A stretch of DNA of 54,586 nucleotides, taken from positions 1-54,586 of the forward strand of contig PLON01000018.1 of the NCBI GenBank assembly GCA_003142095.1, written 5' to 3'. Each line of letters begins with the position of its first letter. Within the stretch, counting starts at the first letter, position 1. The stretch is from Acidimicrobiaceae bacterium (GTDB lineage Bacteria > Actinomycetota > Acidimicrobiia > Acidimicrobiales > RAAP-2). The position numbers were made by a program, and so were the translations under genes. Below, piece after piece: positions 1 through 54,586 of the stretch. Under the pieces are notes generated by a model, which ran no database searches, was not told the origin of the DNA, and saw only the letters and a program-made list of their open reading frames with translations.

Positions 1-409
1 ATACTGACCCGCGCTCCTAGGCGACGCGTTGACGCCGCGAGGGCGCCGCGCACTCACGACAGAGCACCACGGACTTTCGAACGTCTTCAGGGAGCTTTGG
101 AGCACGAAGTATTCGAACAACACCATTGGAGCGGCACTGTCGTTGGTGCCAGCACGAATTGCGCGCGCACTTGCAAGGTCCCGACGCGGGAACGCGAGTC
201 GCGATGGGCGTCGACGTATCCGGACTGGATGAATCGGAAAGAAGTTCGGTCATAAAATCCTTTCGAATTCTCGTACCGCCAATCGTACGTGGATCAGATC
301 TGCAAACGGTGGATCAATCGATGAACTATTGATTAAGAACTCGTCTCAGTGATTCCAATTTCAAAGATATTGACCGAACACGAAACATGTTCTCGAACGA
401 GTACAAGAA
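1..409. other. Stretch without a supportable gene
   Basis: About 400 bases before the first recognisable coding remnant. Short open frames exist on both strands, but none has a convincing ribosome binding site, a recognisable domain or a composition typical of the neighbours. The last 150 bases are noticeably more AT-rich than the rest of the window. It may be decayed sequence belonging to the broken sugar-acid genes that follow, but I cannot show this. Confidence 0.4.
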
Positions 410-905
410 CTAGCTCTTCGCCGCGACTCGGGCCGCGCCGCATAGCAGTGACGCATCAGAACCCACACCGATGAATGTGAAGCCACGCGAACTGAGGGCT
501 TCAACTCGATCGGGATCAACCGCGAGAATTCCCGTCGCGATGTTGGCGTCCCGAGTCGCGTTGATCACCCTGTCGAACGCCTCGGGCAATATGGGATTAT
601 CCATCTGACCGGGTATTCCGAGTGACATTGAGAGGTCACTCGGTCCGACAAACAAGACGTCCACTCCAGGAATTGCCGCAATCTCGCGGACGTTCTCAAG
701 GGCGGGCGCTGTTTCGATCTGCACGACGCCAAGCAACGAGTCGTTTGCGCTTTCGTTGTCGCGGTCGTCACCGCCGAATTGACGAGCTCGGTTATACGTA
801 GCGAACCCTCGATCGCCGCGCGGCGGGTACCACAGGTGACGAACTGCTTCTCGCACTTCGTCGGGTACACCGCGCGCGGCGCCCGGAGAGCCGAAATTGA
901 GAAAC
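410..905 (-). pseudogene. HpcH/HpaI-family aldolase, C-terminal remnant
   Basis: The translation matches the last two-thirds of class II HpcH/HpaI aldolases, which cleave 2-keto-3-deoxy sugar acids to pyruvate or tartronate semialdehyde plus an aldehyde. Visible signatures are YPPRGDRG, the QIET metal-ligand segment, PGVDVLFVGPSDLS and a closing Gly-Phe-x-Phe-Ile-Gly-Val-Gly-Ser-Asp segment. Full-length members have about 250 residues. Here roughly the first 80-90 are missing, and a few residues seem lost between the RGDRG and QIET blocks. In-frame codons upstream of about 905 are unrelated and lie inside the oppositely oriented remnant. Next to uronate dehydrogenase and a glycerate-kinase-like gene, the ancestor may have acted on 5-keto-4-deoxy-glucarate. 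That substrate is inference. Confidence 0.7.
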
Positions 906-1205
906 GTTCCAACTAGCGCCGTCACGAACTGTTGGGGCCCTGACAGCGCCGCACACGAGCTCGCCAGACTCGGCGACATCACCCCAAATCTCGGAGCATA
1001 TCTACGGCTCGACCACGACTGGACTCACCTTGATAGCGACCTCGCTCGCTACGGAAGTCTCGGTGTCCGTGAACTGCACCTCTACTACCTTTGGCTCATG
1101 TCACAGTCCAGTGCCGCAACGGCGGCGCACGTTGTCAAAGCATGGAAGTCGGGTATCGGATCGACCAACATTGACCAGATTGAGGAGTCACTGAACGATG
1201 GATGA
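897..1205 (+). pseudogene. C-terminal remnant of an unrecognised protein
   Basis: An open frame of about 102 codons that begins only with a TTG in unrelated sequence. The convincing part starts near the HELARLGDITPNLG segment and ends with a hydrophobic ELHLYYLWLM helix-like stretch. I do not recognise the family. The frame ends in a TGA overlapping the ATG of uronate dehydrogenase by 8 bases, a coupling typical of genuine operon neighbours. It is therefore probably the true 3' end of an older gene cotranscribed with uronate dehydrogenase. Its 5' part appears to have been lost at the same junction that removed the 5' part of the aldolase. A short functional protein cannot be excluded. Confidence 0.45.
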
Positions 1206-1983
1206 CGTCATCCTTGTCACCGGAGCACAGGGAACTATCGGCTCGATGCTTCGACGCTCGCTACGTCGGCCCGGTCGCCACCTTCGCTTGCTCGACGTCG
1301 CTCCCCTTTCGCCGCTCGAGCCCGACGAGAACGCAGAACTGATCACCGGCTCGTTCCTCGACGCCGAAGTCATGGCGGACGCCTGTCAGGGTGCCCGCGC
1401 CATCGTGCACCTCGGAGGACTTTCGCACGCGGGATTCTCGTGGCCCGAGTATCTCGAAGTGAACATTCACGGCACGTATCTACTCGCCGAGGCCGCTCGT
1501 CACGCCCGCGTCGAACGCGTCGTGTACGCGAGCTCCAATCACGCGGTAGGTTTTGCACCGCTGCGCGACGGCGGACCCGTGCCGGACTACGAGTATCCGC
1601 GACCGGACAGCTACTACGGCGTTTCGAAAGTGGCGAGCGAAGCCCTGTTGGGCCTGTACCAGGATCGCTACGGACTCGACGCCGTGTGCCTACGCATTGC
1701 CTCCTACCTCGATCGACCCACCACACTACGCTCGCTGTGGAGTTGGCTCTCGCCCGGCGACTGCACCCGCCTCGTCGAGGCAGCACTCACTGCCCCGAGT
1801 CCCGGTTTTCGCGTGGTCTGGGGCGTCTCGGCGAATAGCCGGGCCGCCGTCTCGCTTGACGAGGGCCGTGCCATTGGCTACGAACCGCTCGACAACGCCG
1901 AGGACTACGCCGGCGAAATTACTGGCGACCAGACGGAGTGGAAATACGTCGGCGGACCATACAGTGCGCCCAACTTCGAATAG
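1198..1983 (+). CDS. udh: Uronate dehydrogenase-like NAD-dependent epimerase/dehydratase family protein
   Basis: A 261-residue extended SDR. Visible are the TGAQGTIG dinucleotide loop (residues 8-15), the SSNH segment (112-115), the catalytic YxxxK (Tyr140, Lys144) and a C-terminal WLSPGD ... GVSAN segment shared with uronate dehydrogenases. These oxidise glucuronate or galacturonate with NAD+ to the aldarolactone, the first step of the oxidative uronate route. Length matches the family (about 265). The start is an ATG overlapping the stop of the upstream remnant. Its stop directly abuts the stop of the convergent glycerate-kinase-like gene. With the aldolase remnant it suggests an aldarate catabolic locus now incomplete, since no aldarate dehydratase or tartronate-semialdehyde reductase is in the window. 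General epimerase is the fallback call. Confidence 0.8.
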   Translation: MDDVILVTGAQGTIGSMLRRSLRRPGRHLRLLDVAPLSPLEPDENAELITGSFLDAEVMADACQGARAIVHLGGLSHAGFSWPEYLEVNIHGTYLLAEAARHARVERVVYASSNHAVGFAPLRDGGPVPDYEYPRPDSYYGVSKVASEALLGLYQDRYGLDAVCLRIASYLDRPTTLRSLWSWLSPGDCTRLVEAALTAPSPGFRVVWGVSANSRAAVSLDEGRAIGYEPLDNAEDYAGEITGDQTEWKYVGGPYSAPNFE

Positions 1984-3261
1984 TCAGTCGACGAGCGCGA
2001 CGTAGACGTCGCAAAGGTTCCAGCCCGTATGCCCGCCCTTAATCAATTGGCCTAGCGCGCGTAGTGCCGGATACGTGTCGTGAGCTTGGGCGACCGTCAG
2101 CCAGTCAAAACCAACCTCGTCAAGTCGCGCCATCGTGTCATTCATGACCCACGCACCCGCAACCCCTTCTACGTAGTCGCGCCCGTCCGAGGTCCGGGCG
2201 ACAAACGCACTGTGACGTGACCCACCGTTGAGTTCCTTCGCCATGAGCCACGCGAACTCCTGACAGCGACCCCCCACGCCACTGCCCTCCACCTGAACTG
2301 TCACTTCGCCCACACCGATAACGGCCGTTTGCTCGCTCGCGTTTACTACAACCTTTCCCCACTCGTGAGCGACGGACCCAACGTCACCAATAACCCGAGC
2401 GCCCATGTCAACGACGCGGTACCCGCGTTGTGACGCCTCTTCGATTGCGGAACTGAGCATCATGGCCGGCTCGCCGACGACGACGTTTTCGTGGATGGGG
2501 CTCGGACGACTTGCCATAACTCTGGAGCGTTCCTCGAAGGCAGCGAGCAACTTCAGGCGCAGTGACGCGTCGACGTCAATTTTCGCCCAGAGCGTATTGA
2601 CCTCGTCGCCCGTTGGCGAATAGTCGTACGTCATTGCGGACGCCACCCACGGGGCGCCCGAGACCACGTTGTCTACGAGAACAAGACTCTTCGTGAGTTT
2701 GGTGCGGACATAGCGCAACAGCACTCCTCCCGCGATGAGTGAGGTAGTCGCTCGAATCTGATTGAGCGTCGTGATATCGACACCCGCTCGCAGAGCCGCC
2801 CGCCAAATCTCGTCCAGGTCGTCCAATGTCAGGGGCGGCGCGGGCAACACGCAGAGGCTTGACGCTCCGCCCGAGATTAAGAACAATGTCGCGTCGGCGT
2901 GATCGGCGCTTTCGAGAAACGAAACGACCGCCCGACCTGCGTGAAGACTTCCTTCACCAGGTACCGGGTGCTCGCCAACCAGGGCATTATCAACCGATAC
3001 GCCACGAAGAGCGGCGTCGTCGCATACCAGAATCTCCCGGCGGACTCGTCCCGCGAGAACGGTGCGAGCCGCGTGAGCCATTTCAGGTGAGGCCTTGCCT
3101 ATGGCGACCAGGTCAACCCTTCCTTCAGGCATCGTCGATTCCCGCAACCGCTCACGTATAAGAGTCGTGAGATCTAGATCCGCCATCCACCTCGAGGCAA
3201 TGGCCTGCGCGTCATCAACGAGCATCACCTTGAGGACCAACGAACGGGAACCATTGACCAA
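1984..3261 (-). CDS. DUF4147/MOFRL glycerate 2-kinase-like protein (divergent)
   Basis: A 425-residue protein with the two-domain plan of GckA/TtuD-type glycerate 2-kinases: an N-terminal DUF4147 domain (AIGKASPEMA, GEHPVPGEGS, LISGGASSL) and a C-terminal MOFRL domain (VEGSGVGGRCQEFA, then TSDGRD and GGHTGWN). Family members phosphorylate D-glycerate from tartronate semialdehyde, which fits the neighbouring uronate dehydrogenase. Two usually conserved blocks are altered. The region where the family has a Ser-x-x-Lys-Gly-Gly motif reads SLIAGG, with Ala for Lys. The usual Ser-Asp-Val-x-Gly-Asp plus Ser-Gly-Pro segment reads LVDNVVSGAPW. It may have changed substrate or lost kinase activity. 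ATG at 3261 is used; an alternative ATG lies at 3225. Confidence 0.75.
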   Translation of the reverse strand: MVNGSRSLVLKVMLVDDAQAIASRWMADLDLTTLIRERLRESTMPEGRVDLVAIGKASPEMAHAARTVLAGRVRREILVCDDAALRGVSVDNALVGEHPVPGEGSLHAGRAVVSFLESADHADATLFLISGGASSLCVLPAPPLTLDDLDEIWRAALRAGVDITTLNQIRATTSLIAGGVLLRYVRTKLTKSLVLVDNVVSGAPWVASAMTYDYSPTGDEVNTLWAKIDVDASLRLKLLAAFEERSRVMASRPSPIHENVVVGEPAMMLSSAIEEASQRGYRVVDMGARVIGDVGSVAHEWGKVVVNASEQTAVIGVGEVTVQVEGSGVGGRCQEFAWLMAKELNGGSRHSAFVARTSDGRDYVEGVAGAWVMNDTMARLDEVGFDWLTVAQAHDTYPALRALGQLIKGGHTGWNLCDVYVALVD

Positions 3262-3384
3262 TTGTTCATCGTTCCATCTTGGCGCGATTTATTGGAGATC
3301 TCCCCGTCCAGCGTTAACCTGGGGCTTTAAGGAGTAATCACGTCCGACCAACCCATTCGCATAAGTCATCACCACCGAATCACG

Positions 3385-3639
3385 ATGACGAAGATCCTCC
3401 AGCACCCGGTGAGCCACAACATCGAGTGGAACGATGTCCTCTCCTTAATGAACGCCGTCGGCGAAGTCGAGGAGAAGCACGACGGCAAGTTCACTTTCAG
3501 CGTGAACGGCGAAACTCTCGCGCTCGAGCGACCAAGTCACAAGGATCTCGACACCCAAGCCGTCATTGATCTACGCAAACTTCTCACGAACGTCAACGTC
3601 GATCCCGCCTCAGTCGACGAGAATCACGACCCTGATTAG
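3385..3639 (+). CDS. Small conserved-type hypothetical protein, HicA-like fold suspected
   Basis: An 84-residue acidic protein without membrane segments or signal peptide. The pattern W-x-D-V-x-x-L-M-N-A-V-G-x-V-E-E-K-H-x-G-K, then a beta-type stretch, then RPSHKDLD and a leucine-rich end resembles small actinobacterial proteins with a dsRBD/HicA-like alpha-beta fold. That similarity is from memory of patterns, not a search. No partner antitoxin is adjacent. The start ATG lacks a strong ribosome binding site, so a leaderless transcript is possible. Its stop abuts the stop of the convergent secreted-protein gene. Function unknown. Confidence 0.6.
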   Translation: MTKILQHPVSHNIEWNDVLSLMNAVGEVEEKHDGKFTFSVNGETLALERPSHKDLDTQAVIDLRKLLTNVNVDPASVDENHDPD

Positions 3640-4794
3640 TCAATCCGACCACTCCGCTGTATCGAGGTAACCCGGGGCCAGTGAAAACGAGATCGTCTGT
3701 ACGGTGACGCTGGTGGGAAGTTGGAAGATGACGCATCCACTTGTGCTGTCTCCTGCCGGCAAGTCAAAGAAACCCGAGCTGAAATTCGTACACTGCGAGA
3801 CCTCACCGAAATCTGCCGGGTAAGTCTTTCCGTCACTACCGGTAACAGTTATCGCGGAGTTAGCGTCGTTCGACACCTCTTGGTCACTGGTGTTGACAAT
3901 GTTGAGTTCAACGGCGACGAACCGGTAGCCAGCGTCCGGCAAACCCGAACCCGAAGCAGCCGTAGCCGGATCGACGACCTGGCTGACTGCAACGGAGAAA
4001 GCATCGCCGTAAAAATCATGAAGAGTTTGAGTTGCACCGAGCGCCCCGGGGGCAGGCGTGTTAGCTATCGGAGCGATGATTAGTTGCGGAAGAGCGAGGT
4101 CAGCGAACACCTTCGCCTCAGTTAGGGTCTCCTTGTTCGTTTCACTTTGTAGTGCATAATCGGCTTCGGATTCGTTCGAAGACGTTGCGTTGAGCGAGCT
4201 GATGGTATCAGTCCCAAGGGTCCGAAACGATGCGATAAACGCTGACACATCGCTCTTCGCGGTGCTCGACCATGCTTCAAGACTGAGCGCCTTGGATAGC
4301 CCGGCGAAGGCGCCGGAAACTTTCGAGAGATAGGTGTTCGCCGCTGCCGTCGTCGTACTGTTGCCATAGTCAGTCTCATATATCGAGATCTGACTTACGG
4401 CCGATTTCAGAGTTTTTTCGAAGTATGTGCCCGCGGACGCGACCCGCACGAGATTGGACGGTGCCGAATGAGCGCTGGTACCCGACGAGCTTCTCGCCAC
4501 GACACTGAAGCGGTATGAGACCCCCGGGTGCAGACCTTTTACGTAACAACTGGTCGATGCCGTCACGCACGATCGGTTCGACGGCCGCGCAGTCGCGACG
4601 TAACTCTTGACGGATACTCCCGTAGGCCTTGACCACTTCACGAGAATTGACGTCGCGGTGCCGCTCGCTCGCACGCTGTGAGGAGCGGGGGCCGATGACG
4701 CACCGGCCACCGTCGCGCTCAAGGTCAGGGCCATCGTCAATGACGTCACCGCTCCGACAATTTTCCACTGACGCATGGCGATCCCTCGCTTCAT
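3640..4794 (-). CDS. Secreted fibronectin type III / DUF4352-like protein
   Basis: I chose the ATG at 4794 because GAGGAG lies about 9 bases upstream. A longer frame opens at 4839 and a third ATG lies at 4776. The 384-residue product starts with a signal peptide (basic start, hydrophobic core, cleavage near AGASSA). A fibronectin type III domain follows (about residues 30-120, with ILVKWSRPTG and VSYRFSVVARS). Next is a Ser/Thr/Ala-rich helical middle, then a C-terminal beta domain resembling the DUF4352/telokinin-like fold (YRFVAVELNIVNTSDQ ... GDSTSGCVIFQLP). Two Cys pairs are seen, one in the FN3 region and one in the last domain. Probably exported, perhaps cell-surface associated. Binding partner unknown. 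Confidence 0.7.
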   Translation of the reverse strand: MKRGIAMRQWKIVGAVTSLTMALTLSATVAGASSAPAPHSVRASGTATSILVKWSRPTGVSVKSYVATARPSNRSCVTASTSCYVKGLHPGVSYRFSVVARSSSGTSAHSAPSNLVRVASAGTYFEKTLKSAVSQISIYETDYGNSTTTAAANTYLSKVSGAFAGLSKALSLEAWSSTAKSDVSAFIASFRTLGTDTISSLNATSSNESEADYALQSETNKETLTEAKVFADLALPQLIIAPIANTPAPGALGATQTLHDFYGDAFSVAVSQVVDPATAASGSGLPDAGYRFVAVELNIVNTSDQEVSNDANSAITVTGSDGKTYPADFGEVSQCTNFSSGFFDLPAGDSTSGCVIFQLPTSVTVQTISFSLAPGYLDTAEWSD

Positions 4795-4892
4795 AGGCTC
4801 CGACTCCTCGTTACTAACCAGGGTAGTTACCGACGCCACGTGAAAACGTCAGTACCATATTCCGATTTCGTGTTCATCAGTAGGCTCGTGTC

Positions 4893-5285
4893 ATGAGCGC
4901 TCCCATAAATACTGAACATTGGCAGAGTGAGCCCGACGCGCACGATTTTCCCTCCGCGAAGACATATCTGAGTCTGATCGCGGAACCCTCACTGGCCGAA
5001 AAACTTATGAAACTCCTCGAAGACGCTCCGACCAGCACCTACGAAGCAAAAGATCTCCTTCGCGCGAGCCGACTGCCTCTCCTCGAAGAGACCAACAAAC
5101 ACGTCGCCAGCGACCTCGACAAGGTGAAGCGCGGCGACAAACTCTCGCCGATCTTGCTGGTGCGAGGTCATTTCGTAAAAGACCGCGATCTCGTGGTGGC
5201 CGATGGCTATCACCGCATCTGTGCCAGCTACTGGCTCAACGAAAACTCGCTAATTCCGTGTCGCATCGTGGACGTCCCGAACTAA
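4893..5285 (+). CDS. ParB/Srx-like hypothetical protein
   Basis: A 130-residue soluble protein. The C-terminal half carries SPILLVRGHFVKDRDLVVADGYHR split by the loop typical of ParB/sulfiredoxin-fold proteins: a beta strand, then a Val-Ala-Asp-Gly-Tyr-His-Arg segment, then ICASY. The N-terminal half is helical. In ParB proteins the equivalent motif binds CTP, but here there is no HTH or CTPase context, so this is a stand-alone relative of unknown role. Flanking genes give no clue. A weak hairpin with a T-run follows at 5300-5317. Confidence 0.6.
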   Translation: MSAPINTEHWQSEPDAHDFPSAKTYLSLIAEPSLAEKLMKLLEDAPTSTYEAKDLLRASRLPLLEETNKHVASDLDKVKRGDKLSPILLVRGHFVKDRDLVVADGYHRICASYWLNENSLIPCRIVDVPN

Positions 5286-5299
5286 AGGGGCATTCTCGG

Positions 5300-5317
5300 C
5301 ACTCTGGAGAGTGTTTT
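5300..5317 (+). terminator. Weak hairpin with T-run
   Basis: CACTC, loop TGGA, GAGTG, then TTTT. A 5-bp stem just after the ParB/Srx-like gene. It could terminate that gene, although the next GTG start lies only 12 bases beyond. Confidence 0.3.
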
Positions 5318-5328
5318 ACACTTAGCGG

Positions 5329-5754
5329 GTGCGTCGATTAATTCCTTATTCTCTGCTTGCGGTTCTCGTCATCTGGGCGGGAGTTTTTATGCTGATTTCC
5401 TACAAACAGTCAACCGCGTCGGGTTCGTCCATCCAAATGCCACTCGTGTGCACAAAGAGTGCCGGTGTAAAACCGACACATTTCGTCATATCGTGCGCCG
5501 ACGCCAACTCAGAGTTCACCGACTTGCACTGGACCGGCTGGGGTGACGAGACGGCCTACGCAACAGGGGTGGCCCGCTGGAACGACTGCACGCCCACTTG
5601 CGTCGCCGGACACTGGCGCAGCGAACCCGTCACGTTCTGGGCCTGGGATCCTCGCAACGGTCTGTACACGAAATTCGCCAGTAGTGATCCACGACTTCTC
5701 AATACTGAAACCTTTGTTTCAAATTCTTTCATCGCGACCACGCAGACCTCGTAG
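5329..5754 (+). CDS. Membrane-anchored or secreted hypothetical protein
   Basis: GTG start, 141 residues. One N-terminal hydrophobic segment (about residues 5-24) acts as a signal anchor. The outside part has the pattern VISCADAN, LHWTGWGDETAYATG and NDCTPTCVAGHW, a Cys- and Trp-containing arrangement that I have seen in many short secreted actinobacterial proteins of unknown function. Four cysteines follow the membrane segment, so disulfides are likely. A stem-loop at 5786-5802 follows the gene. Confidence 0.65.
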   Translation: MRRLIPYSLLAVLVIWAGVFMLISYKQSTASGSSIQMPLVCTKSAGVKPTHFVISCADANSEFTDLHWTGWGDETAYATGVARWNDCTPTCVAGHWRSEPVTFWAWDPRNGLYTKFASSDPRLLNTETFVSNSFIATTQTS

Positions 5755-5785
5755 CCGTTCACTTGCACGTAAGAATCTTGTAAAG

Positions 5786-5802
5786 CGAGCCCTTTTGGCT
5801 CG
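5786..5802 (+). terminator. Stem-loop terminator candidate
   Basis: CGAGCC, loop CTTTT, GGCTCG: a perfect 6-bp stem 31 bases after the preceding stop, followed by a T/C-rich stretch. A TATACT hexamer at 5815-5820 just beyond could be the -10 of the next gene. Confidence 0.45.
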
Positions 5803-5910
5803 TGACGTCTTCTTTATACTGGGCGACGAACTACGTAGCGTCGCACGAGCGTTCGTCGTAGCGAGTGAGTGTCTTCGGGCTCTGAATCTCTCGAAAGTGG
5901 AGTACGAACG

Positions 5911-7356
5911 ATGAGGTATCTACGCAGCGCCGTCGTGACGGCCACGTTGGTTTCCTTGGCCATGGCGCTGCCCGCGTCGGCCATTGTGTCGCCTTCATGG
6001 ACGAACGCTCGCCAGGTGGCTCTCCCCAAAGGTGCGACCGGCATCCCCGACGGATTCTTCTCATCGCTCAGTTGCGCAGCGCAGGATAACTGCGAAGCGG
6101 CCGGTTCGTATTCAAACGCCGCCGGAGAAGTTCAGGGACTCATCGCCACCGACTCAAACGGTCGCTGGACCGCGCCGGTCAGCCTGGCCGCGCCAGCGGG
6201 CGCCGCGGCGAACCCGGGCGTCACGGTCTACCAGGTGTCGTGCGGCGCTGTTGCGAACTGCGCCGCCGTTGGTAGCTACCTCAATCGCAGTGGAGACGTC
6301 GTGCCATTCGTTGACAACGAGCGAGGAGCACACTGGCAGCGCGCGCTGACTCTTTCGCTACCCACGAACGCACTCGTGAAGGGTCAGGACGCCCTCGTGC
6401 GCGCGGTGGCCTGCGCGAGCGCGAACACGTGCAGCGCCATTGGCACGTATCAGGACAACAACCCGGTCGCGTCGCGAACTGAAGGCTTCGTCGCCAATGA
6501 ACGCAGCGGCCACTGGGGGCGCGCCCGTCAGATATTGCTCCCCGCGAGCAATTACAACCCTTTTGTCACGATCGCTCAAATCGCGTGCTCGTCGAGCGCG
6601 GACTGCGTGGGCGTCGGCTCCTTCATCAACGCCAACGACGTGACCGAGGCTCTCGTGGTGGACGAAGTGAATGGCCCGTGGCATCGCGGCGAGGCGCTCA
6701 CACTGCCGAGCGACGCCAGTCGCTTCGCGGGCGCGTCGGTGAGCGAAGTGACGTGCCTGAACAACTCCTCGTGCTCCACGTTTGGCACCTTTAACTCATC
6801 AACCGGGGCCATCGAAGCCATGAGCGCCACTGAGACCGGTGGCGTCTGGACGACGGCGAGCGAACTCACCATGCCGGCCAACGCGGCGGCGAACCCGCAC
6901 GTCTTTCTGTTTGGCTTCGGCGGCATCGCGTGCGCCTCAAGCGATGACTGCAGCGTCGGCGGTCAGTACAAGGACAGCGCCGGCGGCTATCAGGGATTCC
7001 TCGAGGACGAAACGAACGGTGCCTGGTCGCCCGCCGTCGAGTTGACGCTACCCAGTAACGGAAGTTCGGGCGGGCAAAACGGCGGCATCGTGGCCCTCAG
7101 TTGTCCGAGCGCGGGCAACTGCGAGGCCAGCGGTTCCTATCTCGACACCGCCGGCAACTACCAAGCGGTGGTGGTCGGCGAAGTGAACGGCGTCTGGCAG
7201 CACGGAAGTGAAGTCACCCTGCCGAGCGGAGCGGTCACCGTGGGCGTCGACGGCGGGATCTACGCCATCAACTGCGCGAACGCCACCTCGTGCGTCGGAG
7301 TCGGCAGTTTTCTGAAGGGCGCGACGACCTACGAGGGCTTCACTCTCGCCAGTTAG
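5911..7356 (+). CDS. Secreted eight-repeat protein, predicted beta-propeller
   Basis: I start at the ATG at 5911, preceded by GTGGAG, rather than the in-frame ATG at 5869. This gives 481 residues beginning with a clear signal peptide (MRYLRSAVVTATLVSLAMA, cleavage near PASA). The rest is eight copies of a unit of about 57 residues: hydrophobic-x-Cys-x5-Cys-x-x-x-Gly-x-Tyr/Phe, a variable loop, a strand, E-x-N-G-x-W, then a Leu-Pro-x strand. The N-terminus supplies a lone W ... LP strand pair and the last unit stops before its W strand. This is the circular permutation expected of propeller closure. Each unit has one Cys-x5-Cys pair. No catalytic motif is recognisable. Probably a surface or extracellular binding protein. 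Confidence 0.75.
   Translation: MRYLRSAVVTATLVSLAMALPASAIVSPSWTNARQVALPKGATGIPDGFFSSLSCAAQDNCEAAGSYSNAAGEVQGLIATDSNGRWTAPVSLAAPAGAAANPGVTVYQVSCGAVANCAAVGSYLNRSGDVVPFVDNERGAHWQRALTLSLPTNALVKGQDALVRAVACASANTCSAIGTYQDNNPVASRTEGFVANERSGHWGRARQILLPASNYNPFVTIAQIACSSSADCVGVGSFINANDVTEALVVDEVNGPWHRGEALTLPSDASRFAGASVSEVTCLNNSSCSTFGTFNSSTGAIEAMSATETGGVWTTASELTMPANAAANPHVFLFGFGGIACASSDDCSVGGQYKDSAGGYQGFLEDETNGAWSPAVELTLPSNGSSGGQNGGIVALSCPSAGNCEASGSYLDTAGNYQAVVVGEVNGVWQHGSEVTLPSGAVTVGVDGGIYAINCANATSCVGVGSFLKGATTYEGFTLAS
6064..7353 (+). repeat. Eight protein-coding repeats of about 57 codons
   Basis: Tandem units within the secreted protein, each opening with a Cys-x5-Cys pair (for example CAAQDNC, CGAVANC, CASANTC, CSSSADC, CLNNSSC, CASSDDC, CPSAGNC, CANATSC). 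The units have diverged at the DNA level, so this is an old internal duplication rather than a recent tandem expansion. Confidence 0.75.
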
Positions 7357-7404
7357 ATCGTGCACGTCATACTCAGACAAGGTTTCATCTGCTGACCACC
7401 TTCG

Positions 7405-7443
7405 GGTACCGCGCCTTTCACCTTGCGGTAACCCTGGTTTTTT
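7405..7443 (+). terminator. Terminator candidate after the repeat protein
   Basis: GGTACCGC (7405-7412) can pair with GCGGTAACC (7425-7433) with one bulged base, and a T-run follows at about 7438-7443. It sits between the secreted repeat protein and the response regulator. Confidence 0.45.
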
Positions 7444-7532
7444 ACGGTGTTCCTTGTGGCACGTCAACGAACTCACCGCCCCCTTGATGATGCCGAGCGT
7501 GCCGCATCTCGCCTAACGCCACGGGTTCGCTC

Positions 7533-8234
7533 GTGAGCGCCGCCGTGGATTCGCCAGGGCGCAACGTCATTCTCGTCGTCGAAGACGAGGAGAGTTACCA
7601 AGACGCGCTGAACGTCGGACTGAGTGTCGAAGGATTCGTCGTGGTCGGCGCCACCAACATTGCCGAAGCACGAGCGATCCTCGCCACCTCCAAGCCCGAC
7701 CTGGTGCTGCTCGACGTCATGCTGCCCGACGGCTCGGGCATCGACTACTGCCGTGAGCTTCACGACACCACGCACATTCCCGTCATCATGGTGACGGCGC
7801 GCACGAGCGAAGTGGACGTCGTGCTCGGACTGGAAATCGGTGCCGCGGACTATGTCACGAAGCCCTACCGGCTACGCGAACTGGTGGCGCGCATTCGCGC
7901 CGTCCTCCGTCGACCGGCGACCACGAACGACGACGAGGTCATCACCTTTGGCGACCTGCGCATCGACTTCACCCGACGCACCGTCACGCGCAAGACCCGC
8001 GAGGTGGAGCTCAGTCGTAAGGAGTTCGACCTCTTGGCCCTGTTCGCCACGCGACTTGGCCAGGTAGTCACGCGCGAAGTCTGTCTCGACACGCTGTGGT
8101 GGGGACTCGAGCTCTCCGACACCAGAACCCTCGACACGCACGTCAAGCGTCTTCGACAGAAGATAGAAGAGGACCCGTCGAACCCGCGTCATCTAATCAC
8201 CATTCGCGGCGTGGGCTTTCGACTCGACGCGTAG
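7533..8234 (+). CDS. OmpR/PhoB-family response regulator (RegX3-like)
   Basis: GTG start, 233 residues. Receiver domain 10-125 with acidic pocket Glu17/Asp18, phospho-acceptor Asp61 (LLDVMLPDGSG), conserved Thr in VTAR and Lys in DYVTKPY. Winged-helix DNA-binding domain about 135-232 (LSRKEFDLLALF, DTHVKRLRQKIE, ITIRGVGFRLD). It resembles actinobacterial RegX3-type regulators, which answer phosphate or envelope signals. No histidine kinase gene is adjacent, so it is an orphan within this window. The peroxiredoxin gene begins 9 bases after its stop and may be cotranscribed. Confidence 0.85.
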   Translation: MSAAVDSPGRNVILVVEDEESYQDALNVGLSVEGFVVVGATNIAEARAILATSKPDLVLLDVMLPDGSGIDYCRELHDTTHIPVIMVTARTSEVDVVLGLEIGAADYVTKPYRLRELVARIRAVLRRPATTNDDEVITFGDLRIDFTRRTVTRKTREVELSRKEFDLLALFATRLGQVVTREVCLDTLWWGLELSDTRTLDTHVKRLRQKIEEDPSNPRHLITIRGVGFRLDA

Positions 8235-8243
8235 CCTGGCGTC

Positions 8244-8690
8244 GTGCGAAAAGACGACGTCGCCTGCGATTTCACGCTGCAGGACCAAGACGGAAACGAC
8301 CGAACTTTGTCCACGATGGTCAAAGACGGCCCCGTGGTGCTTTTCTTCTACCCCGCCGCCATGAGCCCGGGCTGCACGAAAGAGTCGTGCCACTTTCGCG
8401 ATCTCCGTCAAGAGTTTGAGGCTTTGGGCGCTCAGCCGGTGGGCATCTCCATGGACAGCGCCGATCGTCAGGCGCAGTTCTCAAAGAAGAACAGCCTGGA
8501 CTTCCCGCTCCTCGCCGACGTGGACGGCGAGGTCGCGCGCCACTACGGCGTGAAGCGCTCACTCAGCCTCCTGAAAGTGAAGCGCGCCACCTTCATCATC
8601 GACTCTGATATGCGCGTACGCGACGTGATCACGAGCGAAGTCAGCATGAACAGCCACGCCGACCACGCGCTTGAAGCACTGCGCGTCTAG
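8244..8690 (+). CDS. bcp: Thioredoxin-dependent peroxiredoxin, PrxQ/BCP type
   Basis: GTG start, 148 residues. AhpC/TSA fold with peroxidatic Cys44 in MSPGCTKESC and a second Cys49 five residues on, the arrangement of atypical 2-Cys PrxQ enzymes. They reduce hydroperoxides using thioredoxin; trxA/trxB occur at about 30-31.6 kb. The usual Thr in the TPGC motif is Ser here. It lies 9 bases after the response regulator, so it is probably in one transcript with it. Its stop overlaps the stop of the convergent E2 gene by 4 bases. Confidence 0.88.
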   Translation: MRKDDVACDFTLQDQDGNDRTLSTMVKDGPVVLFFYPAAMSPGCTKESCHFRDLRQEFEALGAQPVGISMDSADRQAQFSKKNSLDFPLLADVDGEVARHYGVKRSLSLLKVKRATFIIDSDMRVRDVITSEVSMNSHADHALEALRV

Positions 8691-10111
8691 CCGGCAATCA
8701 GCGCCGCGGCGGGGTCCTCGAGGTACTTGGCCACGTGACCGAGTACTCGTGACGCGAGTGCGCCGTCAATCTGTCGATGGTCGAAGGCCATGGCAATCTC
8801 GCAGACCTGTCGTACGACAACCTCGTCGTTGACGACCCAAGGAGCCTTCGCGATCTGACCGATCGCGAGAATGGCACCCGTACCCGGCGGCAGAATCGGC
8901 ACCGCCGCGTCCACGCCGAACGGTCCGACGTTCGTGATCGTGAGAGTCGTGCCCATCATCTCGTTCGGCGTTGTCGTCCCGTTGCGGGCCTTGCCAACGA
9001 GAACGTTGAGCGCCTGGGCCATAGACACCAGGTCGAGCTGGTCGGCGCCCTTGATGTTGGGCACGATGAGACCCCTCGAGGTGTCCGCCGCGATGCCCAG
9101 GTTCACACTGCGTCGCACAACGACTTCGGCGGCCGCCGTGTCGAAACTCGAGTTGATGCCCGGGTAGTGGCGCGCCGCGTCACAGAACGCCATCGCGACA
9201 ATGGTGAGCGGTGACAAACGCACATCTTGAAGACTCGGCTGTTTCTTCAGCGACGCGAGCAGTTCCATGGTTCTCGTGGCGTCAAGGCGCACCCACACCG
9301 CGGCGTGCGGTGCACTGAAGGCGCTCTGCACCATGGCGTCGGCCATCAAACGAAGGACGCCCTTCACGGGAATGCGCTCTTCTTTCGGGCCGGTCGACCA
9401 CGACTCGAGGTCCCTGCCCACGAAGCGAGACGTTGTAGTCGGTCCGGTGGGCGATGGCCCGCGCGCGGGCGGGGCGATCGATGAGCCGCTCAGAGCTTGC
9501 TCGACGTCGTTACGGGTGATGAGACCATCGCGGCCGGTGCCCGCCAGGGTCGCTACGTCGACGCCGTGCTGCTTCGCGTAGAGGCGAACCGGAGGCGTGG
9601 AGCGCGGCGCGAGAGCGGGCGTGGTTGCGGGTGCGGTCGCTGGTGTTGGAGCCGACGGAGCCGGAGCGGGAGGTGCGCTCGTGGCGCCATTTCGTCCAAC
9701 GCGACGGTGCTTACGGGTAGCAACCCCGTCTTCGTTGGCGACGCCGTAGCCGACGAGTACCGCTTCACGGCCTTCGCCAATCGACGCGGGATTCTGTTCG
9801 GGTGCCTGCGTGACCGTCGCAGTGCTCGGGGCACTCGCCCCTGCGACCGGAGCCGACGTGGCACCCTTGCCCCCCACCTCGAAGGTGATGAGAGGCTTGT
9901 GCACTTCCATCACGTCGCCCACGTTGCCGTGCAGCGCCACAACGGTACCGGCGTAGGGGCTCGGCAGTTCGACCGTGGCCTTGGCCGTTTCGATGTCCAC
10001 GAGGGGTTGGTTCAACGTGACGACGTCGCCGACATTGACCTTCCAGATAACGATCTCGGCCTCGACGAGACCTTCGCCGACGTCGGGTAGAAGAAAGATC
10101 TCTTCGCTCAA
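8687..10111 (-). CDS. 2-oxoacid dehydrogenase E2, dihydrolipoamide acyltransferase
   Basis: TTG start at 10111, overlapping the E1beta stop by 4 bases (TTGA). 474 residues: lipoyl domain 1-80 with lipoyl-lysine Lys44 (DIETAKATVELPS); a long Ala/Pro/Thr-rich linker; a peripheral-subunit-binding domain at about 175-210 (VRLYAKQHGVDVATL); a Pro-rich linker; and the catalytic domain with His445 and Asp449 in FDHRQIDGA. It transfers the acyl group from E1 to CoA. The complex could be branched-chain 2-oxoacid or pyruvate dehydrogenase, and the sequence alone does not settle this. The order E1alpha-E1beta-E2 is typical of actinobacterial bkd-type operons. No E3 gene is nearby, so a shared lipoamide dehydrogenase elsewhere is expected. 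Confidence 0.9.
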   Translation of the reverse strand: MSEEIFLLPDVGEGLVEAEIVIWKVNVGDVVTLNQPLVDIETAKATVELPSPYAGTVVALHGNVGDVMEVHKPLITFEVGGKGATSAPVAGASAPSTATVTQAPEQNPASIGEGREAVLVGYGVANEDGVATRKHRRVGRNGATSAPPAPAPSAPTPATAPATTPALAPRSTPPVRLYAKQHGVDVATLAGTGRDGLITRNDVEQALSGSSIAPPARGPSPTGPTTTSRFVGRDLESWSTGPKEERIPVKGVLRLMADAMVQSAFSAPHAAVWVRLDATRTMELLASLKKQPSLQDVRLSPLTIVAMAFCDAARHYPGINSSFDTAAAEVVVRRSVNLGIAADTSRGLIVPNIKGADQLDLVSMAQALNVLVGKARNGTTTPNEMMGTTLTITNVGPFGVDAAVPILPPGTGAILAIGQIAKAPWVVNDEVVVRQVCEIAMAFDHRQIDGALASRVLGHVAKYLEDPAAALIAG

Positions 10112-11094
10112 CTCTCAAACTCCATTACTCGGTCCACCGCGTCGAGGATGCGGTCCACGGTCGGGCGATAGTCCTCTTCGATCCTCGTCGGGGGATAGGG
10201 CACGTGGTATCCGCTGACGCGAATACCGGGGGCGCTCATTGAATAGAAACAACGCTGACTCAGTTCGGCCACGATCTCCGAACCAATGGAGGCCATGTGC
10301 GGCGCCTCCTGCACGACGACTAGTCGACCGGTCTTTTCGAGCGACGTCGCCATGGTGTCGAGGTCGAGCGGCGCAATGCCACGCGCGTCGATCACTTCCA
10401 CCGACACTCCTTCGACGGCCGCGGTCTCGGCCGCGCGCAGAATCGTCTTCATCGAGGCGCCGTAACCAATGACCGTCACGTCGGTGCCCTCGCGACGTAC
10501 CGCCGCGTCGAACAGTCCGCCCGGCGGGTTATCGAGGTCGACTTCACCTTTTTCCCAGTAACGACTCTTGGGCTCGCAAAAGATGATCGGGTCGTCATGT
10601 TCGATCGACTCTTGAATCATCCAGTACGCATCGTTGGGCGTCGAACACGACACCACACGCAACCCGGCCGTGGCCGCAAAGTAGGCCTCGGGGCTCTCGG
10701 AGTGGTGTTCGATCGCGCCGATGCCACCCTGGAAGGGAATGCGGATGACGAGGCCCATCGTGTACACGCCGTCGGAGCGCTTGTGGAGCTTCGCGACCTG
10801 CGAGACAATCTGGTCGAAGGCCGGGTAGACGAAACCGTCGAACTGGATCTCGCACACGGTGCGGTACCCGCGAATGGCGAGTCCGACGGCGGTGCCGACA
10901 ATCGCCGACTCCGCCAACGGCGAGTCGATGACGCGGTCCTCGCCGAAGTCCTTCTGCAGACCGTCGGTGATGCGAAAGACGCCGCCGAGCTTGCCAATGT
11001 CCTCACCCATGATGAGGACTTTTTTGTTCTTCTCCATGGCCTTACGCAGACCCTCGTTAAGGGCCTTCGCCATGGTCATCGACGTCGTCGCCAT
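10108..11094 (-). CDS. 2-oxoacid dehydrogenase E1 beta subunit
   Basis: 328 residues, middle gene of the E1alpha-E1beta-E2 operon. Transketolase-type pyrimidine-binding domain with MGEDIGKLGGVFR and the ESAIVGTAVGLAIRG segment, and a C-terminal transketolase domain with VTVIGYGASM and VIDARGIAPLD. It pairs with E1alpha to form the thiamine-diphosphate-dependent decarboxylase. The ATG shares its A with the TGA of E1alpha (TGATG), and its own stop overlaps the E2 start, so the three are translationally coupled. Confidence 0.92.
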   Translation of the reverse strand: MATTSMTMAKALNEGLRKAMEKNKKVLIMGEDIGKLGGVFRITDGLQKDFGEDRVIDSPLAESAIVGTAVGLAIRGYRTVCEIQFDGFVYPAFDQIVSQVAKLHKRSDGVYTMGLVIRIPFQGGIGAIEHHSESPEAYFAATAGLRVVSCSTPNDAYWMIQESIEHDDPIIFCEPKSRYWEKGEVDLDNPPGGLFDAAVRREGTDVTVIGYGASMKTILRAAETAAVEGVSVEVIDARGIAPLDLDTMATSLEKTGRLVVVQEAPHMASIGSEIVAELSQRCFYSMSAPGIRVSGYHVPYPPTRIEEDYRPTVDRILDAVDRVMEFES

Positions 11095-12158
11095 CAGTGG
11101 CCTCCACTGACGCCAAGCTCGATCATCTCGCGACGACCTTCTTCTATCAAGGGGTGTGGGGCAGCGTAGGCGTGATCGAACATGGTGATGGGGTCCGGTC
11201 GGTCCATCGCCAATACGTCGTCGCGCAACTTGAGCGCTATGACGTCGGCTTCGGCGGCCACTTCGTCAAACTTGGCGGCCTTCACCTTGTACTCGCGCAC
11301 GAGGAGTGACTTCACTCGTTCAATCGGATCACGGTGCTTCCACACTTCCACTTCGGCGTCGATGCGATAACGCGTCGGGTCGTCGGAGGTGGTGTGGGCA
11401 CCGAGGCGGTACGTGTAGGCCTCAATCAACGTCGGACCACCGCCGACGCGCGCCTGATCGAGGGCGTGCTTGGTGACTTCGTAGACGGCGAGCACGTCGT
11501 TGCCGTCGACGCGCACCCCCGGAAAGCCGAAACCATGCGCGCGGTGGTAGAGCGGGATCTTCGATTGGATCGACATGGGCGTCGAGATGCCCCATTGGTT
11601 GTTCTGGCAGAAAAAGACGATCGGCGTGTTGAATGACGACGCCCAGACGAAGGCCTCGAGTACGTCGCCCTGACTGGAGGCACCGTCGCCAAAGAAGGTC
11701 ATCACGGCCTCTTCGGCGCCGTCGCGCTGGACGCCCATGGCGTATCCCACGGCGTTCAGAACTTGATTACCGAGAACGATGGCGGGAACGGAGTGGCGGT
11801 ATTTCTGGGGGTCCCAGCCGCCGTTGGACGTGGCGCGAAAGAGACGGAGCATGTCCTCGGGGGGAACCCCGCGACACCAGGCGATTCCGTGTTCGCGGTA
11901 GGTCGGAAAGGTGAAGTCGATGGGCTCGAGCGCGCGGCCGGCGCCAATCTGCGCGGCCTCTTGACCCTGCACCGGAGCCCACAGAGCCAATTGGCCCTGG
12001 CGCTGCAGTGACGTTGACTCGGTGTCGAGTCGACGAATAATCACCATGTCGCGATACATGCCAAAGATCGCTTCACCGCTCAGTGTCGACTCGTACTGCG
12101 GGTTCGAAACGCGCTCTCCCTCAGGTGTCACTAATTGGATCAGTTCTTCGCCGATCAT
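11094..12158 (-). CDS. 2-oxoacid dehydrogenase E1 alpha subunit
   Basis: 354 residues, first gene of the operon. The thiamine-diphosphate motif runs from GDG (157-159) to NN (186-187), with FFGDGASSQGD and FCQNNQWGIS visible. The phosphorylation-loop-like LGAHTTSDDPTRYR segment is present. Decarboxylates the 2-oxoacid and passes the acyl group to the E2 lipoyl arm. The ATG at 12158 has AAGGAGCG just upstream. It is divergent from the MFS gene with a 54-base gap that must hold both promoters. A PDH or a branched-chain enzyme are both possible; the 20-residue N-terminal extension slightly favours branched-chain. Confidence 0.92.
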   Translation of the reverse strand: MIGEELIQLVTPEGERVSNPQYESTLSGEAIFGMYRDMVIIRRLDTESTSLQRQGQLALWAPVQGQEAAQIGAGRALEPIDFTFPTYREHGIAWCRGVPPEDMLRLFRATSNGGWDPQKYRHSVPAIVLGNQVLNAVGYAMGVQRDGAEEAVMTFFGDGASSQGDVLEAFVWASSFNTPIVFFCQNNQWGISTPMSIQSKIPLYHRAHGFGFPGVRVDGNDVLAVYEVTKHALDQARVGGGPTLIEAYTYRLGAHTTSDDPTRYRIDAEVEVWKHRDPIERVKSLLVREYKVKAAKFDEVAAEADVIALKLRDDVLAMDRPDPITMFDHAYAAPHPLIEEGRREMIELGVSGGH

Positions 12159-12212
12159 TAACGCTCCTTAGCTCAACCCCAGCGTTCAACCTTATCCCCG
12201 TACGATGAACGG

Positions 12213-13436
12213 GTGCCCCGGCTGCTCGTTGACGTGACGCCTTTACGCACGAGCCGGGACTTCCGTTTGCTCTTCATCGGTCAGTTGGTCTCGCTACTGG
12301 GTAGTAACTTGACCCTCGTCGCGGTTGCCTACCAGGTCTATCAAGTGACGAACTCAAGTCTCTGGGTCGGAGTCGTGAGCTTTATCCAGTTGCCGCTGTT
12401 GATTATGGGTGCCCTCTGGGGTGGCGCGCTCGGTGATCGTTTCGATCGACGCACGCTGTTGATCGCGTCAACGTTGTTGCTCGCCATCATCAGTTTCGTC
12501 CTCGGCGCGAATGCGCTTCTCGCTCACCCGAACTTCGTGGTCCTCGTCACGCTGCCCGCGCTCGCGGCCGGACTCGCCGGTCTGTCGGGACCGCTGCGCA
12601 CCGCGGTCATTCCAACCCTCGTGAAGCCCGAGGAGTTGGTGGCGGCGTACTCGCTCAATCAGATCATCATGAACACCGCCGCCGTCGTCGGACCGGGCCT
12701 CGCGGGTGTGATCATCGCCGCGACCGGCGTGTCGTGGTGCTTCCTGATCGACGGGATCACGTTCTTTGCTTTGGTGGTCGCGACACTCTTCATGTCCGCC
12801 ATGAAACCGGTCGGAGTCCACAGCGGAGTGAAGACCTTTCGTGCGATCGCCGACGGATTTCACTACGTGCGCCAGCACGCCGTTGTTCAAGCCGTCTATC
12901 TCGTGGACCTCAACGCCATGGTCTTCGGTCTACCGCGCGCCCTCTTTCCCGCCGTCACCAAGCACATCTACCACGGCGGACCCGAGATCTTGGGCCTGCT
13001 CTACGCCGCCCCGGGCGCCGGGGCACTCATCATGGCGATCTTCACCGGGTGGATGGATCAGGTGCGCCGACGGGGCCGCCTCGTGATCCTCGTCGTCTTG
13101 ACGTGGGGCGTCGTCATGGCCCTGTTTGGTCTCGTGCACCTGTTGTGGGTCGGGCTCGCCTGTCTCGCCGTGGCGGGCGCGATGGACGTGATCTCGGCGG
13201 TGCTGCGCAACACCATCTTGCAGACCTCGATCACCGACGAATACCGCAGTCGACTGTCGTCGATTCAGATGGCGGTGGTCACCGGTGGACCGCGTCTCGG
13301 TGACTTGGAGTCGGGAGTCGTCGCCAACTTCACCTCGACGGAGTTTTCCATCGTGTCCGGCGGCATCATGTGCGTGCTGGGCGTGCTCGCTCTCATCCGG
13401 TGGCGGCCCAGCTTCTGGCGCGAGCGTTCGCTCTAG
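12213..13436 (+). CDS. MFS transporter, EntS-like (MFS_3)
   Basis: GTG start, 407 residues with about 11-12 hydrophobic segments. Signatures are FRLLFIGQLVSLLGSNL at the N-terminus and the loop GGALGDRFDRRTLL between helices 2 and 3, typical of drug/siderophore exporters of the MFS_3 group. A second-half loop equivalent reads GWMDQVRRRGRL. The substrate is unknown, and no siderophore genes are in the window. Its stop overlaps that of convergent rlmN by 4 bases. Confidence 0.8.
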   Translation: MPRLLVDVTPLRTSRDFRLLFIGQLVSLLGSNLTLVAVAYQVYQVTNSSLWVGVVSFIQLPLLIMGALWGGALGDRFDRRTLLIASTLLLAIISFVLGANALLAHPNFVVLVTLPALAAGLAGLSGPLRTAVIPTLVKPEELVAAYSLNQIIMNTAAVVGPGLAGVIIAATGVSWCFLIDGITFFALVVATLFMSAMKPVGVHSGVKTFRAIADGFHYVRQHAVVQAVYLVDLNAMVFGLPRALFPAVTKHIYHGGPEILGLLYAAPGAGALIMAIFTGWMDQVRRRGRLVILVVLTWGVVMALFGLVHLLWVGLACLAVAGAMDVISAVLRNTILQTSITDEYRSRLSSIQMAVVTGGPRLGDLESGVVANFTSTEFSIVSGGIMCVLGVLALIRWRPSFWRERSL

Positions 13437-14473
13437 CCAGCGCGCACCGGAATTGTCCGGCGCTTGGCGTTCGTGACTTGGGCTAGTTGCCCGCACGCCG
13501 CCGCAATCGATCGACCGCGCGTGTTGCGCACCGTGGCGTTGACGCCACGCTCGAGAAGACCGTCGCGAAATTCGTGAACGCGTTGCGCGCTCGAACCCAT
13601 CACCAGATAACCCGGAGTCGGGTTGAGGGGAATCAAGTTGACGTGAGCACTGAGACTCTGCGCGTAGTCAGCGAGCTCGTCCATCGCGCGGTCGGTATCG
13701 TTCACGCCGTCAATGAGCGCCCACTCGAAGCTGAGGCGCCGACCCGTGCGCTCGATCCACGTCGCGCAGGCCTGATGTAACCGCTCAAGGGGATAGCGCC
13801 GGTTGAGCGGGACCAGTTCGTTGCGAGTCTCGTCGTTGGCCGCGTGCAGCGACACCGCAAGGGTGAGGGGCAACCCTTCGTTGGCGAGACGTTCGATCGC
13901 GGGTGCCACGCCCACGGTCGACACCGTGAGGTGTCGCGCCGAGAGCCCCCGGTACCCGTGCAAGCGGCGCACGACTTCCACGGTGACGGCATAATTGGCG
14001 AGCGGCTCGCCCATGCCCATAAAGACCACGTTGGACAGTCGCGAGGGCGCCGCGGCGCGCGTGGCGAACATGACCTGCTCGATGACCTGGCCGACGCTCA
14101 ACTGCCCCGAGAACCCGGCTTGACCGGTTGCACAGAACGTGCAGCCCATGGCGCATCCCGCCTGCGACGAAACGCACACCGTGACGCGATCGTCGTAGTG
14201 CATCAAGACTGTTTCAATGGTGGCGCCGCCGTCGAGTTGAAAGACCCACTTACGCGTGGCGCCGTGGTCGCTCGCGACATCGTTCACGACGCGAAGGCTG
14301 TCGGGAAACTGTTCGACGAGAGAAGTGCGCAATGCTTTCGGGATTGTCGTGATCTCGTCAATGTGGCGCGCTTCGTTCCAAAGCCCGTGCCAGAGTTGCT
14401 CGACGCGATACGACGGCTGTCCTTCAAGAAGTGATGTCAATTCTTCTTTTGAATACTGGTAGATCGACGTCAC
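13433..14473 (-). CDS. rlmN: 23S rRNA (adenine-2503-C2)-methyltransferase / tRNA A37 methyltransferase
   Basis: 346 residues. Radical-SAM motif C-x3-C-x2-C at Cys107, Cys111 and Cys114 (AGCAMGCTFCATGQAGF), and the methyl-carrying C-terminal cysteine at about 327 (SIAAACGQ), both required for RlmN chemistry. It methylates A2503 of 23S rRNA, and in some species A37 of tRNA, via a protein-bound methyl-cysteine intermediate. Length is typical. It is read alone, convergent with the MFS exporter. Confidence 0.95.
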   Translation of the reverse strand: MTSIYQYSKEELTSLLEGQPSYRVEQLWHGLWNEARHIDEITTIPKALRTSLVEQFPDSLRVVNDVASDHGATRKWVFQLDGGATIETVLMHYDDRVTVCVSSQAGCAMGCTFCATGQAGFSGQLSVGQVIEQVMFATRAAAPSRLSNVVFMGMGEPLANYAVTVEVVRRLHGYRGLSARHLTVSTVGVAPAIERLANEGLPLTLAVSLHAANDETRNELVPLNRRYPLERLHQACATWIERTGRRLSFEWALIDGVNDTDRAMDELADYAQSLSAHVNLIPLNPTPGYLVMGSSAQRVHEFRDGLLERGVNATVRNTRGRSIAAACGQLAQVTNAKRRTIPVRAG

Positions 14474-14630
14474 CGCTTCACGCTAGAGGAAATGTCTCAG
14501 GGCGGTGTAAGTGAATACGGTGTCTCACCTACAGGAATCTCACAGGGAACTCTTACTTGCTTCTTTTGCGTACCTTGTGCAGTCCTTTCGCAGCGGGAAG
14601 AGACTGCGAAGACGTTGAAAGGAGAACCGC

Positions 14631-14870
14631 ATGTTTGCAGTAACCCAGGTGGCTCTCCTCGTTGTCATTGAGTTGTGCGTGGGCGTAGGACTAGCGCTGG
14701 CAGCCGTTCGCTGGCAACAGCAAAGTGCTCATCAACGTCACCTCCCAGCCGAAATTGATCACCACCGTGACGTCGTCGCTGACTATGAAGCAACGGTTGA
14801 CACGTATCGTGTCGTTTCCCAACTCGAGCCGAGGACATTGGTGCTCCGATCGAATCGAAACGATAGGTGA
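14631..14870 (+). CDS. Small single-pass membrane protein, unrecognised
   Basis: 79 residues with an excellent ribosome binding site (GAAAGGAG, 6 bases before ATG), so I consider it real. Residues 6-26 form one transmembrane helix (ALLVVIELCVGVGLALAAV). The remainder is a polar tail with a His-rich patch near residues 40-50. The leader contains an inverted repeat GCAGTC ... GACTGC about 20 bases before the RBS, and a strong terminator follows, making a self-contained one-gene unit. I do not recognise the family. Confidence 0.6.
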   Translation: MFAVTQVALLVVIELCVGVGLALAAVRWQQQSAHQRHLPAEIDHHRDVVADYEATVDTYRVVSQLEPRTLVLRSNRNDR

Positions 14871-14880
14871 TTTCCCCCCT

Positions 14881-14924
14881 GCGGCGGGACCGGTCATCCG
14901 GTCCCGCCGCGGCCCTCCCCTTTT
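14881..14924 (+). terminator. Strong stem-loop terminator
   Basis: A perfect 13-bp stem: GCGGCGGGACCGG (14881-14893), loop TCAT, CCGGTCCCGCCGC (14898-14910). A pyrimidine-rich tail with TTTT at 14921-14924 follows. It lies 10 bases after the small membrane protein gene. Confidence 0.8.
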
Positions 14925-14999
14925 GCCAATTCCGAGAACCACGATATTTCTGCTTGACTCGTTAGTGGCTTCGCGAAGGCGGAGTCAGAACGGAGAATC

Positions 15000-15776
15000 G
15001 TGGAGTTAGCCAACACATCAGCCGTTGTCACGGGCGGTGCCTCGGGCCTCGGTGAAGCGACGGCGCGCGCGCTCGCGGCGCGCGGAGTCAAAGTGGTTCT
15101 CGCGGACCTGAACGACGCAGCCGGAGGCGTAATCGCCGAGGAAATCGGCGGCGCGTACGTGCACTGCGACGTCACCAACACCGAACAAGTGATTGAAGCG
15201 CTCGAAGCCGCGAAGGCGTTGGCGCCCCTCTGGAGCGCCGTCAACTGCGCCGGCATCGGCTGGGCAACGCGCACCATCGGCAAAGACGGTGAGTACGCCT
15301 CAGCCCACGACCTCGACATCTACCGCAAGGTCATTGAAATCAACTTGATCGGCACGTTCAACGTCTGTCGACTGGCGGCGACGGCCATGAGCCACAACAC
15401 GCCCGACGTGGACGGATGTCGCGGCGCGATCGTCAACACCGCCTCGGTCGCGGCCGAAGATGGCCAGATCGGCCAAGTCGCCTACTCGTCTTCGAAGGGC
15501 GGCATCGTGGGTCTCACGTTGCCACTCGCGCGCGACATCGCGCCCATTGGGGTACGCGCGAACTGCATTTTGCCCGGGCTCATCGACACGCCCATCTACG
15601 GAACCGGCGAAGCCTCCGAGGAGTTCAAGGCGCGCCTCGGCGCGGGAGTGCTGTTCCCCAAGCGACTCGGCTACGCGGCCGAGTTTGCGTCGCTCGCCGT
15701 CGAACTTCTCGCGAACAGTTACATGAACGCCGAGTCGATTCGCATCGACGCCGGCATCCGCATGCAACCGAAATAG
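15000..15776 (+). CDS. Short-chain dehydrogenase, 3-hydroxyacyl-CoA dehydrogenase type-2-like
   Basis: GTG start, 258 residues. Classical SDR: TGGASGLG cofactor loop at about 11-18, NCAG (about 83), catalytic Ser in NTASVAAEDGQ and Tyr-x3-Lys in VAYSSSKGG. The overall pattern, including LPGLIDTPIYG, is that of bacterial HSD17B10-type enzymes. These oxidise short branched or linear 3-hydroxyacyl-CoA with NAD+, for example in isoleucine breakdown. That would fit a branched-chain 2-oxoacid dehydrogenase 3-5 kb away, but the link is inference. It lies 46 bases before the MarP-like gene and may be cotranscribed. Confidence 0.85.
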   Translation: MELANTSAVVTGGASGLGEATARALAARGVKVVLADLNDAAGGVIAEEIGGAYVHCDVTNTEQVIEALEAAKALAPLWSAVNCAGIGWATRTIGKDGEYASAHDLDIYRKVIEINLIGTFNVCRLAATAMSHNTPDVDGCRGAIVNTASVAAEDGQIGQVAYSSSKGGIVGLTLPLARDIAPIGVRANCILPGLIDTPIYGTGEASEEFKARLGAGVLFPKRLGYAAEFASLAVELLANSYMNAESIRIDAGIRMQPK

Positions 15777-15821
15777 AGGAAAAGGACTCGCGGATTCGAA
15801 GCGACCGCCTACCCTTAATCC

Positions 15822-16979
15822 ATGAGTTGGGTTGACATTGTCATCATCATCATCGTGTTGCTGGCCGCGCTGCGCGGCTTCTCTGACGGTGCCATCAGCC
15901 AGATTGCGGTGCTGATCGGAACGGCGGCTGGCTTCTTCTTCGGCACCAGCGTTGCGCCTTCGCTCGCGGGTGACATCACCAAAGGTCACTGGCGACCGGC
16001 CGTGGCCCTCGGGATCGTGGTGCTCATCACCGTGGTTGGCGTCATCATCGGCGGCATCGTCGGGCGAATGATCAGTCGTTTCGTGAGCGCCCTCATGCTC
16101 GGGATCGTCGATCGCTTCGCCGGCATTGCCGTCGGCGTCGCGGGAGCTCTCGTCTTGTGTTGGCTGACCGCGGGGCTACTGGCCGTGACGCCGTGGGGCT
16201 CGGTGGACAGCGCCATTCAAAATTCCGCGATTCTCTCGGCGCTCGATCACGTCATGCCCCCCGTGCCGTCGATCGAGACGCGGGTGCAGGCTCTCTTTCT
16301 AAAGGCTGGCGTGCCGGCCATCTTTGCCAACGTTGTCGCGCCCAGCCTGCCGTCGATCGTGAACCCCAATGCGCTCCCCGCCGTGGTCGGCCCAGTCGCC
16401 GAGCCAAGCGACGTCGTGAAGGTGTTGGCGAGCGGCTCGTGCAACACCGTGAGCGAAGGCACCGCGTTTTACGTCACGCCCAACGAAGTCGTCACCAACG
16501 CGCACGTCGTCGCCGGTCACCGCACCTTCAGCGTCAACGGCGCCGCGGCGACCGTCGCTCTCTACGATGCGAATCACGACATTGCGGTCTTACGCGTCGC
16601 CCACAGCGGTACACCGCTGCGCTTTCTCTCACACGAGCCGACGTCCGGCGTCAAGATTCAAGTGGTCGGCTTCCCCTTGAACCGCTCGCGAACCCGCGCA
16701 CTCGGCTACGTCGAAGGTGAATTGACCGGTAACGGTCGCAACATCTACAACGAGCAACTTGAGGAGAGGACGGTTCTTTCACTCGAAGTCAACGTGAAGC
16801 CCGGTAACTCAGGCAGCCCCGTCCTGGTTGATGGCCGCGTCGCTGGGGTGCTCGAGTCCTACTCGCTGAGTCAGAAAAGCACCGCCTACGCGATTCCGAA
16901 TGACATCGTGCAAAAAGACATTGCTCGTACCCCCGCGAAGGGCTCAGCCTCTACCGAGGCTTGCTACAACAAAGACTGA
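15822..16979 (+). CDS. marP: MarP-like CvpA-domain membrane serine protease
   Basis: 385 residues. Four hydrophobic segments in residues 1-125 form a CvpA-type membrane domain. A chymotrypsin-fold protease follows outside the membrane. The catalytic triad is visible as His228 (TNAHVV), Asp253 (NHDIAVL) and Ser330 (KPGNSGSP). Cys207 and Cys381 bracket the protease domain as in mycobacterial MarP, where the equivalent pair forms a redox-sensitive disulfide needed for stability. MarP supports acid and oxidative stress survival by cleaving cell-wall hydrolase precursors. The role here is inferred from the family. Confidence 0.88.
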   Translation: MSWVDIVIIIIVLLAALRGFSDGAISQIAVLIGTAAGFFFGTSVAPSLAGDITKGHWRPAVALGIVVLITVVGVIIGGIVGRMISRFVSALMLGIVDRFAGIAVGVAGALVLCWLTAGLLAVTPWGSVDSAIQNSAILSALDHVMPPVPSIETRVQALFLKAGVPAIFANVVAPSLPSIVNPNALPAVVGPVAEPSDVVKVLASGSCNTVSEGTAFYVTPNEVVTNAHVVAGHRTFSVNGAAATVALYDANHDIAVLRVAHSGTPLRFLSHEPTSGVKIQVVGFPLNRSRTRALGYVEGELTGNGRNIYNEQLEERTVLSLEVNVKPGNSGSPVLVDGRVAGVLESYSLSQKSTAYAIPNDIVQKDIARTPAKGSASTEACYNKD

Positions 16980-17172
16980 GAGCCGATTTCCGGAAATGCG
17001 CAACCCAGACACTGGCGATGTGGGAACGAGCCATGGCGGGTCCGAAGGCACTTGTTTCGAGACAAACTGGCGCCGCTCATGAAAGCAGGGCCCCTTCAGC
17101 GTTGTCGATTAACCGTGTTGCCCAAACTTCTTCGCTTGAACGAGTCGTGTCCTGGGCTATACGACGTTCCAA

Positions 17173-18537
17173 TTAAATCTCGCGTGCATCGGCCACGTTG
17201 TCGAAGCGAGCAAATTCGCCGCGCCACGTGAGGTGCGCCGTGCGGGTGGGACCGTTTCGGTTTTTTCCGACGATCACTTCCGCGTCGGCTTTCATGTCGT
17301 TGGACACCTCGCCGTAGATCTCAGGACGGAACAGAAACAACACGACGTCGGCGTCTTGTTCGAGTGAACCCGATTCGCGTAGGTCCGACATCATCGGACG
17401 TTTGTCGGCGCGTTCCTCGAGCTTGCGTGATAGCTGTGACAGCGCCACGACGGGACACTCAAGTTCGCGCGCCAGGATCTTCAACGAGCGACTCATCTCC
17501 GATACTTCGACCTGGCGATTCTCGGCGCGACCACGACTGCTCATCAACTGCAGGTAGTCAATAATGACCACCCCGAGATCGCCGTTCTGCTGCTTGATGC
17601 GACGCGCGCGAGCGCGCACGTCCATGATCGTGAGGCTCGGGTTGTCGTCGATGAAGACCTTGGCCGACTGCAAGTACCCAAACGCTTCGTGGGCGCGATT
17701 CCAGTCGGCCTCGGAGAGGTCGCCGGTGCGCAGCTTTGACGAGTCAATGCGCGCCGTCGAGGCGAGAATGCGTTCGGCCAACTCTTGGCGACTCATCTCC
17801 AAGGAGAAGAACAGGGCGGGGCGGTTCACGACCGCGCCGACGTGAATCAAGATACCGAGCGCGAAGGCCGTCTTACCGGTCGCTGGGCGGGCTCCCACGA
17901 TGGTCATGGAACTCTTCTGTAGTCCCTGGAGGATGGCGTCGAGCGACCGATAGCCGGTCTCGAGTCCGTTGAACTGGCCACGCGTTTCGCCGCGCTCTTC
18001 GAGGATGTCGGCCTCACTGAGGAGCAGTCTCTGCAGGGGCGAGACCGAGTCGGTCTTGCGGTCGTCGCCGATGGCGTTGATCTTTCGTTCGGCTTCATCG
18101 ATGAGTCCGACGACGTCGTCGGTCGCCACGTAGGCGTCGTCGACGATCTCGCCGGCGACCGCGATGAGGCGTCGCTGTTGCGCTTTCTCGCGTACAAGCT
18201 CCGCGTAGTGCAGCGAGTTCGCGGCCGAGGGCGTGTTGAGTTGCAGCGACGACAACACTGCGAGCTCGACCGCGACGGCGCCGCGCTCTTGGAGCTTCGC
18301 TTGCACGGTGACGTAGTCAACGGGTTCACCAGCGTGCGCGAGTGCGATGATCGCACTGAAGATCTGTCCGTGCAGAGGACGATAAAAATCCTCGGCCTGA
18401 ACGGTTTCGTACGCAACACTCACGGCTTCTTGGGAGAGCAACATCGCGCCGATCAATGACTCTTCGGCTTCAATGACGCTGGGGGGAACGCGACCGCCCG
18501 GGAGCGAGCGCGTTCGTTCTGTTTCAATCTGCGTCAT
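17173..18537 (-). CDS. dnaB: Replicative DNA helicase DnaB
   Basis: 454 residues. N-terminal DnaB domain (about 18-120), linker, then the RecA-like domain with Walker A GARPATGKT, FFSLEMS, Walker B VVIIDYLQLM, the DLRESG segment and a final KNRNGP motif. Hexameric 5'-3' helicase loaded at oriC. No intein interrupts it, unlike some mycobacterial versions. GGAG precedes the ATG. It lies 161 bases downstream of rplI, as in other Actinomycetota. Confidence 0.97.
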   Translation of the reverse strand: MTQIETERTRSLPGGRVPPSVIEAEESLIGAMLLSQEAVSVAYETVQAEDFYRPLHGQIFSAIIALAHAGEPVDYVTVQAKLQERGAVAVELAVLSSLQLNTPSAANSLHYAELVREKAQQRRLIAVAGEIVDDAYVATDDVVGLIDEAERKINAIGDDRKTDSVSPLQRLLLSEADILEERGETRGQFNGLETGYRSLDAILQGLQKSSMTIVGARPATGKTAFALGILIHVGAVVNRPALFFSLEMSRQELAERILASTARIDSSKLRTGDLSEADWNRAHEAFGYLQSAKVFIDDNPSLTIMDVRARARRIKQQNGDLGVVIIDYLQLMSSRGRAENRQVEVSEMSRSLKILARELECPVVALSQLSRKLEERADKRPMMSDLRESGSLEQDADVVLFLFRPEIYGEVSNDMKADAEVIVGKNRNGPTRTAHLTWRGEFARFDNVADAREI

Positions 18538-18650
18538 AAGACTCCAACGGTTGTCGATATTGGGTGTGCGTCACAAGAACAACAACGTGGGGAAAGCCTG
18601 TGCTTAAACCACCACGAAACACACACTCTCAAACGCCTGTGACATGAGAA

Positions 18651-18675
18651 TCGCCGGGGCGCACGGCCCCGGCGA
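18651..18675 (-). terminator. GC-rich stem-loop after rplI
   Basis: TCGCCGGGG (18651-18659) pairs perfectly with CCCCGGCGA (18667-18675) around a 7-base loop. On the minus strand it lies 23 bases after the rplI stop with only a short T/C tail, the so-called I-shaped terminator common in Actinomycetota. It would separate the ribosomal operon from dnaB. Confidence 0.6.
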
Positions 18676-18698
18676 CGACTACATCAAATCTTCCAAAA

Positions 18699-19145
18699 TT
18701 ACTTCGCGACAACCTCAATCGTGACGGTAGCCTCGACGCCATCAAACAGCGTGGCGGTCGCGGTGGCGCTACCAACGTCCTTCAAATGCTCCGCCAAAGT
18801 GATCGCGTGGCGGTCGAGTGAGATACCCGTGGCGGTGCGAATCGCGTTCACGATGTCGCTCTCACCGATCGAACCGAACAGTCGTCCGTTCGCGCTCGCA
18901 CGTCCCGCGATTGTCAAGGTCGCCTGTTCGATGAGTGCCTTTTGCGCTTCGGCGGCGTCACGGCTTTTCGCGTCGACGACGTCGCGCGCCTTGCGCATCA
19001 ATGTCGCTTGCGCCTCGGTTGACAAGCTTGCTGGCAGCGCCGCACCCGACGGCAACAAGAAGTTACGCGCGTAGCCGTTCTTCACGTCAACGATGTCGCC
19101 GCGTCGACCGAGTCCATGAACGTCGCTTCGTAGGAGGACCTTCAT
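18699..19145 (-). CDS. rplI: 50S ribosomal protein L9
   Basis: 148 residues, standard length. The N-terminal domain has the L9 signature [20 protein letters not shown], then a long connecting helix, then the C-terminal rRNA-binding domain. Last gene of rpsF-ssb-rpsR-rplI. Its ATG overlaps the rpsR stop by 4 bases, and a GC-rich stem-loop follows. Confidence 0.97.
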
Positions 19146-19615
19146 TCGCTGGCCTCCGGCGCGCTCACGGCCTCAAGAACCTCGGCGGCGACGCTGGCGT
19201 CATCAATCAAGTCGCCCTCAACCGCAGGAGTCTCTACGGGCGCCTCAGCGTTGTCACGACTCGGGCGCGGTCCGCGCGGTCCGCGATCATCGCGGCCGCC
19301 GTCACGACCTCCGTCACGGCCACGGCCACCACGGCGCTCGGTCACGGTGCGCTGCGTGTAAGGCAACAGCGCCAGTTCGCGCGCCGTTTTGATGGCGTCA
19401 CTCACGTCGCGCTGGTGCTGCTGGCAGTTACCTGAGACTTTGCGGCCGCGAATCTTGCCGCGGTCCGAGATGTATTTGCGCAACTGCGCGAGGTCCTTGT
19501 AGTCGACGCGGTCGACGCCGTGCTGACAGAACGAGCAGGGCTTCTTCTTCGCGCCGCGACGAATGTCAATCTTCGGCGCGCGCTTTGGCGGTTTGGGGTT
19601 ATTAATACGTGGCAT
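19142..19615 (-). CDS. rpsR: 30S ribosomal protein S18 with C-terminal RG-rich and acidic extension
   Basis: 157 residues, about twice the usual 75-90. The S18 core (1-90) is of the zinc-binding type: Cys27, Cys30, Cys64 and His67. It is followed by an Arg-Gly-Asp low-complexity stretch (about 94-120) and an acidic tail (about 121-157). The extension is in the same frame and the stop overlaps rplI, so it is part of the gene rather than a misread end. S18 binds S6 on the 30S platform. The ATG overlaps the ssb stop by one base (TAATG). Confidence 0.93.
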
Positions 19616-20073
19616 TAGAAGGGCTCCTCGTCAAAGGCGTGGCTACTGGGTTCGTTGGTGCGCGGGGCGGGTCGATCGCTGGACGAGCCAGACGAAAAGT
19701 TCGATCCCTCGGCGCGCGGGGTCTTGGTGACGACGGCGGTCGCGAAACGAAGCGACGGCGCAATCTCGTCGGCGTTGATCTCGACGATGGAGCGCTTGTC
19801 GCCGTTCTCGGTCTCCCAACTGCGCTGCTCGAGACGTCCCGAGACGATGACCCGGGTGCCTTTCGCGAGCGAGTTGGCGGCGTTTTCGGCCATGGCGCCA
19901 TATCCCGTGACTTCGAAGTACGAGACGCGCTCTTCCCACTCTTGAGTCTGGCGGTTCTGCCAGCGACGGTTCACGGCGATCGAGAGGCGCACGGCCGCCT
20001 GACCGCTGTTCAAGAACTTGAGTTCGGGGTCGCGGGTGATGTTCCCCACGACGGTGATGGTGTTGTCAGCCAT
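19615..20073 (-). CDS. ssb: Single-stranded DNA-binding protein
   Basis: 152 residues. OB-fold 1-110 ([17 protein letters not shown] ... [14 protein letters not shown]), a Ser/Pro/Arg-rich flexible linker and the acidic tip FDEEPF that recruits repair and replication proteins. AAGGAG precedes the ATG. It lies between rpsF and rpsR in the conserved operon. Confidence 0.96.
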
Positions 20074-20102
20074 AGTTTCTCCTTAGCGGTTCGCGCCCGA
20101 AC

Positions 20103-20423
20103 TTACGCTTGGGCCGTAACACGGCCGGCGTTCGCTCGTACGTGGCGACGAAAGATCTTGAAGCGAAGGACTTCGTCCGAGAGAGTCAAGATGCGGTCAA
20201 GCTCGTCGACAGTCGTCGATTCGCCGCTGAACTCCACGAGGACGTAGTACCCCTCTTTGCGCTTGTTGATCTCGTACGCCAAGGGACGCTTTCCCCAACG
20301 GTCGATGTTTCCCGGGGTTCCGGCGTTAGCGCGGATGGTTTCTAATGCGCGGTCGAGGGCGATTTGGATCGCCTGCGCGTCGACGGTCGTGTCGAACACG
20401 ATCATGGTTTCATAGGGCCTCAT
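20103..20423 (-). CDS. rpsF: 30S ribosomal protein S6
   Basis: 106 residues; RPYETMIVFD at the N-terminus and GKRPLAYEINKRKEGYYVLVEF in the core are S6 signatures. First gene of the rpsF-ssb-rpsR-rplI operon, with AAGGAAAAAGG before the ATG. S6 pairs with S18 on the 30S platform, and the pair autoregulates this operon in many bacteria through a leader RNA. Confidence 0.96.
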   Translation of the reverse strand: MRPYETMIVFDTTVDAQAIQIALDRALETIRANAGTPGNIDRWGKRPLAYEINKRKEGYYVLVEFSGESTTVDELDRILTLSDEVLRFKIFRRHVRANAGRVTAQA

Positions 20424-20544
20424 GGCCTTTTTCCTTTCCCTCTGGTCCGAAACGTGTTCGGGCTCTGCGGAAACAGAGCAGGGTTATGTGGTATTTCCCC
20501 ACGCTTGTGGGAAAGAAGAGTCTACCGGCTGGATCGATTTTTGG
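20424..20544 (-). promoter_or_regulatory. rpsF leader with hairpins, candidate S6:S18 binding site
   Basis: 121 bases between panB and rpsF, read on the minus strand. Hairpins visible in order: CCCAC/GTGGG with loop AAGC; GCTCTG/CAGAGC with the six-base loop TTTCCG (plus-strand 20462-20479); and CCGAA/TTCGG just before the RBS. S6:S18 leader RNAs in other bacteria display an unpaired CCG that mimics 16S rRNA. The loop here contains CCG, but the match to the motif is my inference. Confidence 0.35.
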
Positions 20545-21366
20545 CTAATTCGTCAATTCTTCGGGGTTGGCGTAGGTCTCGTCGGGCCCGGGAAATTCGC
20601 CCGATCGCACGTCACTCGCGTAGTGGGCAATCGCCTCGGTGATCAGGGAGTTGAGATCGGCGTACTGGCGCACAAACTTGGCGGGCTTGGTCTTGGCGAG
20701 TCCGAGCAGGTCGTGAAAGACGAGCACCTGTCCGTCGGTGTCGGGACCGGCGCCAATGCCGATGGTGGGAATATCGAGCGCCTCGGTGATGCGCGTACCG
20801 ACCACGCTCGGGACGCCTTCGATGACGACGGCGAAGACGCCTTCGTCCTGGAGGATCTTGGCGTCACGTTGCAGTTGCTCAGCGGCCTCGCGCGTCTTCG
20901 CCTGGACCTTGAACCCGCCAAAGGCCATCACGCTCTGGGGCGTCAGGCCGAGGTGCGCCATCACCGGTATTTCGGCGTCGAGGATCGCGCGCACCACTTC
21001 GCGGCGAACGCGCCCACCCTCGAGCTTCACGCTGTCGGCGCCGCTTCGAATCAGTAAGGCCGCGTTACGTACGCTGTCGGCGACGCTCAGGTGATAGCTC
21101 AACCACGGCATGTCCGCGACCACGTGAACGTCGGGCTTCGCGGCAGCCACCGCGCGCACGTGATGACACATGTCTTCCACACTGACGTGCAGGGTGTCTT
21201 CGTGACCAAGGACAACATTCGCGAGCGAGTCACCGACGAGGAGAATGTCCACGCCGGCCGCGGCGGCGAGGCGCGCGCCCGGTTCGTCGTAGGCGGTCAC
21301 CATGACGAGCGGCGCGGCGCCCAGGCGGCGCTTGTGCGCTTTGATCTGTGGCGCTGAGAGTTTCAC
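20545..21366 (-). CDS. panB: 3-methyl-2-oxobutanoate hydroxymethyltransferase
   Basis: I start at the GTG at 21366, with GAGGTGG upstream and a 4-base GTGA overlap with the DUF5318 gene; a longer open frame begins at 21480. The 273-residue length is normal. Signatures are VGDSLANVVLGHEDTLHVS (Mg2+ Asp), the catalytic Glu in VVIEGVPS and MAHLGLTPQS. PanB makes ketopantoate, the first committed step of pantothenate/CoA synthesis, from the valine precursor 2-oxoisovalerate and methylene-tetrahydrofolate. The panCDE genes are not in the window. Confidence 0.95.
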   Translation of the reverse strand: MKLSAPQIKAHKRRLGAAPLVMVTAYDEPGARLAAAAGVDILLVGDSLANVVLGHEDTLHVSVEDMCHHVRAVAAAKPDVHVVADMPWLSYHLSVADSVRNAALLIRSGADSVKLEGGRVRREVVRAILDAEIPVMAHLGLTPQSVMAFGGFKVQAKTREAAEQLQRDAKILQDEGVFAVVIEGVPSVVGTRITEALDIPTIGIGAGPDTDGQVLVFHDLLGLAKTKPAKFVRQYADLNSLITEAIAHYASDVRSGEFPGPDETYANPEELTN

Positions 21367-21788
21367 TCGCCCACCTCGTGAGCGAACGACACACTGCGAC
21401 GAGAGCGTCGACCTCCGGCCGACCACTTGCGCACGAGGTGATGAAACGAGCACTCGACACACACTTCCACCGCGTAACACTGCACCGGTTCTTCGCGACG
21501 TTCGAGCTTCAACAACTCGGCCCGAGTTGAGGGGCAGGTTCCGCCCGACGGCAGACGCGCGCCAAAGACATAGGTCACTTCGACCAGTTCAGCGTCGCCA
21601 CAAACGGGACAGGTCTCGCCGGTTTTTCGTCCGATGTTGCGCGCCGCACGGAGCAGTTCGGGGTGCGCGTCACAGATGTCTTCGTGGCGCAGCAGCCCCG
21701 CCGCCAGCTTCGCCAGCAGTGCGTGGCGCACCAGCCCGAACTCCACCACGGCCCCATCGGCGGTACTCGAACGGAATCGCTTATCCAT
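21363..21788 (-). CDS. DUF5318 family protein
   Basis: I place the start at the ATG at 21788 (MDKRFRSST), giving 141 residues; a longer frame without homology runs to 22109. The order of motifs matches the actinobacterial DUF5318 family: a short helical N-terminus, CDAHPELLRAARNIG, a CPVCG pair, VTYVFG, then VCVECSFHHLV with a second Cys pair. The four cysteines suggest a zinc site. The gene sits beside the PadR-ino1 unit in mycobacteria too. Here it is divergent from padR (83 bases apart) and coupled to panB. Function unknown. Confidence 0.85.
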   Translation of the reverse strand: MDKRFRSSTADGAVVEFGLVRHALLAKLAAGLLRHEDICDAHPELLRAARNIGRKTGETCPVCGDAELVEVTYVFGARLPSGGTCPSTRAELLKLERREEPVQCYAVEVCVECSFHHLVRKWSAGGRRSRRSVSFAHEVGE

Positions 21789-21840
21789 TACGGGTGATGC
21801 TACAACCGCTAAATACATGGTCTGTACGCACACCGTCACG

Positions 21841-21864
21841 TTCGATATATCGAAGTGATATACT
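21841..21864. promoter_or_regulatory. Palindromic operator and -10 of the PadR gene
   Basis: A perfect 14-bp palindrome TTCGATATATCGAA (21841-21854) lies directly before TATACT (21859-21864), a good -10 hexamer. The -10 ends only 7 bases before the GTG at 21872, so transcription probably starts at or next to the start codon (leaderless). A regulator bound to the palindrome would block the promoter, consistent with PadR autorepression, and could also reach the divergent DUF5318-panB promoter. Confidence 0.55.
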
Positions 21865-21871
21865 CGATCGC

Positions 21872-22480
21872 GTGTTAGACATTGCCATCCTGGGCCTGCT
21901 GATGGAACGTGATCACCACGGCTACGAAGTGCGCACGCAACTGCGCGACCGCCTCGGAATGTGGGCGAATGTCTCCTTCGGCTCGATCTACCCCGCGCTG
22001 GCGCGTCTCGAACGACACGGTTTCGTCGAAGCCGTCTTGCCGGTAGCGCCACGACTGAGCACTCTCTCAACCGGTTCCCTCTCCGGCGAACGGGCGTCCC
22101 TACGCTCACTGCGCGCCACGACCGGAATCGGTCGACGCGGTCGCAAGGTGTATCGCATCACCGACGCTGGTCGCCAAGAGTTCGTGGCGTTGCTCAGTGA
22201 CCCCTCAACGCTCGACTCGGCGAAAAACTTCTCGTTACGAATGGCTCTCGCGAAGCACCTGACGCCCACCCGGCGCGTCAGTCTCTTGGAGAGGCGCCGC
22301 GCCGACCTGCTTGAGCGTCTCGCCGAAGTACGCGCTGGCGCAGTCAACGAGCGACTCGACGACTACGCGCATGGCGTGATGGAACACGCCGCGCGGGGTG
22401 TCGAACTGGATCTCGCGTGGATCGACGACTTGTTGAACACCGAACGTAGTAACCAGACCTTCGCGAACGAAGCGAAGTAG
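21872..22480 (+). CDS. PadR-family transcriptional regulator
   Basis: GTG start at 21872, which matches the family's start at [13 protein letters not shown]; the frame extends further upstream without homology. 202 residues: winged-helix PadR domain ([25 protein letters not shown]), a roughly 40-residue Ser/Arg-rich insertion in the wing before [11 protein letters not shown], then a C-terminal helical dimerisation region. The insertion also occurs, as I recall, in the mycobacterial neighbour of ino1. It precedes ino1 by 11 bases, probably as one transcript, and likely controls inositol synthesis. The ligand is unknown. Confidence 0.88.
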
Positions 22481-22491
22481 GAAAGGAAGCC

Positions 22492-23583
22492 ATGAAGAAG
22501 ATTCGTGTGGCTATTGCGGGCGTGGGCAACTGTGCCAGTTCACTCATCCAGGGCGTGACGTACTACCGCGACGCCAAAGCAGGCGACCACGTACCCGGCC
22601 TCATGCACGTCGAGCTCGGCGGGTACCACGTGAGCGACTTGGAGTTCGTGGCGGCCTTTGACGTCGACGCTTCCAAGGTCGGCAACGACCTCGGTAAGGC
22701 CATCGAGGGCGGCATGAACAACACGCTGAAGTTCGCCGACGTCCCGTCGCTCGGCGTAATGGTCCAACGCGGACCAACGCTCGACGGGCTGAACAAGTAC
22801 TACCGCGCCGTCATTGACGAGTCCCCCTTTGAGGCCGTCGACGTCGCCCAGGCTCTGCGCGACGCGAAGGCCGAAGTGCTCGTGTCGTACTTGCCCGTGG
22901 GCTCCGAGGACGCTCAGCGCTACTACGCTCAGGCGGCCATTGACGCGGGCGTCGCCTTCGTCAACGCCATTCCCGTCTTCATCGCGTCGGACCCCAAGTG
23001 GGCGAGGAAGTTCGCCGACGCGGGTGTGCCGATCATCGGCGACGACATCAAGAGCCAGGTCGGCGCCACGATTGTGCACCGTGTCCTTACCCGACTCTTC
23101 GAGGACCGCGGTCTGACCCTCGACCACACCTACCAACTCAACGTCGGCGGGAACATGGACTTTAAGAACATGCTCGATCGCGACCGCCTCGAGTCGAAGA
23201 AGGTCTCGAAGACCCAGGCTGTGACCTCACAGCTCGAACTGAACAACCTGGACCCCGACGACGTGCACATCGGCCCGAGTGACCACGTACCGTGGCTGGC
23301 CGACCGCAAGTGGGCCTATATCCGTATGGAGGGCCGCAACTTCGGCGACGCGCCGCTCAACATCGAGCTCAAGCTTGAAGTCTGGGACTCGCCCAACTCC
23401 GCTGGCGTCATCATCGACGCCGTGCGCTGCGCCAAAGTTGCCCTCGACCGTGGTATCGGCGGGCCGTTGCTGGGACCGTCGGCGTACTTCATGAAGTCGC
23501 CGCCCGTGCAGTTCCACGACGACGTGGCTCACGACATGATCGATTCATTCGCTGCCGGCGCGGAGAACCCCGTCTGGCCGTAA
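22492..23583 (+). CDS. ino1: myo-inositol-1-phosphate synthase
   Basis: 363 residues, typical of actinobacterial Ino1. N-terminal Rossmann segment [16 protein letters not shown]. Catalytic-region signatures are [27 protein letters not shown] and the KVSKTQAV lysines. It converts glucose-6-phosphate to myo-inositol-1-phosphate with NAD+ as internal cofactor. This is the entry to phosphatidylinositol and, in Actinomycetota that have it, mycothiol. AGGAAAGGAAG precedes the ATG. A strong bidirectional terminator follows. Confidence 0.96.
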
Positions 23584-23602
23584 TGCGTGCGTTTTGCAGT
23601 GA

Positions 23603-23630
23603 AAAGCCCCCCGCCTGAGCGGGGGGCTTT
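23603..23630. terminator. Bidirectional intrinsic terminator
   Basis: AAAGCCCCCCGC (23603-23614), loop CTGA, GCGGGGGGCTTT (23619-23630): a perfect 12-bp stem with A-rich left and T-rich right flanks. It sits between the convergent ino1 and cca genes and can serve both. Confidence 0.9.
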
Positions 23631-23634
23631 CTCT

Positions 23635-25059
23635 TTAGTGATCCTGGTCTGCCCACCACGCACGAAGGCGCCGCGCAGCCTCTTCAACGTCGATCTCGCC
23701 TTCGTCGAGGCGGATCTCCATTAAGAAGTCGAGCGCCTCGCCCACGGCGCGACTCGGCTTGATCCCGAGCAGCTCCATCACTTGCACGCCGTCGAGGGCC
23801 GGGCGAAGTCGACTGAGGTCTTCTTCTTCGCGGAGTTCGCCAATGCGCGCTTCGAGTTCGTCCATGCGTGCGCTCAACATCTGCGCTTTACGCGCGTTGC
23901 GCGTCGTGCAGTCACAACGCGTCAGTTCGTTCAGTTCGTCGAGCAGGTCGCCCGCGTCGCGTACGTAACGGCGCACCGCTCGGTCACTCCAACCAAGTTT
24001 GTAGGTGTGAAAACGCATGTGCAACTCGACCAATGACGCCACGTCATCGATCATGTCTTGGGAGTACTTGAGCGCCGTCATGCGTTGTCGCGTCATGCGT
24101 GCGCCCACCACGTCGTGAAAGCGAAACGTCACCCCTTCTTCGGAGATCGCGCGCGTATTGGGCTTCGCGATGTCGTGAAAAAGAGCGGCAAGGCGGAGAA
24201 CCAACAGCGGGGACGTCTTATCGACGACGGCCCACGTGTGCTTCAGAACGTCCTTGTGCTGGTGTACGGGGTCTTGCTCCAGTTGGAGTTTGGGCAGTTC
24301 GGGAAAGAAGTACTGCGCGAGGCCCGTTCGTACGATGAAGTCGAGTCCCAATGAGGGCTGGGCCGTCAATAGCAACAGGTCGAGCTCGCCGCGGATACGC
24401 TCCGCTGACACCTTGGTGAGCTTTTCGGCCATCGCCGTCGCCGCCGCTTCGAGCGCCGGATCGATTTTCATTTCGAAACGGGCAGCGAATCGCGCGGCGC
24501 GCAACATCCGCAGCGGGTCGTCGCTGAAGAGGATCTCGGGATCGATCGGCGTGCGCAGAACCCGGTCTTGGAGGTCGTGAAAGCCACTGAAGTAGTCAAA
24601 CAGCGTCTGAACGCCAATGGTTTCCGCGTTCAGGGCCACGACGTCGAGGGCCAAGGCGTTAATGGTGAAGTCACGTCGCGAGAGGTCGGCCTCGAGCGAG
24701 TCACCCCACTCGACTGAGGGCTTACGCGAGTAGTCGACATAGGCCTCGGAGCGAAACGTGGTGACTTCCACCTTGATGGAACTCTCGCGAAGCGTCCCCC
24801 CGATCGTGCCAAAGGCGCGACCCTGCTCCCAGAGCGCGCTGCAGAGCGGCTTCATGAGTCGTTCAATGTCGTCCGGACGGGCGTTCGTGGTGAAGTCAAT
24901 CTCGTAGTCGTCGCGGCGCGGCTCGTCGAGCAACGCATCACGCACGGACCCGCCAACGGCGTAGAGCGAGAAGCCCGCAGCGGCGAATGCTTCGGCGAGT
25001 GAACGCGACGAACGAGCGAGTTCACCGAGTTGATCGTGGGCGTTCGTGAAGGAAGTCAC
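23635..25059 (-). CDS. cca: CCA tRNA nucleotidyltransferase with HD domain
   Basis: I start at the GTG at 25059 (474 residues); the open frame continues to 25341 without homology and would overlap the divergent gene. Head domain with GGSVRDALL, DYEIDFTT and RRDFTINALA (class II nucleotidyltransferase), neck/body domains, then an HD domain with ALFHDIAKP. It adds or repairs the 3' CCA of tRNAs. Actinobacterial genomes place it (pcnA/cca) next to DUF6049 and murJ, as here. Confidence 0.93.
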   Translation of the reverse strand: MTSFTNAHDQLGELARSSRSLAEAFAAAGFSLYAVGGSVRDALLDEPRRDDYEIDFTTNARPDDIERLMKPLCSALWEQGRAFGTIGGTLRESSIKVEVTTFRSEAYVDYSRKPSVEWGDSLEADLSRRDFTINALALDVVALNAETIGVQTLFDYFSGFHDLQDRVLRTPIDPEILFSDDPLRMLRAARFAARFEMKIDPALEAAATAMAEKLTKVSAERIRGELDLLLLTAQPSLGLDFIVRTGLAQYFFPELPKLQLEQDPVHQHKDVLKHTWAVVDKTSPLLVLRLAALFHDIAKPNTRAISEEGVTFRFHDVVGARMTRQRMTALKYSQDMIDDVASLVELHMRFHTYKLGWSDRAVRRYVRDAGDLLDELNELTRCDCTTRNARKAQMLSARMDELEARIGELREEEDLSRLRPALDGVQVMELLGIKPSRAVGEALDFLMEIRLDEGEIDVEEAARRLRAWWADQDH

Positions 25060-25114
25060 TGCGAATGAAGGGTAATCGCGCCAAAGGTCGCGTCCGCACG
25101 AAGGTAGCCTGTGA

Positions 25115-27076
25115 GTGCAAATGTCCCACCGATTTACGACCTGGTGGCGGGCGCTCAGCGTCGTACTCCTCAGCCTCGCAACGGTGACGTGGCCCTCGGC
25201 CGCGCGGGCTGACACGACGCCTCGGTTCGTCGTCGTGCACCAGAGCGCCGTGGCGTCACTGTCGGCTCGCGGAACTGCCAGTTTCGCGACCACCCTCGCC
25301 GTCACGCCGGCCGCGGCCGGCGCCAGCGCCATCGTGACCATTTATCCCGTCATCAGCGCGCGCAGCGAGATTGCGCCCATCGTCGACGGCGTCGGACCAG
25401 GCGTGCGGCCACTCTCGACGACCGGCTCGTTCGCGCTCAGTTGTCTTCACGACGGAAACGCGACCTTCAACGTCACTCTCTATACCCATTCGTTGCCGTC
25501 GCCCCCTCGCTCGTGCGACGGAGCGGCCCCGCGCCTACGGCTCTACTGCTCCAGTCTCGGATGCGGCGGCGTCTACCCCATCCGCTACGTGGTGAGCGTC
25601 AGCGGCACGAAAGTCACCAAGTGGTCGCTTCTCGCCGTGCAGACGACGAAAGTCGCGAAACCCCTGCAAGTCGCGCTTCTCGCCACACTCACCTCGCGAG
25701 CATTACGGCACCCCAAACGCTCGATGAACGTGCTGGACACCCTCGCGCACTACTCGTCCTCACCGCTGACCTTGAGCGCCGACTATCGGGTACTGGCCGA
25801 CATCCAGCTCAGCGCAACGAAGGGTCCCGCGTGGGTGAGCGCCATCGAACGAGCGCTGAACAGTCCCCTGCATCGCGTGATCGACGCGCCGCCGAGTGGC
25901 GTCGACTTCGCGGGCCTCGCCGCCAACCACCTCGCGACCCAGGTCGCCGAACAGCTCACCTTGTCCAGCGGACTGCTCGCCACGATGACCGGCCACTACA
26001 TCGACGACCCGGTCCTGCTCAGCGGGGCCCAGTCGCCACAAAGCCTGGCGGCGCTCGACCGATCGGGATTCAACGAGGTGATTCTGCCCGAAGACGACCT
26101 GAGTGAGGCACCCTCGTCGACTCTCAACTGGGGGGCGCCCTTTCACGTCACCGGCGCGGGATCACTGACGGCCCTCAGCGTCGACGCTCCGCTCTCGCAG
26201 CTCACTCACGACTCCGCGATCGAACCGGGCCGACGCGCGGCGATGGTTCTCGCAACCCTCGCGTTCTTGCACTACGAGGCGCCCTACGCCCGCGCCGCGC
26301 GCACCGTGGTCATCGAGTCGCCCATCAATCTGACGTCGGACACATTCATCGCCGATCTCATGAATGACCTCGCGCACGACCCCTTCAGTCAGTTAGCTCC
26401 GCTCTCGCCGTCGTTCACTTCGTCTCTCGTGGGCACAAACGGCGCACCCACCACGCGCACCCTGGCCGTCACGACACCCTCGCCGTGGTCGTCACTAAAC
26501 GTCTCGTCATTGCTGAGGTTGATCGGCGCCGTCAACTCCTACGCCCAAAGCGTGCGCACGAGCAATATCGCCACGGTGTTGCGCGTGGCCGTTGCGAAGT
26601 CCGAGATGGTCGGCAGTCCAACGACGCGCCAGATTGACATCGACGCGGCGAACCATCTGCTGAGCGAGCAACTCGCCCAGTTCTCCATCGACCAGAGCGC
26701 CATCACCCTCGCCGGTTCGGGTACGGCGCTGCCGATCACGATCATCTCGCACCTGCACTACACGGTGGACGCTGTCGTGCACCTGGTGACCGATCGCCTG
26801 ACGTTCCCGAAGGGCAGCGCCGTGGCCGTCACGATGAATTCGCCCACCCTGTCGATCCGCGTGCCGGCCTCGAGCCCTCGCGGAAGTTCACTCACCTTGC
26901 AGGTCATTCTCACGACCCCCAACGATCAAGTCGTCCTGGCGCGCACTGCGGTGCAGGTCCATATCGCGGGAACCTCGGTCGTGGGGTATCTCCTCACCTT
27001 CGCGTCTCTCTTCGTGCTCGGCCTGTGGTGGTGGCGCACGATTCGACGACGTCCGAAGGGTCACCACGCCCGATGA
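25115..27076 (+). CDS. DUF6049 family secreted/membrane-anchored protein
   Basis: 653 residues from a GTG at 25115 (an in-frame ATG follows at 25121). Signal peptide with Trp-rich start (about 1-32), a large extracellular part, one C-terminal transmembrane helix (VVGYLLTFASLFVLGLWWW) and a basic cytoplasmic tail. Position between cca and murJ and overall layout match DUF6049 proteins (Rv3909-type in mycobacteria). Its stop overlaps the murJ start by 4 bases. The coupling suggests a role with lipid II transport or cell-wall assembly. Biochemical function unknown. Confidence 0.82.
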   Translation: MQMSHRFTTWWRALSVVLLSLATVTWPSAARADTTPRFVVVHQSAVASLSARGTASFATTLAVTPAAAGASAIVTIYPVISARSEIAPIVDGVGPGVRPLSTTGSFALSCLHDGNATFNVTLYTHSLPSPPRSCDGAAPRLRLYCSSLGCGGVYPIRYVVSVSGTKVTKWSLLAVQTTKVAKPLQVALLATLTSRALRHPKRSMNVLDTLAHYSSSPLTLSADYRVLADIQLSATKGPAWVSAIERALNSPLHRVIDAPPSGVDFAGLAANHLATQVAEQLTLSSGLLATMTGHYIDDPVLLSGAQSPQSLAALDRSGFNEVILPEDDLSEAPSSTLNWGAPFHVTGAGSLTALSVDAPLSQLTHDSAIEPGRRAAMVLATLAFLHYEAPYARAARTVVIESPINLTSDTFIADLMNDLAHDPFSQLAPLSPSFTSSLVGTNGAPTTRTLAVTTPSPWSSLNVSSLLRLIGAVNSYAQSVRTSNIATVLRVAVAKSEMVGSPTTRQIDIDAANHLLSEQLAQFSIDQSAITLAGSGTALPITIISHLHYTVDAVVHLVTDRLTFPKGSAVAVTMNSPTLSIRVPASSPRGSSLTLQVILTTPNDQVVLARTAVQVHIAGTSVVGYLLTFASLFVLGLWWWRTIRRRPKGHHAR

Positions 27077-28701
27077 CGATCGCATCTAGTCACTCCTCAC
27101 GCGTCTTGTCGATGGCGAGCGGAACGCTCGTCTCGCGGGTCACGGGGTTCGTACGCGTCTTGGTGCTCGCGTGGGTTCTCGGTTTCACGCCAATCGCCGA
27201 CGCCTTCAACTTGTCGAACACCGTGCCCAATATGTTGTTCGACCTCGTGCTCGGCGGAATCGCGACGGCGACGTTCATTCCGGTCTTCGTCGAACGTCTC
27301 GCCCTCGACGGCGAGCGGCGCGCGTGGAAGTCGATCTCTAGTGTCGTCACCGGTGCCCTCATCGTGCTCGCGGCCGCGTCGGTACTCGCGTGGTTTCTCG
27401 CGCCGTACATCATCGATGGGTTTACGTTTCTTCAACGCACCTCCACCGCACACGAGACCGCCGCCTACGTTGCCCACGAGCGTCTCGTCGCTATCCAACA
27501 GCGCGCGGTCGCGACCGATCTTCTGCGTTTCTTCGTACCCCAGATCTTCTTCTACGGAATCATTGGGGTGGCGACGGCGCTGCTCAACATTCGTCGACGC
27601 TTTGGTGTCGCTACCTGGGTGCCGGTCGCCAACAACCTCGTGTGCATCGCCGTGTTGGTGTGGTTTCACCTCGTCGATCCGTCGCCGATCTTGGGCGACC
27701 TCGCGGGCTCTCGCGATCTGCTCTGGCTCGGGCTCGGCACGACGGCCGGCGTCGCCATTCAGTTCCTCTGTCTCGTGCCGTCGCTCGCGCGGAGCGATCT
27801 GTGGCGACTGAGCTTTCGACTCGACCTGAAAGATCCCGCCATGAAGGCCATCGGTCGCCTCGGTAGTTGGACGCTGCTCGTGGTGCTCGCGAACCAGCTG
27901 TCGCTCTACGTCGTACTCGCCTACGCCTTCGGCATTGGCGGTAGTGGCCCGGTCAGCGACTACACCTACGGCTGGTCGTTCATGCAGATGCCCTACGCCG
28001 TGGTGGTGGTGTCGGTGCTCGGTGCACTCACGCCCCAGCTCGCCGGATTCGCCACCGACGAGGACTACGTGGGGCTTACCGAGCGACTCCGCTTCGCTCT
28101 TCGCCAGTCCCTCGTGATCATCATTCCCTGCACTCTCGTCGTCATCGTCTTGGCCCAGCCACTGGTGGGCATTCTCGTGAAGCACCTCGACGCGAGTCAG
28201 TCGTGGCCCGTCGGCACGGTGCTGGCCGTCCTCACCGCCGGTCTTCCCGGTTTCACCATCTTTCAACTGTGCGTGCGCGGGCTCCAATCCATGCAGCGCG
28301 CGCGACAGGTGTTCTTGCTCTACGTTCTCGACAACGCCCTCACGATCGCGCTCTGCATCGTGCTCGGCCGTCACTCCATTATCGGACTGATGGCGGCCGT
28401 ATCGATTGGCTACAGCGTGGCGGCCGTGGCGTCACTGATCGTGCTAGCGCGCTACCACGTCAACATCATCACCGACGTCTGGAGTGTGCACGTACGACGC
28501 AGCCTGTTGGCGTCGCTCGTGGCGAGTGTTCTCATCGCCGTGACCTACGACGTGCCGACCTGGACGCGCGGGCTCGGGCTCGTGACACGCTTTGGCGGCG
28601 CGGTCGTTGTGGGCGTCATCGCGTACGGACTCGTAGTTGTCGCGCTGCGTCGCCGGGTTCGACGAGCGTACGCAAAAAGTGCAAGGCTTGAAAGGTTCTA
28701 G
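27073..28701 (+). CDS. murJ: Lipid II flippase MurJ (MviN)
   Basis: I start at the ATG at 27073, within the ATGA overlap with DUF6049; an in-frame start exists at 27025. 542 residues, about 14 hydrophobic helices. The opening GTLVSRVTGFVRVLVLAW and FNLSNTVPNMLFDLVLGG are MurJ signatures. It flips undecaprenyl-PP-linked peptidoglycan precursor across the membrane. The C-terminal pseudokinase and FhaA-binding extension of mycobacterial MurJ is absent. degV follows 8 bases later. Confidence 0.93.
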   Translation: MTIASSHSSRVLSMASGTLVSRVTGFVRVLVLAWVLGFTPIADAFNLSNTVPNMLFDLVLGGIATATFIPVFVERLALDGERRAWKSISSVVTGALIVLAAASVLAWFLAPYIIDGFTFLQRTSTAHETAAYVAHERLVAIQQRAVATDLLRFFVPQIFFYGIIGVATALLNIRRRFGVATWVPVANNLVCIAVLVWFHLVDPSPILGDLAGSRDLLWLGLGTTAGVAIQFLCLVPSLARSDLWRLSFRLDLKDPAMKAIGRLGSWTLLVVLANQLSLYVVLAYAFGIGGSGPVSDYTYGWSFMQMPYAVVVVSVLGALTPQLAGFATDEDYVGLTERLRFALRQSLVIIIPCTLVVIVLAQPLVGILVKHLDASQSWPVGTVLAVLTAGLPGFTIFQLCVRGLQSMQRARQVFLLYVLDNALTIALCIVLGRHSIIGLMAAVSIGYSVAAVASLIVLARYHVNIITDVWSVHVRRSLLASLVASVLIAVTYDVPTWTRGLGLVTRFGGAVVVGVIAYGLVVVALRRRVRRAYAKSARLERF

Positions 28702-28709
28702 GGGGAGCC

Positions 28710-29540
28710 GTGGCCCGAATTCGAGTCGTCACCGATAGCGCGAGTGACTTACCGCAAGAGATCGCGACGCGCCTCGACATCGACGTGGTCCCACTCACGA
28801 TTCGCTTCGGCGACGAAGAGTTCACGGACCTCTCCCCCGAGACGTTCTGGGCCAAGTGCAAAGTCGCGAAAACTCTGCCCGAAACCTCCGCGCCGTCTCC
28901 GGGTGCTTTTCAAGCGACCTTCGAGCGCGCGAAGGTGGCCGGCTTTGACGGTGTCATTGTCTTGACGTTGTCGTCATTGCTCTCGGCGACCCACCAAGCC
29001 GCCGTGCTCGGCGCCGAAGCGGTGGCGGGACAGATCGACGTTCGCGTGATCGACACCTTGAACGTCTCCATGGGTCAGGGCCTGCTCGTCATCGACATCG
29101 CCGAAGCGGCGGCGGACGGAGCGGACCTCGACGCACTCGTCGCTCGAACGGCCGAGCAGATGAGGAAGGCCGGCGTCGTCGCCACCCTCGACACACTCGA
29201 ACACCTCATCAAGGGCGGGCGGGTCGGTGGCGCGAAGGCGCTCCTCGGCCAGGTTCTCGCCATTAAGCCCCTCATTGACGTCAAGGGCGGCGTGGTCGCC
29301 GAGGCCGGTCGCCAGCGCACGCGCGCGAAGGCTCTCGCCGCCGTCGCCAAAGTCGCCGCCGATCACGCACCGTTGCGGCGCTTCGCCCTCATCCACGGCG
29401 CCTGCAACGACGTGGCGATCCTTCAGGCTCTGGTGAAGGACATTCCCACGCAGTTTCCGATCATCGTGACCGACATTGGACCCGTCGTCGGTACGCACGG
29501 CGGCCCCGGCATCATCGGACTTACCTGGATCGAAGAGTAG
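28710..29540 (+). CDS. DegV family fatty-acid-binding protein
   Basis: GTG start with GGGGGAG upstream; 276 residues, family length. VVTDSASDLP at the N-terminus and the TSAPSPGAF and LSSLLSATHQAA fatty-acid head-group loops are DegV signatures; GVVATLDTLEHLIKGGRVGGAKA marks the C-terminal domain. DegV (FakB) proteins carry fatty acids for phosphorylation by FakA in Firmicutes. No FakA gene is in the window. It follows murJ directly, and the mobile-element remnant begins at its stop codon. Confidence 0.9.
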   Translation: MARIRVVTDSASDLPQEIATRLDIDVVPLTIRFGDEEFTDLSPETFWAKCKVAKTLPETSAPSPGAFQATFERAKVAGFDGVIVLTLSSLLSATHQAAVLGAEAVAGQIDVRVIDTLNVSMGQGLLVIDIAEAAADGADLDALVARTAEQMRKAGVVATLDTLEHLIKGGRVGGAKALLGQVLAIKPLIDVKGGVVAEAGRQRTRAKALAAVAKVAADHAPLRRFALIHGACNDVAILQALVKDIPTQFPIIVTDIGPVVGTHGGPGIIGLTWIEE

Positions 29541-29720
29541 CGACCGCGCTCCACTAAGGAACTCAAACTGTCGGAGCGCACCTATTCCTGCCAAGTCTGT
29601 GGTTTAATAATCGACCGTGACCTCAACGCAGCCATCAACTTGGCCCGTTGGCACGCAAAAGAACCACGCGTAGAGACACTGTCCGTTCCTGTGCGCACTC
29701 CGCTTCTTTTGACAGTCTGA
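29541..29720 (+). pseudogene. TnpB (IS200/IS605-family OrfB) C-terminal remnant
   Basis: An in-frame stretch reads KELKLSERTYSCQVCGLIID (29556-29615) followed by RDLNAAINLARW and ends in TGA at 29718-29720. This is the C-terminal zinc-ribbon half (Cys-x2-Cys after SERTY) and the RuvC-III DRDLNAA motif of TnpB nucleases. The rest of the roughly 400-residue protein is absent: the frame hits the degV stop codon immediately upstream. So an IS200/IS605- or IS607-type element once sat between degV and the next gene and has been deleted down to its 3' end. Confidence 0.85.
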
Positions 29721-29779
29721 TCCTTCACGGATCTGCACCGCGAAGCACGCGGGAAGAGCCGATCGTCACCCGTACAATC

Positions 29780-29889
29780 ATCACAACATTGTGATGGGGG
29801 CCCTGGGTCGGAACCGAGTACTCAGACGGAACATCGCTTGAGATGTCGGACGGCGAGCAAGCACCATCTAAGTCAGTTTGCTCAGATGG
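29780..29889 (+). other. Cluster of short hairpins downstream of the TnpB remnant
   Basis: Three inverted repeats in 110 bases: ATCACAA-CA-TTGTGAT (29780-29795), ACATC/GATGT (29831-29846) and CCATCT/AGATGG (29864-29889). IS200/IS605 elements carry subterminal hairpins and an omega RNA at the 3' end of tnpB, so these could be a transposon-end relic. They could equally be the leader of the next gene. I cannot decide from sequence alone. Confidence 0.3.
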
Positions 29890-29941
29890 TCAAGGCGAAC
29901 CGGTGGTTCCAAATAGGACACCACGCTGTAGCCTGCTTGTC

Positions 29942-30256
29942 GTGAGTACGAATCCCGAACCCGATACCGACATTGTCGATCGGCTCCTCGCGGGCGTCGA
30001 CCATCTGCTCGACCTGCTGCACGACAAGGTTCTTCGTCCCATCATCCTCGCGGGGCGCGCGATTGCCTACGGACTCATCATCGCGCTCGCCGCGGTGGTC
30101 TTCGTCGTGGTGCTCGTGATCGGCGTCATTCGACTGCTCAACGTCTACGCCTTCTCCAGCCACGAGTGGATTACCTACCTCCTCATCGGCGCTCTCTCAG
30201 TGATTTTCGGATTCTTCATCTGGCGTAAGCGCCGACCGCTCACCCTAAGGAAGTAA
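29942..30256 (+). CDS. Small two-helix membrane protein upstream of trxB
   Basis: I choose the GTG at 29942 (104 residues); the frame opens at 29843, but the first 33 residues look non-coding. Residues about 36-62 and 72-95 form two transmembrane helices, followed by a basic tail ([11 protein letters not shown]). Its TAA overlaps the trxB ATG (TAATG), so it is coupled to thioredoxin reductase. Family not recognised. Confidence 0.65.
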
Positions 30257-31209
30257 TGGCCGAGCACACTCGTGTCCTTATTGTGGGTTCCGGTCCGGCC
30301 GGGCTAACGGCCGCGATCTACAGCGCGCGCGCGCAACTGCGCCCCATCGTGATCGAGGGCGAGCCCTCGTCCACCACCGACCAACCGGGCGGCCAGTTGA
30401 TGCTCACAACTGACGTGGAGAACTTCCCGGGCTTTCCCGAAGCCATCAGCGGCCCCGATCTGATGGTGAAGATGCGCGATCAGGCCGCGCGCTTTGGTGC
30501 CGACTTGCGCGTCGAAAAGGTCCACAAACTCGACACGACCACGCGGCCCTTTCGCGCCTGGCTGGGCGGCGACGTCGAGCCGAGCATCACCGCGGACGCG
30601 GTGATCTTGGCGACGGGAGCGCGCTCGTTGATGTTGAACGTTCCGGGCGAAGAGCGCTACCTCAGTCACGGGCTTTCGACGTGTGCCACCTGCGACGGTT
30701 TCTTCTTTCGCGGACAAGACATCGCGGTCATCGGTGGCGGGGACTCCGCCCTCGAAGAGGCGCTCTTTCTCACCCGGTTCGCCTCGAGCGTGACGGTGAT
30801 ACACCGACGTGACTCGCTACGGGCCTCCAAGATCATGCAGGAACGGGCCTTCGCCCACGAAAAGATTCGCTTCGAGTGGAATACGCAGGTCACCGAAATC
30901 ATCGGCGACGACAATGTGGTGGGTATCAAGGTTCGCGGCACCATCAGTGAGGAAGAGCGCGTACTGCTCGTCACGGGTGTCTTCGTCGCGATCGGCCACG
31001 TACCCAACACCACTCTCGTGACTGACCAAGTGGATCTGGAACACAACGGCTACGTACGAACAACGATGGGTTCGTTCACCAACATCGACGGACTCTTCGC
31101 CGCCGGCGACGTGCAAGACGACGTCTACCGCCAGGCCGTGACCTCAGCGGGCTCTGGTTGCATCGCCGCCATAGACGCCGAGCGCTGGCTCGAGGCGCAA
31201 GGAATCTAA
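30256..31209 (+). CDS. trxB: Thioredoxin reductase
   Basis: 317 residues. FAD-binding [10 protein letters not shown], redox pair Cys143-Ala-Thr-Cys146, NADPH-binding [10 protein letters not shown] and the C-terminal [21 protein letters not shown] segment. It passes electrons from NADPH to thioredoxin, encoded 57 bases downstream. The same trxB-trxA-CwlM order is found near oriC in mycobacteria. Confidence 0.97.
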
Positions 31210-31266
31210 ACCTCAGTCACTAGTGTGGATGTCCAACGCCGGCCACGGCGTTTGAGGAGGTTAGGT

Positions 31267-31593
31267 ATGAGCGAGAACATCACGACCCTGACGGACGCAA
31301 CTTTTGACGAAGCTGTCGGCTCGTCGGATAAGCCGATTCTCGTCGACTTCTGGGCGGAATGGTGCGGCCCGTGCAAGATGATCGCCCCCATCCTCGAAGA
31401 GTTCGCGCTCGAACAGTCTGACAAGTTCGCCATCGGCAAGCTCGACGTCGACGTGAACGTGGCGACCGCCACCAAGTTTTCGGTGATGAGCATCCCGACA
31501 CTGTTGTTGTTCAAGAACGGCGAAGTTGTCGCGCGGCTCGTGGGCGCCAAGCCCAAGGGTGCGCTGCTGCAAGAGATCACTTCGAACCTGTAG
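31267..31593 (+). CDS. trxA: Thioredoxin
   Basis: ATG at 31267 with GGAGG upstream; 108 residues. The active site is WCGPC with Cys33 and Cys36, cis-Pro in SIPTLLLF. General disulfide reductant, here likely serving the PrxQ peroxiredoxin among others. The following gene starts within 50 bases. Confidence 0.97.
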
Positions 31594-31640
31594 TCCGCCT
31601 GAGTTTCGATCCCCTTCGCATTGGCGACACGGGGCCCCGT

Positions 31641-32543
31641 GTGCGCGACCTTAAGGAACGCCTCTCGGCGATCTCTTTTGAACCGACGACTGATAACGAC
31701 GTCTTCGACGACGAAACGGTGGCCTTCGTCGAATCGTTCCAGCGCTCGCGCGGACTCCCCCTCACCGGGGTTGTCGACCGCATCACCTACGAACGCTTGG
31801 GCGAGGCGAGTTGGCAGCTGGGTCAGCGGCTGCTCTACGTAACTCGTCCGATGCTCCGCGGTGACGACGTCGCCGAGCTTCAAGTACTGCTTGCGCAGCT
31901 GGGCTTTAATCCCGGGCGCATTGACGGGATCATGGGGGCCCACACCGCCGTGGCGCTCGGCGAGTTTCAGCGCAATTGCGCGCTGGAGGAGAGCGCCGCA
32001 CTCACGAAGGAAACGTTGATGACGCTTCGGCGCGTTCGAGCGACGAACGCCGTCAAAAGCCTCGTTACCGACGCGCGCGACCTCGCCGGCATCGACCCCT
32101 TAACGAGCGGTTCGGTGCTGATCTGCGGCCACGGCCCCCTCGTCGAGGGACTGGCGCAAACTCTCGGCGACAACGAGTCCATTCTCGTTTCGCTCGAATC
32201 TTCACAGGAAGAGGCCGCCCTCTACGCCAACACGCACGATGTCGCCCTGGTCCTGTCGTTTCAAACCCTCGAGCACGTCGACGGTATCCACCTGCACTAC
32301 TGGGCCAGTTACCGCAATCACTCGCACCGCGGCGAAGTCCTCGCGAGCACGCTGGCTTCGGTTTTCGCTCATCAACCTGAAGTTCCACGCGTCGAAGTAA
32401 CCGGCATGGCCCTACCGATTCTCCGCGAAACGAAGATGACCACGGTCCACGTCGAGCACGGGGACCTCTCTGAACAGGTATTTCACCAAGCCATCACCGC
32501 ATTTGAGGATATCGTGACGCAGGTTATCCACAGTTCGGAATAA
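31641..32543 (+). CDS. cwlM: CwlM-like protein: two peptidoglycan-binding domains and a degenerate amidase_3 domain
   Basis: 300 residues from the GTG at 31641. Two PG_binding_1 repeats occupy about 1-55 and 65-130 (LRGDDVAELQVLLAQLG, GIMGAHTAVALGEFQ). The first is cut short by this start: in-frame sequence upstream encodes FDPLRIGDTGPRV, the typical domain opening, so translation may begin at a CTG at 31599. The C-terminal part follows the amidase_3 fold but lacks its zinc site: DPGHGG reads ICGHGP, the Glu ligand segment is missing, and the Ser-Leu-His strand reads LSFQT. The final Glu (VHVEHG) is kept. Mycobacterial CwlM is an essential activator of MurA rather than a hydrolase. A regulatory role fits here. 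Confidence 0.75.
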   Translation: MRDLKERLSAISFEPTTDNDVFDDETVAFVESFQRSRGLPLTGVVDRITYERLGEASWQLGQRLLYVTRPMLRGDDVAELQVLLAQLGFNPGRIDGIMGAHTAVALGEFQRNCALEESAALTKETLMTLRRVRATNAVKSLVTDARDLAGIDPLTSGSVLICGHGPLVEGLAQTLGDNESILVSLESSQEEAALYANTHDVALVLSFQTLEHVDGIHLHYWASYRNHSHRGEVLASTLASVFAHQPEVPRVEVTGMALPILRETKMTTVHVEHGDLSEQVFHQAITAFEDIVTQVIHSSE

Positions 32544-32639
32544 AAAAGGCCATCCAAAACCGGGTATTTGTCAGGCAAAAGCCCATAAATTAGGCCGGAA
32601 TCCGAGTAACCCACAACTTCATCCACAACTTGGGGATAA
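32524..32639. promoter_or_regulatory. DnaA-box cluster between cwlM-like gene and parB
   Basis: A perfect TTATCCACA at 32524-32532 overlaps the end of the CwlM-like gene. TCATCCACA (one mismatch) is at 32619-32627, TAACCCACA (two mismatches) at 32607-32615, and the reverse-strand TTATCCCCA (one mismatch) at 32631-32639. The surrounding 130 bases are AT-rich and lie between two convergent gene ends, so no promoter is expected here. About 5.7-7.3 kb from the dnaA promoter boxes and the dnaA-dnaN origin. Confidence 0.6.
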
Positions 32640-32672
32640 CTTCAACAAGAGGGTTAGGTTTAATGTTGAAGG

Positions 32673-33599
32673 TCACTTAGGCTTTGCAATCGCGCTGTAG
32701 AGCCGCTCGAGGTCGTCGAGGTCCGCAAAGTCAATGATTATACGGCCATTGCGTCCTTTGAGGTCGACGTGAACGCGGGTATCCAGATAGCTTTCCAGCA
32801 ACTCTTCAAGCTCCGCCACGCTGGCATCGGGAACGGGCCGTAGTCTCGGCGCGCCCTCGGGCGACCTCGTGACGGTCTCCGCCGTCGGCAACGGGCGAGG
32901 CTCGAGAAAGGTTTTGACGGCCTCCTCGGTCGCGCGCACCGACAACTCATTCTTGATCACCTTCGCCACCAGGGTTGCTTGCGCGTTCGGGTCGCTCACG
33001 CCGAGCAGCGCTCGTGCGTGGCCGGCCGTAATTTGTGAAGAGGCCAGCGCACTTTGCGCTGTTTCGCCCAGTTGCAAAAGTCGTAACGTATTCGTAACAT
33101 ACGCTCTACTCTTCCCGACTCGCCGGGCCACTTGATCGTGCGTGAGGTCGAAGTCGTCGACGAGCTGCTGATACGCGGCCGCTTCTTCTAGGGCGTGCAG
33201 GTCGACGCGGTGGAGATTCTCAACCACTGCCTGCTCAAGCGAGAGTCGGTCGTTGACGTCATCTTGAAGCAAAACCGGCACGAGGTCGAGCTTTGCGATC
33301 ACCGCCGCTCGCCAACGCCGCTCGCCCGCAATCAGTTCGTACTTGTCCGGTTCACCTTCAACCGGTCGAACAATAATTGGTTGAAGGACGCCCAGTTCGG
33401 CGACGGACGCGGCGAGGGTCTTCAAACTTTCGTCGTTGAAGGTTTTGCGAGGTTGAAACTGGTTGGGCCGGATTGAATCGACGGGCACCATTCGAAGTGG
33501 GCTCGACGACGGGGTCTCAACCATGGTCTCCGTCGGAGTTGATGTTCCTTCTGGGATGAGGGCTCCGAGCCCCTTCCCTAAACCTGGTCTTCTAGGCAT
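32673..33599 (-). CDS. parB: Chromosome-partitioning protein ParB
   Basis: 308 residues. CTP-binding N-domain with RPNQFQPRKTF and GERRWRAA, the ENLHRVDLHALEEA segment, an HTH (HDQVARRVGKSRAYVTNTLR) for parS binding and a short C-terminal dimerisation domain. It loads at the five parS sites 0.9 kb upstream and spreads to form the segregation complex. Its ATG overlaps the parA stop by 8 bases. Confidence 0.96.
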   Translation of the reverse strand: MPRRPGLGKGLGALIPEGTSTPTETMVETPSSSPLRMVPVDSIRPNQFQPRKTFNDESLKTLAASVAELGVLQPIIVRPVEGEPDKYELIAGERRWRAAVIAKLDLVPVLLQDDVNDRLSLEQAVVENLHRVDLHALEEAAAYQQLVDDFDLTHDQVARRVGKSRAYVTNTLRLLQLGETAQSALASSQITAGHARALLGVSDPNAQATLVAKVIKNELSVRATEEAVKTFLEPRPLPTAETVTRSPEGAPRLRPVPDASVAELEELLESYLDTRVHVDLKGRNGRIIIDFADLDDLERLYSAIAKPK

Positions 33600-34365
33600 T
33601 CATGATCTCCTCTGCTAATGCTCGGTACGCCAAGGCACCTTTGGATGTGGGATCGAAGACGGTGATCGGTTGGCCGAAGGATGGCGCTTCCGCCAGACGA
33701 ACGGTTCTCGGGATCATCGTCTCGCATAGTTCTTCTTCGAAATGTTTCTTCACTTCTTTCGCAACGTCGGACGACAGCGTGTTGCGTGAGTCGTACATGG
33801 TCAACACGACCTTGGTGATTCGAAGATCGGGATTGAGGTTCTTCTGGACCAGGTCGACGATCCGCTGGAGCTGGGTGAGGCCTTCAAGAGCGTAAAACTC
33901 AGCCTGAACTGGAACCAGAATCTCCGTAGCGGCGGCGAAGGCGTTAATGGTTATCAGACCGAGGGACGGGGGACAGTCAATGAAAATGAAGTCGAAGTCA
34001 CCCTCCACCGAAGCAATCGCTCGCTTGAGGCGCAACTCTCGAGAAATGACCGATGTCAGTTCCTGCTCCACGCCCGCCAGGTCCAGGGTTGCCGGGGCCA
34101 CAAATAGGTTGTTAAAGCCGGTGGGCTCCACAATGTCCACCATGGGTACGTCATTCAAGAGCACGTCATAGACCGACCGCTCGAATTGGCGACCATCGAT
34201 ACCCAAGCCCGTGGTTGCGTTTCCTTGCGGGTCGAGATCTACAACTAAGACCCTCTTTCCTTGCTCCGCCAGCGCTGCTCCCAAAGAAATGGTGGTTGTG
34301 GTCTTGCCGACACCACCCTTTTGATTGGCTACAGCAAAAATCCTCATTGTGCTGGCATCCGCCAT
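33592..34365 (-). CDS. parA: Chromosome-partitioning ATPase ParA
   Basis: 257 residues. Deviant Walker A NQKGGVGKTTT, switch motifs VDLDPQGNATTGLG and FIFIDCPPSLG. It binds DNA non-specifically and moves ParB-parS complexes. A second in-frame ATG at 34347 (MRIFAVANQ) is a plausible alternative start. The upstream 500 bases hold the parS cluster. Confidence 0.96.
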   Translation of the reverse strand: MADASTMRIFAVANQKGGVGKTTTTISLGAALAEQGKRVLVVDLDPQGNATTGLGIDGRQFERSVYDVLLNDVPMVDIVEPTGFNNLFVAPATLDLAGVEQELTSVISRELRLKRAIASVEGDFDFIFIDCPPSLGLITINAFAAATEILVPVQAEFYALEGLTQLQRIVDLVQKNLNPDLRITKVVLTMYDSRNTLSSDVAKEVKKHFEEELCETMIPRTVRLAEAPSFGQPITVFDPTSKGALAYRALAEEIMNA

Positions 34366-34459
34366 GAGCCTCTATCTTCCCGACCGTAGGATTGAACCGA
34401 CACCGCGTCGTTGAACCACTGCCATTCAACTCGCTTTTTGGCTCTTCGTCAAGTACTGA

Positions 34460-34475
34460 TGTTTCACGTGAAACA
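34460..34475. promoter_or_regulatory. parS site 1
   Basis: TGTTTCACGTGAAACA, a perfect match to the bacterial parS palindrome, 95 bases upstream of parA, the position of a ParB-repressed promoter. The 34366-34872 gap between parA and rsmG holds five such sites and no gene that I can support. A half site (TGTTTCACAC) lies at 34499-34508. Confidence 0.95.
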
Positions 34476-34544
34476 TTCCCTTTAGATCCAACCTCAAATG
34501 TTTCACACGGCCTGGGAAAACACTAAATAACCTTCAATTACGAG

Positions 34545-34560
34545 TGTTTCACGTGAAACA
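34545..34560. promoter_or_regulatory. parS site 2
   Basis: TGTTTCACGTGAAACA, perfect 16-bp palindrome, 69 bases after site 1. Confidence 0.95.
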
Positions 34561-34590
34561 TTCTCCTCGCGCAGTTGATTAGATAGAAGA

Positions 34591-34606
34591 TGTTTCACGT
34601 GAAACA
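34591..34606. promoter_or_regulatory. parS site 3
   Basis: TGTTTCACGTGAAACA, perfect, 30 bases after site 2; this is the tightest spacing in the cluster. Confidence 0.95.
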
Positions 34607-34763
34607 TTCCTCGGGGAGACACCGCCGGGCCTGGAGAATTCATCGGCGAGAGAACTCAGAGACGGCTTGAGACGAGAGGCGCGAAGTTCGGTATTGGGCC
34701 TGTCCGAGGCGACCACTAACTCACCTAGGGCTCGAAATCTTCCAGCTACGAGCGCACCAGCGA

Positions 34764-34779
34764 TGTTTCGCGTGAAACA
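34764..34779. promoter_or_regulatory. parS site 4 (one mismatch)
   Basis: TGTTTCGCGTGAAACA, one substitution (A to G) in the central CACGTG. Such variants are commonly still bound by ParB. Confidence 0.85.
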
Positions 34780-34855
34780 TCCACTAGGGGAAGTATTTCT
34801 AACCGTACAAGGACAAGCCCTAGTAGATCCTCCGTCTAGTGACGGACGGGATCAA

Positions 34856-34871
34856 TGTTTCACGTGAAACA
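34856..34871. promoter_or_regulatory. parS site 5
   Basis: TGTTTCACGTGAAACA, perfect, ending one base before the rsmG stop codon on the minus strand. Confidence 0.95.
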
Positions 34872-34872
34872 C

Positions 34873-35493
34873 TCAGAAAAGCGGCCGTTTCTTCGGTGTT
34901 CCGGAGGGTCGTGGATATTCCATCTTGGTTGGATGTTCCTTGACCAACACTTCGTACGCCGTTCCGTGGCGGGAACGTCCCAGATCCTTCAGGCCCAGTT
35001 GGCCAAGTCCCGAAGGGTTCCAGCGGTCATTTTCCGCGTCACTGGGGGGTTCGGAGACCACCAGGACTCCCCCAACCTTCAGAAACCTCACTGCACATTC
35101 TGCCGTTACCGAAGGGGGGCCGAACGATCGTGCCGTGACGAGGTCGAAAACTCCGTCTAATTCGGGCCATCGCGCTGCCTCTTCCGCCCGGGCGGTAATC
35201 ACTTCGCCAGCCGGGGAACTGGGCCATTCAAGGACTTCTTCCAGGAATTTGCTGCGCTTCGTCATCGAATCAAGGAATACGGCACGACAACGCCAGCGTT
35301 CCAGTAGGACCAGACCCGGCAGTCCGCCGCCACTACCTAGATCAAGAAACACCGCCGGGGGAGAGGGTCGAATAGCTTCCCAGCAAAGGGCAAAGCCCTC
35401 CGCGTGGGCAATCTGTGGCTCAATTGCTTGAGGTCCCAAAAAGCCCCGCGCCCTCGATTCCTCGAGGGCGCGGGGCAACCAGTCTTCGTTCAT
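34873..35493 (-). CDS. rsmG: 16S rRNA (guanine-527-N7)-methyltransferase
   Basis: I start at the ATG at 35493, 7 bases after the jag stop (206 residues); a longer open frame reaches 35628 inside jag. SAM-binding motif FLDLGSGGGLPGLVL, then VFLDSMTKRSKFLEEV and the VTARSFG segment. It methylates G527 in the 530 loop of 16S rRNA, and loss gives low-level streptomycin resistance in other bacteria. Confidence 0.93.
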   Translation of the reverse strand: MNEDWLPRALEESRARGFLGPQAIEPQIAHAEGFALCWEAIRPSPPAVFLDLGSGGGLPGLVLLERWRCRAVFLDSMTKRSKFLEEVLEWPSSPAGEVITARAEEAARWPELDGVFDLVTARSFGPPSVTAECAVRFLKVGGVLVVSEPPSDAENDRWNPSGLGQLGLKDLGRSRHGTAYEVLVKEHPTKMEYPRPSGTPKKRPLF

Positions 35494-35500
35494 GTTGACA

Positions 35501-36346
35501 TTATGCAGGAGAAACCACCACAAAGCGTCGAGGATCTTCGCCTTCGGATCGGGTAACCACCCGGGCGTCCTCGGACAAAGCATCATGGACGGCCTTGCGA
35601 TCCGCCGCGGACATGGGCTCGAGGGCACGCTCTTCCCCAGTTTCGACGACTTCCGTCGCTACCTGCTGAGCGAAACGACCCAAAGCCGCCACTCGGCGCT
35701 CGCGGTACTGAGCAACGTCAACCAGGATTCGGTCGGTGCGACTCGGGCTTTTGGACTGAACGACGGTTCGTGTTACTTCCTGCAGGGCCTGCAGGGTAGT
35801 CCCGCGTGGACCCACTAAGACACCAAGCTCCGTTGGTGGGTTGGCGTTCACCGAGAGTTCGACCGTTTCTTCATCTAATTCCTTAACTGAAACTTCAGCC
35901 TTAATCTCCATCGACGCCAAGAGCCCCACGAGGAACTCCTTCGCGATGGCTCCTTGCTCGGCAAGCGATATGCCCTCCGCCATACTGTCCTCCTTCACGG
36001 GACTCTTTACAACTCTTGGACTCTTTGGCGCACTCGTCGAACGCGGAGCGCTCTTCTCGCGACGCACTTCGCCACCTTGTTTCTTCTCGTCGCGTGGTCG
36101 CTCGTCGCGACCGCCGCTTACGCGGGGACGCTCACGCTCACCTGAACGACGCGAGCGCTTCGGACGCGGCCCACTGGGGCGCACGCGGGCGCGCACGCGG
36201 GCTTCGCCACGAACTCGACCGAAGAGACCAGCTTTGGGCTCTTCCAAGACTTCGACTTCTGCATCGTCGCGGTGAACCCCGAGGTGCGCGAGCGCACGGT
36301 CCATCGCCTCATCAACTGTTTTTCCGGTAGTTTCGACCCACTCCAT
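35501..36346 (-). CDS. khpB: Jag/KhpB RNA-binding protein
   Basis: 281 residues. Jag-N domain (1-50, WVETTGKTVDEAMDRALAHLG, GLFGRVRGEARV), a long Arg/Lys/Glu-rich linker (about 55-120), a KH domain (about 125-205, with LVGPRGTTLQALQ) and an R3H domain (about 210-275, YRERRVAALGRFA). KhpB pairs with KhpA and binds RNA in Gram-positives, influencing division and cell-wall synthesis. Three bases from the end of yidC. The charged linker is longer than usual. Confidence 0.93.
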   Translation of the reverse strand: MEWVETTGKTVDEAMDRALAHLGVHRDDAEVEVLEEPKAGLFGRVRGEARVRARVRPSGPRPKRSRRSGERERPRVSGGRDERPRDEKKQGGEVRREKSAPRSTSAPKSPRVVKSPVKEDSMAEGISLAEQGAIAKEFLVGLLASMEIKAEVSVKELDEETVELSVNANPPTELGVLVGPRGTTLQALQEVTRTVVQSKSPSRTDRILVDVAQYRERRVAALGRFAQQVATEVVETGEERALEPMSAADRKAVHDALSEDARVVTRSEGEDPRRFVVVSPA

Positions 36347-36349
36347 GGG

Positions 36350-37372
36350 TTAACGCGCCTTTCTCTTTCGCTTCGCCCGTGAACGGGCTTGGCTGCTTTG
36401 CGGCTTGGGTGCCGGCCGCGATTGGCTCTGCGGGCGGGGCTTAGGACGAGGCTGGTTCGTTGGCGGTGCCGGTGTCGGTGTCGGCTTCTTCGGCGCCTCG
36501 ACGATGTCACTCGCGGCGTCAATCTCTTTCGGCGCCGGGATCTCACGCTCGCGCTCAACGACCTTGCCCTTATTGGGATTCGAGACGCCAGTTCGGAACA
36601 TGATATCCTGAGTAATTATGCGTATGCCTGTAGAAATAATCATATAAACCACGACAGCTGCTGGGATTGCCAGGTAGAAGAATGCGAAAACAAGCGGTAA
36701 CACGCGCTGCATGGCCTGCTGCTGACTCGGCATCGCCTGACCGGTCTTCTTGTTGCGGTTGTTGAGCTGGGCCATTTGGAAGTACTGCAGGCCCACCGCG
36801 ACGGCCACGAAGACAAAAAAGGGCAGCGCTTTCACGAACGTACCGTGGGCGGAAATGGGGAAGGGCTTCATACTCAAGTCCATGCCCCAGACCTTGATCT
36901 GGCCCTTCGCATGTATAAGGTTCGAGTACATGGCGCCATGGTGAGGGATGTAGCGCGGCGCGGCCGTGATCTTTCCGGACTTTGAGGTGACCGTGAAGGC
37001 TAAACCTTTGATGACGCTGTAGAGGATGAAGAGAAATGGTGCTTGAAGGAGCATCGGGAGACATCCCCCGACGGGGTTCACCCCCTCTTCGCGGTACAAC
37101 TTCATCATCTCGTCATTGAGGAGTTGACGGTTCTCGGGACCCTTGTACTTCTGCTGGAGCTTCTTAATCTCGGGTTGAAGCTTCTGCATCGACATCATCG
37201 ACTTGGTGCTCTTGACCGTCAAGGGGGTCAAGACACCCATGATGACAACCGTTAGTAGGACGATGGCGAACGCGTAGTTGGGAACCAAACCGTAGAAGTA
37301 GGCCAACAGCCAGCCAATCGCGTGGAAGATTGGTTGGAAGATCGTCCCAAAGAATTTGCTTACGGCGCGCAT
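36350..37372 (-). CDS. yidC: Membrane protein insertase YidC (Oxa1-type)
   Basis: 340 residues. Five hydrophobic segments; the cytoplasmic coiled hairpin (about 55-95, QKLQPEIKKLQQKYKG) and NPVGGCLPMLLQAPFLFILYSVI are family signatures. The C-terminal 70 residues are a Pro/Arg/Lys-rich cytoplasmic tail that could contact the ribosome. Inserts membrane proteins with or without Sec. Its start overlaps the yidD stop by 13 bases. Confidence 0.95.
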   Translation of the reverse strand: MRAVSKFFGTIFQPIFHAIGWLLAYFYGLVPNYAFAIVLLTVVIMGVLTPLTVKSTKSMMSMQKLQPEIKKLQQKYKGPENRQLLNDEMMKLYREEGVNPVGGCLPMLLQAPFLFILYSVIKGLAFTVTSKSGKITAAPRYIPHHGAMYSNLIHAKGQIKVWGMDLSMKPFPISAHGTFVKALPFFVFVAVAVGLQYFQMAQLNNRNKKTGQAMPSQQQAMQRVLPLVFAFFYLAIPAAVVVYMIISTGIRIITQDIMFRTGVSNPNKGKVVEREREIPAPKEIDAASDIVEAPKKPTPTPAPPTNQPRPKPRPQSQSRPAPKPQSSQARSRAKRKRKAR

Positions 37373-37665
37373 GAGTGGGAGCTCCTGGTCTGAGGTTCTG
37401 GGACGAGATCAATGCCGTGGGGTCCGAAGGGGCGACAGCGCAACACTCGGCGGGCGGCGAGGGCGCCTCCGCGAAGGGCGCCGTGGACGTAAATCGCCTC
37501 TACTGCGTAGTTCGAGCAGGAGGGATAGAAGCGACAGGGGGCGACGCGCCCCGCTCTAAGGCGCTGATAGAGACGAATCGCCCCGAGCAACACTCGAGCG
37601 ACGCCGGAATTAGAGGGCGTTGGCTCGCTCAAGGGCTTTTGTAAGGTGGGAGTGGAGTTGTGCAT
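37360..37665 (-). CDS. yidD: Membrane protein insertion efficiency factor YidD
   Basis: The YidD core is clear: RVLLGAIRLYQRLRAG, CRFYPSCSNYAVEAI, GALRGGALAARRVLRCRPF and GIDLVP. The start is uncertain. The ATG at 37665 gives 101 residues but overlaps rnpA by 56 bases, while a GTG at 37593 gives a 77-residue protein of normal YidD length without the overlap. Small amphipathic membrane-associated partner of YidC, always between rnpA and yidC. Confidence 0.88.
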   Translation of the reverse strand: MHNSTPTLQKPLSEPTPSNSGVARVLLGAIRLYQRLRAGRVAPCRFYPSCSNYAVEAIYVHGALRGGALAARRVLRCRPFGPHGIDLVPEPQTRSSHSCAP

Positions 37666-37939
37666 AAGAGAAGTTCCCCGTCTCATTACCGCACCTGATC
37701 AGGTATAAACCAGGTTGAGGCTGAGGGTTCAGGTCGTCTAGAAGTGCCCGGAGTCGACGACGGGTTCGATTACGAACCACGGCATTGCCGACCTTTCGAC
37801 TGATCGCGTACGCCACGTCAACGCCTGAACTTTCGGATGAGCCGGCCACGAAACTGATTCGTAGGGGGCCACTCTGACCGCGTCCAGTCGGTGTCGCAAA
37901 GAGCGCGAACTGCCGGCGGGTTCGGACCCGACCGGGCAC
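37610..37939 (-). CDS. rnpA: Ribonuclease P protein component
   Basis: GTG start at 37939, 5 bases after rpmH; 109 residues. The RNR signature RKVGNAVVRNRTRRRLRALL is present. It pairs with the RNase P RNA, which is not in this window, to mature tRNA 5' ends. The 3' end may overlap the yidD start. Confidence 0.94.
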   Translation of the reverse strand: MPGRVRTRRQFALFATPTGRGQSGPLRISFVAGSSESSGVDVAYAISRKVGNAVVRNRTRRRLRALLDDLNPQPQPGLYLIRCGNETGNFSYAQLHSHLTKALERANAL

Positions 37940-37944
37940 TCTGA

Positions 37945-38079
37945 CTAAACCGTCAATTGGTGACGGCCCTTGTCACGACGAGCCTTCAGGACAGCTCGGC
38001 CGGCACGGGTGCGCATACGCGCGCGAAAACCGTGGGTCTTGGCCCGCTTCCTCTGATTTGGCTGATAAGTACGTTTCAC
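37945..38079 (-). CDS. rpmH: 50S ribosomal protein L34
   Basis: A 44-residue gene. GTG start at 38079 with GAGG upstream, product opening with [19 protein letters not shown] and closing [13 protein letters not shown], then TAG. This is the invariant L34 pattern. It is divergent from dnaA, as in most bacteria, and heads the rnpA-yidD-yidC-jag-rsmG transcript. Confidence 0.97.
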
Positions 38080-38233
38080 GAAAACCTCTTCTCAAAATAT
38101 GTTCTGCGCTTCGCGTCACCCCCTGGGGGTCGCTGGCGCGCCACAGCGTGCAATCTTACCCCACTGGTTGCACGGCCCCGGCGGAACGACGTAAATGGGT
38201 GTATGGTGGCTCTCCCCGCCTGGGAATCAGCGC

Positions 38234-38261
38234 TTATCGACAGCAACGGGGTTGTGGATAA
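38234..38261. promoter_or_regulatory. DnaA boxes in the dnaA upstream region
   Basis: TTATCGACA at 38234-38242 (one mismatch) and TGTGGATAA at 38253-38261 (perfect box on the minus strand), 29-48 bases before the dnaA GTG. The position suggests DnaA autoregulation of its promoter or leader. Confidence 0.7.
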
Positions 38262-38289
38262 TGTCAGACGTGGCCTGTGGAGGAACATT

Positions 38290-39651
38290 GTGCAGAACGG
38301 TGAAGAAATATGGTCAGCTCTTCGAGACTCCTTACGTGGTAACGCTTCTGAGGCAGTTTGGGCAGCGGGGCTGAGCACACTTCGCCTTGTGGATTACCAC
38401 GACAATGAACTCGTCATCGGCGCACCGAATCAAATTCAGTTGTTACGCGTCCAACAGCGCTATCTCCCCTTCATCACCGAACAAGTTCAGCAGTTAGTCG
38501 GTCGCCCCGTGCAGGTATCACTCACTGTTACCGATTCGACGAATGCACCAGTGTTCGCTGACCCACCCGAACCCGTGGAAGCCGCTCCGGCGACCGTGAC
38601 ATTTGCGCCAAGCGTTGACCAACCCGCGAGACTCGATCCGCGAATGACCTTTGATTCGTTTGTGCCGGGGCCTTCAAACCGTTTGGCTTTCGCCGCCGCA
38701 CAGTCGGTAGCTGAAACACCCGGTCGCGCCTACAACCCCCTCATGATCTACGGAAACTCTGGGCTCGGTAAAACCCACCTCTTGCACGCCATCGGCAACT
38801 ACGTCCAGGAGAACTACCGCGGTCGCAAGGTTCTCTACGTGTCCACAGAGACGTTCTTGAATGACTTCATCCGGGCCATTCAGACGCGCACGCAGCTTTC
38901 TCTGCACGAGCGTTACCGCGAGAATGACGTGTTGTTGATCGACGACATTCAGTTCATGGAGACGCGCGGCGAGACGTTTCACGAAGAGATCTTTCACACG
39001 TACAACGCGCTGCACGGCGAGGGTAAGCAGATCGTCCTGACGTCGGACCGTTCTCCGCGCGACCTCGCCGGACTCCAAGATCGCTTCCGCAGCCGTCTTC
39101 TCCAAGGACTCGTCACCGAGATCGATCAACCCGACTTGGAAACTCGCATCGCCATCCTACGATCGAAGTCCGAGCGCGAGGGCATTGCGCTTCCCGACGA
39201 CGTTGCCGAGTGGATTGCTCAACGAGTTCGCGACAACATCCGCGAACTCGAGGGCTCCATCACCATGCTGCGCGCCTTCGCCAACCTTCGCCAAGAGCCC
39301 ATCACCCTCGAACTCGCGAAGGCCCATCTCACAAATCTCGGCGCCGAACAGGTAATTCTGAAGCCCGAGACCATTTTGTCGGTAGTCGCTGACTTCTACG
39401 GTCTTTCCGTTGAGGAGGTTCGTGGATCTAAGCGACTTCGTCCACTGGTTCACGCCCGCCACGTCGCGATGTACCTCATTCGCGACCTGTTACACAACTA
39501 CTCCTACCCGATGATCGCGCGAATCTTCGATGGACGCAACCACACGACGGTTATCAGTGGGGTGGAGAAGATCCGAGAGCAGCTGACTTCGAATCCAGAA
39601 ATGCTCTCGCAAATTAATCAGTTAAAGCGACGTCTCCAAGGAGAGAATTAG
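38290..39651 (+). CDS. dnaA: Chromosomal replication initiator DnaA
   Basis: I choose the GTG at 38290 because GGAGG lies 7 bases upstream and domain I begins at NGEEIWSALRDSL; the frame is open back to 37957. 453 residues: domain I (1-80), a short Pro/Ala linker, AAA+ domain III with GNSGLGKTHLL and LLIDDIQFM, and DNA-binding domain IV with RPLVHARHVAMYL and the DGRNHTTV box-recognition loop. The linker is shorter than in streptomycetes. It opens oriC in the following intergenic region. Confidence 0.97.
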   Translation: MQNGEEIWSALRDSLRGNASEAVWAAGLSTLRLVDYHDNELVIGAPNQIQLLRVQQRYLPFITEQVQQLVGRPVQVSLTVTDSTNAPVFADPPEPVEAAPATVTFAPSVDQPARLDPRMTFDSFVPGPSNRLAFAAAQSVAETPGRAYNPLMIYGNSGLGKTHLLHAIGNYVQENYRGRKVLYVSTETFLNDFIRAIQTRTQLSLHERYRENDVLLIDDIQFMETRGETFHEEIFHTYNALHGEGKQIVLTSDRSPRDLAGLQDRFRSRLLQGLVTEIDQPDLETRIAILRSKSEREGIALPDDVAEWIAQRVRDNIRELEGSITMLRAFANLRQEPITLELAKAHLTNLGAEQVILKPETILSVVADFYGLSVEEVRGSKRLRPLVHARHVAMYLIRDLLHNYSYPMIARIFDGRNHTTVISGVEKIREQLTSNPEMLSQINQLKRRLQGEN

Positions 39652-39909
39652 GAAACGATATTGTGCGCAACCTAGGGGCCACGCTGTTGATTACACGTTG
39701 ACAACGAGCCACTACTCCACATCATCTCCGGGTTGAACCCTGAGGGTTGAGGGAGTTACGAACAGTGTTGTGGGTTGGACGTGTACAAAGAAAGAAACCC
39801 CGATCAGGGTTCTTTTGACCTCCATCACATATCCACAGCCCTACTACTACTAAGACTTCTTTACATTGAAATCCACACCGTAACCTCAGTAGCAAGGAAA
39901 GGTAGTTCT
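39652..39909. other. Candidate replication origin (dnaA-dnaN intergenic)
   Basis: 258 bases with no gene. Contains ATATCCACA at 39829-39837 (one mismatch to the DnaA box), AAATCCACA at 39869-39877 and TACTCCACA at 39713-39721 (two mismatches each), an AT-rich stretch at about 39856-39872 and the dnaN ribosome binding site AAGGAAAGG. Weak boxes and one trio-like tract fit a compact oriC. A short inverted repeat (AACCC ... GGGTT) at 39735-39747 may also matter. Confidence 0.65.
39829..39855 (+). promoter_or_regulatory. DnaA box plus DnaA-trio-like unwinding element
   Basis: ATATCCACA (39829-39837), a GC-rich GCC spacer, then CTACTACTACTA (39841-39852) and AT-rich sequence. On the lower strand the tract is a run of 3'-GAT-5' triplets, the pattern of the DnaA-trio that guides DnaA onto single strands during opening. 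Confidence 0.6.
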
Positions 39910-41010
39910 ATGAAGTTCAAATCAGAGCGCGACATCCTCGTTGAGGCGCTCACCGCCGCGAGCCGTGTGGCTGCGACCCGACTCATCGGCGCATCGTCCG
40001 GCGTCCTACTAACACTCAGTGGCAACCAACTCGTCGTCACCGGCACCGACCTCGACATCACGGCGCGCACCACGGTTGACGTCATTGGCATCGAAGACGG
40101 CTCCACGGTTGTTCCCGCTCGCCTCATCGTCGACGCCGTACGCTCCCTCGAAGCCGGGGCGGTCACCGTATCGAGCGGAGACGACAACGTCGAGATCTCG
40201 CTCGGACGCGCCAAGTTTTCACTTCGTACCTTTCCCGTCACCGACTATCCAAAACTTCCACCCATCTCCGGGCCAATTACCTCAATTGCCGCCCTCGACC
40301 TCATCCAGGGTCTTAACCAAGTGGTGCGTGCGGCCGCAAGCGACGACGCGCGTCCCCTGTTGACCGGAGTTCTTTTCACGACCGAGAACGGCACACTTCG
40401 ACTGTTTGCGACGGACTCCTATCGCCTCGCCGTGCGCGACGTACCCGGCGTGAAGGGCATCAGTGACACCGAAGACTTGTTGGTGCCGGCTCGTGCGCTT
40501 CAAGAACTCCAGCGATCTGCGTCGTCTCTCGCCGCGGACGCCGAAATCGGCGTGACCCTGAGCGACGCCGAAATCTGCTTCGTGGTTGGCAGCACGTCGA
40601 TCGCCTCGCGGCTTATCGACGGCAACTACCCCTCCGTCTTGCAACTCATCCCCGCAAGCTTTCCCAACCAGTTGCGCATCGCGAAAGACACCCTGCTCAC
40701 GTCGCTGAAGCGCGCAAAGCTTCTCGCGAAAGACTCAACCTCGTCGGTCCGACTCACCATGAAGGACCGCAACCTAGAGATTCGCACCCAGAGTCACGAC
40801 GCGGGCGACGTAGAGGACAACGTTGATGCGGACTACACCGGCGACGAGATGACCATCGCATTCAATCCCGGATTTTTGATAGACGGCATTGAGGCCGTCA
40901 CCGGGGATGAAGTGGTGCTCGAAATGTCGGACTCGGTGCGCGCGGCCATGGTGCACGGTGTCGAAGACGTCCGTTTTCGTTATCTCCTCATGCCCGTTCG
41001 AGTCCAGTAG
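39910..41010 (+). CDS. dnaN: DNA polymerase III sliding clamp
   Basis: ATG at 39910 preceded by AAGGAAAGG; an in-frame upstream start at 39775 would run through the origin and is unlikely. 366 residues in three clamp domains. MKFKSERDILVEAL at the start and FRYLLMPVRVQ at the end are typical, the latter in the hydrophobic partner-binding region. Confidence 0.96.
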   Translation: MKFKSERDILVEALTAASRVAATRLIGASSGVLLTLSGNQLVVTGTDLDITARTTVDVIGIEDGSTVVPARLIVDAVRSLEAGAVTVSSGDDNVEISLGRAKFSLRTFPVTDYPKLPPISGPITSIAALDLIQGLNQVVRAAASDDARPLLTGVLFTTENGTLRLFATDSYRLAVRDVPGVKGISDTEDLLVPARALQELQRSASSLAADAEIGVTLSDAEICFVVGSTSIASRLIDGNYPSVLQLIPASFPNQLRIAKDTLLTSLKRAKLLAKDSTSSVRLTMKDRNLEIRTQSHDAGDVEDNVDADYTGDEMTIAFNPGFLIDGIEAVTGDEVVLEMSDSVRAAMVHGVEDVRFRYLLMPVRVQ

Positions 41011-41022
41011 TTGCGGTGACTC

Positions 41023-42105
41023 GTGGGTCTCCACGAACTCACACTTCGTAATTTCCGACTCTTTCGCGAATACACCTTCGAACCTGATCACGAAGCCGTA
41101 ACGGTCTTTCTCTCGGCGAACGGGACGGGTAAGACCTCAGTTCTTGAGGCCGTGCACGCGCTCGCGACAGCGTCGTCCTTTCGCACCAGCGCGGCCAGCG
41201 ACATGATCCGTAACGGCGAGACGACGGCCGAGGTGCACGGGGTGATGTTCCAACGCGAGCGGCGAATTCAGGTTGATCTGACGTTGACGCGGGGAGTGCG
41301 CAACACCACGAAGCGCATGCTCGTGAATGGTCAGCGTCCCGGCTCGCGGGCTGAACTCTCTGAAGCTCTCCCTCTCACGGTCTTTACCCCCGAAGGTGTC
41401 GACGTAGTTCGCGGCGGACCCGAACATCGTCGAAACTTCCTCACTACGTTGCTCACCGATGTCGACCCACTGACGGGCGACGTAATCGAACGATTCACAC
41501 GCGTGTTGAGTCAACGAAATGCTCTCCTGCGTTCTCTCGAAGGGTCCCGACCGGCGCTCACACAACAGCGCGACTTGGACCAGTGGACGAACGACTTCTG
41601 CGTCGCGAGCGAACACCTCCTCGCGCATCGCGAAACTCTTCTTGAGAACCTTTCACCACTCGTCGCCGATTCGTACCACGAGCTCGCACAAAATGATGCC
41701 GAGGTCGGTGTGCGCTACGAACGCTCGTGGCACGGTGAGTTGATCAAGGCTCTCGAACGCGCGAGTGACGACGATCGCTACCGGGGCTACACAACAATCG
41801 GTCCACATCGCGACGACATAGAACTCTCACTCGAGAGTCGAGACGCCCGGCGCCAAGCCTCTCAGGGTGAGCAGCGTTCACTGGCTCTAGCGCTACGCCT
41901 GGCGGGCCACGAGCTGGTACGCCGCCGTCGGGGAGTGGACCCACTACTCCTGCTCGACGACGTTTTTAGTGAGCTCGATCCCGTGCGCAGCAACCGCCTT
42001 CTCGGTCTGTTACCGGCTGGACAGACCCTTGTGACGACCGCCTCACCCCTACCAGGTGCTCTCATCCCGGCGGCCGTGATCGATCTCGCCGGAGTGCTGT
42101 CGTGA
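41023..42105 (+). CDS. recF: DNA replication and repair protein RecF
   Basis: GTG start, 360 residues. N-terminal LTLRNFRLFREYTFE and Walker A ANGTGKTSVLEAV; C-terminal ABC-type signature region SQGEQRSLALALRLA and Walker B PLLLLDDVFSELD. Loads RecA at gaps with RecO/RecR. It is 12 bases after dnaN and overlaps the DciA-like gene by 4 bases. Confidence 0.96.
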   Translation: MGLHELTLRNFRLFREYTFEPDHEAVTVFLSANGTGKTSVLEAVHALATASSFRTSAASDMIRNGETTAEVHGVMFQRERRIQVDLTLTRGVRNTTKRMLVNGQRPGSRAELSEALPLTVFTPEGVDVVRGGPEHRRNFLTTLLTDVDPLTGDVIERFTRVLSQRNALLRSLEGSRPALTQQRDLDQWTNDFCVASEHLLAHRETLLENLSPLVADSYHELAQNDAEVGVRYERSWHGELIKALERASDDDRYRGYTTIGPHRDDIELSLESRDARRQASQGEQRSLALALRLAGHELVRRRRGVDPLLLLDDVFSELDPVRSNRLLGLLPAGQTLVTTASPLPGALIPAAVIDLAGVLS

Positions 42106-42398
42106 GGCGCGACGAGCAGCCAGAGACGCTAAGCAACCTCCTCAACACGTTGGCCGGACGTCTGCGTCGGGTGGATCTGCGAACAATCGACGGCGCGCGT
42201 CGTCTGTGGCCGACCGTTGTGGATCCGGTGATTGCCGAACACTGTCGCGTCGAAATGATCAAGGACGGAGTGTTGATCGTGAGCGTGCCTTCGGGCGCAT
42301 TTGCGCAACAAATCGCGATGCAAAGTTCGACAATTTTGCGAGGTTTTTCGTCTCTCGGAACGAGCGCTCCGACGTCGTTAAAAACCGTCCTGAAATAG
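42102..42398 (+). CDS. dciA: DUF721 / DciA-type helicase-loader-like protein
   Basis: GTG start overlapping the recF TGA by 4 bases; 98 residues. A short helical lead, then the KH-like DUF721 core (RLWPTVVDPVIAEHCRVEMIK split by a turn, GVLIVSVPSGAFAQQIAM). In Actinomycetota the recF-gyrB slot holds DciA-type proteins of about 160-190 residues. This one consists mostly of the core and lacks the long N-terminal part. DciA loads DnaB, which is encoded 24 kb away. Confidence 0.8.
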   Translation: MRRDEQPETLSNLLNTLAGRLRRVDLRTIDGARRLWPTVVDPVIAEHCRVEMIKDGVLIVSVPSGAFAQQIAMQSSTILRGFSSLGTSAPTSLKTVLK

Positions 42399-42493
42399 AG
42401 CAAAAAACTAAGCGAAACTGGCGTTTTGGACGCCCGATTCGGGTCGAACGTGACACTGCGTCGGGTAGGATGGAGTCGTCAAATTCTTGATAA

Positions 42494-44473
<1,980 letters not shown>

Positions 44474-44480
44474 GAGAGAG

Positions 44481-46940
44481 ATGCCCACAACGCCTCCCAA
44501 CGACAACGAAGTCGTCGGATACATCGAACCCATTGAGATCAACCTGGAGATGGAGCGCTCGTTCCTCGAGTACTCCATGTCGGTCATTGTCTCGCGTGCC
44601 CTTCCTGACGTGCGCGACGGGCTGAAGCCCGTGCACCGACGCATCCTGTACTCGATGTTCGACCAAGGACTCCGTCCCGATCGTCCCTTCGCCAAGTGCG
44701 CGAAAGTCGTTGGCGACGTCATGGGTACGTACCACCCGCACGGCGACAGCGCGATCTACGACGCGATGGTGCGCATGGTGGTCGACTTCTCGATGCGCCA
44801 TCCGCTCATCAGTGGTCACGGCAACTTTGGTGGCACGGGACCCGACGAAGGCGCGGCGGCCATGCGTTACACCGAGTGTCGATTGGCTCCACTCGCCCTC
44901 GAGATGCTCGACTCCATCGACGAAGAAACGGTGGACTTCGAAGCGAACTACGACAACTCGACCCAACAACCCGTTGTTCTGCCGTCGCGCTTTCCCAACC
45001 TCCTGGTGAACGGGTCCCAGGGCATCGCCGTGGGCATGGCAACCAAGATCCCCCCGCACAACCTCGGCGAGGTCATTGACGCGACGCTGCATCTCCTCGC
45101 GAACCCGGCGGCGACCGCGGACGACCTCATGAAGTTCGTCAAGGGACCCGATTTTCCGACAAAGGCCCAGATCCTTGGACGCCAGGGCATCCTCGACGCG
45201 TATCGCACGGGACGCGGTTCGATCAAGCTGCGCGCCGTCGCCGAGATCGAAGAGACGAACCGCGACACGCGAATCGTCGTCACGGAGTTCCCGTACGAAG
45301 TGTCGGTGGAGGCGATCGAAGAAAAGATCTACGACCTCGTGAAGAACGGGGAGCTCGACGGCATCTCCGGGGTGCAGAACGACTCGGCCGGACGCAAAGC
45401 CCGCCTCGTCATACGTCTGAAGCGCGACGCCAACGCCAACGTCATCTTGAACAAGCTCTACAAGAACACCTCGCTGCAGACAACGTTTGCCGTCAACATG
45501 CTGGCCCTCGTCGACGGCGTGCCGCGCACGCTGAACCTGACCCAGGCCCTCGGGCACTACATTGCGCACCAGGTCGACGTGGTGACTCGGCGTACGCAGT
45601 ATCGCCTGCGCAAGGCCGAGGCCCGCGCGCACATCGTCGAAGGTCTCCTAAAGGCCATCGACATGCTCGATCAAGTGATCGCGACGATTCGCGGTTCCGA
45701 CGATCGCCCGGCCGCGCGCGCCGCGTTGATGAGTGCACCCTTTGACTTCTCCGAGGAGCAGGCCAATCACATTTTGGACATGACGCTCGGTCGACTCACG
45801 CGCCTTGGTCGCAGTGAACTCGAAGACGAGATGGCCAAGCTCCGTGAAACCATCGCCGAACTGCAGTCAATCCTCGCGAGTGAGACGAAGCTTCGGGGCA
45901 TCATCGCCGACGAGTTGACCGTGGTTCGCGACAAGTACGCCGACGCGCGTGTCACCCAGATCGTGAACGACCCGGGCGAACTCGGAATGGAAGACCTGAT
46001 CCAGGACGAGGAGATCGTTCTCACCGTCACGCGGGCGGGATACGTGAAATCGGTTGCGGTCGACGCTTTTCGCACGCAGGGCCGCGGTGGCCGCGGCGTG
46101 CAGGGCGCGAAGCTCCGCGACGAGGACTTCGTCGATCAGATCATTCACACGACGACGCACGCCTACTTGTTGCTCTTTTCCAACCGTGGACGGGTCTTTC
46201 GCCTGCGCGGCCACGAGATCCCAATGAAGGAGCGCACCGCCAAGGGCACGGCCATCGTGAACCTGTTAAATCTTCAGCCGAATGAGTCCATCCAGGCCAT
46301 CGTCGCGACCGACGATTTCCCGAAGGACAAGTTCCTCGTCTTCGCCACGGCGAACGGCACGGTGAAGAAGACCGCCTTCAGCGAGTACGACAAGTCGCGA
46401 CGCGAGGGTTGGATCGCCATCAACCTGCGCGACGGCGACGAGGTGGTGCGCGTGGTGGCGACGAGCGGTGAAGACGACCTCATGATGGTCACCTTCCGCG
46501 GCATGGCCATTCGATTCACCGAGGCCGAGGTTCGTGAGATGGGCCGCGACGCCACGGGTGTTCGCGGCATACGGCTTCGCGCGGACGACAAGGCGATCTC
46601 GCTCGACGTGGTGCGTGATGACGCCGACCTCTTTGTGGTGACCGACACGGGCTTTGGCAAGCGTGTGAAAACGGAGCGTTTTAATCGCCAGGGTCGCGGG
46701 GGACAGGGAGTGCGCGCCATCAAGTTGACCGCGGCGCGCGGTTTTGTGGTGGCCGCGTTCATGGTGCGCCTCGACGACGATGTCCTGTTGGCGTCGGACG
46801 GCGGGGTCCTGATTCGCACCAGCGTCCGCGAGGTCTCCTCACAGGGTCGTGACGCCACGGGCGTTCGCGTGATGAATCTCGACGAGGGACACGCCGTCGC
46901 GGCGGTAGCGCTCGTACCGAGCGAGTCCGACGGGGACTAA
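44481..46940 (+). CDS. gyrA: DNA gyrase subunit A
   Basis: 819 residues. Catalytic Tyr130 (AAMRYTECR). The quinolone-resistance region reads HPHGDSAIYD with Ser90 and Asp94, the usual susceptible-type residues. The C-terminal half is the six-bladed DNA-wrapping domain, including the GyrA box in QGRGGRGVQG. AGGAGAG precedes the ATG. Its stop overlaps that of the convergent DsbA-like gene by 4 bases. No intein. Confidence 0.97.
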   Translation: MPTTPPNDNEVVGYIEPIEINLEMERSFLEYSMSVIVSRALPDVRDGLKPVHRRILYSMFDQGLRPDRPFAKCAKVVGDVMGTYHPHGDSAIYDAMVRMVVDFSMRHPLISGHGNFGGTGPDEGAAAMRYTECRLAPLALEMLDSIDEETVDFEANYDNSTQQPVVLPSRFPNLLVNGSQGIAVGMATKIPPHNLGEVIDATLHLLANPAATADDLMKFVKGPDFPTKAQILGRQGILDAYRTGRGSIKLRAVAEIEETNRDTRIVVTEFPYEVSVEAIEEKIYDLVKNGELDGISGVQNDSAGRKARLVIRLKRDANANVILNKLYKNTSLQTTFAVNMLALVDGVPRTLNLTQALGHYIAHQVDVVTRRTQYRLRKAEARAHIVEGLLKAIDMLDQVIATIRGSDDRPAARAALMSAPFDFSEEQANHILDMTLGRLTRLGRSELEDEMAKLRETIAELQSILASETKLRGIIADELTVVRDKYADARVTQIVNDPGELGMEDLIQDEEIVLTVTRAGYVKSVAVDAFRTQGRGGRGVQGAKLRDEDFVDQIIHTTTHAYLLLFSNRGRVFRLRGHEIPMKERTAKGTAIVNLLNLQPNESIQAIVATDDFPKDKFLVFATANGTVKKTAFSEYDKSRREGWIAINLRDGDEVVRVVATSGEDDLMMVTFRGMAIRFTEAEVREMGRDATGVRGIRLRADDKAISLDVVRDDADLFVVTDTGFGKRVKTERFNRQGRGGQGVRAIKLTAARGFVVAAFMVRLDDDVLLASDGGVLIRTSVREVSSQGRDATGVRVMNLDEGHAVAAVALVPSESDGD

Positions 46941-47578
46941 GCGGCCCGGCTCACCCAGGCTTGACGCAGGGCGTCGGTAATATCGTCGACACCCTGCGCA
47001 CCGAGCACCATGACGCGCTGGTCGATCAGAATCGCCGGTACGCCGGTAATGCCGAGTTCGTGCGCTGTCGTTTCGTCGGCGCGCACCTCGGCGACGAACA
47101 GGTCGCTCTGCCAGAGTTCGTCTACGCCGCCAACGCCCACGTCGTTGGCGAGAGAGCTCAACTGACCGCGGTCCGAGATCAGGACGCCGTCACTGAAGTA
47201 CGCGCGAAAGAGACGAGTGCTCATGGCGTCACCGAGATTCTGTGATGAGGCGAGAGCGATGACGCGGTGAGCGTCGAACGAGTTTGACCGTTGGACCGTG
47301 TCAAACGAGAAGTCAACGCCAAGCTCTTTGCCTTGACCCTCGAGACGTCGGTGCAACGCGCGGGCGCGTTCGACGGGCATCTGGTACTTGGTCGCGAGGA
47401 GTTCGTCCAGCGATTGGTTGGTGGAGGCGGGCGCATTCGGATCCAGTTCAAAAGCGTGGTGCGTCACTTCGACGCTGTGCTCAAAACGTTCAATCGCCCG
47501 CGCCAACTGCTGTGAACCGAGGTAGCAGAACGGGCAGACGACATCGGCCCATACGTCAACGGAGAGGGAGTCACTCAT
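46937..47578 (-). CDS. DsbA-family (FrnE-like) disulfide oxidoreductase
   Basis: I start at the ATG at 47578 (MSDSLSVDVW), giving 213 residues; the open frame reaches 47869 without homology. Active site Cys15-Pro-Phe-Cys18 in DVVCPFCYLG, the all-helical insertion, and GITGVPAILID with cis-Pro near the end. No signal peptide, so it is cytoplasmic, as for FrnE/2-hydroxychromene-isomerase-like DsbA proteins. Substrate unknown. Confidence 0.88.
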   Translation of the reverse strand: MSDSLSVDVWADVVCPFCYLGSQQLARAIERFEHSVEVTHHAFELDPNAPASTNQSLDELLATKYQMPVERARALHRRLEGQGKELGVDFSFDTVQRSNSFDAHRVIALASSQNLGDAMSTRLFRAYFSDGVLISDRGQLSSLANDVGVGGVDELWQSDLFVAEVRADETTAHELGITGVPAILIDQRVMVLGAQGVDDITDALRQAWVSRAA

Positions 47579-47620
47579 GAGAATATGGTCGCACAAAATG
47601 CGCCGTGAGAGAATGGCGAG

Positions 47621-47878
47621 ATGACCGCCTCCCTCCCCGGTGTCGGCGCCCAACTCGGCACTCAACCGGAAAATCCCCTCGACGGGTTTTCGGGACGGTC
47701 GCGGACCGGTAAGGTGATCAGCCGCAAGAAAAACATTTACCGAGGAATTCCGATTAGTACGTCTGCCCCAGGGCCCCACACGATGGGCGACCACGTCGCC
47801 GAAAGCCCGACCATCGGGTTCTCTTTCCGCGCGCGCCTGAACACCTCCTCGGTCCGCGCTGAGTCGCAAGTCCGCTAA
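47621..47878 (+). CDS. Possible 85-codon leader ORF coupled to the ABC-F gene
   Basis: ATG preceded by GAGAGAATGG; the frame ends in TAA whose last base is the A of the ABC-F ATG (TAATG). Third codon positions are GC-rich as in neighbours. The product is basic with no recognisable domain or membrane segment. It occupies the whole 299-base gap between the divergent DsbA-like and ABC-F genes. It could be a chance frame in that gap, where both promoters must lie. Two inverted repeats sit inside it: GAAAATCCC/GGGTTTTC and CCCGA/TCGGG. Confidence 0.3.
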   Translation: MTASLPGVGAQLGTQPENPLDGFSGRSRTGKVISRKKNIYRGIPISTSAPGPHTMGDHVAESPTIGFSFRARLNTSSVRAESQVR

Positions 47879-49476
47879 TGCTCATCGTTAAGGAGTTGGG
47901 CATAGAGATTGGCCCGCGGCGTTTGCTCGAACCGGTCTCCTTCGTCGTTGGTAATGGCGAGAAGGTGGGCCTGGTTGGACGCAACGGCGCCGGCAAGTCC
48001 ACGCTGTTGTCGGTGTTGCTGGGCTATCACCCCGAGCACCTGCGCGTCACGGGATCCGTGGCGACACAGGGCACGCTCGCGCACTTACCCCAGGAGCCCG
48101 TCCCTGGGGGACTGGGTGTCGAGCCCATCGGGCTCAGCCACGTTCTCAGCGCGCGCGGCATCGACAGTCTCGACGCCGATATGCAGCACGCGCGTCACGC
48201 GTTGGCGGCCGACCCCACCGATGAGACGATCTCGCGATTCACCTCTCTCGAAGAGGAGTTCCGCGAACGTGGCGGCTACGAGGCCGAATCCGAAGTGGCG
48301 CGTCTCGCCGACGGCTTGGGTCTGAAAGAAGATCTCCTGCTAGAGGACCTTGGCTCGCTGTCGGGTGGCCAACGTCGCCGCGTCGACCTCATGCGCGTCC
48401 TGTACGAGCAGCCGGAGACCCTGGTGCTCGACGAACCAACGAACCACCTCGACAAGGCCGCCAAGCGTTGGCTTTTCGATGAACTCGAACAGTTTCGCGG
48501 CACCGTTCTCGTGATCAGTCACGACCTGCCCCTCCTCGACCGCTCGATCGATCGAGTGTTGGCTCTGCGCGACGGACAACTGCGTGAGTACCGAGGGAAC
48601 TACACCAAGTTCTTGCAGCTCGAAGAAGAGCGTCGTCTCTCCGAGGAGAAAGTCGCGGCCCACCAGGACGCCAAGATCGATCAGTTCAGCCAACTCGCCG
48701 ATTCGATGCGTGGTCAGACCGCGAAGCGCGCGCGCCTGGCCAAAGTGCTCGACCGTCGCGTCGAGAAACTAAAAGACAATCGCATCGAGGTCACCAAGAA
48801 GGAAAAGAAGGTCGTCTTTCGCCTGCCGCTGCCACCGCGCAGCGGTGACGTGCCGATGACCGTCGAGCACGTCGGCGTGCGTTACGGCGCCCAAGAGGTC
48901 TTGCGCGACATGAACTTCATTACGCGCCGCGGCGATCGTATCGTGATCGTCGGGAAAAACGGTGCGGGCAAGTCGTCGCTGCTGCGCTGTCTCGCCGGTA
49001 CCCAGGAATCGAACGACGGTGTCGTGAAGTTCGGGGCCAACGTGACGGTCGGTTACTTCGCGCAGGAGAACGAACAGTTGGACTTCACAAAAACAGTGCT
49101 CGGTAATCTCGACAGCTCGACGGTCGAATCGGACGTCCAGCGTCGCTCCATGCTCGGGGCTTTCGGACTGAAGGGTTCGGCGGCGCACCAGATGCCGGCC
49201 ACGCTGTCGGGTGGAGAGCGTGCCAAGCTGGCGCTCGCCATCCTGGCCTCCTCGAAGTCGAACTTGCTGCTGCTCGACGAGCCCACGAACAACCTGGACC
49301 CGGCGAGCGTCGCGGCGCTCGGCGAGATGATGCGTCAGTGGAAGGGGACGATCGTCGCGGTCAGTCACGAGCGCGGTTTCGTCGAAGCCCTCGAGCCAAC
49401 ACACGCCATACTGCTGCCCGAGGAGTATTTCGACCTCTGGGACGAGGAGTACATGGACCTCATCGAGCAGCGTTAG
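47878..49476 (+). CDS. ABC-F family ATPase
   Basis: 532 residues with two ABC cassettes and no membrane segment. First Walker A GRNGAGKSTLL, signature LSGGQRRRVDLMRVL, Walker B ETLVLDEPTNHLD; second GKNGAGKSSLL, LSGGERAKLALAIL and NLLLLDEPTNNLD. The charged interdomain linker (about 235-300, EEERRLSEEKVAAHQDA ...) is the P-site tRNA interaction motif region. ABC-F proteins act on stalled ribosomes (translation factors such as EttA, or antibiotic-resistance factors). The subgroup cannot be fixed by eye. Confidence 0.88.
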   Translation: MLIVKELGIEIGPRRLLEPVSFVVGNGEKVGLVGRNGAGKSTLLSVLLGYHPEHLRVTGSVATQGTLAHLPQEPVPGGLGVEPIGLSHVLSARGIDSLDADMQHARHALAADPTDETISRFTSLEEEFRERGGYEAESEVARLADGLGLKEDLLLEDLGSLSGGQRRRVDLMRVLYEQPETLVLDEPTNHLDKAAKRWLFDELEQFRGTVLVISHDLPLLDRSIDRVLALRDGQLREYRGNYTKFLQLEEERRLSEEKVAAHQDAKIDQFSQLADSMRGQTAKRARLAKVLDRRVEKLKDNRIEVTKKEKKVVFRLPLPPRSGDVPMTVEHVGVRYGAQEVLRDMNFITRRGDRIVIVGKNGAGKSSLLRCLAGTQESNDGVVKFGANVTVGYFAQENEQLDFTKTVLGNLDSSTVESDVQRRSMLGAFGLKGSAAHQMPATLSGGERAKLALAILASSKSNLLLLDEPTNNLDPASVAALGEMMRQWKGTIVAVSHERGFVEALEPTHAILLPEEYFDLWDEEYMDLIEQR

Positions 49477-49477
49477 G

Positions 49478-50125
49478 TCAGTTGAGGTGTCGCTGCGACG
49501 CCCAGTTGGAGAGTTGATGACGGTTCGAGAGTTGTAGTTTTCGCAGTACCGACGAGACGTGGCTCTCCACCGTTTTGGCGGAGATGGCGAGTTCCGTTGC
49601 GATGTCTCGGTACGAGTAGCCACGCGCAATGAGACGAAGCACCTGGCGCTCGCGTGGCGTGAGGAGATCGAGGTCAGGATCGACGTCGCCGGCTTCGAGG
49701 TGGCGACCCTCGAGGGAGAAAGCGTCCAGGACGAATCCGGCGAGGCGCGGTGAGAAGACAGCGTCACCGGCCGCCACGCGGTAGATCGCGTCGAGCAGGT
49801 CGGGCCCCGAGATGTTCTTTGTAACGTACCCTCGCGCTCCCGCGCGAATCACGCTGATGACGTCTTCGGACGCGTCGGAGACCGACAACGCCAGAAAGCG
49901 AACCTCGGGCGCCAGATCGGTGACGGCGCGCAACACCGCGAGGCCGCCCCCGTCGGGCATATGCACGTCGAGCAGGACGACGTCCGGTCGTCGCTCGAGG
50001 ATGATTTCGATCGCGGCCTGCACCTCATCCGCTTCGCCGATGATGTCGAGCGATCCGGAGAGTTCGCTGCGAATTCCCGTGCGGATGAGTTCGTGGTCGT
50101 CGACGAGAAAAACGCGCGGCTGCAT
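49478..50125 (-). CDS. NarL/LuxR-family response regulator
   Basis: 215 residues. Receiver domain 1-120 with Asp9/Asp10, phospho-acceptor Asp53 (LLDVHMPDGGG) and Lys in YVTKN; LuxR-type HTH about 145-210 (LTPRERQVLRLIARGYSYRDIA). The ATG directly abuts the stop of the upstream PspC-type histidine kinase gene, so the two are a two-component pair. Likely controls envelope-stress genes, including the divergent PspC/LiaF-like gene. Confidence 0.92.
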   Translation of the reverse strand: MQPRVFLVDDHELIRTGIRSELSGSLDIIGEADEVQAAIEIILERRPDVVLLDVHMPDGGGLAVLRAVTDLAPEVRFLALSVSDASEDVISVIRAGARGYVTKNISGPDLLDAIYRVAAGDAVFSPRLAGFVLDAFSLEGRHLEAGDVDPDLDLLTPRERQVLRLIARGYSYRDIATELAISAKTVESHVSSVLRKLQLSNRHQLSNWASQRHLN

Positions 50126-51373
50126 CTAGGACGTTCGCGGCAGAACTAGCTGCACTTCGGTGCCGGCGCCGAGCGTGCTCTTCAGCGTGACGGTGCCACC
50201 ACGTTGGGTTACGCGCTGGCGAATTGACAGCGCGATGCCCTGGCGGTCTGCCGGCACGGTTTCGGGATCGAAGCCAGACCCCTGGTCGCGAACGAAGAGG
50301 CTGAGCGTCGACTCTTCCACTTCGGCGTAGATCGACACCAAGTCAGCGCCCGACCACCGCGCGGCGTTTATAGCCGCCTCGCGCCCGGCCGCGACGAGGG
50401 CGGTGACGTGCTCGTCGCTCACGCAGTCACCCACAACGACGAGTTCGATGCGAACGCCGTAGTCGTTTTCGATTTCATCTTCCAGCGCTCGCAGATCTCC
50501 GAGGAAGCTGCTGGCGTCCGTCGATCCATCGGGACTGAAGAGCCACTGGCGTAGTTCGCGTTCTTGATTGCGAGCGAGGCGAACGACGGCCGCTTCGTCA
50601 CCCGCGGCGCGCTCGATCAACGTGAGGGTCTGCAAAACCGAGTCGTGTAGGTGGGCGGCGACGTTGGCGCGCTCTTCGATACGAACGCGTTCGCGTCGTT
50701 CTCCCGTGAGGTCGTTGAGCGTCGCGAGCCACCACGGCGCCAGCAGAACTAGTACTCCACCAATGAGGACAAGCGTGCCAAAGAACGCGGGAGTTGCGAG
50801 ACCCCACACGCCGCCCAGGTGGCGCAGGATTCGCAGTCCAAAGAAGATCAAGATGGCTCCGAGGGCGAGTCGTAGCCAGAAGCTCCCCCGGCTTTTTGAC
50901 GCGGCAGCGCCGAGGAACGGGGCTGACTTCGCGAACTCTCCAAGGTGGACTAGCTCCTCGGGTGACGCGCCGCGCCATATCCCCACCGCACCGAGCAGCG
51001 TCAGGAAGATCGGCCACGTGAACACGCCGAGGTCGGGCATGCCGAGAAATTGCAGGAAAAAGAAGATGGCGACAATCGCCACAATGCCGATAGCGATGCG
51101 GTTGAGCTGGCGGTGGCGACCGACCAGGCGTTGGGCGATCGCCTCAGGCTCATCGGCGCGTGCGACGCCGAGCCAGAGAATCATGTACAGCAGGAAACCC
51201 ACGCCCGACACCAGCGCGAGCAGACAGAAAATGATGCGAACGACGCGCTCTTTGATGCCCAGGCGAATCGCCAGACCACCACACACGCCACCGAGGATGG
51301 CGTTCTGCACGCCCCGCCGGTAAGGACGGACAGGGGTTCCGATGATGGGGCGCGGTGGTGTCTGTGTGGGCAC
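50126..51373 (-). CDS. PspC-domain sensor histidine kinase (LiaS/MacS-like)
   Basis: GTG at 51373 with GAGAGGAG upstream (415 residues); a longer frame opens at 51409. An N-terminal PspC domain (about 20-80: GGVCGGLAIRLGIKERVVRIIFCLLA) is followed by four more hydrophobic helices (about 95-225), a HisKA_3 dimerisation helix with His in AHLHDSVLQTL and a C-terminal HATPase domain (NAARWSGADLV, DQGSGFDP). Such kinases sense cell-envelope damage in Actinomycetota. Divergent to the PspC/LiaF-like gene. Confidence 0.9.
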   Translation of the reverse strand: MPTQTPPRPIIGTPVRPYRRGVQNAILGGVCGGLAIRLGIKERVVRIIFCLLALVSGVGFLLYMILWLGVARADEPEAIAQRLVGRHRQLNRIAIGIVAIVAIFFFLQFLGMPDLGVFTWPIFLTLLGAVGIWRGASPEELVHLGEFAKSAPFLGAAASKSRGSFWLRLALGAILIFFGLRILRHLGGVWGLATPAFFGTLVLIGGVLVLLAPWWLATLNDLTGERRERVRIEERANVAAHLHDSVLQTLTLIERAAGDEAAVVRLARNQERELRQWLFSPDGSTDASSFLGDLRALEDEIENDYGVRIELVVVGDCVSDEHVTALVAAGREAAINAARWSGADLVSIYAEVEESTLSLFVRDQGSGFDPETVPADRQGIALSIRQRVTQRGGTVTLKSTLGAGTEVQLVLPRTS

Positions 51374-51521
51374 GTCACTCCTCTCACTTCGTCGTAACAA
51401 GTCTCTCACGACAGTTCCTGTGAAGCTCTCCGGGAAAACCCTGACGTCACGTCGCGACGAGGTGGCACCGTCGGGGTTCGCCCTGATGAGCCCGAGCGAC
51501 GTGAGAACTTACATTGAAAGT

Positions 51522-52433
51522 ATGGATGAACCACTTGACACCAACGACGTAACTCCGAGTGAGAGTGCCCCCGAGCACGACAACACGACGCTGCATCGAA
51601 GCACCACCAAGAAGGTGTTCGGTGGCGTGGCGGGGGGTCTCGCGGAGCGATTTGACGTGGACGCCAACATTGTTCGCGTCGTGTTCGTCGTCTTGGCGTT
51701 GATCTACGGACTCGGTATCGCCATTTATTTGGCGATGTGGGCTCTCATTCCCCGCGCGGCGTCGGTCGAGGGCGCAGAAGTCGAACCGCTCGAGGATGCC
51801 CCACGCGTTCGCTGGCTGCGCTACACGATCCCACTCGGCGTGGTGGTGCTCGCCGCTATATTCATTTCGACGATTCATGGCCTGCCGGTTTTCGGAAGGT
51901 CGTTCGCGCTGCTGTGGGTGATCTTTCTCATGGTGCTCGCCGTGCTCGCTCTCTTCTCGCCAGCGCGTCGACTTACGTTTCGCCGACTGGTCGCACTGGC
52001 CTTTCTCGCGTTCGTCAGCCTCATCATTGTGATCTCGGGAATCTTTCTCGTGACGATCCAAGTACTCGGAGTCCCACTCGAAGGCGGCAGCGGTGTGAAG
52101 CAGTGGGCCCCAACGACGCAGACGGAAATTCAGCGCAACTATCACGGCGCCTTCGGCTCGTCGACGATCAACCTCTCGAACGTGTCATTCTCGGGAACGA
52201 CGTATGTCACGGCGACCCAGGGAGTGGGCGTCTTAAACGTCGAGGTGCCCGCCGGCGTGACGGTCGATCTAAGAACCCACGTGGGTCTCGGCCGTGTGCA
52301 GACCTATCGAGTTGTCAACCTCGCAACGTCGTCCACGCCCGTCCAGCACTCCCACGCCGTTCTGGTCTTGAACCTCGAAGTGGGAATGGGCCAAATTCAG
52401 TACTCTCGCGACTTCACGACGGCCACGAACTGA
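51522..52433 (+). CDS. PspC / LiaF-like membrane protein
   Basis: I prefer the ATG at 51522 (303 residues); alternatives lie at 51486 and 51342, the last overlapping the divergent kinase. An acidic start is followed by a PspC domain (about 30-90: KVFGGVAGGLAERFDVDANIVRVVFVVLAL), further hydrophobic helices to about residue 185, then a beta-rich extracytoplasmic part (about 200-300: GAFGSSTINLSNVSFSG) as in LiaF/DUF4097-type proteins. LiaF inhibits LiaS in Firmicutes. A similar feedback loop with the divergent kinase is inferred. Confidence 0.82.
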   Translation: MDEPLDTNDVTPSESAPEHDNTTLHRSTTKKVFGGVAGGLAERFDVDANIVRVVFVVLALIYGLGIAIYLAMWALIPRAASVEGAEVEPLEDAPRVRWLRYTIPLGVVVLAAIFISTIHGLPVFGRSFALLWVIFLMVLAVLALFSPARRLTFRRLVALAFLAFVSLIIVISGIFLVTIQVLGVPLEGGSGVKQWAPTTQTEIQRNYHGAFGSSTINLSNVSFSGTTYVTATQGVGVLNVEVPAGVTVDLRTHVGLGRVQTYRVVNLATSSTPVQHSHAVLVLNLEVGMGQIQYSRDFTTATN

Positions 52434-53600
52434 TCAGTAGTTCACGACGCCGCGCGCCACGCTGGCCGAGATCTGCACGTACGAGGGTTCGAGCGCGAGT
52501 TCGCTCCACGTGCCACTCGACGTTGTGCCATTCGACTGGGTGACGCTGCCCGAGTATGTGTACAGCGGCAGCAGCCACGTTGTTCCGTCCTTTAGCTGAT
52601 ACGTCGCGAGTGAGAGTGAGGCCGAATTGAGGGTTGCGTGGACGATCGGTGGTCCCTGCGCGCTGACGCCAGCAGAGGTCGGTAACGTGGCGCGTTCGGT
52701 GGCGTTGAGCGTGCTCACGCCGCTCACGGGACTCTGCAGCGGATAGTTGGTGCCCGCACCCACGTGAAAGGCGGGGCCTTGGGCGTAGACGAGGTTGTTA
52801 TTCGCGTCAACGCTAAAGCTCACTGATTGATCCGTTGCGAGACCGTTCACCGTGACGACGTAGCTGACCTCTTCTTGACTCTGAGAACTTTGGGCACCGT
52901 TCGCGGTCGTCGTCGACGTCGTTGAGGTGGAGTAGTCCGGCGATGACACGCCGTAGCCGTACGCCAGCTTTACGAGGTAGCCCTGCGCGTCGGCGGCGAG
53001 CGTGGCGTGACTGGGCATCGCGGCCGTCGTAGAGCTCAAGGCGGTAGCGGGCGCAATTGCTGGTGTGCTTGACGAGTAGTACCACTGGGGCAGACCCGTG
53101 GTCTCGTAATCGAGGGCCGCACCCGACGCGCTCGTGACCGTCCAGTCATTGCTTCCCTCGTGAGGGGTACCGCTCACACCAAAGATCGACGCCACGCGGG
53201 CGGCTTCAGTGGCGCCGCCCAGGGGAATCTGCAGCTGATACGAGGAACTCGAGGAACTCGAGGTGCTGAGCGACGCAGTGGGCGCGAAGTCAATTTCTTC
53301 GTAGAGCTGCTTGGTGTCGGAGCTGCCGAAGGTCGGCGGGCGGTGTTGGGCGAGGTTGTGGATGGCGAGGATGGGCAGGCTCGCACCGTTGTCGACGATA
53401 ACGAACGTGGTGGCTCCGACGAGTGAACCGAGGATAAGAGCGCCGGCGACACGTAGCTGCACCCGCTGCCACCACGTCGATCGGGCCGCGCCCGACGGAA
53501 TGGCGATGATGCGACTGATCATTTCGTCGAGGTTGCGTGCTTGGTATGGGTTGCTCGTCGCGGGATCGGCCGCGACGAGGCGATCGTTGATGTCACTCAT
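52434..53600 (-). CDS. Membrane protein following an ECF sigma gene, putative anti-sigma factor
   Basis: ATG at 53600 with AAGGAG upstream (388 residues); the open frame extends to 53936 inside the sigma gene. Residues 1-48 are cytoplasmic, about 49-70 form one transmembrane helix (VAGALILGSLVGATTFVIV), and the rest is extracytoplasmic and Ser/Thr-rich with a run of serines near residue 115-122. The position 49 bases after an ECF sigma factor suggests an anti-sigma role. There is no zinc-binding His-x3-Cys-x2-Cys motif and I do not recognise the outer domain. Confidence 0.6.
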   Translation of the reverse strand: MSDINDRLVAADPATSNPYQARNLDEMISRIIAIPSGAARSTWWQRVQLRVAGALILGSLVGATTFVIVDNGASLPILAIHNLAQHRPPTFGSSDTKQLYEEIDFAPTASLSTSSSSSSSYQLQIPLGGATEAARVASIFGVSGTPHEGSNDWTVTSASGAALDYETTGLPQWYYSSSTPAIAPATALSSTTAAMPSHATLAADAQGYLVKLAYGYGVSSPDYSTSTTSTTTANGAQSSQSQEEVSYVVTVNGLATDQSVSFSVDANNNLVYAQGPAFHVGAGTNYPLQSPVSGVSTLNATERATLPTSAGVSAQGPPIVHATLNSASLSLATYQLKDGTTWLLPLYTYSGSVTQSNGTTSSGTWSELALEPSYVQISASVARGVVNY

Positions 53601-53649
53601 TCGTGCTCCTTCCTTCGTACTTCTCTTCTGTCGTGGCGGAGGAAAACTT

Positions 53650-54153
53650 TCAATGGACTTGCGCTTCGTTGAGGAGTTCGCGAAAACGGTGCTGAGCGCG
53701 CGAGAGACGAACGGCCGCGGCGTTGGTACTAACGACGAGATACGCCCCGAGGGCGTGTGTGTCGAGGCCGTCCCAGGCGTTGAGCAACAGAATTTCGCGG
53801 TCGTCGTCGGCGAGCGACGCCAATGCGGTTCTGACGCTGTCGTCAGCGACGACGTGCTCTTCGGCCGACGAATCATCGCTCGCGGGGGAGAGCCGGGCTT
53901 CGAAAACCGAGCGGCGATTCTTCGAACGCCTGGCATTTCGTAGAACGTTTCTCGCGACGCCGAGCATCCACGGCAGTTCGGCGTCGACGGGGACGCTGTC
54001 GATTCGTCGCCAGACGACGATCATGGTCTCTTCGACGAGGTCGTCGAGGTCGCTCAGGCTCAACGGGTAGAGGCGTCGCCGGAGGTAGTTCCCGACAGCG
54101 CCCGCGTGCTCATGGACCAGTCGAGCGAATCGATCCTCATCTGGAGCGCCCAT
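53650..54153 (-). CDS. ECF-type RNA polymerase sigma factor
   Basis: 167 residues. Region 2 about 10-75 (DRFARLVHEHAGAVGNYL, LDDLVEETMIVVWRRID, LPWMLGVARNVLRN) and region 4 about 105-160 (ALASLADDDREILLLNAWDGL). Short Ser/Asp linker between. Directs RNA polymerase to stress promoters. Its target genes cannot be told from the window, but the adjacent membrane protein is a likely partner. Confidence 0.9.
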   Translation of the reverse strand: MGAPDEDRFARLVHEHAGAVGNYLRRRLYPLSLSDLDDLVEETMIVVWRRIDSVPVDAELPWMLGVARNVLRNARRSKNRRSVFEARLSPASDDSSAEEHVVADDSVRTALASLADDDREILLLNAWDGLDTHALGAYLVVSTNAAAVRLSRAQHRFRELLNEAQVH

Positions 54154-54196
54154 AAACCCTTCTTGTCCGCTCGAGCCGGTTTCTTACCGCTTTCGA

Positions 54197-54556
54197 CTAC
54201 AGCTCGAGAAGTTTGGCCTCTTCGTCGCCGGTCAACCAGTTGGCAGGCCAGGGGCGTTCGCCCCACCACTCGAGGACGTCGTCCACACTGTCGTCGAGCG
54301 GACGAAGATCGAGTCCGTGCTCGATAGCGAGCGACGAGTCGAGGGCCATGACTGTTTCACTGTCGGGATTCCACAGAGGGAACTTGCGACCGAGACCCGT
54401 TTCGGCGACGCTCTCGACGCTGATCTCTCGCAGCGTGGTGCCCGGGGGTGCGATGTGGGCGGCGACTTGCTCCATCGTCTCCATGAAACCTTGGCCTACT
54501 GCCGGTCCGGTCGTGTGAAACACGCCCACGAGCTCGTCTTCGCTCACGTGGACCAC
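54197..54556 (-). pseudogene. C-terminal part of an NAD-dependent epimerase/reductase, incomplete
   Basis: A 119-codon frame from a GTG at 54556. It resembles the C-terminal third of SDR-type reductases/epimerases found in Actinomycetota: FVVHVSEDELVGVFHTTGPA, a helix, REISVESVAETGL, KFPLWNP, then ALDSSLAIEHGLDLRPLDDSVDDVLEW. The family-like reading continues about 7 codons upstream of the GTG and then meets a TGA at 54578-54580, so the gene seems truncated or frameshifted rather than merely cut by the window end. Only 6 more bases are visible, so this cannot be resolved here. Confidence 0.5.
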
Positions 54557-54586
54557 GAAGTTCGCTAGGTGCGTGGGTCAGAATCC

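Follow-up and report, generated by a model that had tools for sequence, protein, structure and literature searches.

The window, as we call the whole stretch of DNA that was analysed (54,586 bp, from an Acidimicrobiaceae bacterium), carries beside parB a cluster of DnaA boxes. Its fixed geometry, shared by nearly every sampled genome of the order and by no sampled neighbour, points to an additional control switch for the onset of DNA replication. We regard the element as an oriC-proximal, predicted DnaA-binding control site of the kind represented by datA and the DnaA-box clusters (DBCs), and we assign this reading a probability of about 0.5. Binding of DnaA is expected from the consensus boxes and from the likeness of the element to sites upstream of dnaA, and the direction of the effect and the mechanism proposed below are those that we infer.

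To the left of the element lie trxB, trxA and a gene for a protein with two peptidoglycan-binding stretches (Pfam, NCBIfam); to the right follow, in order, parB, parA, five parS-like sites, rsmG, jag, yidC, the rnpA/rpmH region, dnaA and dnaN. The name cwlM for the gene at 31641–32543 is our assumption from actinobacterial synteny, and the positions of rnpA and rpmH were assigned from the sequence together with the synteny that we presume. A parS-like site was defined by at least 13 of 14 matches to the parS consensus; such sites numbered from 0 to 7 per locus across 31 loci with both dnaA and dnaN. The features used in the following are listed by their position in the window.

31641–32543, plus strand: cwlM-like gene with two PG_binding_1 stretches (Pfam), convergent with parB.
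32524–32532, plus strand: box 0, TTATCCACA, a perfect match within the 3' end of the cwlM-like gene.
32533–32606: spacer (end of the cwlM-like gene and intergenic DNA), fixed in length and free in sequence.
32607–32615, plus strand: box A, TAACCCACA, with two mismatches, which opens the order-wide triple.
32619–32627, plus strand: box B, TCATCCACA, with one mismatch, 12 bp past A.
32631–32639, minus strand: box C, TTATCCCCA, with one mismatch, inverted, 12 bp past B.
32640–32672: conserved flank, CTTCAAC...GGGTTA...GTTGAAGG, which reaches the parB stop.
32673–33599, minus strand: parB (Pfam and NCBIfam ParB models).
33592–34365, minus strand: parA (Pfam AAA_31/ParA).
34460–34871: five parS-like sites, at 34460, 34545, 34591, 34764 (one mismatch) and 34856, between parA and rsmG.
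38253–38261 and 38276–38284, minus strand: two DnaA boxes directly before dnaA, identified from the sequence.
39829–39852, plus strand: presumed oriC unwinding core in the dnaA–dnaN gap, with the DnaA box ATATCCACA, a GC-rich gap and the DnaA-trios CTACTACTACTA.

Boxes A, B and C, with A(+) followed after 12 bp by B(+) and after a further 12 bp by C(−), make up a compact core of 33 bp (32607–32639). The initial annotation had described four boxes (one perfect, two with one mismatch and one weaker) in about 115 AT-rich bases between convergent genes. All four were found at that place, and the stretch 32524–32639 has a GC content of 44.0%, compared with 61.0% across the window. The position between convergent genes holds for A, B and C but not for box 0, which lies inside the last codons of the cwlM-like ORF; the intergenic part, between the convergent stops, covers only 32544–32672 (129 bp). 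The window contains eight boxes with at most one mismatch, whereas its dinucleotide shuffles contained 3.5 on average. Three of these boxes fall within the 116-bp span, which was matched by none of 200 dinucleotide shuffles of the window; the biggest cluster among these shuffles had two boxes and was reached in three of them. The clustering of DnaA boxes beside parB is non-random. The sequence of box 0, TTATCCACA, occurs six times in the 2.64-Mb assembly. Elsewhere in the window, the box TTATGCACA lies in the rnpA region (37659–37667, minus strand) as one of three matches to TTWTNCACA.

The distribution of the triple was analysed with a score for A(+), B(+) and C(−) at intervals of 12 bp and then 11 or 12 bp, applied to both strands up to 420 bp 3' of parB, with a cut-off of 23. 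The score was framed after the order sequences had been viewed, and outgroups and shuffles were scored identically as controls. The order set consisted of 32 genomes of other genera, 24 of them one per family plus eight more. These eight came from 13 same-order or same-family genomes, of which G042 already belonged to the set and G067, G086, G090 and G110 were left out. The other orders of the class were represented by 31 of 45 genomes, which left out 10 of the 12 in family f32 as well as G079, G080, G103 and G109, and which included two (L142 and L143) that share one best stretch; the other classes were represented by 40 of the 72 genomes with a ParB match. The sampled genomes are mostly incomplete.

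A score of at least 23 was obtained 3' of parB in 31 of the 32 order genomes, with the triple within about 250 bp of the parB stop. No match was found at this position among the 31 genomes of other orders or the 40 genomes of other classes (best score 14 in each), and none of 6400 shuffles reached 23 (best 22). From this sampling, the parB-side triple appears to be a feature of the order Acidimicrobiales. Conservation in close relatives had been proposed earlier as a check on the boxes, and it was borne out: the cluster is kept in 32 of 32 genus sequences, and the triple occupies the same place in the 31 of 32 genomes from other genera. The spacing was 12/12 in 25 of the 31 order triples and 12/11 in six, where only 11 and 12 were permitted for the second interval. 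When the spacing was left free (9–14) on one strand, 12/12 or 12/11 was obtained in 26 of 32 order loci, and pair counts of CACA-ending boxes, made without the triple model, peaked at 12 and 24 bp.

The triple is inverted in place in four of the 31 order genomes, so a DNA–protein complex fits better than a promoter or a terminator. Nine order loci have trxA but no cwlM-like match beside parB, and eight of them keep the triple. In G051, the element stays at parB though dnaA is about 20 kb away. The sole exception among the 32 is G040 (locus L081), which has a low score at dnaA too and whose dnaA–dnaN gap keeps DnaA boxes and trios; the parB-side triple is dispensable at least in this genome.

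Constraint within the genus was evaluated on an alignment of 32 distinct sequences, from which four duplicates and the window itself (L002) had been excluded; three genus genomes had no ParB match. The 33-bp core showed a mean pairwise identity of 0.932 with 25 invariant columns, and the identities of the single boxes were 0.934 (A), 0.980 (B) and 0.943 (C). The spacer at 32544–32606 had a mean pairwise identity of 0.34 with none of 63 columns invariant, and the identity at 41 four-fold sites of parB was 0.353, far below that of the core. Within parB coding DNA the best 33-bp window reached 0.809, and none of the 906 windows equalled the core. The flank at 32640–32672 showed an identity of 0.761 with nine of 33 columns invariant. 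The more distant genus members L068–L071 were read separately, and their cores are diverged yet recognisable.

Box 0 starts 82–84 bp ahead of box A in all 32 genus sequences (83 bp in 13, 84 bp in 10 and 82 bp in nine). In L068–L071, the position 84 bp ahead of A holds a good box in two members and a degenerate one in the other two (L068 and L070). The codon that follows CAC in box 0 encodes Arg in 18 sequences, always as AGR, compared with 9 of 122 Arg codons in the background; it encodes Ser in 10, always as AGY, compared with 29 of 109; and it encodes Asn or Thr in the remaining four of the 32. These backgrounds come from the five window genes only, and the 32 genus sequences are mutually related. 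Given this codon bias after CAC, box 0 seems to be maintained by selection on the nucleotide sequence. The idea that coding constraint alone explains it was considered and is disfavoured by the AGR/AGY bias together with the fixed spacing.

The flank of the core is rich in GGTTGA. In 11 genus loci this motif occurred at 9.1 per kb in the element flank, 4.1 per kb in the dnaA–dnaN gap and 0.8 per kb in coding DNA; in other families the density was 3.0 near the element versus 0.9, and the dnaA–dnaN gap, at 0.8, showed no excess. A second protein may bind the GGTTGA-rich flank at 32640–32672. The GGTTGA-type repeats in the genus dnaA–dnaN gap (39652–39900 in the window) resemble those beside the parB element, and repeats common to both places suggest a shared second protein that would bind oriC as well. 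Across the order, the 6-mers found within 100 bp of the triples included CTCAAC/GTTGAG in 12 of 32 loci (expected 2.5) and CCTCGA in 15 (expected 3.9); this enrichment is only suggestive, since the best 6-mer per shuffle averaged 11.6 loci and reached up to 15.

A triple like the parB-side one, with the same order and orientation of boxes and a spacing of 12 and then 11 or 12 bp, occurs upstream of dnaA in Actinomycetota, where it is presumably a site of autoregulation; binding of DnaA to its own promoter is described for Streptomyces lividans and slow-growing mycobacteria in an excerpt of PMC8203912. The parB copy differs in that it lies between convergent genes, with no promoter seen, and not just upstream of dnaA. 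The spacing from B to C also differs, being mostly 12 at parB (25/31) and mostly 11 upstream of dnaA (11/15).

Both copies were traced with the exact pattern CCACA-N8-CACA-N2/3-TGKGGA, and the same pattern written backwards served as the control. In 61 relatives the pattern gave 58 hits, with at least one in 50 genomes, and the control gave two. Of these 58 hits, 42 lie at most 300 bp 3' of parB (31 from the genus and 11 from other families), 15 lie just before dnaA and one lies elsewhere. Among 60 genomes of the class, 41 had a hit (28/45 of the other orders) and the control had none; among 80 genomes of the phylum, 36 had a hit (30/74 of the other classes) and the control had three. We checked 46 exact-hit loci. 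In 31 of them the estimated dnaA start is no more than about 170 bp away; these comprise 10 loci of the order, 16 of the 19 checked from other orders in the class and 5 of the 14 from other classes. The remaining loci comprise four situated some 1 kb upstream of a DnaA match that is weak and N-terminal (L228–L230 and L236), three at the parB side and eight that matched neither gene (L205, L212, L215, L224, L226, L227, L231 and L232). For the class, the evidence for the dnaA-upstream module is good; for the phylum, it is only partial. In all 35 checked loci where dnaA was matched, triple and gene lie on opposite strands; same-strand exceptions came from other scans, namely two of 15 dnaA-upstream triples (L073 and L084) and G046.

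Three further arrangements were observed in these scans. At G058:C22:6626-6651 there is an exact triple at neither parB nor dnaA, and a third DnaA site may exist there. The distant family f55 (G127, G166 and G188) has a conserved overlapping double triple, CCACAGGTGTGACCACAGGTGTGGA, with a separate exact hit 17–19 kb away on that contig. In family f57 (G143 and G157), two overlapping triples lie on opposite strands, 11 bp apart.

The dnaA-upstream triple fell short of a score of 23 in all 13 genus loci and reached it in 15 of 20 other-family loci, a count from which four of 24 other-family loci had dropped out since their stretch lacked dnaA, and in which an 11/11 triple before dnaA in L075 and L092 went uncounted. 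The boxes at 38253–38261 and 38276–38284 are the genus remnant of what other families hold as a triple, and by these scores the parB copy in the genus of the window is the intact one and the dnaA copy has decayed. Just before dnaA, at 38234–38261, a one-mismatch box TTATCGACA (+) faces a perfect box (−); the one-mismatch box is absent from the five aligned relatives.

The unwinding signature was located in the dnaA–dnaN gap. A box followed by trios is the layout of the basal unwinding system, as described in a passage of PMC8287927, and in the genus the trios CTACTACTACTA are present in this gap in six of six members, with a TCCACA box just ahead in five. A repeat of the TACTACTA type was detected in 18 of 31 dnaA–dnaN gaps (12 of 13 in the genus, 6 of 18 in other families) and was not matched by the simple pattern used in the other 13. 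The parB-side element lies about 7.2 kb from the presumed core at 39829–39852, which corrects the distance of 6–7 kb from oriC given by the initial annotation; in examined loci that carry the triple, 5.0–7.7 kb separate it from the dnaA-upstream stretch. GC skew in 1-kb windows was noisy, with a cumulative minimum at about 45–46 kb, and is too coarse to separate 32.6 kb from 39.8 kb.

A DnaA control site outside oriC would work as follows. Boxes A and B, in tandem and 12 bp apart, and the inverted box C, 11 or 12 bp further on, would seat a small DnaA oligomer, and in the genus of the window the fourth box, about nine helical turns before B, and the GGTTGA-rich flank would add to this oligomer site. 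The parB-side module probably arose as a second copy of the dnaA-upstream site, because the two match in the order and the dnaA-upstream one recurs in other orders and some other classes. As the element is only about 7 kb from oriC, it would be copied right after initiation, which would double the number of sites. It would then draw off or inactivate DnaA and restrain re-initiation, in the manner of datA and the DnaA-box clusters of Bacillus subtilis and Streptomyces coelicolor. What argues for this reading is a cluster beyond chance, the constraint on the core, the restriction of the triple to the order, its inversion in place and the codon bias at box 0. Support from the literature comes from datA and the B. 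subtilis clusters, which lose function once moved from near oriC to terC; the B. subtilis clusters are shown only to titrate (PMC5010248). In an excerpt of PMC5742627, untimely initiation is said to be repressed by the clusters of B. subtilis and of S. coelicolor, the latter cited as analogous. A second review questions how much the B. subtilis clusters contribute (passage of PMC5295017).

Several points speak against the control-site reading. A single locus with three boxes captures few molecules by titration, unless DnaA forms oligomers or loses its activity at the site. The constant linkage to parB, which G051 keeps despite its distant dnaA, is not predicted by titration alone. The DARS core shares box order and orientation and yet has the opposite effect, the site is dispensable at least in G040, and datA requires IHF.

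The opposite effect is the substance of the first alternative, which we consider unlikely: DnaA on the tandem pair and the facing box would oligomerise and release ADP, and the ATP-recharged DnaA would promote initiation, as at a DARS site. In E. coli K-12, the bioD–uvrB gap, which we take to be DARS1 from its location, contains TAATACACATGGTTATCCACAGGAATAGTGGATAA. Within the 12 kb surrounding mutH, TTCTTCACAACTCTATCCACAGAAAAGGTGAATAA fits the (12,14) arrangement best and was treated as DARS2. Each reads as a tandem pair spaced at 12 bp with an inverted box 14 bp further on. The parB-side triple, at 12 and then 12 (or 11), equals the DARS cores in order and orientation. In a passage of PMC5742627, box I faces boxes II and III with equal spacing at both DARS sites and the head-to-head contact is prominent; an excerpt of PMC4585315 states that DARS1 also depends on a flanking stretch, and the element has a conserved flank. 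However, the head-to-head gap is 2–3 bp shorter than that of DARS in all 31 order triples, and the rotation that this implies may matter. Nor does the geometry single out DARS, as E. coli datA also has 12-bp tandem and 12-bp facing pairs. Insertions of DARS1 very close to oriC raised origin concentration in E. coli, and most of the selected ones were far from oriC (PMC5010248).

The linkage to parB bears on the second alternative, a centromere-linked site at which DnaA beside parB and parS would help to start the segregation of the new origin, as at Caulobacter parS; this too seems improbable. The triple is tied to parB in 31 of 32 order genomes, including those without a cwlM-like match and G051, and the five parS-like sites are 1.8–2.2 kb from the element. 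In Caulobacter, parS is bound by DnaA, which still supports partitioning when its level is insufficient for replication (excerpt of PMC6399470). The boxes of the element, however, fall outside the parS cluster, and dnaA and parAB adjoin in most loci, which makes linkage to parB hard to separate from nearness to oriC. Moreover, the same module is found before dnaA in other orders that have none at parB.

A role in RNA or transcription, such as a terminator or roadblock between the convergent genes or a promoter-linked DnaA site, is very unlikely. The position between convergent stops would suit it, visual inspection shows that B and C can pair into a short stem in many families, and L081, which lacks the triple, has a GC-rich hairpin there (by eye). 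In the genus, however, the B–C stem is broken, with TTGGGGA facing TCCACAA, and RNA folding was no better than that of shuffles (z −0.64 and −1.30). The scan of 31600–33700 picked up neither a sigma-70-like promoter nor, between the genes, anything like a terminator, there was no Rfam match, and the module is inverted in 4 of 31 order loci. A promoter role is unlikely at the parB-side element because the genes are convergent, no sigma-70-like match was obtained and the element is inverted in some genomes.

The initial annotation had suggested a titration site, an activating site or half of a bipartite origin. The conservation of the boxes in the genus and the order supports a DnaA regulatory site next to parB, but the proposal of half an origin is not supported because the unwinding signature lies between dnaA and dnaN. 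In its wider form, a bipartite or alternative origin with DNA unwound at the element itself, it is very unlikely. The box cluster does sit in AT-richer DNA, GGTTGA repeats are common to the element and the dnaA–dnaN gap in the genus, and the other-family locus L074 carries ACTACTAC shortly past the triple. Inspection of the genus alignment by eye, however, revealed no unwinding signature at the element, and all 71 outgroup regions are without the triple. Bipartite origins extend up to about 2 kb and have a spacer gene, usually dnaA, according to an excerpt of PMC4285127; the element is 7.2 kb from the presumed oriC core and lies beyond parB, parA and the rsmG-to-rpmH genes, with the trios in the dnaA–dnaN gap. 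A plasmid origin was rejected, as 32490–32690 had no plasmid match.

The 33-bp element, with its fixed geometry, is near-universal in the sampled order and missing in the sampled sister orders, and it offers a ready test of which DnaA-box arrangement titrates, inactivates or recharges DnaA and of whether initiation is coupled to segregation through a DnaA site at parB. One DnaA-box triple serves as a reusable module: many genomes of the class, and some from other classes, carry it just upstream of dnaA. It is a tentative possibility that in Acidimicrobiales two copies of one DnaA-assembly module bracket the parB, parA and parS region, and that the parB copy belongs to a control-site class of its own, acting as a compact DnaA switch, either DARS-like or linked to the centromere, that would set initiation or couple it to segregation; in the genus, this copy would have replaced the one at the dnaA promoter and gained a helically phased fourth box in coding sequence. 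To our knowledge, the limiting of DnaA activity is poorly known in actinobacteria relative to E. coli. In the openly licensed literature, no paper was found that joins DnaA box, parB and Acidimicrobi, and 'downstream of parB' together with a DnaA box was found, in the excerpts retrieved, only in the review context of Caulobacter GapR.

Among known systems, the DnaA boxes at Caulobacter parS resemble the element in being at a partition locus near the origin (excerpt of PMC6399470). The Caulobacter boxes are at parS itself, whereas the element (32524–32639) is 3' of parB, 1.8–2.2 kb from the parS-like sites at 34460–34871. The DARS1 and DARS2 cores of E. coli are similar in having two tandem boxes 12 bp apart and one facing box. 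They differ in that the facing box is at 14 bp, compared with 11–12 in the element (12/12 in 25 and 12/11 in six of 31). DARS1 and DARS2 are far from oriC. The DARS2 core is conserved in gammaproteobacteria related to E. coli, as stated in a passage of PMC4245941.

The clusters of B. subtilis and S. coelicolor are, like the element, groups of DnaA boxes outside oriC, and loss of all six clusters in B. subtilis led to early initiation (excerpts of PMC5295017 and PMC5742627). The rigid order-wide geometry and the parB linkage of the element are not described for these clusters in the excerpts, and the two were compared by description only. What the element has in common with the datA/DBC kind is that the cluster lies outside oriC, beyond chance, and close to oriC, as datA of E. 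coli also does (PMC5010248). In the glyY–queG stretch, datA contains two pairs spaced at 12 bp, one tandem and one facing; it differs in that these pairs are about 160 bp apart and do not form a single compact triple as in the element. An IHF site lies between box 2 and box 3 of datA, according to a passage of PMC5742627, and in the element the fixed spacing from box 0 to the core would allow a bend.
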